A stretch of DNA of 64,000 nt from positions 4,856,001-4,920,000 of the forward strand of contig NC_070568.1 in NCBI RefSeq assembly GCF_026914185.1, in the 5' to 3' direction. This DNA is from Puccinia triticina (taxonomy: Eukaryota > Basidiomycota > Pucciniomycetes > Pucciniales > Pucciniaceae). Every line of letters begins with the position of its first letter. Position 1 is the first letter of the stretch. A model generated the notes under the pieces. The model saw only the letters and a program-made list of their open reading frames with translations. It was not told the DNA's origin and ran no database searches. The position numbers and the translations under genes are program-made. Below are positions 1 through 64,000 of this stretch, one piece after another.

Positions 1-660
1 GACAACGAATTCCAAGGTTCGTACTCCCCCCTTCCTCCTCTGATACCCACTCTCCACACCGCTTGACTGTTGTCTCTCTTCTCATAGGTATGGTACTCCA
101 ATGGCAAGACCTGTTCTACGAATCAAGGTCCGTTTTCCTCACTTTCACCCAAAAAACAAATCACATACCAACATCTGACCAACACTTCGGTTTTACAGAT
201 ACTCGGGGACTCGAATGACCAATCCAGATTTCGCTCAATTGGCCAAAGCGATGCGATGTCATGCGATTTACTGTGATCAAAAGGAAGACTTGAAGGCGAA
301 GATTGACGAGTTGATGGCTTTTGATAACTCGAGACCGGTCTTACTTCATGTCAAAGTCACCGATAAGTTCGTCCTCCTACTCCCTCCAAGACGCGCGTTT
401 TTTGGTTCTTGAGCAACAAAAAAAAACCGATGCTGACTTGAAACATCGTCTGGTATTTTCTTTGGTTCGGTCTTCTTTTTCTAGGGAGCATTGTTTCCCT
501 ATGGTCCCAGCTGGAAAAGCCTTACACGAACGTAAGTCATGTCATGTCCTTTTATTTCCTTTTGCCTCTTGGGACATCCGATTGATTTTAAATCTTGTTA
601 TTTTCGGGTGGGCGTTTAGAAATCTTACATCCGATCCTTAGAAACAAGGCTTCTTCTTGA
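1..660 (+). CDS. ILV2: Acetolactate synthase catalytic subunit, C-terminal exons (5' part outside window)
   Basis: Catalyses the first common step of valine, leucine and isoleucine synthesis, a thiamine-diphosphate enzyme of mitochondria in fungi. Five exon pieces are visible: 1-16, 88-127, 199-366, 485-531 and 620-660, with introns of 71, 71, 118 and 88 nt that all obey GT-AG and keep frame. The spliced protein reads DNEFQGMVLQWQDLFYESR, then a segment containing NPDFAQLAKAM, then PMVPAGKALHE, and ends after HPILRNKASS at TGA 658-660. The WQ-x-LFY-E block, the NPDF block and PMVPAG-x-LHE are the conserved tail of fungal ILV2. The N-terminal two thirds lies upstream of position 1. Codon use is not GC-biased, unlike the genes at the right end. 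The family call is secure; the short last exon is inferred from splice signals. Confidence 0.9.
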
Positions 661-1224
661 TGACTGCCCCTGCAGTCTTCTCCAAAAACCCTCACTGTGA
701 CACACCCCCACACATGACTTCTATATGATAACTTTGATCACGACAAAAAAAAAGCTCTCTTCATTTGTTTAGTTCATGCTTTTCCTCTTTCCTGGTTGTT
801 GGAATCTCATTCCTAGTTAATGCGCAGTGCCTCCCTCAGACCTCAATAAAGGAGTATCCCAAGAGTGTACACTATCCAGTGAGTTGTTCGGATTGTGTAC
901 GCTCATCAGCATCAGTTTACTTGTCAGACGAAAAGTGGCATCAGTGACTTGACTGGCTTAAGTTTTCATGATCAAAATTTGTGATCTTCAGCATTCGAGA
1001 CGAAAGATAAAACACCAAACCAGCTTGATTGATGTCTTAACATCATGCAGGTTTTTGACATGAAAGGCAAAACAGACAAACGAGATCAATCAATGTCTCA
1101 AAATCATCTTTCCCTCCAGCTTTCGACATGAAAGACGAAACAAACCATCTATGTACTGTTAAAACTCTATAGCCGCATAGTTCATGGTAACATGGATTTG
1201 TTGGGTGGTTAGAGTGGTTATGCA
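661..1224. other. Intergenic, ILV2 3' flank
   Basis: No gene seen. Contains ILV2 3' UTR and AT-rich DNA. Between about 990 and 1150 there are three imperfect copies of a GACATGAAAGGCAAAAC-like motif, partly combined with a GATCAATCAATGTCT-like motif. Confidence 0.5.
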
Positions 1225-2460
1225 TTGGGCTGGGCCCCGGGTGATATCCGAGGCCTAGAGGGCATCCCGCGCTGGTCCCCTGCGGGTATACCCGAGCTCG
1301 GGTATCAAATTCGCTAGTCCCGGGCACTATCCGACGGATATCGGGTAGCACCCGCGGGGACCGGCAGTTGCACTGCTCCAGGGCGTGTAGAAAGATTTTC
1401 CCAGTAGAGAATTGAGATTGATACCAGCAACACGATGTCGAAAAAACGCTCTGCTCCAGAAGATAACCCGCCGTCCCCTCCGAAAGCGCCTCAAACTTCC
1501 CAGCCAACCCGCAAGTCATGGGTGTGGAAGTATTTTGTCGAAGATCCGAAGGAGGATAAAGTACGCTGTACAGCTATTTTGAAGAAAAATGGTCGATTGT
1601 GCAACGCTTTGCTGGCCCATGACAAAAGCTCTAGCACCAAATGATTTTATTCGAGAGGAGATTGCCTCGGATTTTGATCCTGCTATCGTTCTCAGGGATT
1701 TCAAGACCGAGGCCCGCCGTTCCGATCGCAGTCCAGCAAAATTTGGTGCAACACAGCCCCAACAGATTCAGAGCTCCATCATGTCTGACATCTTTGGTTC
1801 GCAACAAGCAGCAAACAACTTGGACACTGAAATTCAGAACTACTTCCGTGCAACTACCGAGTCGGGAAACACCAAGGTTCTTGAATTTTGGCGGAGCAAC
1901 AAAGCTATCTATCCATCACTTGCAGCAATGGCAAAATGTTATCTTGCCATCCCTGCCACCAGCGCTCCCTCGGAGCGAGTTTTTTCGAGATCCAAATCTA
2001 TAGTTGGTCCTCAACGGAGCAGTGTCAGTCCAACCTCCGTTGAGCACCTCTGCCTGAAGGACTGGTACCGCGCAATTGGAACGCTCGACCCCGCTCCTTA
2101 TGATGAAACCGACGTATTCGAGGATTCTCAAGTCACACCAACTCAATGATGCTAGTTTTTTTTTCTCAACTCTTCTTTCTGTTTTTATTTATATGTTTAT
2201 CTTCTACAAATCACTCTTCTTTCTGTTTTTATTTATATGTTTATCTTCTACAAATCTGAACTCGTCAAGTCGCCTCAGCATTCTGTTTCAACTTTAAATG
2301 TAATCAAAGGTCGGTCTCCAACCCTTCGCAAGACTCCTCCCGAGTCCTTTACCCGAGATATCCGATTGGATAAAAAGCTCAAAAATTCCACCCGCGCTCC
2401 GAGCGACCGGGTCGGGTAGTCGGGTATACCCAAAGGAGCTCGGGTCGGGGCCCAGCCCTA
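1225..2460 (+). mobile_element. Internally deleted hAT-type DNA transposon
   Basis: The ends are inverted: TTGGGCTGGGCCCCG at 1225-1239 matches the reverse complement of 2446-2460 at 14 of 15 positions. TAGGGCTGGGC is a common hAT terminus. Inside are a BED-finger fragment and a hAT C-terminal dimerisation domain. No perfect 8-bp target duplication is visible: TTATGCA occurs directly before the left end (1218-1224) and again at 2466-2472, five bases beyond the right end, so the right boundary may be slightly off. A tandem duplication of about 45 bp (TCTTCTTTCTG... units at 2168 and 2213) lies 3' of the coding remnant. Confidence 0.7.
1435..2149 (+). pseudogene. hAT transposase remnant (BED finger plus dimerisation domain)
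   Basis: Two reading frames make one broken transposase. The first (1435-1644, ATG start) has a BED-type zinc finger, with KSWVWKYF, cysteines in RCTAI and RLCNA, and a histidine in LLAHDKSSSTK. The second (in frame to TGA 2147-2149) has the hAT C-terminal dimerisation region, recognisable from VLEFWRSN, YPSLAAMAK, LAIPATSAPSERVFS and VEHLCLKDW. The RNase H-like catalytic core that normally separates these domains (well over 1 kb) is missing, and the frames differ, so this copy cannot encode active transposase. It probably descends from an autonomous element by internal deletion. Confidence 0.8.
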
Positions 2461-2496
2461 GTAACTTATGCAGTTAAGATGTTCAAAGTTGAAAAG

Positions 2497-2760
2497 GTTC
2501 CCATAGCCCAAAAATTTCAAATGATTTGTTGAGTAATGAAACATGTAAGAACAGCTACTTCAAAACTTTTCAGCCACTTTGTGCAAGCATACAGGTCTGA
2601 AAAATGAGGATAATTTAGATGCAATGTGCTAATATGTGGTGAAGTTGCTTATTTTTCAGACCTGTATGCTTGCACAAAGTGGCTGAAAAGTTTTGAAGTA
2701 GCTGTTTTTACATGTTACATTACTCAACAAACTATTTGGAATTTTTGGGCTATGGGAAAC
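2497..2760. repeat. Foldback (hairpin) repeat, arms about 110 bp
   Basis: Left arm 2497-2605 is a near-perfect inverted copy of right arm 2651-2760, with a 45-bp loop. For example CAGACCTGTATGCTTGCAC in the right arm pairs with GTGCAAGCATACAGGTCTG in the left. No target duplication was identified. The form is that of a foldback MITE. Confidence 0.85.
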
Positions 2761-3309
2761 TTGTTTTTTAGGTGCCCAAATACTACATCTCTTCTGGTTT
2801 TTAATGATTTTTTTAAACATAGAAGAACGCTTTGAAAAACTTCCAAAAAATTCAGAGAGGCCAATGAGAAGCCTGTCTATTGATTTGTAAAGAAAAATCT
2901 TCAAAAATTTGCTTAGTTTACCCGCAGTGTGCAAAGTGTTTGGGAATCCGCGCACTGTGCAGTGCGCAAAGTAAGTCCGTTTTTTTTACAGGAATTAAAT
3001 TCAAGAATGGCAATTTTGCTTTCCTATCCTTCGGCATCATCAAACAGAAGCAATTGATGAGTTGGACTTGGGTGAAATATCATTTCATCATATTTTTTTC
3101 CTCTAGTTGTACCTAGAAAACAAAAGAATTCTACACAACATTGTGTTGACTCCCAAATCAATTCTGACTGACTTTTGACTCACTTCTGCATCCACTTCAA
3201 TTCATTTAGGGATGAGTTACTGATGCACATCAGGCTCACATCCAACCAAAACTCACATCAAATTCAGCTCTGGCACTCCCTGGGGAGTGGGAACATATCT
3301 CCCCTGGTG
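2761..3309. other. Intergenic, no gene recognised
   Basis: AT-rich sequence with a short GC palindrome-like patch around 2950-2970 (GCGCACTGTGCAGTGCGC). Nothing else is supported. Confidence 0.4.
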
Positions 3310-4275
3310 CAATCACACACTTTCCAGACAAGCAACACTGGGTCGCTACGCTACACTACGCTATTTCAGCGCTACGCGTTAGCGTAGCGGCAAAAAGCGC
3401 CCATCTATTTTGCATAGCGTTAGCGCGCTGTTAGCACCGCTATGCTGCGCTAATTTTCAGCGGCGCTAACAGCGCGCCAATTCTTTGTTAGCGTTAGCGC
3501 GCCGCTACAGTCGCTACGCTACAGCGCTTTTAGCGGAAAAAAAGCCCTTTTTTCCCGCTAAAGGCGCTGTAGCGCAGCATAGCGCGCGCTCTTTTGCGCC
3601 CTGCATGCGTAGCGTTAACGCAATTGCGCGCATCTGCGCTAACGCTACGCTATCAGCTAAAATAGCTGCGCACCGCGTGCGCGTAGCGTTAGCGCACATG
3701 CGTGCAATTGCGCTAACGCTACGCTAAAAAATAGCGCATTCGCGCTGCGCTACGCTACGCTAACCGCTATGGTTAGCGTAGCGACCCAGTGTTGAGACAA
3801 GAGGGGAATTTCCAGCTGAATCATTTCCAAACTGTGTCACCCACATTTACTCAGCAGAAATGCCCCTCTGGGCTTGCAAATTTGTGATTGGTGTGTGATT
3901 TGTCACCATATTGTACGCGCGTACAATAGGGGGTTTCAAAGTTGGCCAGATGCAACTTGTATGCACTTTTGCAAGTCAGTGTTCAAGTGCATTCTTGAAC
4001 ATGGAGTTGCAAAAGTGCATGCAAGTCACATTGTAATACACCCCCCAAACCTGCTTGAATGTTTCTTTGAATTTTGGTGTTCATGACAAGCCTTTAACAC
4101 CAACTTGCAAAAGTACATTATCATGCAAGCATGCATGGTCAACTTTGAATCCCCCTAATAGGGTGACAAATCACACACTTGACCAGAGGGGAATTTCTGC
4201 CAAGTAAATGAGGGTGGCACGGCTTGGAAACAATCCAGCTGGACATTCCCCTCTTGTCTGGAAAGTGTGTGATTG
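3310..4275. repeat. Large foldback element, interrupted in its left arm
   Basis: Left arm (3310-3332 continuing at 3802 to about 3960) and right arm (about 4130-4275) are inverted copies. Both contain the motif series TCACACACTTTCCAGACAAG, AGGGGAAT, TCCAGCTG, GTGTGTGATTTGTCACC and a TTCAAAGTTG block. Inside the loop, GTGCATGCAAG/CTTGCAAAAGT motifs form further partial inverted pairs. The left arm is split by the pentamer element at 3333-3794, while the right arm is intact and shows the pre-insertion sequence. Confidence 0.8.
3333..3794. mobile_element. TAGCG-pentamer transposable element, copy 1, with 7-bp target duplication
   Basis: Ends are inverted repeats: CAACACTGGGTCGCTACGCT on the left and its counterpart AGCGTAGCGACCCAGTGTTG on the right. 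It is flanked by exact 7-bp direct repeats AGACAAG (3326-3332 and 3795-3801). The uninterrupted arm at 4253-4259 has a single CTTGTCT, confirming the insertion point. The 462-bp interior is almost wholly TAGCG/CGCTA/GCGCTA words in both orientations, with no coding potential. The superfamily is unknown to me. Confidence 0.85.
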
Positions 4276-5111
4276 GTGTGTGATTGTCCTTTTGCTGGAA
4301 GGCGGCAGGAATATAACCAGCGTGGCAACAGTTGTCCTGTTGTCGCTTCAAGCCCGCTGCGTTTCAAGAACAAGATATGTACATATATTTTGCTACCTCG
4401 CCGGTAAGGCCCAACGTGACCCAAGGTAGAGCACGCAGCTGTGCGTGAATACGCAAAGAATAGAGCTGGAGGAGCTGTTGTGATTAGAGAGGAAAAGACA
4501 CCTGCATACATATTTGTAGTGAGAGTAAGTAGACCTTGGGCGTCATCAGATTTGTGGGATCCATTGGACCATTGTGGTTGTATTGCTGCAAGCGCGCCTG
4601 GGCAATATTACCCAGTCCGCCCGGCCGAGTGCCACTGGGGGTTTGGTATGTTATGTATGTATTGTCTTTTCCAAGAAGCTTGGACAGAGTTTAAAAAAAA
4701 TGTTTTCAAAAATCCTTTGCAAATCGCATATCTTTCATATATACTTTTCATTTGACAGGTGTCAGATACAGCCCAAGGCTAAATTGAAACCCAGAGCCAT
4801 CATCCTTGAGAAGATGGTCTTGGAGTAGACCTCAGGAAAAACTGAGCTCATATTTGGAACCAGAGCTGCTTGTTGACCCCTCCGACCATGGCGCATGGTG
4901 ACAGACCGCTGCCCTCTGCCCGAACGGAGGGGCCAACCAAGCACCAGACCGTTACACAACCTGCAAAGGACAAGAGGGCTGTGGGATACTCCAGCCAAAA
5001 GTTAATCTCAAAATCAAAAATAAACCCATACACCAAAAAAAAAAAAAATTGGAAAAGGTCCAACCTTCTCGGAAAAGACAATATGTGCCCAGGGTTTGTC
5101 ATCAACTATTA
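4276..5111. repeat. Two dispersed low-copy repeat segments
   Basis: About 4300-4560 resembles 53265-53540 (shared GTGGCAAC..GTTGTCC, TCGCTTCAAGCCCG and CTCGCCGGTAA words), a segment that in both places lies upstream of a DUF3455 gene. About 4775-5100 resembles 44530-44815 (shared GGAAAAACTGAG, CCGCTGCCCTCTGCC, CCAAGCACTGG/CCAGACC and AAAAGACAATATGT). Neither has a conserved open frame. They may be remnants of old elements or duplicated gene flanks. Confidence 0.5.
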
Positions 5112-5476
5112 GACCATCCGCACCGGGCGCTAAGTTAGCCCGGATTAGGGCACTTAGTTCGACCCCGCAACCGCATCGGGTTGGATTAACCGGGGATCAA
5201 CTTGACCCGGAGCTTGGTTTGGAGCTAGTGGGGTATAAATCTAGCCCCCACTAGTCCTCGGACTAACCTATAAAATGAATATGCATCATGCTCAATGGCG
5301 TGAACTCTATGTGTTTAGGTGCCAAACACATACCATACAGGCACCTAATCACATAATCTCCGATAGCCTCGGACCTCCCAATCTACGCCGATGCGGTCGG
5401 CCACTCGGATTAGCTTAGTCCGACCGTAATCCAAGCTAGTTAGTCCAGACTAACTTAGCAACGGATGCGGATGCTC
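5112..5476. mobile_element. PIF/Harbinger-like MITE with TTA target duplication
   Basis: Left end GACCATCCGCACCGG (5112) pairs with the right end CGGATGCGGATGCTC (ending 5476). It is flanked by TTA at 5109-5111 and 5477-5479. A 3-bp TTA duplication and G-starting inverted repeats are typical of Harbinger/Tourist MITEs. It is 365 bp and noncoding. Confidence 0.75.
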
Positions 5477-6321
5477 TTAGAACTGTTGGAGTAGAGGCAA
5501 CAGGATCATGGGTTTCAAGATTACAAAAACTACTTACAACCATAATCTTGCATTTAGTTTATCCTACCCCGGGGAATTCCCCCGGGTTAGGACTGCGGCC
5601 ACTACTTAGCCTGGACGTTCCCGCGCCCCGGCTCCAAATCTTTTCCTCACCGAGATTCGGAGACCGGGATCGACTAGTGCCGAGTGCTAATCAGCGACGA
5701 GGCTGTTTTGTCCAGGTGAGTAGCGTTTCGGCATGTTATCAGCAATGTACCGAGATTTGGAGACCGGGATCGACTAGTGCCGAGTGCTAATTAGCGACGG
5801 GGCTGTTTTGTCCAGTTCCCATTTGCCTAACTCCATACGGCATCTTATAAGAACAACACGTCAAACAGACTTCCTCCCTTCCCGACATTGACAAGGGAGC
5901 TTTCCCTTTAGTCTGCAAATTGGTGATCAAGAAGCAGAGACTCCTCTCTTGGCAGAGAATGCTTATATCAGTCATCAAGAAGGGAGTCTTCCCTCCTCGA
6001 TGAGTGGTTTGAAGACCGACCATCAAGGAGGGAAATTTCTCTGCTCAATGACCGGCATTTTTTGGTGGTGTGGCATCCCCGCTTTGCATCGGCCCAGCAC
6101 AGCTTTATCCTAAGCCCCATCAATTTTGTGATGTGTCAAGTGGTGGTTGAGGGAGGTTGAGGGAGGACCGACGTTAATGGTGTGCCAAGCGGGCTTTGGG
6201 ATCGGCGCAACGCAGCGCCGCCGTGACGTATGAAAGGCTTCATGTACAAGGTAGAACACGCGCCAGCACGGGAAAAAGGTCCGCCCCCCAGCGCCACGGC
6301 CTCTCGTGGCCTTTTCCCTAG
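5477..6321. other. Intergenic with a tandem duplication
   Basis: A segment of about 65 bp starting CCGAGATTCGGAGACCGGGA is present at about 5650-5716 and again at 5750-5815 with few changes. From 5880 to 6060 several imperfect GATCAAGAAG/CATCAAGGAGGGA and GACCGGCAT motifs occur, weakly reminiscent of the 22.2-23.1 kb array. No gene supported. Confidence 0.5.
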
Positions 6322-6332
6322 TTTTTATAAAG
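6322..6332 (+). promoter_or_regulatory. Possible TATA box of the first DUF3455 gene
   Basis: TTTTTATAAAG lies about 325 nt upstream of the ATG. The paralogue at 54042 has CCTTTTTAAAG about 260 nt upstream within an otherwise related flank, so the position is conserved although the motif is not perfect. Confidence 0.35.
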
Positions 6333-6656
6333 AACACATGATCCCCCTCGTGACCCGTCCCATGCCTTCATTGTCAAACCACTTCATCACCGCACACCCT
6401 AGTTGACCACATTCTAGCTACAGATCTCCAACCTATCTTTCAGCTTGAAACCAGAATTCTTTACCGCGTACATCCAGTGCCTTGTTTCATCCCAAGTGAC
6501 TGAAGAACTTGCCCCGTTTATTCAACTTAGCTGCATAACCCATTGTAATTCTTGACAAACAAGTGCAAGTTTTGCTTTGAAGATAGTCTGTAAATTTGTT
6601 TGCTATACTCTAGATACAACCGCTCTCTGATCTTAGACACAAAAAAGTCTCAAAAA

Positions 6657-7369
6657 ATGCTATTTACTCTCAAGATCAATTTGCTTAGTCTCCAAATTTT
6701 CCTTGCTACTAGCGCTTGGTGTGCCTCTTTGGGAAACATACCTGTTCTGATCCATACTCCGGGTAAGTTGGATCGTCCGCGTGGGATGAAACTGAAGTAT
6801 TTGACCCGCGGGTACGGTACACAACATTATACATGTCATGGGGACTATTGGGTCCTAGTTGAGGAAGGTACGCTAATTTCGTGATTCTTTACCTGACCCG
6901 TGCGGAAAACTTTATAAGTAATTTCTTCCTTTTACTTGGGTTATATAACTGGCCGGAAAAAGAGGCGACATTAGTTTACCAACCGAAAGACAAGACACAG
7001 AAGTTGGCCCGGACCGTCGGACATTATCACCACAAACCCCCCCAGCAGCCAACATTCCAGATTTCACGCATTGGCACCATCATCTGTGAGGAAAAGCGGC
7101 ATGTCCCCGATCCGCATGGACAGGGCATTTCATGGGTACAGCAAGATGTTGTGGGAGGTACTCCGGGTATGGCGAAAAGAGTTGACCGCCTTCACACTGT
7201 CGGAGGACTCCCTACCGATTTTACGTGCAAGGCGACTGATGAGCCAATAAAAGTGAAATATTCTGCATCTGTGAGATTCAAATATCCTTTCTTTGTCCAG
7301 AAAAAGAAGGCAAACTCACAATTTGTCCGTTGATCTTTCTCACTCGCATAGTATTATTTCTGGGCCTGA
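6657..7369 (+). CDS. Secreted DUF3455-family protein, paralogue 1
   Basis: Three exons: 6657-6867, 6963-7270 and 7352-7369; introns of 95 and 81 nt, 178 residues. The start at 6657 was chosen because it opens a signal peptide (MLFTLKINLLSLQIFLATS, then AWCA). The mature part has the DUF3455 pattern: RGYGTQHYTCHGDYWVLVEE, EATLVY, VGHYHH, PTFQISRIG, GGTPGMAKRV, HTVGGLP, FTCKATDEPIKVKYSAS and a tiny last exon YYFWA. DUF3455 proteins are fungal and bacterial proteins of unknown biochemical function, so no activity is claimed. The splice model is supported by identical intron positions in the two paralogues at 8534 and 54042. Extracellular location is inferred. Confidence 0.82.
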
Positions 7370-8533
7370 ATGCGGACTATGAGCCTAGCCAAACTAAGGA
7401 TACCGGATCAATATTCCACTCCCTCCTTTAGATTAAAACTTCAACCCTCACATTTTTTCTCAGATTGTCGGTGTCATCCGTACTAATAGACATTTTACAA
7501 AATATGCGCACCTCCGAGGACTCCAATTTATTGATATGTTTATCCCTTAGCCGCCAACCCCATCTGGTCACGTTCCATGAATCTTGCGTCTTGAACAAAG
7601 CCCAATGGACCTTCTTCTGTGTGGTATTTAAAGTTTTGATCTTCACTCTCCCTTCGCCGCCAACCCAATATGATCACGTTCCATGAATCTTGCGTCTTGA
7701 ACAAAAATGGCCCGTCTTCTTGTGGGATAATTAAATTCTTGATCCAAAACATGATCTGTCTTGGACTCAACTGAGCAACAGCTTGACATGGTTTTCTTTC
7801 TAAAATTCCGCAATTACGCGCATTACTTAAAAACACACGTCAATCGCAATCAACGATGAGCCTGAATTGCCCTATAAAACATTATTGACCTTGCCCCTTG
7901 CCCCTGTCCCCCAGCCCGTGGGCCCGTTTGACTCACAATCAATTTCCCGGAGGTGATGTGCCCCGGAGCTGTGTGGCGCCTGTGGCTGAAAATCAAAGTA
8001 CAAAACCATTCATTTTCAGCCACAGGAGCCCGCAACCTTTTCTGCCTTTGCTGTATCCGCAAGTTCCTGCCGTACTCGCGGGGTGCGAGCACTCCGACGG
8101 GCTGTATGAGACGCGTGCTTAGCGAGCCCGAAGAACACAACTAGGAGCCGACATGTGGAGTCCCGGACCACACGTTTTGACTTTGTTGTTTGTGTTTTTA
8201 AATTGTATCAAGCGTCGCCGTGACGTATACATACATAATTTAAAGGCTTTAGACCACACACAGTATACGGGTCAAAGGTCCGCTCGCACCCAGCGCCACA
8301 ACTGTTGAAGGACTGCAACGTGGTGCAGTATGGTGCCAACCTGGTATGTATGTAGACAAGCAGTCAGCGTGCGCTCTTCATTTTTCAAGGCCTGGTTCAA
8401 TTATTAGCTGCACGGATACTCTATTCCAAATCTTGACAAAGTCCAAACTACTTGAAGGATAATCTGCAAATCCGCTTGCTATACTCTAGATATATCCGTG
8501 CTCCCATCGTCGACACAAGCAAGACTCAACAAG
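7370..8533. other. Flank between DUF3455 paralogues, partly duplicated
   Basis: 7400-7800 resembles the 3' flank of the third paralogue (54820-55080), so flanks were duplicated with the gene. A block of about 55 bp (GTTCCATGAATCTTGCGTCT core) is repeated at about 7550 and 7656. A perfect 15-bp hairpin stem occurs at 7979-7993 and 8012-8026 (CCTGTGGCTGAAAAT and its complement). 8080-8300 resembles 53560-53740. No additional gene seen. Confidence 0.6.
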
Positions 8534-9230
8534 ATGAAATTTACACTCAATATTAGGTCGCTTAGCCTCCAAATTTTAGTTTTCACTAGCGCTTTTCGTG
8601 CCTTCAATTTCAACGAGCTATATGAGATACCTGCTCAACTTCCTTCTCCGGGTACGCTGAACCTGAAGTATTCGACCCGCGGGTACGGTACACAACATTA
8701 TGTATGTCACGGGGACTATTGGGTCCTAATTGATGAAGGTACGCTAATTTCGTAATTCTTTACCTGACGCAGTAAAACATTGTAACCGTTTCAATACTTT
8801 CTTTTACTTGGGTCATATAACTGGGCAAAAAAAGAGGCAGCATTAGTTTCCCCCGCGAACGACAAGCAGATACCGACCCGGAATTTCGGACAGTATTACC
8901 GCAAAGAGCAGCCTACATTCCGGATTTCAGGAATTGGCACCATCAGCTGTGAGAAAAAGAAATCAGTACCCGATCCACGAGGGCGGGGCGTTGAATGGTT
9001 GCTGTTTGATGTGGTGGGAGGTACTCCGGGCATCGCAAAAAGAGTTTACCGCACAAACACTGTCGGAGGACTCCCTCGCCGATTCACATGCAAGTCGACT
9101 GATCGGCCAATCAAAGTGGAATACTCTGCAGATGTGAGATTCAGATATCCTTTCATTTTTTAGAAAAAGAAGACAAACTTATAGTTTTTTCATTGATCTT
9201 TCTCACTCGTAGTTTTCTTTCTGGGCCTGA
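8534..9230 (+). CDS. Secreted DUF3455-family protein, paralogue 2
   Basis: Exons 8534-8738, 8835-9133 and 9213-9230 (introns 96 and 79 nt) give 173 residues. ATG 8534 begins a signal peptide (MKFTLNIRSLSLQILVFTSA). Conserved DUF3455 blocks follow: RGYGTQHYVCHGDYWVLIDE, EAALVS, FGQYYRK, PTFRISGIGTISC, VEWLLFDVVGGTPGIAKRV, NTVGGLP, FTCKSTDRPIKVEYSAD and the terminal exon FSFWA. It sits about 1.2 kb downstream of paralogue 1 in the same orientation, consistent with local duplication. All exons are open and splice sites intact, so it is probably functional. Biochemical role unknown. Confidence 0.82.
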
Positions 9231-9590
9231 ATTAGTTAAATTTTTGACTCCCACTCTTGATAGCGGAATTTGTATTCCAACTCCCAAAAAAATCCCGGAG
9301 CAATTTTGGGTCCTGGCAACCTGCGCGGACGTCAGCAACATTTGGGAGTTGGAAATTTAATTTTTGGGAGTCAATTTTTCAACCCCCTAAATCTATAAAA
9401 TGCCGTGAGGTCCTTTTTTTACCTTCAAGGTTAGATAGCTCAGTGGCATATCATGTTCAGTTTTCTAAGCTGATCTCAGCTTTGTATGTTGACCTCATTC
9501 AACTGTTGGTGAGGGTGTGAGTTTATGGTCTCTTGGGTTTCCAGTGCATTCCTCAATCATTTTTGCCTTTGAAGCACCCGGACAAGCAAC
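9231..9590. repeat. Small foldback repeat in intergenic DNA
   Basis: AATTTTTGACTCCC near 9238 and GGGAGTCAATTTTT near 9365 are inverted copies, with an inner pair CCAACTCCCAAAA and TTTGGGAGTTGG. This gives a hairpin of about 140 bp. Target duplication not identified. The rest of the stretch shows no gene. Confidence 0.55.
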
Positions 9591-9592
9591 AA

Positions 9593-9830
9593 TGGGTATG
9601 TAGTTATGTTACGTTACATTATTCACGTAATTTGGATAGCGTAACTACCCTTGTTACCCACAGCTGCCTGTTACGTTATTTGAAACAGGGTCTTTGCAGG
9701 CCTCGCGTGTAACGCAAAAGGCCCTTTTTTTTGAGGCTGTTACTGCGCATTATCCAGCGGATAGCGGGTAACGGGGCAAAATTGGCTGTTATTGGGTGTT
9801 ATCTGGCGCTCCGCATGCGCCATTGATGCA
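9593..9830. repeat. TTACG/CGTAA-rich relative of the pentamer elements
   Basis: Starts CAACAATGGGTA directly after ACAAG, the same context as the left end of the 3333-3794 element (ACAAG then CAACACTGGGT). The interior is rich in GTTACG/CGTAA words. A matching right inverted repeat was not found, so the end is approximate and the copy may be truncated. Confidence 0.4.
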
Positions 9831-9969
9831 ATGAACATCAATATCTTTCTGTCACCTTGGAGCGGTACTGTCACACACTGCCTTTACAAATAACAGTAAA
9901 AATAATGGCTGAAAAATTATTATGTTAGTGTTGTGTTACTGTTATTGGCAACATTGTGGTCATTATTCC

Positions 9970-10894
9970 TGTGTTTGTAGGAAAAAAATTCAAACTTATA
10001 TGTGTGCTAAAAAAACACCTCAAGATACAGCCAAATGGACATCATAAATGGAATCTAGGACCCAAATAACCCTTAGACGCCCACTGCAACTACCTCATAT
10101 CTCCATTGGATCAGAAGATACACAAATCACACCTTTCATGCACCAGTCCAAGTGGTTTCACACACAGACTCAACTCTTGGCTACCATACTTGGCATATTG
10201 CATACAACACATGAATTACTTTTTCACTTCCTTTTAATAGTCTTCACCTCCTATATATTTTTGTTTCCCATTTGCATATCTTTGGTCTTAGTAAATCCTT
10301 GTATGAATATATATGATCCTGTTTGCATATTAAAGGGACACATTGTATATAGACTAGCTATATTCCCTCATTCCTACTTTCCCACCAGCTAATATCCCTC
10401 AAACCTGCTCCCCTGGAGCTAAATTCCCGCGTCATTGTCTATATAAGAGCAACTCCCCCCGGGTGCTATCTGACATATAGCTCCAAGAATGACAAATTTA
10501 AGGGCCACCCGGGTTGTTATCTGGGGTTTTAGGAGTCTTGGGAGCTCACTCAGGAGCTCAGGTTGTGCCAAACATAGCAACACCTGAGATCCCAAATAGC
10601 TCCTGTGACATCTCAACTTTTGCTGACATCTCACCACCCCACACTCACACACCCCCAAACCCCCACCCAATACCGCACTTGGGGCTTGGTGAAAGCCAAG
10701 TTTAGCTCTTAGGATAGCACCCGCGCGGTGGATGCACATTATTTTGCAGCAGCTTGGGAGCTAAACATGGTGAACTTTTAGCACCACAGAAAGCTCCGGC
10801 GGTGGAGTTGCTCTAAGGAGGCCTCTGCCTGACAGTTGTTCCCTCCTCATCCCATCAGGGGAAATTTCACCTCAGATCCTCATGCATAAAAGAC
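9970..10894 (+). repeat. Degenerate LTR related to families A and C
   Basis: CCTCAAGATA..GCCAAATGGAC near 10020 matches the start region of LTR C (about 25300). CCTGGAGCTAAATTCCC..GTCATTGTCTATATAA followed, after the MITE, by GGAGGCCTCTGCC matches the GGAGCTAAAATCCC..TGTCTATAAAAGGAGGC promoter block of LTR A. Ends are approximate. No internal coding region is attached. Confidence 0.55.
10447..10813. mobile_element. Harbinger-like MITE inside an LTR TATA region
   Basis: Left end GAGCAACTCC and right end GGAGTTGCTC are perfect inverted repeats. TAA is duplicated at 10444-10446 and 10814-10816. Removing the element and one TAA restores TCTATATAAGGAGGC, the expected LTR promoter sequence. It is 367 bp with no ORF of note. 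Confidence 0.8.
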
Positions 10895-11354
10895 TTAGAG
10901 GCAAAAATAGAGATAATATTTCAGTTGAGACAAATAGAGACCCAGTAAACAAAGCAGACAAGGAAAGAGACTGAAAATACCTAGAGTATCACTTGGTTGA
11001 GCAACAAGACAAGACGAGGGAGCAAACAAGACAAAATGAACAGAAACAAACAACAGAAGAGACTGAATGAGAGAGGTCAGTATGTGAAACAAAGGAAATA
11101 AGAAGTGAAGACATAAGATGGAATGGAGAAAGAGTTACCACCACTCTGGACTGAAGATACTGGTGATCTCAAGGCAACAACAATGACAGGTTGAGTTAGA
11201 CCTGGTCTGAGTTGTTTGTTGGGTGTGCGGATTGAGATGAGGAAGGTTCCAGTTGGCCGCCTTTGCTCCAGCTGGGGAGGGGTGGCTGCGTTCTTGGGCT
11301 GCGGAGCACTTGTGCACTCCTGAAGATTCAGATTCTGACAATGTGGTCTGGCGG
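10895..11354. other. Purine-rich segment, origin unclear
   Basis: Resembles in style (GAGACTGAA, ATGGAGAAAGAG, AACAAG words) the unresolved segment at 47230-48000. Both may be parts of reverse-oriented LTRs. TGTGGTCTGGCGG at 11342-11354 could be the first 13 bases of an LTR whose remainder is at 39440-39934. No gene supported. Confidence 0.35.
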
Positions 11355-11427
11355 TGTGGTGATTTATATAGGCATGCGTGGTAGAATTTCCACTTGGAGA
11401 TAGCGTGGGCGGGAATGCACAGAGCGG
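11355..11427 (+). repeat. LTR family B, piece 1 (5' end)
   Basis: TGTGGTGATTTATATAGGCA matches the start of the intact solo LTR B at 51341. The LTR is interrupted at 11427 by element A1 and resumes at 24827. Preceding GCGG (11351-11354) may be its target duplication, paired with GCTG at 39440-39443. Confidence 0.75.
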
Positions 11428-12536
11428 TGTGGTATGCTTTATGGTATCCCATATACCAAAAATCAAAATTTCCTGCTTTTTCTTTCTTATTTCTATTAGT
11501 TTTACTCTTAATCTCCCTTTTCCTCTTATCAATCACTTAATATTCCTCAAGATTCAGTTTCTAGGGACAAATTCACCCCTAGTCTTGCCTTACAGAACAC
11601 TCATAAGGGCACTCACTCAGAAGTTACATACTCTTACACACTCACAATACTCCTTACAACCTCAAACAGTTACACAATCCACATTTACAACACTTAGTTA
11701 CACACACGGTTACATACATAGCTACATACATATTTACACATAGCTGCATCATCACTTACATACATACAGTGTACACATGCAGGCACTCATGCAGATGCTA
11801 GGTGCATGTGATAGCTGCATGCACTAAGCTGCATGCGCTAGTGGATTTTAGTTGCATAACAACAGCAGGTGACCTGGTTACAGCATGACTACACTAACGT
11901 ACAGTATGACCAATCACACCTCCTGATTCAGCCTGCATGTCATAACCCATAATCACCTGTACAGTCCTGACCAATCACATTCACCCATTCAACATATGTA
12001 CTAGCCAAAAACCCTCATGTACCTAGCTAAAATCTCTCAGGTGGAGCTCCTCTGGAGCTAAAATCCCTCACTGTTGTCTATAAAAGGAGGCTCTCCTCCC
12101 CTGTTGTAACTTTCCCCCAGCAGACTTCCTGCACTCAGTTTCCCCTATAACAAAGTACACAATTGCTCACTCCACAATATATCAGTCACCCTATATTTTG
12201 GTTTTACACATATCACAGAACACTTACACACGAAATAACAACTCTACACAACACTCACATTACATAACACAAACCTCTGAGGGGTCCTCTTTAACCAACT
12301 ATCACCTGGTTGAAGTCCAGACTCCTCACTCATAACACAGTTTAGCAACTTCATCGCACCCACTTTATAACAACAGTTATCTTTTGATAACACTCCACTA
12401 TCACTACATTAAACCTGCCAATCTGAGATTGGTGGGCTTGTTTGAGTGTCTAGTGAACCAGGAAAGGCAGAGGTTTCCTCATACATCCCTTTCTGCACTC
12501 AGCAAAAGGTTCTCAGGAACACTATTGAGCTTTACA
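11428..12536 (+). repeat. 5' LTR of A1
   Basis: 1109 bp, TG...CA ends. U3/R contains GTCTATAAAAGGAGG; the 3' part has the block CACTCAGCAAAAGGTTCTCA shared with LTRs of A2 and, more loosely, C. Confidence 0.9.
12079..12087 (+). promoter_or_regulatory. TATA box of A1 5' LTR
   Basis: TATAAAAGG within the LTR. The same block is at 24116-24124 in the 3' LTR and at 26216-26224 in LTR C. Confidence 0.65.
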
Positions 12537-13104
12537 AGGGAGTCCCCAACGTGATAGAGGATCCTGTTGTTAGCAAGTGGCTCAATATACATCTTGAACT
12601 ACTGTAGCAAAATTTTATTAGCATATTTTTAGTGAATTTAGTTAGTTTACAACAGGAAAACTTACCTGTTTTTGGCGAAGTGCAAGGACCGTATCTCCGT
12701 TTTAACACTTCCAAATTAGTTTATACCAATAGTTTAGTAAATAACCCTAGTACAAATCCGGATTAAATAGTTAAATACTTGACAAAATCACCTATAACAT
12801 AGAAAACGAGGGGACCGGCGAAACTCGCATATTGAGCCTTAGGATATAGATTTTAACCACCAAAGTGGTGGCCGTACAAAACTCAATATAGCACATTATT
12901 AAGTCTATGACAACCTCTGACTATTAGAATAGTTGAAGAATAAAGTAGTATCATATTATTTAATTTTTTAGTATTATTTTAGTGAATTACCCCCCCAACT
13001 TGCCCTGGAAAAAATCCAGAGACCAATTTTTTAGGACAACTGTTAGCAAAAATCAAACCTACTAGCGGAAGACGAATTAACAAGGAATCAATTAAAACTC
13101 GGAC
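12537..13104 (+). other. A1 leader between LTR and gag
   Basis: Begins AGGGAGTCCCCAACGTGATAGAGG, the same as the A2 leader at 29027, so this is the primer-binding region. It lacks an obvious TGG start complementary to a tRNA 3' end, so the primer is unassigned. The rest is AT-rich untranslated leader. Confidence 0.6.
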
Positions 13105-16100
13105 ATGGCTTTTCCACAAACTGAAGACTTGGAAAATGTCCTACCAACAAACAATCCAAATCCACTCGGACTATTTAATGGAACTCAAAACAGTCAGAAC
13201 ACAAGAATGAATGTTGATCCACCACCTCCACGACCAATGTCTCATACTCGAACAAGAATATATTGCAGAAGGCTGGCCAACAATGGAAATGCTCAACAAA
13301 ATAATCAGACTCACCCTCCTGGAACTTATGGCTTGCCGGCGGACCCTGAAGGCAACAACCAACCCAGGGAAGAGCCCAAAAGAAAAGTGACAATCATCAA
13401 GGCGGCAAACCTATTATACAATGGCAAAAACTTCAAGGAATTTCTGGACCGATTTGAACTGGTGGCGGAAGTTTACGGAGCAGAAGGCTACGATATGGTT
13501 TGACATATTTGCAGCTTTGTGGGACCGGAAGATCTGAAGCAGGAACTGGAATTGATGGACGGTTACGAACAACAAGACTGGGACATGCTTAGGCGCAGCA
13601 TGAAGGAAATATGGGGCGACACCCATGCAAAAATTCGATTCACCATCCGGGATCTGCAAAACTTTGTGGATGAACAAGCAAAGGCTGGTGGACCGAAAGG
13701 ATTTAAAGAATACAAAAACTACAAATCAAAATTTTTATTAATAACAAAGTATTTGGTTGCTAATGAGCACATTAGAGACCAACAAGACGTTACTCACCTC
13801 TTTTGTATGGCTTTTTCTAAAGAATTACAGAAGTCGATCAAACACGAAATGGTCAAGCAAGACCTGATTCCCTATGGCAAGGATAGCTATCCCAAGACAC
13901 CCCACCTAGAAGATTTGATGGATGTGGCTGAGGATGAAGTCCGAGCTGCAGCAGACAAGACGTTTGTAGGAAGCCGGTTCAGTGAAGCCAATCGAGCAAT
14001 GCAGAAGAAGTTGGACGAGAAAAAAGGGGACAGCAAGAAGCGTGAGAAAATGGTTGAAGAAAACCCACCTGAGGTGCTTCAAAAGCAGGTTGACAGTCTG
14101 GCAAAAGCAATTGATGCTCTAACTGGCAAGTTAACAAACCCACCCAAGGCGGAATACTCTTGTGGAAACAAACGACCAAGTGGACGACTTTACGAAGCTC
14201 AACCTTGTGCTTACTGTCATTGAGAAGGTCAACCAACATCCATGTGCTATGAAGCACAGAAAGATGAAAGAGAAGGCTTAGTAAAACGGGAGGGAAAGGA
14301 CTTCTGCTTACCTAATGGGGATAAAATTCCTTGGAATCCCTCCAGGCCCATTCAAACGGTGGTAGCTGCGGACTCCGCAAAACCTAAAACCCAAGTCAAC
14401 GCAGCATTCAGAACCAATCACCCGGCTGTGTTTTCAATCAACAGCAAAGAAACTCAGCAAGAATCCAACTGTACCTCTTCAATGCACATAATTGACTGGG
14501 AACCACCAAGACTTGGATCAGCAAACTTTGAAAAAGTTAAACTTGAAGCAAATGTAGCGACAACTAGAGCAGAAGCGCTCCATGGACGACGAAAACCCCC
14601 GGCACAAACGGATGACTCAGCAATGGACGTGGACCCAGAAGACGGACCAGAAGAGGTCATTCAAGAAGTACCGGCAACCAGGAAGACGCCAGGACAGATC
14701 TTGGACCCTAATAAGAAATCAGCTCTCACAAAAGGAGAAAAATCAGCGGAAGCGGCCTTAGTCACGGAATTGGAAAACTTGAAGATACCAACCACATTTT
14801 CTCAACTTACGGCAATTTCCCCAACTTACGCTCAAGAAGTTATCAACAAAATTCAAACTCGAATTCCAGGGTACAAAACTTCTGCAATGTCATACAAGAA
14901 CGGAAAAAGATCAGATACTAAAGTTTCAGCTTCAATGTTACTCAACCAAGAGGAAGAAGACTTGGAATATAACTATTACTACAGTTGTGCTTTGGGATTT
15001 ATTGACATTAAAATCTCCGGACAAAAAGTACCATTCATGGTGGATTCAGGATCAATGGTGAATGTAATCCCCAGCCAGGAGGCAATTGATCTAGATCTAG
15101 AAGTAGTCAAAGTAGAAATTCCAATGAGAGGCATCGGCGGGGAAAGATGTGATATCAAAGGAGTAGTGGAAAACTGCACCCTTGGAATTGGGTGATTCTC
15201 TGGACCCGTACACCTCTTCGTTTCACCTCAAGCTCAAGAGTGTATCCTTGGACAACCTTTCCTTTTCGACTACAACTGCACGTTGGACTATCCAGGCTCG
15301 GGCGAATTTCTATCTTTTCAAGGCGACAGCGGACAAAGGATTACGGTACCAATCGCTAAAGTAGGACAAGTACAAGGATGGAATCAATTAAAAAATTTAG
15401 GACAAAACCCCACACAATCGGCACAAACAACAGCTTACATGACTCAGCACCCGAATCAGTCACGCTTCTTGAACAACACTGACTCCATCAAAATTCAATC
15501 TAAAATATCAAAGAAACTGGGATGGGTTAAGAACATGTGCCTGCGTCTCAGGAAGAAACCAGAAAAGGAAAAAAAACATACCTCAGATCACAATTCAACC
15601 TCCGACTTTGGACAAAGATTTACAAATCAATAGTTTACTAGTCACCGGACTAGGGGCCTCAGCGCAGCAAGATCTCCGTAAAAATTGGAAAGAAGATAAC
15701 TTGTGGTGTATGACTAAATACAAACCGGTTGCCAAGAAAGTTTGACCTATCAACCAAGCTATGCCACAGTCAATTAATCCACCTCTTCAACAACCTACCT
15801 TATCACGAGATCCTTATAAAACACCTCTAATATCAAATCCACCGGAGTTTCAAACTACAGCAAAAATAACCAAGGAACGCCTGAAAGTCATCAATTTTGG
15901 ACCTGAAGGTTGGCTCTGGCCAGAGGAAATAAAATTATTTAAACATCTCATTACTATCCAACAAAATGCTTTAGCATTCTGCCTGGCAGAACGTGGACTG
16001 TTGAAACACTCCTATGGCTTACCCTATGTCATGCCAGTGGTAGAACATACTCCATGGCAGAAGAAACCAATACCTATTCCGGCAGCAATTAAGGAAGAAT

Positions 16101-18853
16101 ACACGGAATTAGTACGCAAACAAATTAGGACTGGACTTTACAAACCCTCAACCTCAAGCTATTCAAGTCCAGTATTTTGTGTAGCCAAACATGACGGAAA
16201 ACTCAGAATCGTACTTGATCTGCAAGAAATGAACAAAGTGACAATTAAAGATGCTGGCTTACCTCCTGCAACGGAAGAATTCATTGAATCCTTTGCTGGA
16301 AGAGCTTGCTATGGACTTGGCAATATCATGGGAGGATACGACGAACGGGAATTAGCGGAAAAATCAAGGCCTCTCACAACTTTTGACACTCCATTGGGAT
16401 GATTTCAACTCACTTGATTACCTCAAGGCGCAAAAAATTCAGTGGCGGTATACCAGGCCCAGATGATGTGGATTCTGCAAGACAAGATTCCAGAACATGT
16501 GGGGGTATTCATTGACGACGGCGGCATCAAAGGACCAAGATCAACCTACGGCGGACAAACTCTGGAGGAAAATCCTGGGATTCAAAAATTTATCTGGGAA
16601 TACGCTCAAACACTCAAACGCATATTGTTTAGAGTAGAAGAATCAGGACTCACAGTTTCTGGGAAGAAGTTTTCTTGTTGTGTCCTGGCTCTGGATATTG
16701 TTGGACACGTGGTCTCGCAGATTGGACAACAAGTTTCTACACAAAAGAAAAATAAGATATTATTCTGGCCAACCCCTTCAAATGGCACGGAACTTTGCGG
16801 ATTTCTTGGAATAATCACCTAAGTACAAATATTTATTGAAAACCTGTCAGAAAAGGCAGCACCTTTACGTCAGCTCACCAGGAAGGACGCGGATTGGAAT
16901 TGGACGGATAAATTCAATCAAGCTTTCAAGCAGCTCAAGGAAATAATCAGCAAAGACATTGCACTCAAAAGCATTGATTACTCAGCGGACGCAGGGTTTA
17001 TTAAACTGGCGGTTGACTTGAGCTTCATAGCGGCAGGTGCGGTGTTGATGCAACAAGAACTCAAGACTGGATTGGATTGACCTATACTGTACGAATCAAT
17101 AGTATTTTCACCAGTGGAATCACGATACTCTCAGCCTAAGTTGGAGTTGTGCGGAGTAGCTAGGGTTTTAAAGAAGTCACAGATTTACCTCTGGGGTCAA
17201 CACTTCAAACTCCAAGTGGATGCCAAATCATTAATTCAAATGATAAACTCCCCATCGTTGCCCAACGCACCTATGACTCAATGGGTGTCTTTTATTCAGC
17301 TATTTTCTTACGACATAGTTCATAAACCTGGGAAAACTTTCACACTACCGGATGGGCTTTCAAGACGCCCTATTTCTAGCGATGATGAGGAATTCTACAA
17401 GGACCAGGACGACTTTGACGAGGAGGAACCCCTGATCAAACCTTGTTACGCCTTCAGAATTTGCACTCAATCAACAATTCTAGAACTCAAGGAATGGGAG
17501 TCTCCAGGATATTGGAGGAACCTTTGGCACTACCTGGAAACCTTGGAACCGCCTGACGGAATGGACAAAGTGGATTTTGCAAAATTACGACGGAAATCAG
17601 CTGAATTCTTCAGTAGCGATGGACAACTCATGAGGAAACACTCACCCTCTCCAAAAATAGTAATCTCCAAGGACACCTATCAAGAAAAATTACTCCAGCA
17701 GGTTCACAAAGAACTAGGACACCGTGGAATAGAAGAAACTTATCAGCGATTGGTAACTTGGTTTTGGTGGCCCAGCCTGAAGAAGAAGGTTAAGAACTGG
17801 GTTCAAAGCTGTGAAGCTTGTCAAAAACGTGACCCAACAGTTCTTAGAGAAATTCGAAATCCGACTGGGGATAGCTACATCTTTGGACAAGTGGCTCTGG
17901 ATGCATGCCACATCAAAGCTGGTCAATACAAATATCTTATCGTGGCACGGGACGACTTATCTGGATGGGTTGAGGCTGCCCCTCTGGTGAAACTCACTGC
18001 CAGCAATGTAGCCAAGTTTATTTTGGAAAACTGGGTCTACAGGTATGGTTCAATCAAGACAGTCACAGTGGATAACGGCGCAGAATTTAAAGAAGACTTC
18101 ATTGAAGCTGCGAAAAGTATTGGAGAAACTCTGAAACCTACAACACCTAGCTACCCGGAGGCAAATGGAATGATTAAACATGGACATCAACCCATCAAGG
18201 ATGCTCTGGTCAAAATGTGTGGCAAATCTGGCGGAAAATGGCGAGAGTACCTTCCACTAGTTTTATTTTTGGACAGAATCTCAACAAAACGGACCACCAG
18301 ATGAACTCCCTACGAACTTGTATTTGGACAACTGCCGGTTTGGCCAGTGGACTTGGAAATGGACACCTATTTAGGAATAGATTGGTTAGCAATCAAAACT
18401 ACGGAACAACTTTTGGAAGCTCGGGCAATGCAACTCGAACGACGGGAAGAAATTCTGGAAGAAGCTCACACCAAGATGATGAAAGCCAGAGAGGCTTCTG
18501 TCCGGTATTGGGATAGGAAGATGGCGGCACAATTACAACGACCCTTGGATTCTGGTGAACTAGTTCTCATCTACAATAAAAGTTTGGAAGATCAGTGGGG
18601 AAAATTATTTTCGAACCGCTGGAATGGTCCCTTTAGGATCAAGAAACAACTACCTAAAGGATCTTACTTACTAGAAGAGTTAGATGGAACAGAGCTCCAC
18701 CGAAATTATGCGGCATCTCATATCAAACGATTTTACCCCTGTGGGCGGCCTTTGGATCAAGTTATTAATGATGAACAAGATCCTGAGCTCAACAGTCAAG
18801 ATGAAGAAAGTTTACATTCTTCTGATGAAGAGGATTTGGATGCTTCTGATTGA
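13105..18853 (+). pseudogene. A1 gag-pol polyprotein, broken
   Basis: One gag-pol frame comparable to A2. Gag begins MAFPQTEDLENVLPTNNPNP. A zinc-knuckle region is near 14200 (PCAYCH, followed by a stop). An aspartic protease lies near 15035 (FMVDSGSMVNVIP). Reverse transcriptase is at about 15890-16810, with the catalytic box FIDDGG at 16508. RNase H is at about 16990-17380. Integrase is at about 17660-18250, with the HHCC finger and D-D-E residues in LDACHI, TVDNGAEF and PEANG. No chromodomain. In-frame stops are near 13501, 14221, 15193, 15742, 16400, 16415, 16820, 17079 and 18302, and there is a frameshift near 15575 in an A-run. The element is not autonomous. Confidence 0.9.
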
Positions 18854-19559
18854 GCATGATCTCCTGGGCATGAGACTAAACTGTTCAACCTCAAATACTA
18901 ACCTTAAAAAAAAATAAAAAAATAAAAATAAAAACTACTGCTAATACAACCTTTTTTTTCACTTTCTTTTCTATTAACTTTCTTCCCTTAGAAATCTTTA
19001 CCAAGTCAAAATATTGCTAAATCTGGAAAAATCATAAAAATCAAAAATCATCATAAACTCATCAAAAAACATCAAAGACTCACTTCAAAAATCAACATAA
19101 AACACCCTAACTCAGAATCTTAAATTTTAGTAGTTTCAATCTTATAAGTTGGGGGAGGTGCTCTCACTTCTCTCATCCTTGAATCTTTTTTCCTTATTTT
19201 CTCTCATCTATGTTATTCTCCTAGTTCTCTCTTTGGCTCTCTCTGTTTCTCTCTCTCAAAGGATCTCAACTCGCGCATATAGGTTGGGGACAACCATTTT
19301 AAGTTGGGGGAGGGGTTTGGAGTAGATTACTAGGACTAAAAACGTTCACTAGAGCAGGATGGCCAACAAAAGAAGCTACATAAATATTTTTTGAGGTTTT
19401 AGACTCGTATCTCCAAATTTTTTGATTTTTTTTGTTATCTATCGATTTGTTTCTGTTTTATACTTTTCTTACCCCTATGAGATGTCCATCACCGAAGGAG
19501 GCGGCATCTGAAGATGGAACAAAGTCAAAAAAGGCGAACGAAGTCATTAGCTTAAGGAC
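18854..19559 (+). other. A1 post-pol region with repeated polypurine-like motifs
   Basis: AAGTTGGGGGAGGTG at 19146 and AAGTTGGGGGAGGGG at 19301 resemble the true polypurine tract before the 3' LTR (23451). Otherwise AT-rich and noncoding. Confidence 0.6.
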
Positions 19560-20515
19560 CATGAAAGCCAAAGAACGAAGAAAAAGAAACACGAACTTAG
19601 AAAGGAACACGACGCATGGCAGCGCGGTAACAATGAGAGGCGAATCAGAAGAGTTGGACACGGCCGTCTCTCTCCAAAGCGTTGGCCGCCGGGTATTGAG
19701 CGAAGTGACTGACCATGGCAGAGGCGAGTTCTTGATAGAAGACAGTGTAAGCTTGCGGGGCAAATCGGTACTGATCGTATTGGCCGAAGTCGGGGCGGCG
19801 GTCAAGTAAAGCCTCAACTTGATGAGGGGCAAGGCGATGGTAGTTGTCCACGTCATATAACCCGAAGGGGATTGGGGAGGGTACGAACTTGAGGCTCCAC
19901 CCAACTGTTGTCATTGGAAGTCCCCGATCCAACGGGCTCATTGGGAACCCGGTTCACATACGGGTGATCAGGATCAACCCGGGGAGTGCTGGCTCTAGCA
20001 GCTGGAGGAGGAGTGAGAGTCGGATTGATCATGGCTCGATTGGAGATTAAAAACTATGTAAAATGATTAGTTTCAAGCTTTAACAAAAGGGTTCATAAAG
20101 AAAAAAAGAAAAAAAAGGGAACGTACGGGACCGGTACGGGCGCGAGTGCTGCCAGTTGCACGACCACGGCCTCGACCACGACCATTTCCACGACCACGAC
20201 CACGACCACAAACGCGCCCAGAGGCACAAGCTTGGGCACTACCACCTCGTCTAGAGCGGAGAGGAGGCGCACGATATATGGCATCCTCCGCGCCGCGGAT
20301 GGCCGCTCAAACTTCAGAAGTGGAGAAAGGCTTCTCCCAAAGATCTCACGCTCAAGCTGACGGATAGAGCGGCCCACAGGGGCAGGAACAGGCTGAGCAA
20401 TGGCCTTGTCAAGGTCCATGCCGGGAGCGGAACTTGGAGGGGCGATGGGTGAAGCATTGGTGTTGATAGGAGCGGAGGAATCAGAGCTGATGGAAATGGC
20501 AGTTGGGTCTTCCAT
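19560..20515 (-). pseudogene. Antisense gene of A1 (RG-rich protein), frameshifted
   Basis: Opposite strand to pol. Exon 1 starts at ATG 20515 (MEDPTAISISSDSSAPIN) and runs to 20127, where GTACGT opens an intron closed by ACATAG; exon 2 starts at 20053. In an adjacent frame exon 1 encodes an Arg-Gly-rich tract (GRGRGRGNGRGRGRGRATG). Exon 2 includes PFGLYDVDNYHRL, ALLDRRPDF and FAQYPAANALERDG, homologous to exon 2 of the A2 antisense gene. Frameshifts in both exons and a TGA after GRVQLF show decay. Function unknown. The RG-rich part suggests nucleic-acid binding, which is only an inference. Confidence 0.6.
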
Positions 20516-21651
20516 GATCTACTCAAATAAAAAAAAAAAAAAAGGAGGAGGAAGTTTCGTTAAACCACCCTCCACTACACTAAGAAATAAGTAAGCTATG
20601 ACCTACAGGAGGTATAACGATTGGGGCAGAAAAGTTTTGAAAACGGGATACACGGGATGGGAAAACAAATGGATACGGAGTTGGAGGACAAGGGGGCCAA
20701 GACATATGAAAACGGCTGGGGAGGAGCGGCAATTCGTGGATGGATTGGTTACTTATACCTGTATTCAAGAACTGAGAAGAACATTCCACACAAGGAACCC
20801 ACCTCGAAGGCTCATTGCTGGCCAATAACAGGCCATGGTTCAAAGGCCACCACCAGGGAATAGAGCGGGAGTCGAGAGGCTTCAGTTCTGACCAATAACT
20901 GAGCACGGTTGGGGGGCTGAAGCCTTCACGGTACCAGTTTGAAGGCCCACGCATCATGAATCGGCCTAAAAAAGATCACGAAGAAGAAAAGGAAGTCAGC
21001 TGGTCAGCAAAATGGGATACAAAAAGAATAAAACTTACTCAAACAACCAACTACCAACTGGACGATCCGATTGAACCTGTCAGAAGATTGGAAGTCGGAT
21101 GCGAATTCATTATTGAGCGGCAAGGATGTAACTGGCCAAGCATATGTATATGTATACTCGGGCCGGTCGGATGAAACTACAAAGACCAGAACGGACAAGC
21201 GCAGAAGGCGCGGCGCGCAGGCGAAGCGGCCGCAGTTTAGGACATACCAAAACTCACCTTTTTGGGCAAGCAACGAGTCCCCGGGGGGGGGGGGGGGGGC
21301 TCTGCCCTCGGACAGCACTTGAACGAGTCGCAGCCGCGGCTGCGACACTTACACCCCCTGCAACTCTAGGACAACACCCAAGCGCATTGACGCGCGCCCC
21401 GACGAACATACCTTTCCAAGCGGAGCACCAATCACCACGCACCACCCAAAAAGAATACACTCTCACTAGAAAAACACATAAAATACAAACTCAAAAATAA
21501 CAAACTAAAGATAGCAGTACCCCTTTCAAAATCAATAAAAGGAGGATACTAGGCTACAAAAAGACCAAACTAAAAAAAAAAAAAATCCTACATAATTAAA
21601 TACATGTCATCAAAACCACCTATAAATCTATTAAAAACAGTCAAAAATAAA
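20516..21651. other. A1 3' region, no convincing gene
   Basis: Several overlapping ORFs of 70-125 codons on both strands, none matching A2 or a known family. A run of G at about 21282-21297. This may include upstream exons or promoter of the antisense gene. Confidence 0.4.
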
Positions 21652-21712
21652 CGGGTTTACTTCGCGCACGGAGGGAAACTCGTTGCGCACGGGAATTTCC
21701 GTTGACTCGACG

Positions 21713-22043
21713 CAACGGTGGGCCGCTACGCTACATTTAGTCCGTAGTTCAGCGCAGCGTAGCGGATCTAAACTACAAATGACAGGGTTTTCCGTTAGCG
21801 GGCAGTGATTGCCCGCTACCGCTAACAGGCACCCCTTGAAACTACAGGGCCTCTATCGCCGATATCAGCGCTAGCAGTGCTATTCAACCGCTAAAAAAGC
21901 TGATAGCGCTGTTAGCGCCCGTTAGCGTAGCGTAGCGTCCCGTAGCGGGCGCTACAACTAACGGCAATGTGTCAGGAACTACGCAACGCTAAACTAGCGG
22001 ATAGCGCACGCTACGGATAGTTTAGCGTAGCGGCCCACCGTTG
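21713..22043. mobile_element. TAGCG-pentamer transposable element, copy 2, with 7-bp target duplication
   Basis: 331 bp. The left end CAACGGTGGGCCGCTACGCT is inverted at the right end (AGCGTAGCGGCCCACCGTTG). The target duplication CTCGACG is exact (21706-21712 and 22044-22050). The opposite arm of the host palindrome has a single uninterrupted CTCAACG-type site near 23190. The interior is again TAGCG/CGCTA/GCGCTA words, noncoding. Confidence 0.85.
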
Positions 22044-22169
22044 CTCGACGTCACGTGACGTTGGGCCCCCCTCCGTGCGTGCCACCAGCTCCCCTCAAAA
22101 AACTATCCGCACACGGGGGTGCTGTGCGGTGACACTGACAGGTGGCCGGGGTGAAGCACTCCGGCCATC

Positions 22170-23065
22170 CGGAGGAAACAATGCCCTCGATGACCGGCAC
22201 AGACCGGTCATTGAGAGGGTATATCACATCTCTCTCGATGACCGGCATTCCGGTCATCGAGAGGACACATCCACCGGTACAAACCGGTCATCGGGAGGCT
22301 ACAATCCTCTCGATGACCGGAATAGACCGGTCATTGGGAGGCTACATCCTTCTTGATGACCGGAATAGACCGGTCATCGAGAGGCTACATCCCTCTTGAT
22401 GACCGGAATAGACCGGTCATCAAGAGGCTACATCCCTCTCGATGACCGGAATAGACCGGTCATCAGGAGGTTACATCCCTCCCGATGGATGACCGGAGTA
22501 GACCGGTCATCGAGGGGACACATCCCTCTTGATGACCGGTCTAGTGAGAGGTCACATCCCTCTTGATGACCGGTCTATGCCAGTCATCGAGAGGGATGTG
22601 TTCTCTCGATGACCGGAATGCCGGTCATTGAGAGAGATGTGTTCTCTCGATGACCGGAATGCCGGTCATTGAGAAAGATGTGTTCTCTCGATGACCGGAA
22701 TGCCGGTCATTGAGAGAGATGTATCCTCTCGGTGACCGGTCTACTCCGGTCATCGGGAGGAATGTAACCTCCTGATGACCGGTCTATTCCGGTCATCAAG
22801 AGGGATGTAGCCTCCCGATGACCGGTCTATGCCGGTCATCGAGAGGGATGTAGCCTCCCGATGACCGGTCTATTCCGGTCATCAAGAGGGATGTAGCCTC
22901 CCGATGACCGGTCTATTCCGGTCATCGAGAGGGATGTAGCCTCTCGATGACCGGTCTGTACCGGTCATCGAGAGGATTGTAGCCTCCCGATGACCGGTCT
23001 ATTCCGGTCATCAAGAGCGATGTAGTCTCTCGATGACCGGTCTGTGCCGGTCATCGAGGGTTTTG
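22170..23065. repeat. Array of about 20 self-complementary units, about 42 bp each
   Basis: Each unit contains ATGACCGG..CCGGTCAT, itself a dyad, joined by GAGAGG(C/G)TACATCCCTC-type spacers. To the left of about 22540 spacers read CTACATCCCTC; to the right they read GAGGGATGTAGCC, so the array is also mirror-imaged about its centre. No ORF is sustained. Confidence 0.9.
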
Positions 23066-23450
23066 TTTCCTCCGGATGGCCGGAGTGTCTCAACCCGGCC
23101 ACCTGTCACCGCACGGCACCCCCGTGTGCGGATAGTTTTTTGATGGGAGCTGGTGGCGCGCACGGAGGGGGGCCCGACGTCACGTGACGTTGAGTCAACG
23201 GAAATTCCCGTGCGCAACGAGTTTCCCTCCGTGCGCGAAGTAAACCCGAAAATAAATACTAAATAAAAACAAAAAAAATATGAATACAAATAATCAACAT
23301 ATTTTTTCTTTCATATCTTTTTCTTCATCTATCAACTTATCAAACCTACAAACTCAAACACAGACATCAACAAATTTCAACCAAACTTGACATCAAAATA
23401 AAATCAAACATAAGTCAACCTCACAATGAAATTTTCTGGGGACAGACAAT

Positions 23451-23464
23451 AAGTTGGGGGAGGA
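23451..23464 (+). promoter_or_regulatory. Polypurine tract of A1
   Basis: AAGTTGGGGGAGGA directly abuts the 3' LTR, the expected position of the plus-strand DNA primer. Confidence 0.8.
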
Positions 23465-24826
23465 TGTGGTATGCTTTATGGTATCCCATATACCAAAAAT
23501 CAAAATTCTCTGCTTTTTCTTTCTTATTTCTATTAGTTTTACTCTTAATCTCCCTTTTCCTCTTATCAATCACTTAATATTCCTCAAGATTCAGTTTCTA
23601 GGGACAAATTCACCCCTAGTCTTGCCTTACAGAACACTCATAAGGGCACTCACTCAGAAGTTACATACTCTTACACACTCACAATACTCCTTACAACCTC
23701 AAACAGTTACACAATCCACATTTACAACACTTAGTTACACACACGGTTACATACATAGCTACATACATATTTACACATAGCTGCATCATCACTTACATAC
23801 ATACAGTGTACACATGCAGGCACTCATGCAGATGCTAGGTGCATGTGATAGCTGCATGCACTAAGCTGCATGCGCTAGTGGATTTTTGTTGCATAACAAC
23901 AGCAGGTGACCTGGTTACAGCATGAATACACTAACGTACAGTATGACCAATCACACCTCCTGATTCAGCCTGCATGTCATAACCCATAATCACCTGTACA
24001 GTCCTGACCAATCACATTCACCCATTCAACATATGTACTAGCCAAAAACCCTCATGTACCTAGCTAAAATCTCTCAGGTGGAGCTCCTCTGGAGCTAAAA
24101 TCCCTCACTGTTGTCTATAAAAGGAGGCTCTCCTCCCCTGTTGTAACTTTCCCCCAGCAGACTTCCTGAACTCAGTTTCCCCTATAACAAAGTACACAAT
24201 TGCTCACTCCACAATATATCAGTCACCCTATATTTTGGTTTTACGCATATTACAGAACACTTACACACGAAATAACAACTCTACACAACACTCACATTAC
24301 ATAACACAAACCTCTGAGGGGTCCTCTTTAACCAACTATCACCTGGTTGAAGTCCAGACTCCTCACTCATAACACAGTTTAGCAACTTCATCGCACCCAC
24401 TTTATAACAACCACTGCAAAAAAAAAAACTGTGTCAACTGTGAGCAGTTGACATGCAGTAACTCTGAGGAAGCTTGTGGTGTTACATCAGCCTTACTCAA
24501 GGTTTGACTCACCTCAAGCTTTAATGCACAGTCACTGTGCACCTTGCACAGTGACTGTGCCAACAAAGACACTTGTGCATTGAGGTGGAGTTACAATGGC
24601 AGCTTGGCTTGAGCATCCTGCATGTCAACTGAAAGCAGTTGACCAAGTTTTTTTTGCAGTGAACAGTTATCTTTTGATAACACTCCACTATCACTACATT
24701 ATACCTGCCAATCTGAGATTGGTGGGCTTGTTTTAGTGTCTAGTGAACCAGGAAAGGCGGAGGTTTCCTCATACATCCCTTTCCGCACTCAGCAAAAGGT
24801 TCTCAGGAACAATTTTGAGCTTTACA
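23465..24826 (+). repeat. 3' LTR of A1, with MITE insertion
   Basis: Same ends as the 5' LTR. It is longer by 253 bp, exactly explained by the MITE at 24412-24661 plus a 3-bp duplication. Confidence 0.9.
24412..24661. mobile_element. CACTG-ended MITE, 3-bp AAC duplication
   Basis: Ends CACTGCAAAAAAA and TTTTTTTGCAGTG. AAC flanks both sides (24409-24411, 24662-24664); the 5' LTR shows the single AAC empty site. Inner motifs CAGTTGACATGCAG and CATGTCAACTG form further inverted pairs. Ends and 3-bp duplication suggest a CACTA-like superfamily, not proven. Confidence 0.85.
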
Positions 24827-25234
24827 GCGGCTCAGGCAGAGTGCATTCCGGTGACATAAGCACTGAGGATGATTTCAGAAAAGCACACTAAGAAAGCTTA
24901 CGGAAAGTTGCGCGCAGATGGAATGCACGGATTGCGGATCACAGATTTTGGATCAGGTATTCAGACCAGAGCAGAAGAACAGGGCTGGACTGCGGCGGAC
25001 TACACATGTGGACTGGTAGCAGCGGCGTGGCAGCAGGTGAGCCACGTCAGCTGAAGCGGGTGGAACCAGGGCGGAGGTGGTGGTGAGAGACTGACTGGCG
25101 GGGGCTAGACAGAGGACGGTGGGAGGGCAAGCGTTGGAGAGGAGCAGATTCTGGGACAACGACATGAGGAAAGTGGGCGGAGCTGAAGGACTAGTGCGGG
25201 AAAGTGTTGGATCTGCGGGATTGGGTGGGAACGG
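24827..25234 (+). repeat. LTR family B, piece 2
   Basis: Follows A1. GCGGCTCAGGCAGAG..CACTGAGGATGA aligns with 51412 onward of the intact solo LTR B. Interrupted at 25234 by LTR C. Confidence 0.8.
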
Positions 25235-26274
25235 TGTGGTAGACGGAAAAGTGGAAAAATAAAAAGTTTCTTCTATGCCACATAATTACTCATACTAGGC
25301 CTCAAGATAACACCAAATGGACCCCAGAAATGGATTCTATGGCCAATCTCACCCCTTAGTGTTGAAACCCCACATCTCTCTCTCCCGTTTTCTCTCCCTT
25401 TTGCCCATATGTCACTCCCTTCTCTCCCTTCATATGAATATGCAGTTCCACCTTCTGCCCACAACCTGGCCCCTAGTTGTAATATTCATATAGTGTGCAC
25501 ATCCTGACAATGAAACATCATCAGTTCCTGCGCCTGTTCCCTGAGACCTGAGAGTCTCTTGTAGTGAGGGGCCTTTTTCCCCTTCACAGCTAAAGCAGCT
25601 TAGCCCCTTCTTGGGCTTCCTTGTTTTGTTCCCGGCCTCGAGCTTTCCTCCTCAGGCCTGTTTTTCCCTCGTGTTTCCCCAGCCTCAGCTGAAAATTCAT
25701 CACTTAGTCACCACTGGAAGCACCCCTGGGCCCCCTCTAGTGTGGAAGTTACACCTCATGGACACCTATCACACGGCCAGCCCCAGTAACCCAGTTGTCA
25801 CCTGCCTCAACCCAAGTTTCACAGTAGTACACTTATAAATATCACAGGATACAAACATACATCTTCCTGTCAGGCTACACTCATTATATATTAGCTCAAT
25901 ATGCTCCTTTATATACATAGTATGACATCATTTACACTGTTTCTGCAGCCTCAGACTTTGTGTATACACTAATTGCCCCTGTATGACAGCTCATGCAGTC
26001 TAATGACACCTTATGCATGTTTTAGAATGTTCTTTTGTATATTATGACATCATGTATGCACCCCTGGCGTGTTTAGAATGTTCTGTTGTATATTCTGACA
26101 CCATTCATGCGCCCCTGAGGGGTTATGACATCATTTGTATCTACTCCCACCAGCTAAAATGACTCACCCTGTTGTCTAGATTAGCTGAAACCCTAACCCA
26201 GGCTCCCCTTTTGTCTATAAAAGGAGCTCTCTCCACCCCCAGTGGTCTTCTCCCCAGTTCCTCACCCAGAACTC

Positions 26275-26502
26275 TAGAGATGGCACTTGGCACCCGCCGC
26301 CGGGTACCTGTCACACTTCAGCACATAATTCTATGCACCTTCAGGCGCCCATGGCGCGTGCCAGGGGTTCCATTTTAGTAAAAATACATGCAGGGAGCTG
26401 CACGCGCGCAATGGGTACCTGCAAGCGCATAGAATTATGTGCTGAAGTGTGGCGGGTACCCGCCGGCGGGTGCCCGCCGGCGGGTGCCAAGTGCCATCTC
26501 TA
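26275..26502. mobile_element. hAT-type MITE, 8-bp target duplication
   Basis: Ends TAGAGATGGCACTTGGCACC and its inverse. CAGAACTC is exactly duplicated (26267-26274, 26503-26510). The inner inverted pair CACACTTCAGCACATAATTC extends the foldback. TAGAGATGGC ends with 8-bp duplication are typical of hAT. Confidence 0.88.
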
Positions 26503-26573
26503 CAGAACTCACAAGTCACCCAACACTCATCCACACTCAAATCCTAAAACCCTTATAACAACCATTATAATTA

Positions 26574-26769
26574 GGGTGTTCAAAGTTGACTTGCATAAAA
26601 TCATAACACCATAAAATCATGAAATTCTAAGCTGAAAAAAATATGTTGCACCCAAGCACTCAAATTAGAGCAACATTTCTAGAATGATACATATGAAATC
26701 ATCACTTGAAAGTTTTATGATTTTCTGATTTTATGCATTGAAAATTTTATGATTTCAACTTTGAACACC
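26574..26769. mobile_element. Harbinger-like MITE, TTA duplication
   Basis: Ends GGGTGTTCAAAGTTGA and TCAACTTTGAACACC, flanked by TTA at 26571-26573 and 26770-26772. It is 196 bp and AT-rich, with inverted ATAAAATCAT motifs inside. Confidence 0.8.
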
Positions 26770-26992
26770 TTAAATAAAGGAATTTAACCCTCATAACAAA
26801 GTAATTCAAACACTTACCCATTACCAGTCAAACAGATTTCATCTGGAACAGACCAGACCTATCACTTGATGAAACTTGCCAAGCTGAGCTTGGTGGGTCT
26901 TGTTGACTGATAACAGAAGGGCGTAGGTTGCAACTCCATCATACCCTTCACCATTCAGCAAAAGGGTTTCATTACCACTTTTGAGTCTTACA

Positions 26993-27190
26993 ACAGTGAC
27001 ATGCGTGGAGGGAAGGACCGGAGAAGGCTCACGGTTTCTCTTTTCTTTCCCTTATCCTATAATCCTATCATCTGAGGGATTACTCATTTATTGTACTGAC
27101 ACTTACGGACATGCTAGATTATTAGTAGAGTTATATGTGACCTTATCATTACTTACAGAGTTACTTGCGGATTCTGAGCTTGAGGTATGG
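26993..27190 (+). repeat. LTR family B, piece 3
   Basis: TGCGTGGAGGGAAGGA, TATTGTACTGACACTTACGGA and GAGTTACTTGCGGAT align with 51830-51975 of the intact LTR B. Right boundary approximate. Confidence 0.65.
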
Positions 27191-27987
27191 ACTCCTGTCA
27201 GGGCTGAGCTGAGGCAGTTGGTTGAGGGGAATTTGCTGGGGAGCTGCCCTTGTGGGTGGTCCTGCAAAAAAAATACCGGAAATATCAAAGATAGGATAGC
27301 GTTGGGGGGCGGGGGGGAGGATTTTTGTGTGAGAGGGAACAAGGGGGTTGGAATGCCCTCGGCGGTTTTAATTATGGGGGAGGGAACTCAGGAAAAAAGA
27401 GACTCTGAAAATGCCGGCGCGCTTGTCGGGATGTCGGGAAGTGATCAGAAGAATGGAAACTCAGAAAGATGCGGAGATGGATCGACGCGTTCTGGGATCA
27501 ATAAACTCAGAAAACGTGATGATATCTTTTTCCTTGTGGGGGAGACCAGGATACCATGCGGATCCCTCCTCCACAGTTTGGCTGAACTTGGATTCAGGCC
27601 TGCGACATGCCGCGCGACAAGCCCTCGTGCCCGCCACGCCAGTACAACCAGAATGAAGAGGGTGAAAAGAGCAACAAAGAGAGAAGAACACCACCCTCCA
27701 TAGCAAACCCTCAGGAGACAAACAACCAAATAATAAAGATCAAACAAGCAAACAAAAAAAAACCCAACCCTCCTCTAACTCAACTCCTCCAACGCGCGCA
27801 GAAGAGAAACAAAAAAAAAAAAAAAAGAAAAAGAGAAGAAAGAAAAATAAAAGGAGAAGAAGGGAAAAAGAAAGAAGGAAAAGAAAGAGACAGGAAAGAG
27901 AGTTAGGGATTCATAGGAAAGAGAAGGGTGACAGATGGACAATGAAGAGAAAGGAAGCCTGATACGTCTTGAGGGTGCGGCGCCCGC
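27191..27987 (-). repeat. Unresolved insertion within LTR B
   Basis: Not part of LTR B. The part 27660-27900 is purine-rich, and its complement (GCGCGCGTTGGA, GTTGGGTTTTT, TTGTTTGATC words) resembles LTR D at 49620-49830, suggesting a reverse-oriented D-like LTR. ORFs here are not conserved. Element A2 entered at 27987. Confidence 0.4.
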
Positions 27988-29026
27988 TGTGGTATGCTTT
28001 ATGGTTACCCATCTAGCCCATTTCAAAATATCCTTTTTTTCTCATATGTACACTCTCAAATCAACCAATACGGCAACACCACAGGATTCTATGGCCAATA
28101 CTACACAGGACACCATGGACAACACACCTTACACCCCTCTGGATCAGAAGATACAACCCCTTCAAGACACCATCATTCAGTTACATACACACAAAACACC
28201 ATACTCAGGTCACGTAATCCGTTACATGAACCACACTTACCCAGGACATGTAATCCGTTACATGGACCACCCTGACAGCTTGTCTAAACCTTTACATATA
28301 CTTTACCTCATCAGCTGCACTCATTTCATTGTGTTATGCACATGTCATGCAGTGTCATGCAGTGTTATGCACACTTGATGCAGGCTTATGCAGTCTGACA
28401 GTTGACAGATGACATCATGCAGGTGTCAAGATAGCAAAAACCCCTCATGCAGCTTGCAGATGACATCATTTGACAGGCCAGGCCAGCTAAAATATCTCAC
28501 CTCCTATTTCTCACTAGCTAAATTCCCTCATATGACATCATGACCTCATGTGACCTGTCAACCACCAGCCAAAATACCTCATTGTAGCTTTCAGGGCAGC
28601 TAAAACCCCTCATTCTCTTGTTCCCCTGGAGCTAAAATGTCTCACTCTTTTCTATTTAGGGAGGCTCTCCTCCCCCCAGTTGTAATTTCTCTCAGCAAAC
28701 TACTTGCACTCAGCTTACCCCATAACAGTACAATACTTGCTCCCTCTACAGTATTAGCCCCACTCTATATTGTGGTTTTACACCCTTACATACAAATTAC
28801 AACCTCATTACAACACTTACACATCAGCTACATTACCATAACCCTTAAGCCACCTGCTCAAAGTAGGCTATCTTTTGATACACCTCCACTATCACTACAT
28901 AAACCTTCCAATTGTAGATTGGGGGGCTTGTTTTAGTGTCTAGTGACCCAGGAAAGGCAGAGGTAACCTCATTCATCCCTTTCCGCACTCAGCAAAAGGT
29001 TCTCAGGAACGCTTTTGAGCTTTACA
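27988..29026 (+). repeat. 5' LTR of A2
   Basis: TGTGGTATGC...GAGCTTTACA ends. The promoter block lacks a canonical TATAAAA (CTATTTAGGGAGGC instead). 3' end block shared with A1. Confidence 0.9.
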
Positions 29027-29599
29027 AGGGAGTCCCCAACGTGATAGAGGATTTCTACTTTGAACACGTGGCTTAACATATCTCTAACCACTGTTGCGAA
29101 TTTTATAAGTACTCTTAGTGAATCTAAATTAGTTTGGTGGCAGGAAAACTTACCTGTTACATTAAAGTGAAGAAACATATCTCTGTCAAGACACTTTCCG
29201 ATATCATTATAACAATCAGTCCTTAACATATTCCTAGTAGAACTCCGGATTAATTAGTTAAATACTTGAAAAATCATTTATAAGGTCAGGAGACGAGGAC
29301 CAATTAGAACTGACGTATTTGTTGTGAGCGTTTAGGATATATATTTTAACTACCAGGTGGTAGCCGGCATAGACTCACTGCGGACAGATTTTAGTTGTGA
29401 TAAACCTCTACGCATCTGAATATTTGAACAACGTATCATACTATTTAGGTTTTTTTAGTATTATCATTAGTTTAGTATAGTATAACCCCCCCAACTCGCC
29501 CTGGAAGAAACCCAGAGATCAAACCCCTTAGGACAACTACTAGCAAATATCGAACGACTCATCTAACATAAAGAATCAGAAATCAGTTAAAACTCAGAC
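29027..29599 (+). other. A2 leader
   Basis: Starts with the same AGGGAGTCCCCAACGTGATA as A1 and shows similar layout to the gag ATG. No ORF. Confidence 0.6.
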
Positions 29600-32500
29600 A
29601 TGGCTTTTCCACAGAATGAAGACTTGGAAAATGTCCTACCAACAAACAATCCAAATCCACTCGGACTATTCAATGGAACTCAAAACAGTCAGAACACTAG
29701 AATGAATGTTGATCCGCTACCTCCACCACCCATGTCTCACACTCGAACAAGGACCTATCGTGGACGGCTGGCCAACAATAGAACTACTCAAGAAAACACT
29801 CAGACTCACCCTCCTGGAACCTACGGCTTACCTCAAGAACTCGAAGTAAACAACCCAACCAGGACGGAACCTAAAAGAAAAGTGATAATTATCAAAGCGG
29901 CAAACTTATTATACGATGGCGAAAACTTCAAGGAATTTCTGGACCGATTTGAACTGGCCGCGGAAGTTTATGGAGCAGAAGGATATGACATGGTTCGGCA
30001 GATTTGCAGCTTTGTTGGACCTGAAGACTTGAAGCAAGAACTGGAATCGATGGACGGATACGAACAACGGGACTGGAACATGCTTAGGCGTAGCATGAAG
30101 GAAATATGGGGTGACACCCATGCAAAAATTTGATTCACCATCCGGGACCTGCAAAACTTCGTGGAAGAACAGGCAAAGGCTGGTGGACCTAAAGGATTCA
30201 AAGAATACAAGAACTACAAATCAAAATTTTTATTAATAACAAAGTATTTGGTTGCTAATGAGCACATTAGAGACCAACAAGACGTTACTCACCTGTTTTT
30301 TATGGCTTTTTCAAAAGAATTACAGAAATCAATCAAACAGGACCTGATTCCTTACGGCAAAGATGGTTATCCTAAGACGCCTCACCTAGAAGACTTGATG
30401 GATGTGGCTGAGGATGAAGTCCGAGCTGCAGCAGACAAAACATTTGTAGGAAGCGGTTTCAGTGAAGCTAATCGAGCGATGCAAAAGAAGTTAGACAAGA
30501 AGAAAGGCAACAGCAAGAAACGGGAAAAGATGGTTGAAGAGAATCCCCCGGAGGTGCTGCAGACGCAAGTCGACAGTCTGGCAAAAGCAATCGATGCTTT
30601 AACTGGCAAGTTAGTGAACCCACCAAAGGCGGAATACTCTCGTGGAAATGAAAGGCCAAGTGGACGACTATACGAACCCCGACCTTGTACCTATTGTCAT
30701 CGAGAAGGACATTCAGCATTTTCTTGTTATGAAGCTCAGAAGGACGAAAGAGAAGGCTTGGTTAAGCGTGACGGACGTGACTTTTGTTTTCCCAGTGGAG
30801 AGAAGATCCCAGCGGACAACTCAAGACCTATTTGTGTGGTAGTGGCTGCGGACTCCGCAAAACCTAAAGCAAAAGTAACGGCAGCATTCAGAACCGATAA
30901 TCCAGCAGTGTTTTCAATCAACAGTGAAAGACCTCAGCAAGAATCCGACTGTACCTCTTCAATGCACAAAATCGACTCATGGGAACCTCCAAGGCTTGGA
31001 TCAGCTAACTTTGAAAAAGTAAAATTTGAATCCAATGTTGCGACAACTAGAGCAGAAGCGCTTCGTGGACGACGAAAACCTCCGGCACAAGCGGATGATT
31101 CGGCAATGGACGTGGATCAGGAAGTCGGACCAGAAGAAGTTATTCGAGAAGTTCCAGCAACTAGGAAGACTCCCGGCCAAATCTTGGAACCCAACAGGCA
31201 ATCAACACCATCAAAGAAGGAAAAGTCAGCAGAAACAGCTCTAGTGACGGAACTGGACAACTTGAAGATACCAACTACCTTTTCTCAACTTACGGCAATC
31301 TCTCCAACTTACGCTCAAGAAGTAATCAACAAACTCCAAGCTCGAATCCCTGGATACAAAACTTCTACAATGTCATACGTGAATGGCAACAAATCGGAAC
31401 CCAAGGTTTCAGCTTCGATGTTACTTAACAAGGAGGAAGAAGATTCGGAATACAACTGTTACTATAGCTGCGCGTTAGGATTTATCGACACTCAAATCTC
31501 CGGACACAAAGTACCGTTCATGGTGGATTCTGGATCGATGGTCAATGTAATTCCAAGCCAGGCAGCTATTGATCTGGACCTAGAAGTAGTGAAGGTGGAG
31601 ATCCCAATGAGAGGCATTGGCGGAGAGAGATGTGATATCAAAGGAGTAGTGGAAAACTGCACCATTGGAATTGGACGATTCTCGGGACCGGTACACCTCT
31701 TTGTTTCACCACAAGCTCAGGAATGTATACTCGGACGGCCTTTCCTTTTCGACTACAATTGCACTTTGGACTATCCAGGGACTGGCGAATTTCTATCCTT
31801 TCAAGGGGATATTGGAAGAAGGATTACGGTACCAATAGCTAAAGTTGGACAAGGACAAGGATGGAATCAGTTAAAACATTTAGGACCAAGCCCCACACAG
31901 ACTGCACAAACAACTGCTTACATGACACAACATTCAAATCAGTCACGCTTTTTGGACGACACGGACTTGGTCAAGATTCGAACTAAAATTTCAAAGAAGT
32001 TGGGCTGGGTCAAAAACATGTGTTTACGTCTGCGGAAGAAATCAGAAAAAGAAAAACCTGTACCTCAGGTTGGGGCAAAACCACCAACCCTGGACGAAGA
32101 TTGGCGAATAAATAGTTTGTTAGCCACCGGGCTAGGCGCTTCAGCACAGAAAGATCTCTGTAAGAATTGGAAGGAGGAAAACATGTGGTGTATGACAAAA
32201 TACAAACCAGTGGCAAAGAAAGTTCGACCTATCAATCAAGCCATGCCACAATCAATCAACCCACCTCTTCAACAACCAGCTTTATCACGGGATCCTTACA
32301 AAACACCTTTAACACCTAATCCACCAGAATTCCAACCTACAGCAAAAATCACTGAAGAGCGCCTGAAAGTCATCAACTTTGGACCTGAAGGATGGCTCTG
32401 GCCAGAGGAACTCAAGCTGTTTAAACATCTCAATACCATTCGACAAAACTCTCTCGCATTCTGTCCGGCGGAACGTGGATTGTTGAAACACTCTTATGGC

Positions 32501-35335
32501 TTACCTTATGTCATACCAGTGGTAGAACACACTCCATGGCAGAAGAAACCAATTCCCATTCTGGCGGCAATTAAAGAAGAATACACTGAACTAGTACGGG
32601 AACGAGTTAGGACCGGCCTTTACAAACCATCAACATCAAGCTACTCCAGTCCAGTGTTTTGTGTTGCCAAACACAACGGAAAACTCAGAATTGTACACGA
32701 TCTACAGGAAATGAACAAGGTTACAATCAACGATGCTGGCCTGCCCCCTGCAACAGAGGAGTTTATTGAATCTTTTGCTGGAAGAGCTTGCTATGGACTC
32801 GGTGATATTATGGGAGGATACGATGAAAGGGAATTAGCGGAAGAATCAAGACCCCTCACAACTTTCGACACTCCATTAGGACGATTCCAGCTTACTCGAC
32901 TTCCTCAAGGTGCAACCAATTCAGTAGCGGTATATCAGGCTCAGATGATGTGGATCTTGCAAGATGAGATTCCAGAACATGTGGGTGTGTTCATCAACGA
33001 CGGCGGCATCAAAGGACCACGAACAACCTATGATGGACAAACTTTGAAGGAAAATCCGGGGATTAGACAATTTATTTGGGAATACGCACAAACATTGGAA
33101 CGGATATTATTCAGGGTAGAAGAAGCAGGACTCACAGTTTCAGGGAAAAAGTTTTCTTGTTGCGTCCCTGCTCTGGACATCATTGGACACGTGGTTTCTC
33201 AGATTGGACGACAAGTTTCTACACAAAAGAAAAACAAGATATTAACCTGGCCCACACCTTCAAATGTTACGGAACTTTGCGGATTTCTAGGAATAATCAC
33301 TTACGTACGAATATTCATTGAAAATCTGTCTGAAAAGGCAGCACCTTTACGACAGCTCACCAGGAAGGACGTTAAGTGGATTTGGACGGACAAATGCGAT
33401 CAAGCTTTCAAGCAACTCAAGGATATAATTGGCAAAGATATCGTTCTCAAAAGCATTGACTACTCAGCGGACGCAGGATTGATTAAACTGGCGGTTGACT
33501 CAAGCTTCATAGCGGCGGGTGCGGTGTTGATGCAACAGGAACTCAAAACTGGATTGGATCGACCTATACTTTACAAATCAATAGTATTTTCACCAGTGGA
33601 ATCACGGTACTCTCAGCCTAAGTTGGAGTTGTGCGGAGTAGCTAGGGTTTTGAAAAAGTTACAGATCTACCTTTGGGGCCAACACTTTGAACTCCAAGTG
33701 GACGCCAAGTCATTAATTCAGATGATAAACTCTCCATCATTACCCAATGCACCTATGACTCGATGGGTGTCATTTATTCAGCTATTTTCCTACGACATAG
33801 TTCATAAACCGGGGAAAACTTTCACATTACCGGATGGGCTTTCAAGATGCCCTATTTCTAGCGACGACGAGGAATTCTACGAGGACCAGGATGACTTTGA
33901 CGAGGAGGAACCCCTGATCAAACCCTGTTACACATTTAGGATTTGTACTCAATCAACAGTTCTAGAGCTCAAGGAATGGGAGTCTCCAGGATATTGGCGG
34001 AACCTTTGACATTACCTGGAAACCCTGGAACCTCCTGATGGAATGGACAAAGTGGAATTTGCAAAATTACGGCGGAACTCAGCTAAATTCTTCAGTAGTG
34101 ATGGACGACTTATGCGGAAACACTCACCCTCTCCACAGATAGTAATTTCTAAGGACACTTATCAAGAAGAACTGCTACAACAGGTTCATGAAGAATTGGG
34201 GCATCGTGGAATAGAAGAAACTTATCAGCGATTGGTAACTCGGTTTTGGTGGCCCAGCCTGAAGAAGAAGGTCAAGAACTGGGTTCGAAGCTGTGAAGCT
34301 TGTCAAAAACGGGATCCAACAGTACCTAGGGAAATTTGAAATGCAACTGGGGATAGCTACATTTTTGGACGAGTTGCTCTGGACGCATGTCACATCAAAG
34401 CTGGTCAATACAAATATCTTATTGTGGCACGGGACGACTTATCTGGATGGGTTGAGGCTGCCCCTCTGGTCAAACTCACTGCAAGTAATGTGGCCAAGTT
34501 TCTTTTGGAAAACTGGGTCTACAGATATGGTTCAATCAAGACAGTAACAGTGGATAACGGCGCGGAATTCAAAGAAGACTTCATTGAAGCTGTGAAAAGT
34601 ATTGGAGCAACTCTAAAACCTACAACACCTTACTATCCGGAGGCAAATGGAATGATCGAACGTGGACATCGACCCATCAAGGACGCTCTGGTTAAAATGT
34701 GTGGCGAATCTGGTGGAAAGTGGAGGGAGTATCTTCCACTAGTTTTATTTTCGGACAGGATCTCAACAAAGCGGACAACTGGATTCACTCCCTACAAACT
34801 TGTATTTGGACAACTACCAGTACTACCAGTAGATTTGGAAATGGACACCTATTTGGGAATAGATTGGTTAGAAGTCAAAACTACAGACCAACTTTTGGAA
34901 GCTCAGGCAATGCAACTCGAACGACGGGAAGAAATTCTGGAAGAAGCTCACACTAAGATGATGAAAGCAAGAGAGGCTTCTGTCAGATACTGGGATAGAA
35001 AAATGGCAGCTCGACTACGGCGACCTTTGGACACTGGCGAACTAGTACTCATCTACAATAAAAGCTTGGAGGATCAGTGGGGAAAATTATTTTCAAATCG
35101 CTGGAATGGTCCCTTTAGAATCAAGAAACAACTACCTAAAGGATCTTATGTGCTGGAAGAATTGGAGGGGACAGAACTTCACCAAAACTATGCGGCATCT
35201 CACATTAAGCGGTTTTATCCTCGAGGACGACCCCTGGATCAAGTCATTGGAGATGAACAGGACCCTGAACTCAACAGTCAAGATGAAGACAGTCATCACT
35301 CTTCTGATGAAGAAAACCCTGATTCTTCTGATTGA
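29600..35335 (+). pseudogene. A2 gag-pol polyprotein with three stops and a lost RT aspartate
   Basis: A single frame of 1912 codons encodes gag and pol. The CX2CX4HX4C zinc knuckle is CTYCHREGHSAFSC at about 30685. Protease has FMVDSGSMVNVIP at about 31518. RT is at about 32350-33320, RNase H at about 33480-33850. Integrase has an HHCC finger at about 34190-34320 and D-D-E residues in LDACHI, TVDNGAEF and PEANGMIERGH. No chromodomain; the tail is acidic (SSDEENPDSSD). Stops at 30131 (CGA in A1), 34007 (TGG in A1) and 34336 (CGA in A1). The RT catalytic box is FINDGG (about 32990) where A1 has FIDDGG, so a metal-binding Asp is lost. Unlikely to be active itself. Confidence 0.92.
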
Positions 35336-35960
35336 GCATTACCTCCTGGGCATGAGACTAAACTGTTCAACCTCAACTGTCAATAATTAAACTGGTTAAA
35401 GTCTTTATACTTCAAATCTCAAGCACAAACTTTAAAAACGCTCAAAAATTAATTCAAAATCAGCATTAAAACACTTCAAGAACTTCAAATTCCAGCAAAT
35501 CACTTCGAAAATCAACACATAAATCAAACAGACAAAAAGCTCACTGGTTTCAATTTTTTTTAAGTTGGGGGAGGTGTTCTCACTTCTCTCAAAATCCTCA
35601 GATTGGTACTCTGAGCTCACTTTTCTCTCTTATTCTCACCCTCTCTCAAGATTCCCATTCTCACTGTGAAGGTTGGGGACAACCTTTTAAAGTTGGGGGA
35701 GGGGTTTGGGTTACTTTAACTAACAGTAGGATAGACTAAAAAAAAAAAAAAAAAAAAAAACAATTTTTTTAAGTTTTTTAGCTATAAAGATTTTTTTTAG
35801 GTTTTATATTATTTGACGATGTTTTTGGATTTTGGTGGATATTTTACCCCTGAGAAGTGGTTGTCCATCGGTATCGAGGCATGGAAGGCTAGCAGAATAA
35901 TGACAGGAAACAAGTTAGAAAACACACCCATGGAAAACAAATAACGAAAAAACGTACAGA
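35336..35960 (+). other. A2 post-pol region
   Basis: AT-rich, with polypurine-like AAGTTGGGGGAGGTG (35562) and AAGTTGGGGGAGGGG (35690), and a long A-run near 35740. Noncoding on the plus strand. Confidence 0.6.
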
Positions 35961-37055
35961 TCAAACGGTGTGGCGAGTCATGGTGCAATAACGGCGGGTT
36001 ATGAAGCGGAAGAGGCTGACTCGGCTAGCGCGTTCTTCGGCATTGGCGGCGGGGAAACGTTGGAAGTGGTGCACCAAGGCGGACATGATGGATTGGTAAA
36101 GATCGTCAATGTACTGAGGAACAAACATGTAGCGGTCGAACAACTTGGGAGCGGATCGACGGTCTAGAAGGGAGACGACTTGGTCTCGAGTCAAACGATG
36201 GAAGTCGGCCGGATCATAGAAGCCCAGGGGATTCGGGGAAGGAACACGAGTTTGTGGAGTTAGGAAGTCCTCCGCGGTGGCGACGGAACTCGCAGAGTAG
36301 ACGGAAGCAGAGCGACTAGGATATAAGGAAGTAATGTTGCTCCCACTAGTGGGAGTAGTGGTTGGATTACTAGCAAGAGCTGGGGGAAGTTGAGGCATGG
36401 CATTGATGATGGCTCGGTTGTTCATCATGAACTATAAAAAACCAGCCCTCAGCTTGGAACTTATAATAATTCACAAGTTGGGAGGAGGAAGCGAACATAC
36501 CGTCTCGGGATAAAGGTCATGTTCTCCCCTGCAAAAGGGTGGGCGGTACGTACGGGTGGCATGACCACGGCGTAAGCCATTGGCACGACGGCCTCCGCGA
36601 TTTCCTCCACCACCTCGACCACCTCGGCCACCTCGACCAACTCGTTCGCCATAACCAGCAACCCCACGCCTAACGATGGAGGTTGAAGAAGCTATGGAGA
36701 TGGGATAGTCTTGGGCGCCGGGAAGAGGGCCAATACAATCAATCAAGGAAGGCGCAGGACAAAAAAAGGGAATGGGAGCTTCATCTAAACTGCTCATGAT
36801 AGGGCTACAGGTAGAACGCGACTGGCAAAATTTATTTGGACTAGTTGGATACTGGGGAAGACTACGAAGTTGGAGACGAGCAGATGAGGAGAGGAAAGGG
36901 GGAAGTCCCTGGCCTTTAAGCCCAATGAGTCGACTACCAGAACACGGTACCACCACCAAGTAGACGAGGCCGACCGGCGAGAGAATCTTCGTCCCCAAGC
37001 TTCTCCCAAGGGGAGCCATTTCCGCGAATGGGTCAGGAGGTCGAAGAAGGAGCAT
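35961..37055 (-). CDS. Antisense gene of A2, RG-rich protein of unknown function
   Basis: Encoded opposite to gag-pol between pol and the 3' LTR. Exon 1 37055-36501, intron 36500-36433 (GTATGT..TATAG, 68 nt), exon 2 36431-35961 starting TTCATGATG; frames join in phase 0, about 341 residues. Exon 1 ends in a Gly/Arg tract (GRGGRGGRGGGGNRGGRRANG). Exon 2 has PLGFYDPADFHRLTRDQ, LLDRR, FVPQYIDDLYQ and RFPAANAEERASRVSLF. It is open throughout. About 40 of 78 residues match the A1 copy without gaps, and the intron sits at the same place, so selection on the protein is likely. The start is uncertain: ATG 37055 is the first in frame, but an upstream exon is possible. Plant Tat-lineage elements have antisense ORFs here; homology to those is not implied. 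Confidence 0.6.
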
Positions 37056-38127
37056 CTCTGTCTGGATCACAGACAGAGACGGCGGTCAGTTACTACAAAA
37101 AGATTGAAAAAAGGAAAAAGAGGCGGCTTACGTGAGGGTCGGTTGAGGATCTTGACGGTCGATCCGATTCGAAGACGAAGGAAGGAGGCTTTTTTTGTTA
37201 TACGGCTGAGTCAAGGAATCAAGTTGGGGGAGGATATGACCTGGTATCCTCCCTGAGCAAGCAATGAAAAGGTTTGTCAGTCAAAGAAACGAGCACGAAC
37301 CTGGATATCTGGATATACACCCTACTGGCCAGGATATCGGAACGGGCCTCGAAGTTATCGGACACGGACGGCAAGGGCGGATCAGCGGCCAGTTGGAAGA
37401 CAACGGATGATTGGCGGCATTAGACCGGCGTCCGCGACCGGAGACTCGACAGAAGCCTGGACCCGGGCAACACTACATACTCGAACCCGACCCCGGGAAA
37501 CCTATGGGTTACCGGGGCCCTCTAAGACATGTACATACGAATGCGGGCGCCGCAGCTCGCGTAGCCCCAGTTAAACCCCTGAAGCGGCTTTGGACTCGAA
37601 CCCAGAGCCCGAACATTACTCGACCACCGATCATCTGGCGTGCGACCTCATGCGCACTGCGCAACGCTCTGGCGCTACCCTGCCGCAAACCAGGACATCA
37701 CATGCACATTTACACAACCCTATCAACACAGATCAACAAAACACTAAATTTCCCTTTCTCTCTTACCATTTTTTTTTTTTTTTTTTTTGCATATATATAT
37801 ATTAACCTCAACTCTTTTTTTTTAGAGAAATCCAATTAAATACATACATAAAAAACAAGAAACAAACAAATAAAAAGACAAAACAATAATAAAAAAATAA
37901 GAGAAGACAATAAAAATACATTCACAAATTGAAAACATAAATAATCAACAATTTTTTTTCTCTTCTTTCTTTTCCCCTTTCTTTCTTCCATCAAAACCTC
38001 AAGACTAGCATTAATAACTCATACACAAACAACAAACATTATCAAGACAACTTCAAGACATCAAGACACAAATCTACACTTTGGATAACAGCAATAATCA
38101 AAACAGAATTGTCTGGGGACAGACAAT
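37056..38127. other. A2 3' region, noncoding
   Basis: AAGTTGGGGGAGGATATGACC at 37221 is a further copy of the polypurine motif. T-run near 37772 and A/T-rich DNA follow. No conserved ORF. Confidence 0.5.
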
Positions 38128-38141
38128 AAGTTGGGGGAGGA
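38128..38141 (+). promoter_or_regulatory. Polypurine tract of A2
   Basis: AAGTTGGGGGAGGA directly before the 3' LTR, preceded by CTGGGGACAGACAAT as in A1. Confidence 0.8.
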
Positions 38142-39180
38142 TGTGGTATGCTTTATGGTTACCCATCTAGCCCATTTCAAAATATCCTTTTTTTCTCATA
38201 TGTACACTCTCAAATCAACCAATACGGCAACACCACAGGATTCTATGGCCAATACTACACAGGACACCATGGACAACACACCTTACACCCCTCTGGATCA
38301 GAAGATACAACCCCTTCAAGACACCATCATTCAGTTACATACACACAAAACACCATACTCAGGTCACGTAATCCGTTACATGAACCACACTTACCCAGGA
38401 CATGTAATCCGTTACATGGACCACCCTGACAGCTTGTCTAAACCTTTACATATACTTTACCTCATCAGCTGCACTCATTTCATTGTGTTATGCACATGTC
38501 ATGCAGTGTCATGCAGTGTTATGCACACTTGATGCAGGCTTATGCAGTCTGACAGTTGACAGATGACATCATGCAGGTGTCAAGATAGCAAAAACCCCTC
38601 ATGCAGCTTGCAGATGACATCATTTGACAGGCCAGGCCAGCTAAAATATCTCACCTCCTATTTCTCACTAGCTAAATTCCCTCATATGACATCATGACCT
38701 CATGTGACCTGTCAACCACCAGCCAAAATACCTCATTGTAGCTTTCAGGGCAGCTAAAACCCCTCATTCTCTTGTTCCCCTGGAGCTAAAATGTCTCACT
38801 CTTTTCTATTTAGGGAGGCTCTCCTCCCCCCAGTTGTAATTTCTCTCAGCAAACTACTTGCACTCAGCTTACCCCATAACAGTACAATACTTGCTCCCTC
38901 TACAGTATTAGCCCCACTCTATATTGTGGTTTTACACCCTTACATACAAATTACAACCTCATTACAACACTTACACATCAGCTACATTACCATAACCCTT
39001 AAGCCACCTGCTCAAAGTAGGCTATCTTTTGATACACCTCCACTATCACTACATAAACCTTCCAATTGTAGATTGGGGGGCTTGTTTTAGTGTCTAGTGA
39101 CCCAGGAAAGGCAGAGGTAACCTCATTCATCCCTTTCCGCACTCAGCAAAAGGTTCTCAGGAACGCTTTTGAGCTTTACA
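38142..39180 (+). repeat. 3' LTR of A2
   Basis: Same length and apparently the same sequence as 27988-29026, indicating a very recent insertion. Confidence 0.92.
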
Positions 39181-39224
39181 CCGCCGCGCAGTTGAGCCTT
39201 GAGATATTGCCCGTGTACTTTTAT

Positions 39225-39439
39225 CTTGAGTGCGCGCCAGAACTCCACAGCGGAGTGTGGAGCTTTATTCACTTGCGGATTATTACACTATAGATCAGGC
39301 TCAGAGAAGAGCGCTGAAGGCTAGCGTATAGTGGCAGTGCGCAGCCAAGTTACCAATAATCATACAGCCTGGACACATATGTTCTTGAAGAGGGCGTTCA
39401 GCGGACATTCCTACTGACATACCAGCCCTTATTCTCACA
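39225..39439 (+). repeat. LTR family B, piece 4 (3' end)
   Basis: GAGCTTTATTCACTTGCGGA through TTCTCACA aligns with 51985-52172 of the intact LTR B, completing the LTR begun at 11355. 39181-39224 belongs to the unresolved insertion that A2 entered. Confidence 0.75.
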
Positions 39440-39934
39440 GCTGTCTGGATTCCATACTCACTTATCACATCACATATTATTCTTTATCCCACATAACAGT
39501 TATAAATCATATATCACTACTCAGTCTCACATCACTTTCACACTTTATTGCAATACATATCACTACTCAGTTCACATACCTCTCACCAGTAACCCATCCT
39601 TGGTTCAACTCCTGGTTGAGCTTAGCTCCCTTTCTCCCTCATCACCCCTCACTTTTGAAACTTATATAACCCCGGCTCAAGAACCTAGGTTCAAGCCTCA
39701 CTCAAGACACCAAGTCACCATCACCTATCTCAGACATCAATAACTCCATCAACCTTTGACCTCAACAACAATCCTCTTACATATCTCATCTTTGAACATA
39801 TTCTGTCACAAAATAAATTTTGAAGCTTACCTTTGTGGTATTTTTTTCTGATATACAGAAACGCAGATCCTGCACCTCATCCATACCTTTTGCCATTCAG
39901 CAAAAGGGTCTCACGACACCTTTTGAGTCTTACA
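39440..39934 (+). repeat. 3' part of another LTR (family E)
   Basis: Ends CCATTCAGCAAAAGGGTCTC..TTTTGAGTCTTACA, the same 3' block as LTR C. Its 5' end may be the 13 bases at 11342-11354 on the far side of LTR B. No clear target duplication (ACAA left, ACGT right). Confidence 0.5.
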
Positions 39935-40433
39935 ACGTAACTACCACCTTTGGGACAAGTAAGAATGTAGTACTGAGGGAATGGGAAAAAGTGAGGAATG
40001 ATTCCATGCTTCTTACATATCATTTGATGTAACACAACATACAGGAAACCTTTGAGGTGGGGGTTTAAAAAATGATGCAAAAATAAGACCTGACATACAG
40101 GCAGATTATCTGTTCCTGCCACCCCAGCTTTCACCGCTTGGGTGTAAGTCCCTCCTGCAGAGGGACCTTTTGGCCCCCCTTGGAGGGACTTTTAACCAAT
40201 TCCTGACCACCGGCACCCGCATGGGAGGTACCCAGGTGCAGGGGGAGGGGGGGGGGGGGGGGGGGGGTATTGAAAAATTTTGAGCAATTGAAAGTGTATT
40301 TATTTATTGGATGCTTAGTAAAATTTCAAAGATACAAGATAGGAAATAACAATATATATTCTTGAGATCTATGTACCTGAAAGCAGATGTGCCTGGGGCT
40401 TTACTAAACTGAGATGCAAAGCAAGGCTAGATT
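39935..40433. other. No gene recognised; G-run
   Basis: Follows the family E LTR and could be truncated retroelement leader. A nearly pure G tract lies at about 40240-40267, a likely sequencing and replication trouble spot. Confidence 0.4.
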
Positions 40434-41304
40434 CAGGGTGTAAACGGGTCGGGTTTGGGCCAAAAAATGGTGCCTGAACCCAACCCGACCCAAAGTTAGC
40501 CTTGGTTTGGGCTGGGTTGTGGTGTATTTCAAAATATACTGCCTGAACCCAAACCCGACTGTGGAGCTGTTGGGTTCAGGTTGAGACGGGTCGGTTCCGG
40601 GCCGACCCAAGACTTTTTGCCAATGTGAACTCTTTGGCTCATGCAAGGACTCCAGACGTTAATATATCATGGTAGCTTATCAGGAGCAAGGTGGGAGGTG
40701 GGCCTAGTCCAAGGAGCGGTAGTAGAGTAGGTGTTGTGCCGCGCAGGCGCGCGCCAAGAGCATAGACAACAGGAGGTGTTATAGGACCTGGGAACCCTTG
40801 TGCGCCGCGCATCCCCGGTCTGCAGCAGACAGGCTGAAAAACTAGTTGGGCAGAGGCCAACCAGTACCAGCCAGAAACATCTGGCAAAACCGTCAACCTC
40901 AGCCTAGACGCCGAACTCAATCCGCCAACTCTTGCAGGACAAACTTTCGCGGCTCAGACCTCAGGGATTGATACTTCCACAGAGAAGGAGTGATTCACAC
41001 CCCAAAGGGGAACATGAAAATTTCCCTACAATCTTCCAAACTTCCATCCTGCCTCCAGCTTCTACAGCAACAGGCATAAGGAAGAAGGAGAGGAAAGGAG
41101 ACAAAAAACTCCAACCTTATCCCACACTTGGATGGCTTGGGGAGCTATATGCGTAGCTCCCGGGTCAGCCTAGGCAACCAGACCCAGATAGAAGTTCTAG
41201 TAGCTGAAGAATTAAATTGAAAAAACAAGCTGGGGAGCAAGAATAATCCCCAGCCCACCGCAGAGGTCACACAAGAGTATATTGGAGTAAAACTATGTAA
41301 TTTA

Positions 41305-43352
41305 TCATACTTGTACTTTATTTACAAGTATTTTTGTGCTTATGAGTGAGTAAGTTAAGTAAGTTGTGAGTAGCTCAGAATGACAAGTCTCAATCAATGA
41401 TTTGTATGTTTTTTCATTGTCTTCAGTGTCATTGAAGGCATAGAGGCCCTCATTTATTTTGATCCAGTCTTGCCCACAGACAAGGGCTTCAATGGTGTTT
41501 GGATTCAATTTAGATTGATAATTGTGGAGTTCACAGCCCCCAGTTGAGAATGCTGATTTGGATGCAATCAAAGTCATTGGAATCATCAGAATTGTTTTTG
41601 CAAGGGTTGCAAGAGTTGGAAATTGAGATTTATTGTGAATTTCAAATTTTAGTAAGTCAATCCCAACTGGCAATTCCTGAAGATAAAGGTCAAGTTCAGC
41701 AGTCAAGGATGAGGGGTTGATTGTATTTTTCCCAGCTGGATTCTTCTTTCAGTGCTCTTGTTCCTTGTCTTCAGCGGAAAAAACTACTTTGTCATTGGTT
41801 GGTGGATCAGCTTTGCAAGAGGCAGTGGACTCCTTGTCAGAATTCTTCTTGGATTCAATGACCTCATTGAACCAAGTATAAATTGTATCCTTAATTTCAT
41901 CAACCTTTTGTTTAGCTTCAAATTGAATTGTTTCAAGTTTGTCTGAGAGAATAAACTCAAAAAGCTCTAACTTGCACAATTAAGGGTCAAAAACAATGTT
42001 GACAGAAGTATACTCTATCATTGTTGGCCAATACTTATTGTATTTAGCTTGCATTGGCTTAACAATCATTGTAATATGGGTTGACCCGCATGTGGCAGCT
42101 TCAAGGATATGTTTGTTGATTTTTTTTCCTATACTTTAAGAGAATATGTGCGGTTGGATCATGAGTCATCCCAACTTTCAAGGTTGCTAATGTTGTAAAA
42201 ATGCAATCTGCAACTAGAAGAATTTTTACATAGTTCAAATTGAAAATAAAAACACATCTTAATCAGTATGTTGCAGGATGTTTCTTGATAGAAAACCCAG
42301 GTTGAGGATGACATGCTTTCACCAAATTGAGTAAGGTCTGCTTTTGCTTGCTGATGTGAGAGCTACATTGATTGAGGTGGCACCAGAAGTGATTTGTTTG
42401 ATTTGAGCTCTTGCCGTTCATTTTCTGCTTGCAGGACTTGCACACCACATTGACTTTGGAGCTTGAAAAGGGTTTGAACACTGCAAGAAAAACTCTAGAA
42501 ACTGTTTGTAGTTGGATGCAGCAAGCTTGAATCAAGCCTCAACTCAAGCTTGAGTCAAGCACCCAAATTCTGTGCTGGTGCGCCTTGAGTGTGTACCTTT
42601 TTCAGCATCTTGATGCTGAACATGCTGTAGTGCTCATGCAGTAGGCTGAGGCAAATGTTCAACCTTGCAAATGAGCATCCCCCTGAGCACCCTTTTATTT
42701 TCTTTTAGTAGACATTCCATGTGCCATTGAACCCAGCCATAATAACATTAAAAGGGTATATACACATGAAAGGGACATCCACATATGAAAGGAATATGTA
42801 CGCATCAAAGGGGAATGTGAGAAGGTTGCATAAATTATACAATGTGCATGGAATCAACCGGTGCTTGATTATTGCATGAGGGACAGCTTGCCTTGAGCTC
42901 TTGCATCTCAACTGCAAGCAGTTTTTAGAGTTTTTCTTGCAGTTTAACAATTTTAGTCAATTTTCATCACAATGGAGCCAAGCCTTACTGGAATACTGAC
43001 CACGGATTTCCTTATGAAAATGGATGCAAACATTGCTTGTTGAATTTTGTTTCTTCTTTTCTGGAGCTGAATCTTCTTGAGTGCTGGTTAACTCGCCACT
43101 TGGGGTTTCCAGTTCTTTATTGGCAATGGTGGTTTTTTTTGTGAAGCAGTAGGAGTTGGACTGTGAGTGCTGCTGGCCGTTGATTGTAGTTTGATTTGAG
43201 TGATGAAGTCCAACACTAATAGTTTTTGGGAATCTGAAGATGCCAGGGGATCTGTATTTGGCAATTAAACTTGCTTTGTGGACCTTGTGAATCTCATCAT
43301 TCAATATTTGCAATTTGGAAGTTGGTGGTGGCTGGGAATCTGGGAGCGCCAT
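41305..43352 (-). pseudogene. hAT transposase, degenerate
   Basis: Four fragments in transposase order. At 42957-43352 is an N-terminal region. At 42263-42478 is a BED-like finger with VCKSCKQKM and NHFWCHLNQC. At 41749-41979 is a linker. At 41305-41706 is the hAT dimerisation domain (ELDLYLQE, FPTLATLAKTIL, ASKSAFSTGG, IEALVCGQDWI). The usual SERVFS motif has decayed to SKSAFS. A MITE splits the finger region from the N-terminus, and further stops and frame changes occur. Much of the catalytic core is missing. Confidence 0.78.
42479..42944. mobile_element. CACTG-ended MITE inside hAT transposase
   Basis: Starts CACTGCAAGAAAAACTCTA and ends TAGAGTTTTTCTTGCAGT followed by T where G is expected. 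It carries inner CAACTGCAAGCAG-type motifs like the MITE at 24412. Flanks GAA and TAA are not an exact duplication. About 466 bp. Confidence 0.7.
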
Positions 43353-43588
43353 TGGTGCAAGTTAGCAGCTCTGGGTAGTAGTGGAGTTTGCGGGCCAACC
43401 CAATTAAAAAAAAGCCTGCCTGAACCCAACCCAACTAGTAAAGTTGTTGGGTTGGGTTTGAAAGAACTCAAAGGACTAAGAGCTTGTAATTAGATTAAAA
43501 TGTATGAAACCTAATTACAAGTGCCAAAACATTTATAATCAAAAGAGTTACCTAAAAGCGGGACAATTGACCACTGTCTACTTTATGG

Positions 43589-43725
43589 AAATAAAGTTGA
43601 ATTCCCTTATGGAATCAAGAATCAAGAAGGAAATCAACTTGGTTTTCTGATAGCAAATAAAGTTGAATTCCCTTATGGAATCAAGAATCAAGAAGGAAAT
43701 TAACTTGGTTTGCTGATAGCAAACT
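43589..43725. repeat. 66-bp tandem duplication
   Basis: AAATAAAGTTGAATTCCC units start at 43589 and 43655 and are nearly identical across the 66-bp period. Confidence 0.85.
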
Positions 43726-44392
43726 GTAAAGACAGACATTCCTTGTTAGATCTAGCTGTGCAAAGATCAGGATCGCCTCTTTTTCTTACTTGGATAGAGT
43801 GTTCCACTGCTATTATCTGGCTTATTCAGCCTTGGCAAAACGGTTTAAGAGTTGTGCAACAATGTCTGTTTGAGATCAACATTGTTTCAAGTCTTTAGCC
43901 TTTTGTTTCTTTTTGACCGCAGTGTTACACCCATCAACTCACCTTTTTCTGTTTCTTCTCTTGGAGAAAATTGGATGTTTTGTTTGGTCTTTTCCAGTGC
44001 GTCTTTGACTGCAGAAAGGGATGAAGCATTCAGCTGAACATTTCTACCATCTAGTGATTGAACTTGCTACTCACCTTTGGTGTTGGCTGAGATTCTCTCT
44101 GCTACAGGTATCTGACCGGGATTCTCCACGTGTTTGTTTTTGCAGCTCGCAGATGAAGAAACTGTATTCATCATTTTGATTCAATCAGTATTTTCATTCT
44201 CCGTGGCACAGCTTTGGACTGCGGAATCTGGTTCGCTTAGCTTGCCATTTTCCACAGCTTGTTGAGCTCCCAACACCTTCCTCAATTTATGAGGACAATG
44301 TTGTTCACTTTGGCTAGTAATCTCACAGGGTTGGGTCTGGGTCATGTGATTTTCTCCCAAAACGTGCCCAAACCCAACCCATTTACACCCTG

Positions 44393-44855
44393 AGTTGTGT
44401 CTGTGCACCTTGTTGTCATGGTGGCTGACGTGCATCAGACACAAGGGTCAGGCACACACCACTCATCCTCAGATTGTAGTTGAAGTTCTGCCTCAGCTTG
44501 GACAAGGTCCCACCCCTAGAGCCACCATTCCCCAGTAGATTTTCTGGAATCAGGTTTAAGGAAAAACTGAGTTTGTATTCTGAACCACAGCAAGTTCTTT
44601 ACCCTGCTTGCCAACACTGCAGGTTGTAGGCCGCTGCCCTCTGCCAGTATGGAGGGCAGGGAGGGACTGACCAAGCACTGGGTCTGTTGAAGCTGTGGGA
44701 TAGTCAACAAAGACCCAGTTTAGATTCAATCTGAAATTAACAATAAATCCATAACAACAAGACCGGAAAAGTTGGAAAAAATACAACCTTTCTTCAAAAG
44801 ACAATATGTAAGAATTGAGTGGCTACAGTTTTAGGATCTGCAGATGCAGGTTTGT
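44393..44855. repeat. Dispersed repeat, left flank of element F
   Basis: 44530-44815 is a diverged copy of 4775-5100 (see there). No ORF is shared between the copies. Confidence 0.5.
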
Positions 44856-45231
44856 TGTTATGAGCCGTAACGCGAACTCCACAGCACAGACTACATGCAC
44901 ATGTCACAGACCATACTCAAGGTTTGAGAGGCTGGAGATCCAAGCCTCTTCCTCATCCTGCAATCTACCGTCTTGGATCCAGAACCCCCAGAACCCCAGA
45001 CCCCAGACTCCATCTTCCTCTCCATAGAACAGACCATACCATATTGCAGGATCTACTTCACGGAGACAAAGACTAAGAACCCAACAGACCAACAAGAACC
45101 AGATTTCTCCGCCTCCAAAACCTTGAACATCCCAACTCCAAAACCTTCAATATCTTGCACTCCGCTCTCAGAAACCCGAATCCGCTCTTAGAAAACTTGA
45201 ATATCCCACTCCAAAATCACACAGCAATACA

Positions 45232-46085
45232 ATGGACGCCTCTGAAGCCGCCAAACTCCAACAAGAACTGGCCAACATCACCAAGAAGGCCGACAAAGAA
45301 GAGAAAAAATGTTGCCAGGCCAAGGCCAAGTTGGAGGACACACTCTGCAAGCAGAACACAACCCCCCCCCCCTACCGACTGCCGGAGCAGAGGTAGCCAC
45401 AACCAAGGCCCCAAAGGTTGCCCAACCTGACAAGTTCAATGGCAAACGCGGAACAGTGGCGGAGACGTTTGCCAGGCAGATCAGCATCAACATGACCTTG
45501 AACAAGGCCTTGTTCCCAACCGACTCAACACAAATGCTATTTGTTTCCTCGCACATGACTGGAACCGCGGGCGTATGGGCCGCCCCGTTCCTCAACCAGG
45601 CAGAGGACCCGCCCACCCTGACCTACGCGGAGTTCACGACGTCCTTCCGGGCCATGTTTTTTGACCCGGAAAAGAAGACAAAGGCAGAACAAGACCTCCG
45701 AGTGCTGAAGCAGACTGGGTCTGTGGCAGACTACACCCACTCCTTTGTCCAGCATGCTTCTGCAGCGGGATGGGAAATTCCCACCCTGATCAGCCAGTAC
45801 CGCCAAGGCCTGAAGCAGGACATACAGATGGTGCTCGTTGTTTCCCGCACCGCATTCACAACTGTTAATGAGGTTGCTAGCTTGGCACTGGAGCTTGACA
45901 CGGCAATGAGCAGAGCGGAGACCGGAACAGTGCCAACCAAACAGAAGCTCAACCGCGACACCATGGACCTATTGGCGTTAAACGGAAACTCTCCGACTCC
46001 AAGAAGGCCCAAATGATGGGAGAAGGAATCTGTTTCCAATGCGGAGTGCAGGGCTACATATCCCGCAACTGTCCAACCAAGAAGG
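45232..46085 (+). pseudogene. F gag with degenerate zinc knuckle
   Basis: ATG 45232 opens MDASEAAKLQQELANITKK, a coiled-coil-like start. A C-run at 45363-45372 shifts frame. The main gag body then runs to 46016 (retrotransposon gag blocks FNGKRGTVAETFARQI, TYAEFTTSFRAMFFDPEK, VADYTHSFVQHA). After TGA, CFQCGVQGYISRNC (about 46032) is a CX2CX4HX4C knuckle in which the His is replaced by Tyr. Confidence 0.8.
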
Positions 46086-46349
46086 TAAAAAGGCTGTGGA
46101 AATGCCAGGATTGCGGCAATGGAGGATCAGATCCGCCAACTAGTGGAAGGGATGGCAGCAATAGGTGGAGGCGGACCAGCGCATAAAGTTGGAAAAGGCC
46201 AGGCCAACTTGTCAAAAAATGGAGGTTGTGCCTTTCCTGATCTGTCTTGTAGTATTGGTGCTAGTCGAACTTTAAACAGAGATGAAATTGATCCCTGATG
46301 TTTTATCTCTTGCACCATCACAACTCCCAGAGCCACCCCCCAGACCCCC

Positions 46350-47115
46350 TTGCCCCCTGCCTCCTTCCTGATTGATTCCGGAGCAACCCATGATGTGTTG
46401 AGTGAATCCTACGCCGCTGCGGCGGGATTAATCTGCAAAGCCACTGCCTAAAGGCGGACTGTCTCGGGATTTGATGGATCCACATCCTGAGCGGCGTATG
46501 AGATTGACCTGACCCTGAATGAAGAACCCCGCCCTTCCAAATTCATCATTACCCAACTGAAAGACATGTACAACGGCATCCTTGGGATGCCATGGATCTG
46601 CAAACACAGACACCGAATTGACTGGACCACCCGCACCCTCCGCCCCAACCACTCCAACATTGCAACTGCCTCTGCAGTTTTTTCCACTCTGAAAACATCC
46701 TCAACAGAGGGCCAAGGGCCCATGATGGGTAAAGCTAGGATTTGTGACACGGGGGTGTGTGTTTTACCGCTCCCACAATGTGAGTTCAATAGACTACCCT
46801 CATCCATACTCCCTGAAACGGCTGGCAAGCTTGTTTCCCCCGTAGATAGTACTCTGCACCCTGACTGGAATCCTACCCCTCCGCAACCTGAATGGAACCC
46901 CGCTGACCCCGCCGAAAATTTTGCTGCCGCTTCGGCGGTATCGTCCACTCCACAAAAATCCTCAGCAGAGGACCAAGGGCCCATGATGGGGAAAGCTAGG
47001 ATTCATGACAAGGGGGTGCGTATTTACCGCCCCCGCAATGTGAGTCCGATAAAGTTTCTCCGAAGCAGCTGGCAAGCCCCTTTCTCTCCTAGAACATTAC
47101 ACCGCAGAGATTAGC
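46350..47115 (+). pseudogene. F protease region
   Basis: FLIDSGATHDVLSESYA at about 46367 holds the aspartic protease D-S-G triad. In-frame stops follow near 46450 and 46488, then YNGILGMPWICKHRHRIDW, the conserved end of a gypsy protease. The downstream linker carries two related copies of a segment ending in GPMMGKARI (about 46710 and 46978). Confidence 0.75.
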
Positions 47116-47219
47116 GCCGCCAAGACATTGTGGCCGACCTCCGCCTGGCTAGCGGCGGCGGAAAGGCCGCTATTGCAGCGCAGACCGCCAAGGAACTAGT
47201 CCCGCAGTGCTACCATTGA

Positions 47220-48003
47220 TTCATCAACATGTAAAGAACATGAGACTTGATTTCTGTGTAAATAAGACCAAAAACTAAAAGAGCAACAAAGTGAGACAGG
47301 GAATAATCAAGAAAGATAAAGAAAATGAGACAATAGATAAAGAACAAACCCTGAGATAGATGACTATCTGTAGAAGAACAACTGAGTAAAGAGGAAGTTT
47401 ACAAGTAGTTGAGTTGAGCTGAGAGATGGAGAAAGAGGATTAGTTGTGTGGAATGACAGGAGGGAATGTCAACCACTGTGAAAAAAACTCAAGAAACTGC
47501 TGCCAGTTGACATGCAATATTACAAAGGCGCCTTTGTAATATTGAATGTCAACTGACAGCAGTTTCTTGGGTTTTTTTCACAGTGAACAAAATAAAAGAC
47601 ACACCCAGTTAGGAAGTTAGGGACAACAATATAAGAAATGAAAAGAGGAGTGCTAAGATCTGAAGACGGTCAACTAATGAAAAAGGAAAGGAGTTATCCA
47701 ACGGAGAATTGGATGAGATTGTAGAGCAAATCCGGAAACGCAGAGTGCATTTCTCACCAAGTGGAAAGCTACAAAGGCGGTCTGAGTTAAAGCGTTTGGA
47801 GACTTGTTGAGAGACAGTGATTGATGTCTTGAGGATTCTTGAGGTCTTGATCTTGTTTGAAGAAAGAGCGCAGATTGGAGAGGATCAACTAGTGTGATAT
47901 TGGACAGATGAGAATTGGTCCAACAAGTGGATTCAATGTTGATGATCTCTAGTGATCAGGAGAAGCGGGAGAAGAATAGACTTCAAAGATTAGGTTTTAG
48001 TCA
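47220..48003. repeat. Unresolved insertion in F pol, possibly a reverse-oriented LTR
   Basis: Noncoding, purine-rich DNA separates the linker from RT. Read on the minus strand it would begin TGACTAAAACC and end TTCTTTACA, an LTR-like pair of ends, but no matching target duplication was found. Similar in word content to 10895-11341. Contains the MITE at 47474. Confidence 0.4.
47474..47585. mobile_element. CACTG-ended MITE, almost perfect 112-bp palindrome
   Basis: CACTGTGAAAAAAACTCAAG to CTTGGGTTTTTTTCACAGTG, centred on AAAGGCGCCTTT. AAC is duplicated (47471-47473, 47586-47588), the same target as the copy at 24412. Confidence 0.88.
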
Positions 48004-49500
48004 ATGAGTAACGGTGCGGCGCATACTGAGAGCGCGGACAGAAAGCACATGCCAGGCAAGTTTCAACAACATGTTCCAAAAATCCAGCGCCAAGAGCCTA
48101 CTGCCACAAAGAAAATTGACTTCCGTGTTGACCTAGTCCCCGGAGCCACACCGCAAGCAAGTCAGATCATTCCACTGTCACCGGCAGAGAACCAGGCACT
48201 AAACACAATGATTGCGGAAGGACAGGCCAGCAGAACAATCTGGCAAACCACATCACCATGGGCGGCCCCGGTTCTATTCACCGGGAAGAAGGACGGAAAC
48301 CTACGCCCCTGTTTTGACTACCAAAAACTCAATGCACTGACAGTGAAGAACCGCTATCCCCTCCCACTGACCATGGACCTGGTTGACAGCTTGCTAAACA
48401 CCGACACCTTCACAAAACTGGACCTCTGCAACGCCAACGGAAACCTTTGCGTGGCGGAGGGAGATGAGGACAATTTGCTCCGCTCACTATGCCATTTGAC
48501 CCACAGGAGCGCTGGGATACTTTCAATGCTTTATGCAAGACATTCTCCTTGGAAGAATTGGAAAGGACACCGCCGTGTACCTGGATGACATTATGGTGTA
48601 CACACAGAAAGGTTCCAATCACACAGCGGCAGTGAACAGAATCCTAGAGACCCTCAGCAAGCATCAATTATGGCTGAAACTGGAGAAATGTGAATTTTTG
48701 AAACCAGAGGTGGAATATCTTGGACTCTTAATTGTGTGTAACTGGATTAGAATGGACCCCGCAACAGTGAAGGCGGTGACAGAGTGGCCCGCACCGCGGA
48801 ACGTTACGGAAATCCAGCGGTTCATTGGATTCTCCAACTTTCACCGCTGTTTCATTGACCACTTCTCGGGGAAGACCTGACCAAAGCAAAAAACCCCTTT
48901 GTTTGGGACAACAAATGTAACTCCGTGTTTGAATGCCTGAAGACCGCCTTCACCTCCACCCCAATGCTCAAGATTGCAAACCCGTACAAGCCGTTTATTT
49001 TGGAATGCGACTGCTCTGACTTCGCGCTTGGAGCAGTTCTGTCTCAAGTCTGCAACAAAGAGAAAGAACTCCACCCTGTTGATTACTTATCCCAATCATT
49101 GGCGCAGGCGGAGAAGAACTACGAGATTTTCAACAAGGAACCGTTGGCCATTTTTGCCGCCTTCAAAGAATGGCGGCAGTACGTTGAGGGAAACCCGCAC
49201 CGCCTGACCGCCATTGTTTACACCAATCACCGGAACCTAGAAAGATTCATGACCACCAAGGAGCTCACTCAAAGACAGGCACGGTGGGCGGAGTTGATTT
49301 TGAAATCATCTTCTGCCCGGGCCGCCAAGCCACCAAACCCAATGCTCTTTCCAGAAGACCAGACCTAGCCCCCGCCCCTGGCGAGAAACTGACCTTTGGG
49401 CAGCTGCTGAAGCCCAACAACATCACGCAGCGGACCTTTGAAAAGATATCAGAGTTTGAATCCTGGTTTGAGGACAAATTGATTGACTTGACATAGGCCG
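48004..49500 (+). pseudogene. F reverse transcriptase and RNase H
   Basis: RT blocks: DFRVDLVPGATP (48119), SPWAAPVLFTGKKDGNLRPC, DYQKLNALTVKNRYPLPL, FTKLDLCNA, then a deletion and frame change near 48460, then the YLDDIMVYT catalytic box (48580). RNase H region: FILECDCSDFALGAVLSQ (about 48999) and the TNHRNLERFM block, ending LTFGQLLKP in a shifted frame. Typical chromovirus layout. Not functional because of the deletion, a TGA near 48878 and later frame changes. Confidence 0.85.
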
Positions 49501-49555
49501 AGCATTGGTTCAAGGTTGACGTACTAGGAGTGGAGGCGGAGCAGGCGGAGGACGG

Positions 49556-50211
49556 TGTGGTGTTCTGATTTGGCGCGGATTTTTCCCTTCCTTTCCCCAG
49601 TTTCTCTTCCTCAGTTCTTTCTCCCTTTTCTTTTCCCTTCTCTCAGGCTCTACTGTGGTTGTTGTTCCCTTTTCTTGGTCCTAACACAGATCTTCTGTGG
49701 GTTTGTTTTTGCTCTCGTTGGCTTGGTTTCTTTTCTTTTCTTTCTTTCTCTTTTTCTCTCAAGCGCGCGTTGGAAGGTTTTGGAGGGGTGGGTTGGTTGT
49801 TTGATTTGTTGTGTTGTCTGTTTTCTTTCTCTATCTCTCGTGGTGGTTGTGTGCGCGGTGGGCGCAGGTGCAGGATGACTCTTTCCAGAAGTGTCACGGA
49901 TCCCGGAGTTTGAGTTCAGTCCAAACTCAGGCGATGGGACGGCACGGAATTCGTCTGAACCATAATTTTAGCTTCTCAGATCATTCTTAGTCACTGGAAA
50001 TCTTATCCTTCCTTGTCGATCATCAGAAGTTTTCGGAGCAAGAGGCTCGCAACCGTCAAACCCCGCATCAAGAACAGCTGCCGTGATCACTCAAGGAGTT
50101 CTTCAGGCGCTTATTCTCAACAAAACCTCACCACCACCGCCGACGAGTATCATCACTCGTCGTCTCAGAATAAATCCCCCCCCCCCCATTCTCGCTAATT
50201 TTCCTACATCA
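49556..50211 (+). repeat. Solo LTR D inserted in F pol
   Basis: Starts TGTGGTGTTCTG after ACGG (49552-49555) and probably ends CTACATCA before CCGG (50212-50215), a 4-bp duplication with one mismatch. Long pyrimidine tract 49570-49840 and a C-run near 50178. It lies between RNase H and integrase coding parts. Confidence 0.6.
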
Positions 50212-50215
50212 CCGG

Positions 50216-51340
50216 CCAATCCTTAGACCATCCGTGAAGGCAGCGCTGACGCGCAATTCTCCCTTCCCACTAACTGCCTACCGCCTAGCACGGTAGGAGT
50301 TCCATAACGGACCGGCCATGTTGGATGCGGAGGTCATCACCAAAATCAGGGAATTGACTCTGCTCGATGCACAACTGACCAGATGGATGGAAACCTTGAA
50401 AAGCTCCGCAGGAAACCGGAACAGATATGCGGAGGCAGACTGCATTTTGTACGGCAAAGGACGGACAGCCGTACCGCCGGACCCAGTACTGCGGATGGAG
50501 ATATTGAAGAGCCGACATGACAGCAAAGCAGCGGGCCACCCAGGCCAATTCTGCACCCTTGCCTTGGTACGGCGGAGTTTTGTGTGGAACAGTCAGAAGA
50601 AGTTTGTCAATCAATACGTGGATGGATGTGATTCTTGCCAACTGGTTAAAGCCTTGACGCAACAGCCATTTGGGACACTGGAGCGGCTGCCAATTCCAGC
50701 GGGGCCGTGGACAGACATCAGCTATGATCTCATCACAGACCTGCCTGAATCCCGCTCCTACAACAGCATACTGACCGTTGTTGACCGCCTGACAAAGACA
50801 GCACACTTTATCCCCTGCAGGAAGTCCATGAATGCAGAGCAGTTAGCGGAGCACATTTGGAAACTCCACGGCACTCCAAAGACTATTGTCTCTGACAGAG
50901 TAAGCATTTTTGTATCCCAAATCACCCGCAAATTGGACAACCAACTCGGGATCCGCCTCCAACCATGTACGGCGTACCACCCAAGGACAGACAGACAGTC
51001 AGAAATCACAAACAAAGTGGTGGAGCAATATCTCTGCCACTTTGTGAGCTATTGACAGGAAAATTGGGCTCCGCTACTGGCAACGGCGGAGTTTGCTTAC
51101 AACAACAATGACCACACGTCAACAGGGGTGTCACCATTCAAGGCAAATTACGGTTTCAACCCATTGCACAGCGGAGTTCCATCGGCAGTGGCGGAGCGAC
51201 TCCGCCAGCTTGCGGAGGTACAGGACAAGCTGAAGCACTGCCTGGAGGTGGCGCAAGAGACCATGAAAAGCCAGTTTGACAGCGGAGTGCGGAAAAACCC
51301 GGAATGGAACAGTGGAGACAAGGTTTGGCTAGATGGACGC
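50216..51340 (+). pseudogene. F integrase
   Basis: Finger-like region near 50500 (ILKSRHDSKAAGHPGQF ... VDGCDSCQLVKA). Catalytic core: ISYDLITDLPESRSYNSI (first Asp, about 50720), then SDRVSIFVSQITRKLDNQLG (second Asp), then PRTDRQSEITNK (Glu). Stop TGA at about 51053. Then NWAPLLATAEFAYNN and GDKVWLD, where solo LTR B interrupts. Confidence 0.82.
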
Positions 51341-52172
51341 TGTGGTGATTTATATAGGCAAGCGCGGTAGAATGTCCACGCGGGGATAGCGTGGGCGGGA
51401 ATGCACAAAGCCGCTCAGGCAGAGAGCATTTTGGTGACATAAGCACTGAGGATGAGGTCAGGAAAGCACGCTAAGAAAGCTTACGGAAAGTCACGCGCGG
51501 ACTGGAATGCACAGATTGCGGATTGGGTATTCAGATCAGAGCGGAAAAGACAGGGCTGGACTGCGGCGGGACTACACACGTGGACTGGTAGCAGCGGCGC
51601 GTCAGCGGGTGAACCACAACAGCCAAAGCGGGTTCCACCAGCGGGTGGAACCGGGGTGGAGGCGGTGGCAAGAGAACGACTGATGGGGGCTAGACAGAGG
51701 ACGGTGGGAGGACAAGCGTCGGAGAGGAGCGGAGTCTGGGAAAGTGATGAGCGGGAAAGCGGGCGGAGCTGGAGGACTAGTGTGGGAAATTGTCAGACGT
51801 GCGGGATTGGGTGGGAACGGCAATGTGCGTGGAGGGAAGGATGGGGGGAGACATCCTATTATTATCACTCTTACGGATTGGACTCATCATTGTACTTACA
51901 ACTACGGAGGTACTAGAGTTATTAGAGGATTATTGGGGACTTTATCTTTACCTTGAGAGTTACTTGCGGATTTTTGTGCTTACAAAGTGCAGAGCTTTAT
52001 TCACTTGCGGATTATTACGCTATAGATCAGGCTCAGTAGAGGAGCGCTGAAGGCTAGCGGAAAATAGCAGTGCGGAGCCGAGTAACCGACAATCACACAG
52101 CCCGGACAATAATATTCTTGAAGGAGGCGGTCAGCGGACATTTCCACCGACTAACCAGCTTTCATTCTCACA
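51341..52172 (+). repeat. Intact solo LTR B (832 bp) inserted in F
   Basis: TGTGGTGATT...TTCTCACA. ACGC before (51337-51340) and AGGC after (52173-52176) are a 4-bp duplication with one mismatch. Deleting it rejoins VWLDG-R to NISTTRPSPKLEHRW in frame, which fixes the boundaries. Serves as reference for the split LTR B at 11355-39439. Confidence 0.88.
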
Positions 52173-52176
52173 AGGC

Positions 52177-52612
52177 AACATCTCAACAACCCGCCCCAGC
52201 CCTAAATTGGAACACCGCTGGCTTGGACCATTTCCAATAGCTAGCAAAATTTCAAACTCCGCTTACAAACTGACCTTTCCGCTCTCCATGCAGGGAGTCC
52301 GCCCAGTTTTCCACGTGTCAGTACTCCGCAAACACAAACCCAACAAAATTGCCCACCAACAGCGGCGGACCCTGGAGCCCGTAACAGTCAACGGCAGAGA
52401 TGAGTGGGAGGTTGGCGGCATACTGGACAGCCGGCGGAGAGGGCGGACGACTCAATAGCTTGTCAGCTGGTGCGGATTTGGACCAGCAGAGAATTTGTGG
52501 GAGCCGGAAGCAAACCTGACGAACAGCGGAGACCTATTGGCAGAGTTCAACTCAAAATTTCCGGAGGCGGCGGCCAGGCATCAAAGGACGCGGAGAAGAA
52601 AGTGAGAGGGAA
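52177..52612 (+). pseudogene. F integrase C-terminus and chromodomain
   Basis: WLGPFPIASKISNSAYKL and VFHVSVLRKHKP are the GPY/F-type integrase tail. EWEVGGILDSRRRGRTTQ followed by an in-frame TAG (52456) and LVSWCGFGPAENLWEPEANL is a chromodomain, the hallmark of chromoviruses. Only the TAG breaks this part of the frame; it ends at TGA about 52602. Confidence 0.85.
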
Positions 52613-52941
52613 AGCTTTTTCCCACCGGGTTTCTTAATGTTGCTCAGGGACAGAATGCAGAGCCAAAAGAGGAGGAATTTTTTATTTTATTTTAATCAAC
52701 CAGAAACGGGGGCGGCTTGGGCATTAGAGGGGGGAATAATGTTATGAGCCATAGCACGGACTCTGCAGCACAGACTCACATGTACATAGACTACATGTAC
52801 ATGTCACGGACCATACTCAAGGTTCAAGAGGCTGGAGATCCAAGCCTCTTCCTCATCCTGCAATCTACCATCTTGAATCCAGAACCCCCAGAACCCCAGA
52901 CCCCAGACTCCATCTTCCTCTCCATAGAACATACCATAACA

Positions 52942-54041
52942 TTTGTTAAACCAAGATCCACAAGGCATGATGGTTGTAGATCCTGATTCCTTGTTTACAT
53001 TTCTTCATTTTATTTTTTTATTTTTGAAAGATTAGTACAGGGAGAATGGTTGGGATTGAGGAGATGAGACCAGCACCAAATGAAAGCTGAGTCCAGAAGA
53101 TCTGGCTCTGAGGCAGGTCCGGGGAGGAGACAGAGACCCTGGGGGTCTATTCTCTCTGCGGGCTCTCACTGAAAGGTATGTGTCGTACGCCCCTCTTGCC
53201 AACGGATTGGTCTTCTATGTAGACGGTTGAGTGACCACGTCCTTGTGCTCGAAGGTGTAGGAAGATAACCACCGTGGCAACGGTTGTCCCGGCGTCGCTT
53301 CAAGCCCGTTGTGGCGGAAGAAAGCCAGCCCGAGATGTGGCTGTCTCGCCGGTAATGCCCTACCGCTCAAGCAGCTGCGCGCCGTATGTCACAGAAGCTC
53401 ACAGGATAAAACCAAGTCTGGATTTTTTGATGTCGAGGTCAACATGGCGGATCAGAAGCCAGAGAGGAGAAGAAAAGACAGCCACATTTTACACATAGTG
53501 AGAACGTTGGGGCTTCATCTGACTTGATTGGATGGCCGGATCAGCGACGGAGCCACATCTCCAACGTGTGCTTAGCGGGCCCGAAGAACACAACCATCGT
53601 CAAGCGCCTCAGAGCAGACATGTGATTCGGGTCCACCCGTTTTGGGATCCTTTGTTGTTGTATTTTTGTATCCAGCGGCGCCGTGACGCATGAAAGGCTC
53701 TAGAACACACACAGTATACGGGACAAAGGGCCGCACCCAGCGCCACAACCTCTACATAGTCGCGAGGCCTTCTCCCAAGCCTTTTTAAAGAACGCAAGCT
53801 CCCCCGCGTGTCAACCCTCCCGCCCCCAACCACCACCGCACACCCAGACATTGGTTTAGCCACAGATCTCCAGCCTACCTTTCGCCTTAAAGCCAATATT
53901 CCTCAGCGCCTTCTTCGTCCCGAAGACCTATCCCAACCCGATTCAATTCAGGATACCCCATACCCATTTTTGTCAACAAGATAATCTTTGAATCCCTCGA
54001 CGAGAATCTAGATACATCCACCCCATCGAAGACTCAACAGA
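52942..54041. other. Upstream region of third DUF3455 gene, with duplicated flank
   Basis: 53265-53540 resembles 4300-4560, and 53560-53800 resembles 8090-8330, so the gene was copied with its upstream DNA. A TATA-like CCTTTTTAAAG is near 53779. Short ORFs here are not conserved between copies. Confidence 0.5.
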
Positions 54042-54750
54042 ATGCTCGTCCCTCTCAAAATTAGGCTGCTTAGCCTCCAACTTTTCCTTGTTACTGGCGC
54101 TTGGTGTGCCTACACTTTCGACAACCTGCCTCATCCGCTCGAATCTCCGGGCAAGCAGAACTTGAAACTGAAACATGTGACCCGCGGGTACGGCACACAA
54201 AACTACGTGTGCAAGGACGGGAAATGGGCGCCAAATGGAGCAGGTACGCTGATTTCGTGACTCGTTCTCTCTGAGCCACGAGGGAAAAGATTCTAACCGT
54301 TTCAACGCTGTCTTCCTCTTACCCCGGGTTATCTAACTGGCCGACACAAGAGGCGACGTTACTCTACCGGTCCCAGCCACAGAAGCCGTCCCGGACCGTC
54401 GGACACCATTCGTACAAGCCACCCGGGCTGCCCACGTTCGACATTTTGGGTGTTGGCTCCGTCACCTGCAAGAAAGTGCAGTTTGCGCCCGACTCCAATG
54501 CACATAACGTTGTTTGGCTCCAGCTGGATGTGGTGGGAGGTACCCCTGGGATGGCGAAGAGAGTGTACCGCACTCACACTGTCGGAGGAGTCCCTCCCGA
54601 ACCGACGTGCAAGCCGACCGATCAGCCATTAAAAGTGCACTACTCTGCCCTTGTGAGACTCCCATCTCCCTTTATTTTTCCAGAAAGACATGCCCAACTC
54701 ACGAGGTGTTCGTTGATCTTTCTCACTCGCAGTATTCTTTCTGGGTCTGA
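54042..54750 (+). CDS. Secreted DUF3455-family protein, paralogue 3
   Basis: Exons 54042-54243, 54351-54652 and 54733-54750 (introns 107 and 80 nt), 173 residues. The signal peptide is MLVPLKIRLLSLQLFLVTGA. DUF3455 blocks: RGYGTQNYVCKDGKWAPNG, EATLLY, VGHHSY, PTFDILGVGSVTC, VVWLQLDVVGGTPGMAKRV, HTVGGVP, PTCKPTDQPLKVHYSAL and the terminal microexon YSFWV. The intron positions match paralogues 1 and 2. It is more GC-rich than the other two and lies 45 kb away, on the far side of the retrotransposon nest. All frames are open. Function unknown, secretion predicted. Confidence 0.85.
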
Positions 54751-55678
54751 ATCCGGAGACTGTGAGCCTACAAGCCAACCCAAGGATACCGGTTCAACAC
54801 TCGAGCCTCCTCTCCCCTTTTGATTAAACCCTCAACCCTCAATTTCTTTCCCGGACTGCCGGTTTCACCTGTACTAATACACATTTCACAAGATGTTTGC
54901 ATCTCCGAGGACTTTTCCAGTTGATTGATATGTTTATTGCTGAGCCGCCTTCCCCCATCCGATCCGTCCCATGAGTCTTGCATCTTGAACAAAGCCCGAT
55001 GGCCCGCCCTCTGTGTGGTATTTAAATCCTTGATCCAAAACATCATTTGTCTCTATGAGCAACAGCTTGGCAAGGTACTCTTTCCAAACCCGTGGTACTA
55101 CTGCAATTGCGCACTTGAATTGAAAAAAAAAAAAAAAAACAGGTTTAAGTTGGAGTCCGTGGTCTCGCCCTATCAAGCGTTCTTAACCTTGCGAAACATT
55201 GACAAACCACATGCTTGCCTATCGCAAGAAACAAGCTACGTAAATACGTACAGCCAGTCATGATAGGAGTGCTTGAATCAGTGGCTGTGCGTAGAGACGC
55301 CGGCTTGAGTCTAACCCAGCCCTGATCATCGCTCGGGCCCAGCAGACAGCCAGGCGGATGCGCCCGCTGCTCGATGCTCAGAAGATGGGCCGTTCCCAGC
55401 TGCCGAGGCTCGGGTGTAAATTGGACGAGAGCCCATCCGCTCGTCTGAGGCTGGCTCTCTCACGCAAACTCAACAGGATTGACTAGCGGGCTGGATTCAA
55501 GCTTTGGGAGAGAGGAGCCTGCACCCCACTTTCGCACTCTTCAAAGCAGCGTTCCCCTATAGAGGGCACCTTCCCCACCCACCCACCCCCGTCGTATCCA
55601 GGTCCAACACAACCAGCCAAGCCCAGTGTCCCAACAGGCTCCCCCCGTCCTGCGGTTCTCGTCTACAACGTCGCCACC
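54751..55678. other. Intergenic between DUF3455 gene 3 and the small secreted gene
   Basis: 54820-55080 is homologous to 7420-7760 (3' flanks of paralogues). A-run at about 55122-55138. From about 55280 GC content rises; presumed promoter of the next gene. Confidence 0.5.
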
Positions 55679-56083
55679 ATGCACGCCCTGCAGGCCCTCC
55701 ATTTCGCGTCCACCCTCCTCCTCTTCATCCCCGTCTTCGCCCCACTCACGGCCGTCGTCGCCTATCCAGTCACGGGCAGCGGGGCCGGCGCCGGAACAAG
55801 CGCCGCGCGTCGCTCCAGACGCTCGCCTGAGGAGTACGACGAGGAGCAGATCGGCGTGTTCGCCGAAGGCAACGGCACCGAGCGGGACTTCATATGGTGT
55901 ACGCACTCCTCTCCTCGGCCTCTCCCGGAACCCGCTGCCGCCTGCCGTCGAATAAATACACTGATCAGCCGGGGGGCTTTTGTTTCTCTAATAGCCAAGT
56001 TTAGCCCGGCTAGGAACTACTTCGGCGCAGGCAACCCCACCAAAGAAATCGAGTCGATGACTCTGAACCTCGACAATCTGTAG
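55679..56083 (+). CDS. Small predicted secreted protein, unknown family
   Basis: ATG 55679 begins a strong hydrophobic signal peptide (MHALQALHFASTLLLFIPVF). It is followed by a basic stretch with dibasic sites (AARRSRRSPEEYDEEQ) that could be cut by a Kex2-type protease. A 96-nt intron (55899-55994, GTACGC..TAATAG) gives 102 residues ending KEIESMTLNLDNL; TAG at 56081. The intron is a multiple of three without stops, so retention would give a 134-residue form. The spliced mature part has no cysteine. I do not recognise a domain. Coding is inferred from the signal peptide and open frame, so confidence is moderate. Confidence 0.55.
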   Translation: MHALQALHFASTLLLFIPVFAPLTAVVAYPVTGSGAGAGTSAARRSRRSPEEYDEEQIGVFAEGNGTERDFIWCTHSSPRPLPEPAAACRRINTLISRGAFVSLIAKFSPARNYFGAGNPTKEIESMTLNLDNL

Positions 56084-57537
56084 CCCACCGCGCACACACG
56101 ACGCCGCAGAACACACATCCAGGACACTCGACAAAACCTCAAGCTAGCTCCTTTCCTTCCGGGCCGACACACATTCATGGCCCGCAATCTTGCACACATC
56201 TTCTCATGTTGTAACCCTTATTTTCTCTATCCTCCATCCCTGTGACCCCACCGATTTTTTACCTATGAGCTTCTTTTCTTTTGATCAGGCGATCATGGCC
56301 ATGCACCCAGCTTGCCAATTTCTCTTTGACCTCTGTTCTTGTTCATTGATACTAGAAACATCATTCCATGTCGTAAATTAATAACCATCCATTCCGATCA
56401 TGAGGTTTTGCAATGAAGAAATCGCCGCCCTTGAAACTCTGCCAGACCCTTGGCTCCTTCCAATACATCCTTGTTTGTTTGTTTTTTTAAAGCTTCAGCT
56501 GTGATCGGGCCCGCGGATACCAGAGTGCCAGGCGATGGCGCACAATCAGCCGTCCTCTCGGGATCCGCAGCAAGTCTGCCTCCCCCCAATAGCTCGCCCA
56601 TCCTGCCTTATCACAAGTCCCTTGCTCCGCGGGCCCTGGGTTGGCGCGAAGCGCAAGCTCCGGAGGAGGGACTTGCAGGTACACGATTTTGGCCGGGTTT
56701 TTCTCCCGCCCCCCTTTCCGGTGTCTTCCAATCACTTCACACCAGAGGCACGAGATCAACGGCCAGGCTTGTCGCTTCCTTTGGATGCCCATCGCCCCGT
56801 CGTTCCTCCCCACACTGCCATCCCATTCCCATCTCAACGTTCCTCATTGGCGGGTGTTGGGGCAGACCTGTGCACGCCAATTCCCCGACATCCCATGCGG
56901 ATTCACTCACGATGCAGAGTTCTATCTTCCAACCACCGCTGCTTCTGGGGACGGCACGCCCTCCTCCCCTTCGGTGCACTTCCCGCCATGTCCAGAGGAC
57001 AGGGCAGCCGAGAGGGCCAGCCATCCTCTGCGCTTCAGCTTCTCACCATGAGTGTGCGCTGTGGACCGGCGATTCGACGAAAAAGAGCTGGCCAAACGCG
57101 TCGATTCTCCGGAAGCTCTCGCACAGAAGAATGCCACTAACTCACAATGAGCCTCCCGTTGGGAACGGGAGATGCTTCGCATCGGGGTGCGCTGCGTCCC
57201 CGGCCCGGGAGGCTTAGATAAGTCAGCCCACACACAACAACGAAGAGTTACTCAAGCATCTATGTTCGATCTACATACAACTACATACACCATGGGAAAG
57301 CCATGTCAGAAAAGCAAGCAAGTATTGACAGGAAGAAGGCGAGAGGTACAGCCGGGCGGGGCGGGCGGAGATGCGCGGGGGCCGGGGCAGGGGAGGGTCT
57401 ATCTGGGCAAGTCTACGGGGATACGGCGGGGTACAGATTTGGATACAGGTATGGGACACACAGGGGCGCGGGCAGAGACATATGTACACAAGCGCAAAAT
57501 AGCAAGCACCACAAACATATACATACGAAAGAGGGCG
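56084..57537. other. GC-rich intergenic region between convergent genes
   Basis: Overlapping ORFs up to 255 codons exist on both strands, but they start at non-ATG codons and match nothing I recognise. High GC explains their length. Likely 3' flanks of the secreted gene and of insulysin. Confidence 0.45.
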
Positions 57538-60500
57538 CTAGAGCTTGGGCTCGCGCGGGACCCGCGCCGGCGCCGCCTTCCAGTCGGCCGCGGGCGACGC
57601 GGGGGTCCCGACGGCCAACGAGGCCTTCAACGCGACCCGGTCGGTAGAGAGAGCGGGGGGATGGGCGAGGCCGACGGCGGCATGGACGTCGCGGATGTGG
57701 GCGTCGAGGGCAGCGAGGCGGGCGTCGAGGGTCTGGATGGCCTCTGCGGCTTGGCCGGGGGCCTTGAGGGTGGGGTGTTGGGCAAGGAAGGCGCGGAGGG
57801 CGGGGGCGTCGGGCTTGGTCTGGAGGAAGGCGGCGTCGGCCGGCCCTCCCCCTCCGCCGACGGCCGCGCCGACCTCTTGCAGGACCTCCGCCGGCACAGG
57901 GACGTGCAGGGAGACCACATGGGTCGAGCACTTCGCCCGGCCCGCCGCGCCCGGGACGATCCGGGCGCGGAAGAAGGCCTCCATGGCCGGCTTGGAGATC
58001 GTCTTGATCGCCGCGGCGTCCCCGAACCGCTGCTCGAAGCCGTAGTACCCCGCCTTGATGTGCATCCAATAATGCGACGTCCTTTTCCATCCGGCACAAA
58101 GAAGTCAGAGATGGTGTGGGATGATAGGGGGGGGGGAGGAGGGGGCTTACTCGTCGGCCATGTTCTTGAAGTCCTCGCCGGCCTTGTTGGCCAGACTGGT
58201 CTTCATCTCCTCGAACTCCTCGTCGGGCATAGGCACGAGTTTCTCGGTGAGGAACCAATGGAGGAAGGCCTCGATGCGGGCCTCGACGAAGGCGGGGGCG
58301 CGTTCGGACTGGACGACGATCTTGAGGGCGGCCTGGCCGGGGGCCATGGCGGGGAAGGAGCGGACGATGTAGCCGAGCTGTTCCTGGGTGCGCAGCCGGT
58401 TGAAGCAGGCCTCCTGGACGATCTGCGCCAGCAGCATCAGCTTCGTCCGCGTCTCCGTCTCCGCCATGTCCCCCACCGCCACCATGTAGTCCACCGCGCT
58501 GTTCACGTTCGACGGGTCCGCCAGCGCCCGTTGGTAGACCAGGTTCGTGCCGCCAGGGATCAGCTTCGGCCGTACCGGCTTCAGCTCCGCGGGAGCCACC
58601 GGCGCGAGCCCAAAGATCGCCCGCGGCAGCCCCGCGATCGCCAGCGCCTCGTCCGCAGTCATGTTCCCGTGCACCAGACTCTCCACAAAGCCTCGTCCCA
58701 GCACCTCGGGCACGAAGCGCTCGACGTCCTCCGCCTGCAGATCCGCGAGGAGCGAGAGCTTCTCCTCGTAGCTGTAATGCACCTCCGAGACGATCGAGCC
58801 CATCCAGTAGCTCGCATGGGCGTACGGGCTCTCGAGCACGAAGTTCTTCCACCCCCGCTCCGCCTCGTCCTTCAGGATCTGGAACCGCTTCCGATCCACC
58901 TTCATCTCCTGCAGCCCGCGCAGGATCGTCTCCATCAACAGATGCAGCTTCTCGTTGTAGCCGTCCACATTGAACACCAGCCCGTCCCACACACTTCCGA
59001 CCTCGTATCCTAGCCCGGCAATCTCGGCTTCGTAGAGCTGCTCGTTGAGCGCATCCTTCAGGAGCCGGGAGATGAAGTAAGTCTTGAGCGAGTTCAGACA
59101 GCTGGCGTTGGTGATCGGGCTGCAGAGATGGCAATTAGATATATGGATCCTCAAAAAAAAGAGAGCGATTTTCGAAAGGAAGCTTACTTTCGTAGCATCA
59201 AGATGACACTAGCTCGCGGCAGCCACCACCGGTCGTCTTTCTTGTGCCACACGCGCCCGAAGCGATCATCGGAGAGACAGGTAGGTCTTCGGGTGGGCAG
59301 ATGGGTTGGATTGTCGATGCGCTCGACGTGGAAGTTGGTGGAGATGAAGGAGTTGGGCGGGGGGAGTTTGAGGGAGTGGATGGGGAGGGAGGGAGTGCGG
59401 AGGGAGTCGGGCAGGGGCTGGATGGTGTACTCGGTGCCATACCACTGTTCCTTCTTGTCGTAGCTCAGGCCGGGCAGGGGCGTCTGGGTGCCGAGCAGGA
59501 TCCGGCAGTTGTCGGGCCGCAGCCGGTCGAGATGCCCCTGGATCAGCGGGGCATCGTAGGTGTCGGTGAGGTAGACGGACGAGATGACTTTCTCGCGCGG
59601 ACAGGGCCGGCGCAGCCAGGTGGCCAGACTGGTCACGTACGACGAGGGCGGCGAGGGGGACTTGAAGCGGAAGCGGATCTCCGAGAGCAGGGCTTCCTGT
59701 CTGAACGCCCATTCCTGTGGGGGGGTGGTCTTGAGCAGGTCGAGGTAGGCAAAGATGATCTGGACGACCTGTTGGTAGTTTTCTGAATGCAAAAAATGTT
59801 GTCAAGATGAGGATGGGTCAAATATGAGTGGGAAGATGAGAGCACGCCGCACCTAATCCGTCGGCTGTGAGGTCGAGGGTGATCTTGAAGAGGTCGAAGC
59901 CGGAGACGCCGCCGCTAGCGCCGGCGGAGAGGGAGTTGACCCAGCCGAGTTTTTTGAGACAGCTCATGATCGAGCCGGGGCCTTCGTGGCCGATGTGGAA
60001 GCTGATGAAGCCGAGGGGCTGGGTGTCGTAGTAGGGGGCCTGGTCGGGCATGGGGAAGGTGATCTCGAGCAGGTTGGTGTCCTTGACCATCCTGGCGAAG
60101 ATGAGCTTGGCGAGCTCGGCGGGGGTGTAGGGCGAGCCGTCGAAGCGGTCGGGGCGGATGCTGCGGTTGGGGACGAGGCTGAACTTGTCGACGACGAGCG
60201 CGGTGAGCTCGTCGAGGGGCTCCTTGGCGAGCACGGCGAGATGCATGGTGTTGGAGGAGTAGTGTTTCCCGTAGAACGCGAGCAGCTCCTGGCGGATGTC
60301 GAGGCCGAGGGCTTTCGGGGTCTCGACTAAGGTTTTGAGGTTGCCGGTGCCGAATCGCCAGTAGGCGTGGTGCGGGGAGGAGGTGGCCTTGTCGAGCTGG
60401 AAGAGCCGCCACTGGTCGTTCTGGAGGTTCTTGGAGTTCTCCGAGTCGACGGCGCGGATCTCGCGCTCGGTGCAGGACTCGGTGAAGGTGGGTGCGATGA

Positions 60501-60978
60501 AGAACTGGGCGAAGCGGTCGAGGGCGCCGGGGAGGGCGGAGGGGTGGACGTCGAAGTAGTAGACGGTGTTGTCCATGCCGGTGTAGGCGTTGGAGTGGCC
60601 GGCGTTCTTGGAGAGATACTCGGAGTACTCGTTCTCTGCGGGGTATTTCTGGTTGCCGAGGAAGAGGAGGTGTTCGCAGAAGTGGGCGAGGCCCTGGAGG
60701 TGTTCGGGGTCGCTGAGATGGCCGACGTTGACGTCCATGGCGGCGGCGGCCTTGTCGGTGGCCGGGTCGTGGATGAGGATCGCCTGGAGCTGGTTGGCGA
60801 GGGTGATGATGCGGTACTTGCGGCTGTCGGCGGCGGAGGTGATGATGGGGCGGTCGAAGAGGGCGTAGGGAGGGCGGCCAGCCTGGGCGGGGATCTGGGT
60901 GAACGCCATGCTTCTGGTGGCGAAGGTCCGGGTGGCTGGTGGGCTCCTGGCTAGTCTGTGGAGCGTGGTCCGCCGCAT
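57538..60978 (-). CDS. Insulysin / insulin-degrading enzyme (M16 zinc metallopeptidase)
   Basis: Four exons on the minus strand: 60978-59853, 59782-59188, 59119-58151 and 58081-57538, with introns of 70, 68 and 69 nt; 1077 residues. Degrades short peptides in a closed two-half chamber. The inverted zinc motif is H99-F-C-E102-H103, with the third ligand E180 in AVDSE, the same 77-residue spacing as human IDE. The C-terminal half has LRTQEQLGY, including the Arg and Tyr that bind substrate in IDE. Two start codons are plausible. ATG 60978 gives an Arg-rich, acid-free leader (MRRTTLHRLARSPPATRTFA), a likely mitochondrial presequence. ATG 60909 gives MAFTQIP and a cytosolic form. The protein ends REPKL, only loosely like a peroxisomal signal. 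Exons are strongly GC-biased. Confidence 0.92.
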
Positions 60979-61351
60979 CCGTCCCGAGGATTCTTGGCAG
61001 GGAGAAAACAACAGGCCTCGCCGGGAAAGGGAAACTTGCTGATGTATGCACATCTTTTGTGCGCAGGGGCGGGAGGCCCCCTGCTGCGAGCCAGCTGCTC
61101 TCACCAGCCGAGCCCTAACGGCTTCCGGTATATAGCTCTGGGCAGACGCGGGGCGGCTCTCCACACACCGCTCCCATCTGCCTCGGCCGGCCTGACCTGC
61201 TTGCTCAGGCTTGATCGCTGGCTCGGGGCAGGCTGTCTCTCTGAGGCAGGGGGAGACAGAGCGATCTTCTGCCCTCCTATCTGCCGTCCTGACCAACCAT
61301 GAGGGTCTCGGTTCGTTTGTGTGGGATACATTACTTGAGCAATGATCATGG
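60979..61351. other. Spacer between uS14m and insulysin genes
   Basis: 373 bp separating two minus-strand genes; holds the insulysin promoter. No clear TATA box. Sequence around 61190-61260 is GC-rich. Confidence 0.4.
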
Positions 61352-61787
61352 TCACCAGACTGCCTTTTCGAAGCCCATCCACTTGTCCCTGGTCGCCTTG
61401 AGCTTGAGCTGGTGCTGTGTGGGTAGTGTGTGTGTGTTAGTGTGGGCTGAGTAGTGGTGAGTGAGTGGGCTGTGCTCAACTCGACAGAGGCCCAGCTTGG
61501 CGATGACTCCCCTGCCCTTGCCGGTGAGGATGCATCGTTCGTGGATCTTGGTTGGGTGGGAGTCCGAGGGGAGGTTGTTGAGCGAGAGCTGAGCCTGGGC
61601 CCGGAGCTGTGTGTTGAAGTCAGTCACTGTCTAGTTGCTGCTGGCTGTCTGTGGTTTGGCTTACTTTCATCGGCAGGCCTTCGTTCCTGGCCAGGTAGAG
61701 GTACGCCCTCCGGAGCAGCTCGGTGCTTGCGAACTGCTCCCTGCGGGCCATGTCCCGGAGGGTCCTGATGTTGATCGGCGACCGCAT
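61352..61787 (-). CDS. MRP2: Mitochondrial small-subunit ribosomal protein uS14m
   Basis: Three exons: 61787-61665, 61606-61481 and 61414-61352; introns of 58 and 66 nt with CTGAC and CTAAC branch-like sites, 103 residues. Start MRSPINIRTLRDMARREQF is followed by LLRRAYLYLARNEGLPMK, then LRAQAQLSLNNLP. Next comes the signature RCILTGKGRGVIAKLGLCR, the uS14 RC-x2-TG-R/K-x-RG pattern. The last exon reads KLKATRDKWMGFEKAVW, ending in the family's KA-x-W. The length matches uS14. It is part of the head of the mitochondrial 30S-type subunit. An alternative 3' splice site (61630) would add eight codons but leaves a 34-nt intron, so the 58-nt intron is preferred. Confidence 0.88.
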
Positions 61788-63490
61788 CCTGAGTGGCTGG
61801 TGTCTTGGCTGGTTGGAGTGCTGATTGGGCTCGGAGTTATTATCGTATAAGTAGTAGTGCTGCTTATGTCAGCAGCCCCTCCAAATCATGTGCTGCGACA
61901 CTTTGCATCCGCAGTCACTGCGCGTGAATTGGTAACAAAAAATCAAATCACACACCAGAACACAGAGTGACTGCCTCACACTTGTTTTCTCCATTTCTCA
62001 TGATTCTTTCTGGGACACCCCCTCATCTTCTCATCATCTGTTTTAAGAAGTCTCTTTCCACACCCCTTCTGGAAATTTCCATCCCAAGTGATCAGTGCCA
62101 CAGTTTCCCCTTCCCCTGATTGACAACTTTCACTTTTTCATCTGGTTTGACCTCTGATTTCCCCACCCCCCAAGTCACAAATCTGAAAGAATCCAAAGAA
62201 CCAAGATTTCTTTCTTTGCTAGATTGATTGTTTTTCTAACTACAGATTTTCATGAGGAATTAAGACTGTTGAAGTGTTTTCCCTAGGAGCATTCTTTCTA
62301 CCCCAAAGATAATACAAAAAAAATCAAAGAAAATGAGAAGAACTGTGAGTGTTCTTCTAGTCAATTATTGCAATTGGTAGTCTATGCTTAAGTAAAACGG
62401 CTGAGGAGTATGCTTACACTGTCTGTTGCTACAGCAACCCTTCCTCCAGTCCGCTTTTTGTTCACTAGCTTGGATCTTTTTTACTCACCAGTTTTTCTTT
62501 CCTGCTGTTTGAGCAGATTGGGATTGTATGAGCTTGTTCTGCTTGACTTTGCACACCGTGGGAGTTTGCTTGGCACTTGCATGCAAGTGCCATTGCACAA
62601 TACTTTTTAAGAACCCTGTTAGATATATCCTGGAACATGAACCTCAAAAAATGCTCTAGTCATGATGAATTCATGTTGAGATGATGCTCAATTGAGCTTA
62701 AAGGCATGTTGGAATGGGTTTGCAGTCAACTTGAAAACAACTCCAACTTGACTCTATGTATGATTGAAACTATTTTAGAACACATTTGAAACTTCCTTGC
62801 AAAGCAATATCAAATAAAGGGATATTCCACGGGAATGATATATTACAAATTTATCATGTGCTTATCATAAATTGCAAGAAGCTTAATATATGTTAGTGTG
62901 GAACAAAAATATGCACATTTAAATTTGTGTGACACGTTGTGGAACTACTCAAATGGGAGAATAGAGCTGGGAAGGGAAATGTATACCTACACTAGTACTA
63001 ATGTAAGCTATGCCAAGGATGCTGATATAAGAGCTGCCTTCCTGACTAATACTACTGGGGATGAGTGTAACACTAAGAAAAAGAAGAAAGGTGTGGCTTT
63101 TCTACTATGATCTTAGACTGACTAATACTATGAGCTGACTACTTGTACCTGTAGGGTATGAGCAGGAGAAGAGGAGTAGTGGGGAAAAAGATGAAAGGTG
63201 GTGTGCAAATGTGAATGATATATGCAGGGGGATATATTTCTGGTATGTGTGAAAGTGTATAAGATGTATGAATGGCAATGTTATCTAATGGTGTGGTGAA
63301 ATGTGTACTGATGAAGGTGTATCTAATGGTGTGTTGAAAAGGTCATACAGGGTGTATGGGGTAGAAAGTGCATGTGGGGATACAACATCTAGAGGGCAGT
63401 ATATATGTGAGGAAATACAACAAGGGGAAATCATGATGAGCACAATGTGACAAGGACTGAAGATGAGCAATGATGAAATGATGAAGTGAA
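61788..63490. other. AT-rich intergenic, no gene recognised
   Basis: uS14m promoter region, then about 1.6 kb without conserved ORFs, RNA genes or clear element ends. Confidence 0.45.
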
Positions 63491-63627
63491 GTAATGATGA
63501 GCACTATGTAATGTAATGATGAAGTGATGTAATGATGAGCACTATGAAATGTAATGATGAAGTGAAGTAATGATGAGCACTATGAATTGTAATGATGAAG
63601 TGATGTAATGATGAGCACTCTGAAATG
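63491..63627. repeat. 38-bp tandem repeat, about 3.6 copies
   Basis: Units beginning GTAATGATGAGCACT start at 63491, 63529, 63567 and 63605, an exact 38-bp period with a few substitutions. The unit itself is built of ATGATGA steps. Confidence 0.88.
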
Positions 63628-64000
63628 TGTAATATATGTAGCTATGGTGATGATGACTGGAATATGTAATGTAGATGAAATGTAAGAAGCAGGAAAATAT
63701 CAATGAAACTGTATATGCTAATAACTTCTGATCCAAAGGGAATTTCAGGGTGGTATGAGTGAGTGACTAGGGGTAAAATGAGGTGTAGAATCTGAATCTG
63801 GAATAATAATGATGGATATGTGAAGGATATGTATGATATGAGAATGGTGATATGAGTGGGAACAGGGTTACCACAACGTTCTCCAGTTGCTGAAATTTTT
63901 TGCAACATATTTAAAGTTAAGGGACAAGTCCAGGGAGTGACCATGCACTGATCAGGTGTGTATTTGAGTGGTGCTTTGGTCCGGCCAGACCCACATTAAT
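63628..64000. other. AT-rich end of window, no gene recognised
   Basis: No feature supported. Short minus-strand ORFs are low-complexity complements of the repeat flank. Confidence 0.4.

What the first reader, a model, noticed from the sequence alone, without database searches (positions are those of the whole stretch)
35961..37055. Spliced antisense gene between pol and 3' LTR of a Ty3/gypsy element
A2 has a two-exon gene on the opposite strand (RG-rich exon 1, conserved exon 2). A1 has the same gene, broken, at the same place with an intron of similar size at the same position. Over 78 ungapped residues I count about 40 identities, although the DNA around it is hardly alignable between A1 and A2. 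Protein conservation beyond DNA conservation points to selection on an encoded product. Antisense ORFs are known in plant Tat-lineage elements; I know of no described fungal counterpart of this protein.
Basis: partly seen in the sequence, partly recalled or inferred. Interest (0 to 1): 0.85.

Follow-up and report, generated by a model that had tools for sequence, protein, structure and literature searches.

The report
Spliced antisense gene in rust retrotransposons
Some jumping genes of a wheat rust fungus carry an extra, apparently spliced gene on the opposite strand, and the pattern of changes between copies suggests that natural selection has kept its protein working.

Summary
In element A2 (Ty3/gypsy, 27988-39180, identical LTRs) the minus strand between integrase and 3' LTR carries exon 1 (37055-36501), a 69-nt intron and exon 2 (36431-35961). 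An NCBI gene model of Puccinia triticina uses exactly this intron. The gene recurs in at least nine lineages of related elements in the genome; in the 50 of 58 examined loci where integrase was in hand it is antisense and 3' of integrase. Relatives occur in P. graminis and a JGI contig. The intron lies at the same place in eight of nine lineages checked at base level. Between sublineages exon 2 shows purifying selection (dN/dS 0.10-0.25 in the clearest pairs, 0.33-0.54 in others). The protein diverges much faster than integrase, and blocks are exchanged. No Pfam, PDB or fold relative was found. Antisense accessory genes are known in plant elements and fungal Boty (brtn), so the kind is not new to fungi; this protein family matched nothing described. 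I read it as a nuclear self-regulator, which is inference; no RNA was seen.

The parts
27988..39180 (+). Element A2: Ty3/gypsy LTR retrotransposon; LTRs 27988-29026 and 38142-39180; CCGC on both flanks
   Evidence: LTRs 100% identical over 1039 bases; flanks; domain order
30134..34009 (+). A2 open frame with aspartic protease, reverse transcriptase and RNase H; integrase lies in a separate open frame in this copy
   Evidence: Pfam PF13650, PF00078, PF17917; ORF list
34340..35335 (+). A2 integrase open frame, the sense gene next to the antisense gene
   Evidence: Pfam rve PF00665
36501..37055 (-). Antisense gene, exon 1 (from the first ATG of the frame; stop-to-stop frame begins at 37085); RGG-rich 3' part. 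NCBI model PTTG_29125 of a sister copy starts further in, at MAPLGRSL
   Evidence: frame open for 195 codons before the donor
36432..36500 (-). Intron, 69 nt, GTATGT...TATAG, phase 0 in the frame shown
   Evidence: this junction in NCBI model P0008
35961..36431 (-). Antisense gene, exon 2, 156 aa plus stop; N-terminal motif around NNRAII and a C-terminal helical part
20054..20126 (-). Intron of the homologous, broken antisense gene in element A1 (73 nt)
19612..20053 (-). Broken exon 2 of the antisense gene in element A1
35671..35702 (+). Hairpin-like GGTTGGGGACAACC followed by an internal copy of the polypurine tract (35690-35702), between integrase and the antisense gene
38128..38140 (+). Polypurine tract next to the 3' LTR; further identical 13-mers at 35562 and 37221

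Best explanation
An accessory protein gene of the element, read antisense to gag-pol, spliced, and kept by selection in a clade of Ty3/gypsy elements of Puccinia. Shown from sequence: the frames, the conserved splice sites, the antisense position, the spread, and selection on exon 2. Inferred: (1) transcription starts between the 3' LTR and exon 1 or inside the 3' LTR; (2) the intron survives retrotransposition because the copied RNA is the sense strand, on which the intron is not spliced; (3) the protein acts in the nucleus on its own element, most likely on element RNA or chromatin (RGG-rich first exon in two lineages, proline-rich in others, helical C-terminal part), tuning sense expression, RNA export or copy number, as reported or proposed for antisense HBZ of HTLV-1 and Gene23 of maize Grande. 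Its divergence together with the 5' half of the LTR, and its exchange in blocks, suggest that its target lies in the same 3' module.
For: Selection: in five sublineage pairs pN/pS is 0.080/0.496, 0.084/0.277, 0.042/0.308, 0.034/0.229, 0.060/0.154 (Fisher one-sided p 1.6e-20 to 0.0044), differences sitting mostly at third positions. 47 of 68 full-length copies in the six lineages used as queries have no stop (counted by me). Donor 61-76 nt before exon 2 in 12 of 12 representatives. NCBI models splice there. Antisense and 3' of integrase in 50 of 50 loci with both in hand, of 58 examined.
Against: No transcript was seen. Function rests on analogy: no Pfam, PDB-sequence or fold match. In the control with other frames, one reverse frame is as low as the true frame in several weaker pairs and lower in some (0.33 against 0.56 for L045/L058; two other frames, 0.36 and 0.51, below or equal to 0.52 for L046/L054); I put this down to shared third positions, untested. 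Pairs were chosen by hand; synonymous sites are saturated or nearly so between the nine lineages. Exon 1 gives little support: dN/dS 0.027/0.029 against L009, 0.007/0.026 against L010. In several lineages another exon 1 frame is open as long or longer, and NCBI models P0002 and P0007 use another donor and frame.
Confidence: 0.6

Rival explanations
1. The antisense RNA, not the protein, does the work (double-stranded RNA or small-RNA control); the open frame is incidental.
For: Proposed for plant elements (PMC7264820). Exon 1 gives little sign of constraint.
Against: Amino-acid conservation where third positions are random and dN/dS well below 1 are not expected of a non-coding RNA.
Confidence: 0.08
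2. The protein is a self-limiting factor that acts on the element's own particles (as p22 of Ty1 does, recalled), not on its expression.
For: Position and fast divergence fit a self-specific antagonist; block exchange.
Against: No similarity to two open frames of the gag side of A2 in profile comparison, so it is not a truncated Gag like p22; gag-pol of A1 and A2 is conserved at 84.7% DNA identity while the antisense protein is not.
Confidence: 0.2
3. A captured host gene that hitch-hikes without serving the element.
For: Introns and own strand would fit read-through capture; internal polypurine tracts lie beside the module. Eight of 58 loci examined show no integrase in the stretch held, so carriers outside intact elements are not excluded.
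Against: At least nine element lineages with selection within them; no named host family among hits.
Confidence: 0.08
4. An envelope-like or other sense gene misread on the wrong strand.
For: The place between pol and 3' LTR is that of env.
Against: Sense frames carry 3, 7 and 12 stops over exon 2 of A2.
Confidence: 0.01

Closest known systems
Plant antisense additional ORFs (aORF-3R): Grande Gene23, RIRE2, Retand with TRP28 (PF04195)
   Same: [quoted passage not shown] Gene23 described as nuclear with its own promoter (PMC7264820, parts 1 and 2 of 3 read; PMC11963269, passages)
   Different: No TRP28 hit in the 13 members scanned; conserved intron here; fungal host
brtn, the antisense gene of Boty-like elements of Botrytis cinerea
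   Same: Fungal LTR element with an additional antisense gene between pol and 3' LTR (PMC7264820; title of Zhao et al. 2011 in a reference list)
   Different: Homology and splicing of brtn unknown to me; ascomycete host
HBZ of HTLV-1
   Same: Antisense, nuclear regulator of a retroelement (PMC11963269 passages); antisense promoter in the 3' LTR (PMC7264820); spliced form recalled
   Different: bZIP protein (recalled); different element class and host; no sequence comparison made
CERV of C. elegans Cer1
   Same: Accessory nuclear protein from a spliced mRNA of an LTR retrotransposon, needed for export of genomic RNA (abstract of PMC10309623)
   Different: The abstract does not describe it as antisense; no sequence comparison made

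Membership tests
Ty3/gypsy LTR retrotransposon (the carrier A2) | Protease, RT, RNase H, integrase in that order between LTRs | tested here: met
Ty3/gypsy LTR retrotransposon (the carrier A2) | Polypurine tract beside the 3' LTR and a short target duplication | tested here: met
   AAGTTGGGGGAGG at 38128; CCGC on both flanks
Antisense additional ORF between pol and 3' LTR (positional class) | ORF antisense to gag-pol, 3' of integrase | tested here: met
   50 of 50 loci with both in hand, of 58 examined; the 3' LTR itself was in the stretch only for some
Antisense additional ORF between pol and 3' LTR (positional class) | Conserved in most copies of the family | tested here: met
   47 of 68 full-length copies stop-free over six lineages; but only 3 of 12 in the lineage of L042
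Retand TRP28 antisense proteins | TRP28 domain PF04195 | tested here: not met
   no such hit in 13 members at E up to 1
Boty brtn | Sequence homology to brtn | not testable with these tools
   no brtn sequence at hand; protein searches returned Puccinia proteins and one JGI protein
HBZ-like antisense regulators | Antisense transcript started in or near the 3' LTR | not testable with these tools
   no RNA data available
HBZ-like antisense regulators | Spliced antisense gene | tested here: inconclusive
   conserved splice sites and NCBI gene models; no reads seen

The most novel reading that the evidence does not exclude
In Puccinia Ty3/gypsy elements the antisense gene, the polypurine tract and the promoter part of the LTR form one exchangeable 3' cassette that encodes a self-specific regulator. 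Template switching swaps the cassette between elements, so elements with near-identical gag-pol carry different regulators, and the antisense introns restrict the protein to transcripts made from integrated DNA.
Probability: 0.2. Interest if true: 0.82.

Novelty: new variant of a known kind. Interest (0 to 1): 0.64.

Why it matters
Antisense accessory genes of LTR elements are recorded in plants and in one fungal element, and the review read here says that their roles are unknown (PMC7264820). Here is a family with at least nine lineages in one genome, an intron that marks the strand, measurable selection and natural block exchanges. That makes the question whether an antisense protein serves its own retrotransposon testable with existing RNA data.

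Tried and rejected
Sense gene on the other strand: rejected by stops in A2. Derivation from own Gag: profile comparison negative for two A2 frames. Known domain or fold: none; the model of exon 2 has mean pLDDT 58.6 with only the last two helices confident, so its fold hits (none at E below 0.1) are not interpreted. Hairpin plus internal polypurine tract as a sign of antisense-gene carriers: rejected, because 44 of the 100 places listed (140 in all) have no antisense hit within 2 kb in my list, which is a lower bound; two such places read by eye in ORF lists show no recognisable antisense gene. Strict co-inheritance with pol: rejected in part; main clades agree but blocks have been exchanged. 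Fast evolution alone: not enough, since synonymous distance of the antisense exon exceeds that of integrase in the same pair (0.82 against 0.13; 0.40 against 0.018).

Full report
Check of the observation. The two minus-strand frames and the intron are present, intron at 36432-36500. A2 looks like a recent insertion: LTRs identical over 1039 bases, CCGC on both flanks. The A1 counterpart is broken but keeps a 73-nt intron at the same place. A1 and A2 share 41 of 80 columns in the ungapped stretch against at most 15 in 1000 shuffles; codon positions match at 65, 66 and 34%. LTR end to pol aligns at 84.7% over 6.5 kb; from there to the 3' LTR only short islands align.

Spread. Exon 2 of A2 found 40 matches in the genome; searches with five other lineages found 84, 95, 99, 74 and 78. 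These lists overlap and some rows are pieces of one locus. DNA of 58 loci (L009-L066) was examined, all chosen because they matched. In 50 of them integrase was also in hand, and there the frame is antisense to it and 3' of it; the other eight (L011, L015, L017, L032, L035, L038, L040, L054) show no integrase in the stretch held. I group them into nine lineages; identity between lineages in the C-terminal part is 21-78%, the highest being L045 with L050 and L059. Named homologues are hypothetical proteins of P. triticina and one of P. graminis f. sp. tritici (P0013); one more comes from a 10-kb JGI contig (P0012) and joins an RGG-bearing N-terminus to the same C-terminal part.

Splicing. In 12 of 12 representatives tested a GTRWGY donor lies 61-76 nt before exon 2, and L065 shows the same on reading. 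That covers eight of the nine lineages; in the lineage of L042 the first intron was seen only in the frame translations. In one search, 43 of 59 copies (58 loci and A2) gave a candidate donor; in 34 of these the phase-0 frame before it is open for 50 codons or more, in nine not (L011, L013, L014, L016, L022, L027, L033, L036, L038; L013, L022 and L036 have no clean junction). In the lineages of L021, L050, L059 and L066 another frame is open as long or longer, so openness alone does not fix the phase there; the residues at the junction and NCBI models do so in part. L065, L066 and L042 show a second intron before the C-terminal exon. NCBI model PTTG_29125 (P0008) uses exactly the A2 intron; P0005 and P0006 use the same position in a sister lineage; P0002 and P0007 use another donor and exon 1 frame with the same acceptor. 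The gene set was annotated with RNA-Seq, mostly strand-specific (PMC5295586, passages); I saw no reads.

Selection. dN/dS of exon 2 between sublineages is 0.10 (A2 and L014), 0.25 (L050 and L059), 0.11 (L061 and L063), 0.13 (L026 and L037), 0.33-0.36 (L042 or L044 and L039) and 0.49-0.54 (L045 or L046 and L058 or L054). Eight pairs tested give Fisher one-sided p from 1.6e-20 to 0.022. Close copies give 0.34-0.57; two pairs with very few changes give 0.97 and 2.5. Control with the five other frames: in the four clearest pairs four frames give pN/pS of 0.9 or more and one reverse frame 0.25-0.31, against 0.14-0.29 for the true frame; in weaker pairs that reverse frame equals or undercuts the true frame. 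Between the nine lineages synonymous sites are saturated or nearly so. Stop-free full-length copies: 7 of 10, 6 of 7, 7 of 10, 3 of 12, 12 of 15 and 12 of 14 (counted by me), 47 of 68; frame shifts are not counted in this.

Divergence and exchange. A2 and L021 (lineage of A1) share 94% of integrase but 51% of the antisense C-terminal part. Main clades of the antisense and integrase trees agree; L066 and the pair L045/L058 are placed differently. Identity profiles show blocks: L050 and L045 are 84-97% alike up to the 3' end of the antisense frame, then 47-73% for about 1.9 kb; L061 and L063 are 97-100% alike before, and 93-98% after, a 63-95% stretch over the antisense frame. Synonymous distance of the antisense exon exceeds that of integrase in these pairs. 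So the region has moved as blocks between elements, and part of its divergence is the age of the blocks. About 580 of the 1039 LTR bases, mostly in the 5' half (presumed U3), have no blastn match between A1 and A2; the idea of one 3' module is inference.

Protein. No Pfam, PDB-sequence or fold match. The model of exon 2 is poor overall (pLDDT 58.6), with confident helices at 105-125 and 131-153. Exon 1 holds 6-8 RG pairs in A2, L010 and L021 and none in seven sequences of other lineages, which are richer in proline.

Literature. Read: two of three parts of PMC7264820; passages of PMC11963269, PMC8365987, PMC5295586 and PMC12210899; the abstract of PMC10309623. The library lacks most subscription papers.

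Verdict. An antisense accessory gene with conserved splice sites and a selected product; a protein family without known relatives and a new variant of a known kind. Its role as a nuclear self-regulator is the likeliest reading but is inferred.

Noticed in passing
window 35562, 35690, 37221, 38128 (A2); 19146, 19301, 23451 (A1): The 13-mer polypurine tract AAGTTGGGGGAGG recurs inside the elements (7 matches in the window, 0.12 expected). In 49 of 50 loci with integrase and antisense frame at least one exact copy lies between them, in 30 at least two. Hairpin GGTTGRGGACAACC plus tract occurs 140 times in the genome, reversed control 0. Candidate central polypurine tract, or a relic of module capture.
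   Followed up: partly
L067, L068 and 44 of 100 listed hairpin places: Hairpin and tract without a detected antisense gene nearby, so the two features are not tied.
   Followed up: partly
L011: Open antisense exon 2 and both internal tracts but no integrase detected; the part 5' of the pol end does not match A2.
   Followed up: no
window 22238-23129: Array of about 43-base repeats with long inverted arms in the 3' region of A1.
   Followed up: no
window 2494-2762: Inverted repeat with 115-base arms, 94% complementary, 39 bases apart.
   Followed up: no
window 57151-61623: Long open frames on both strands (620 aa +, 573 and 601 aa -) in one stretch.
   Followed up: no
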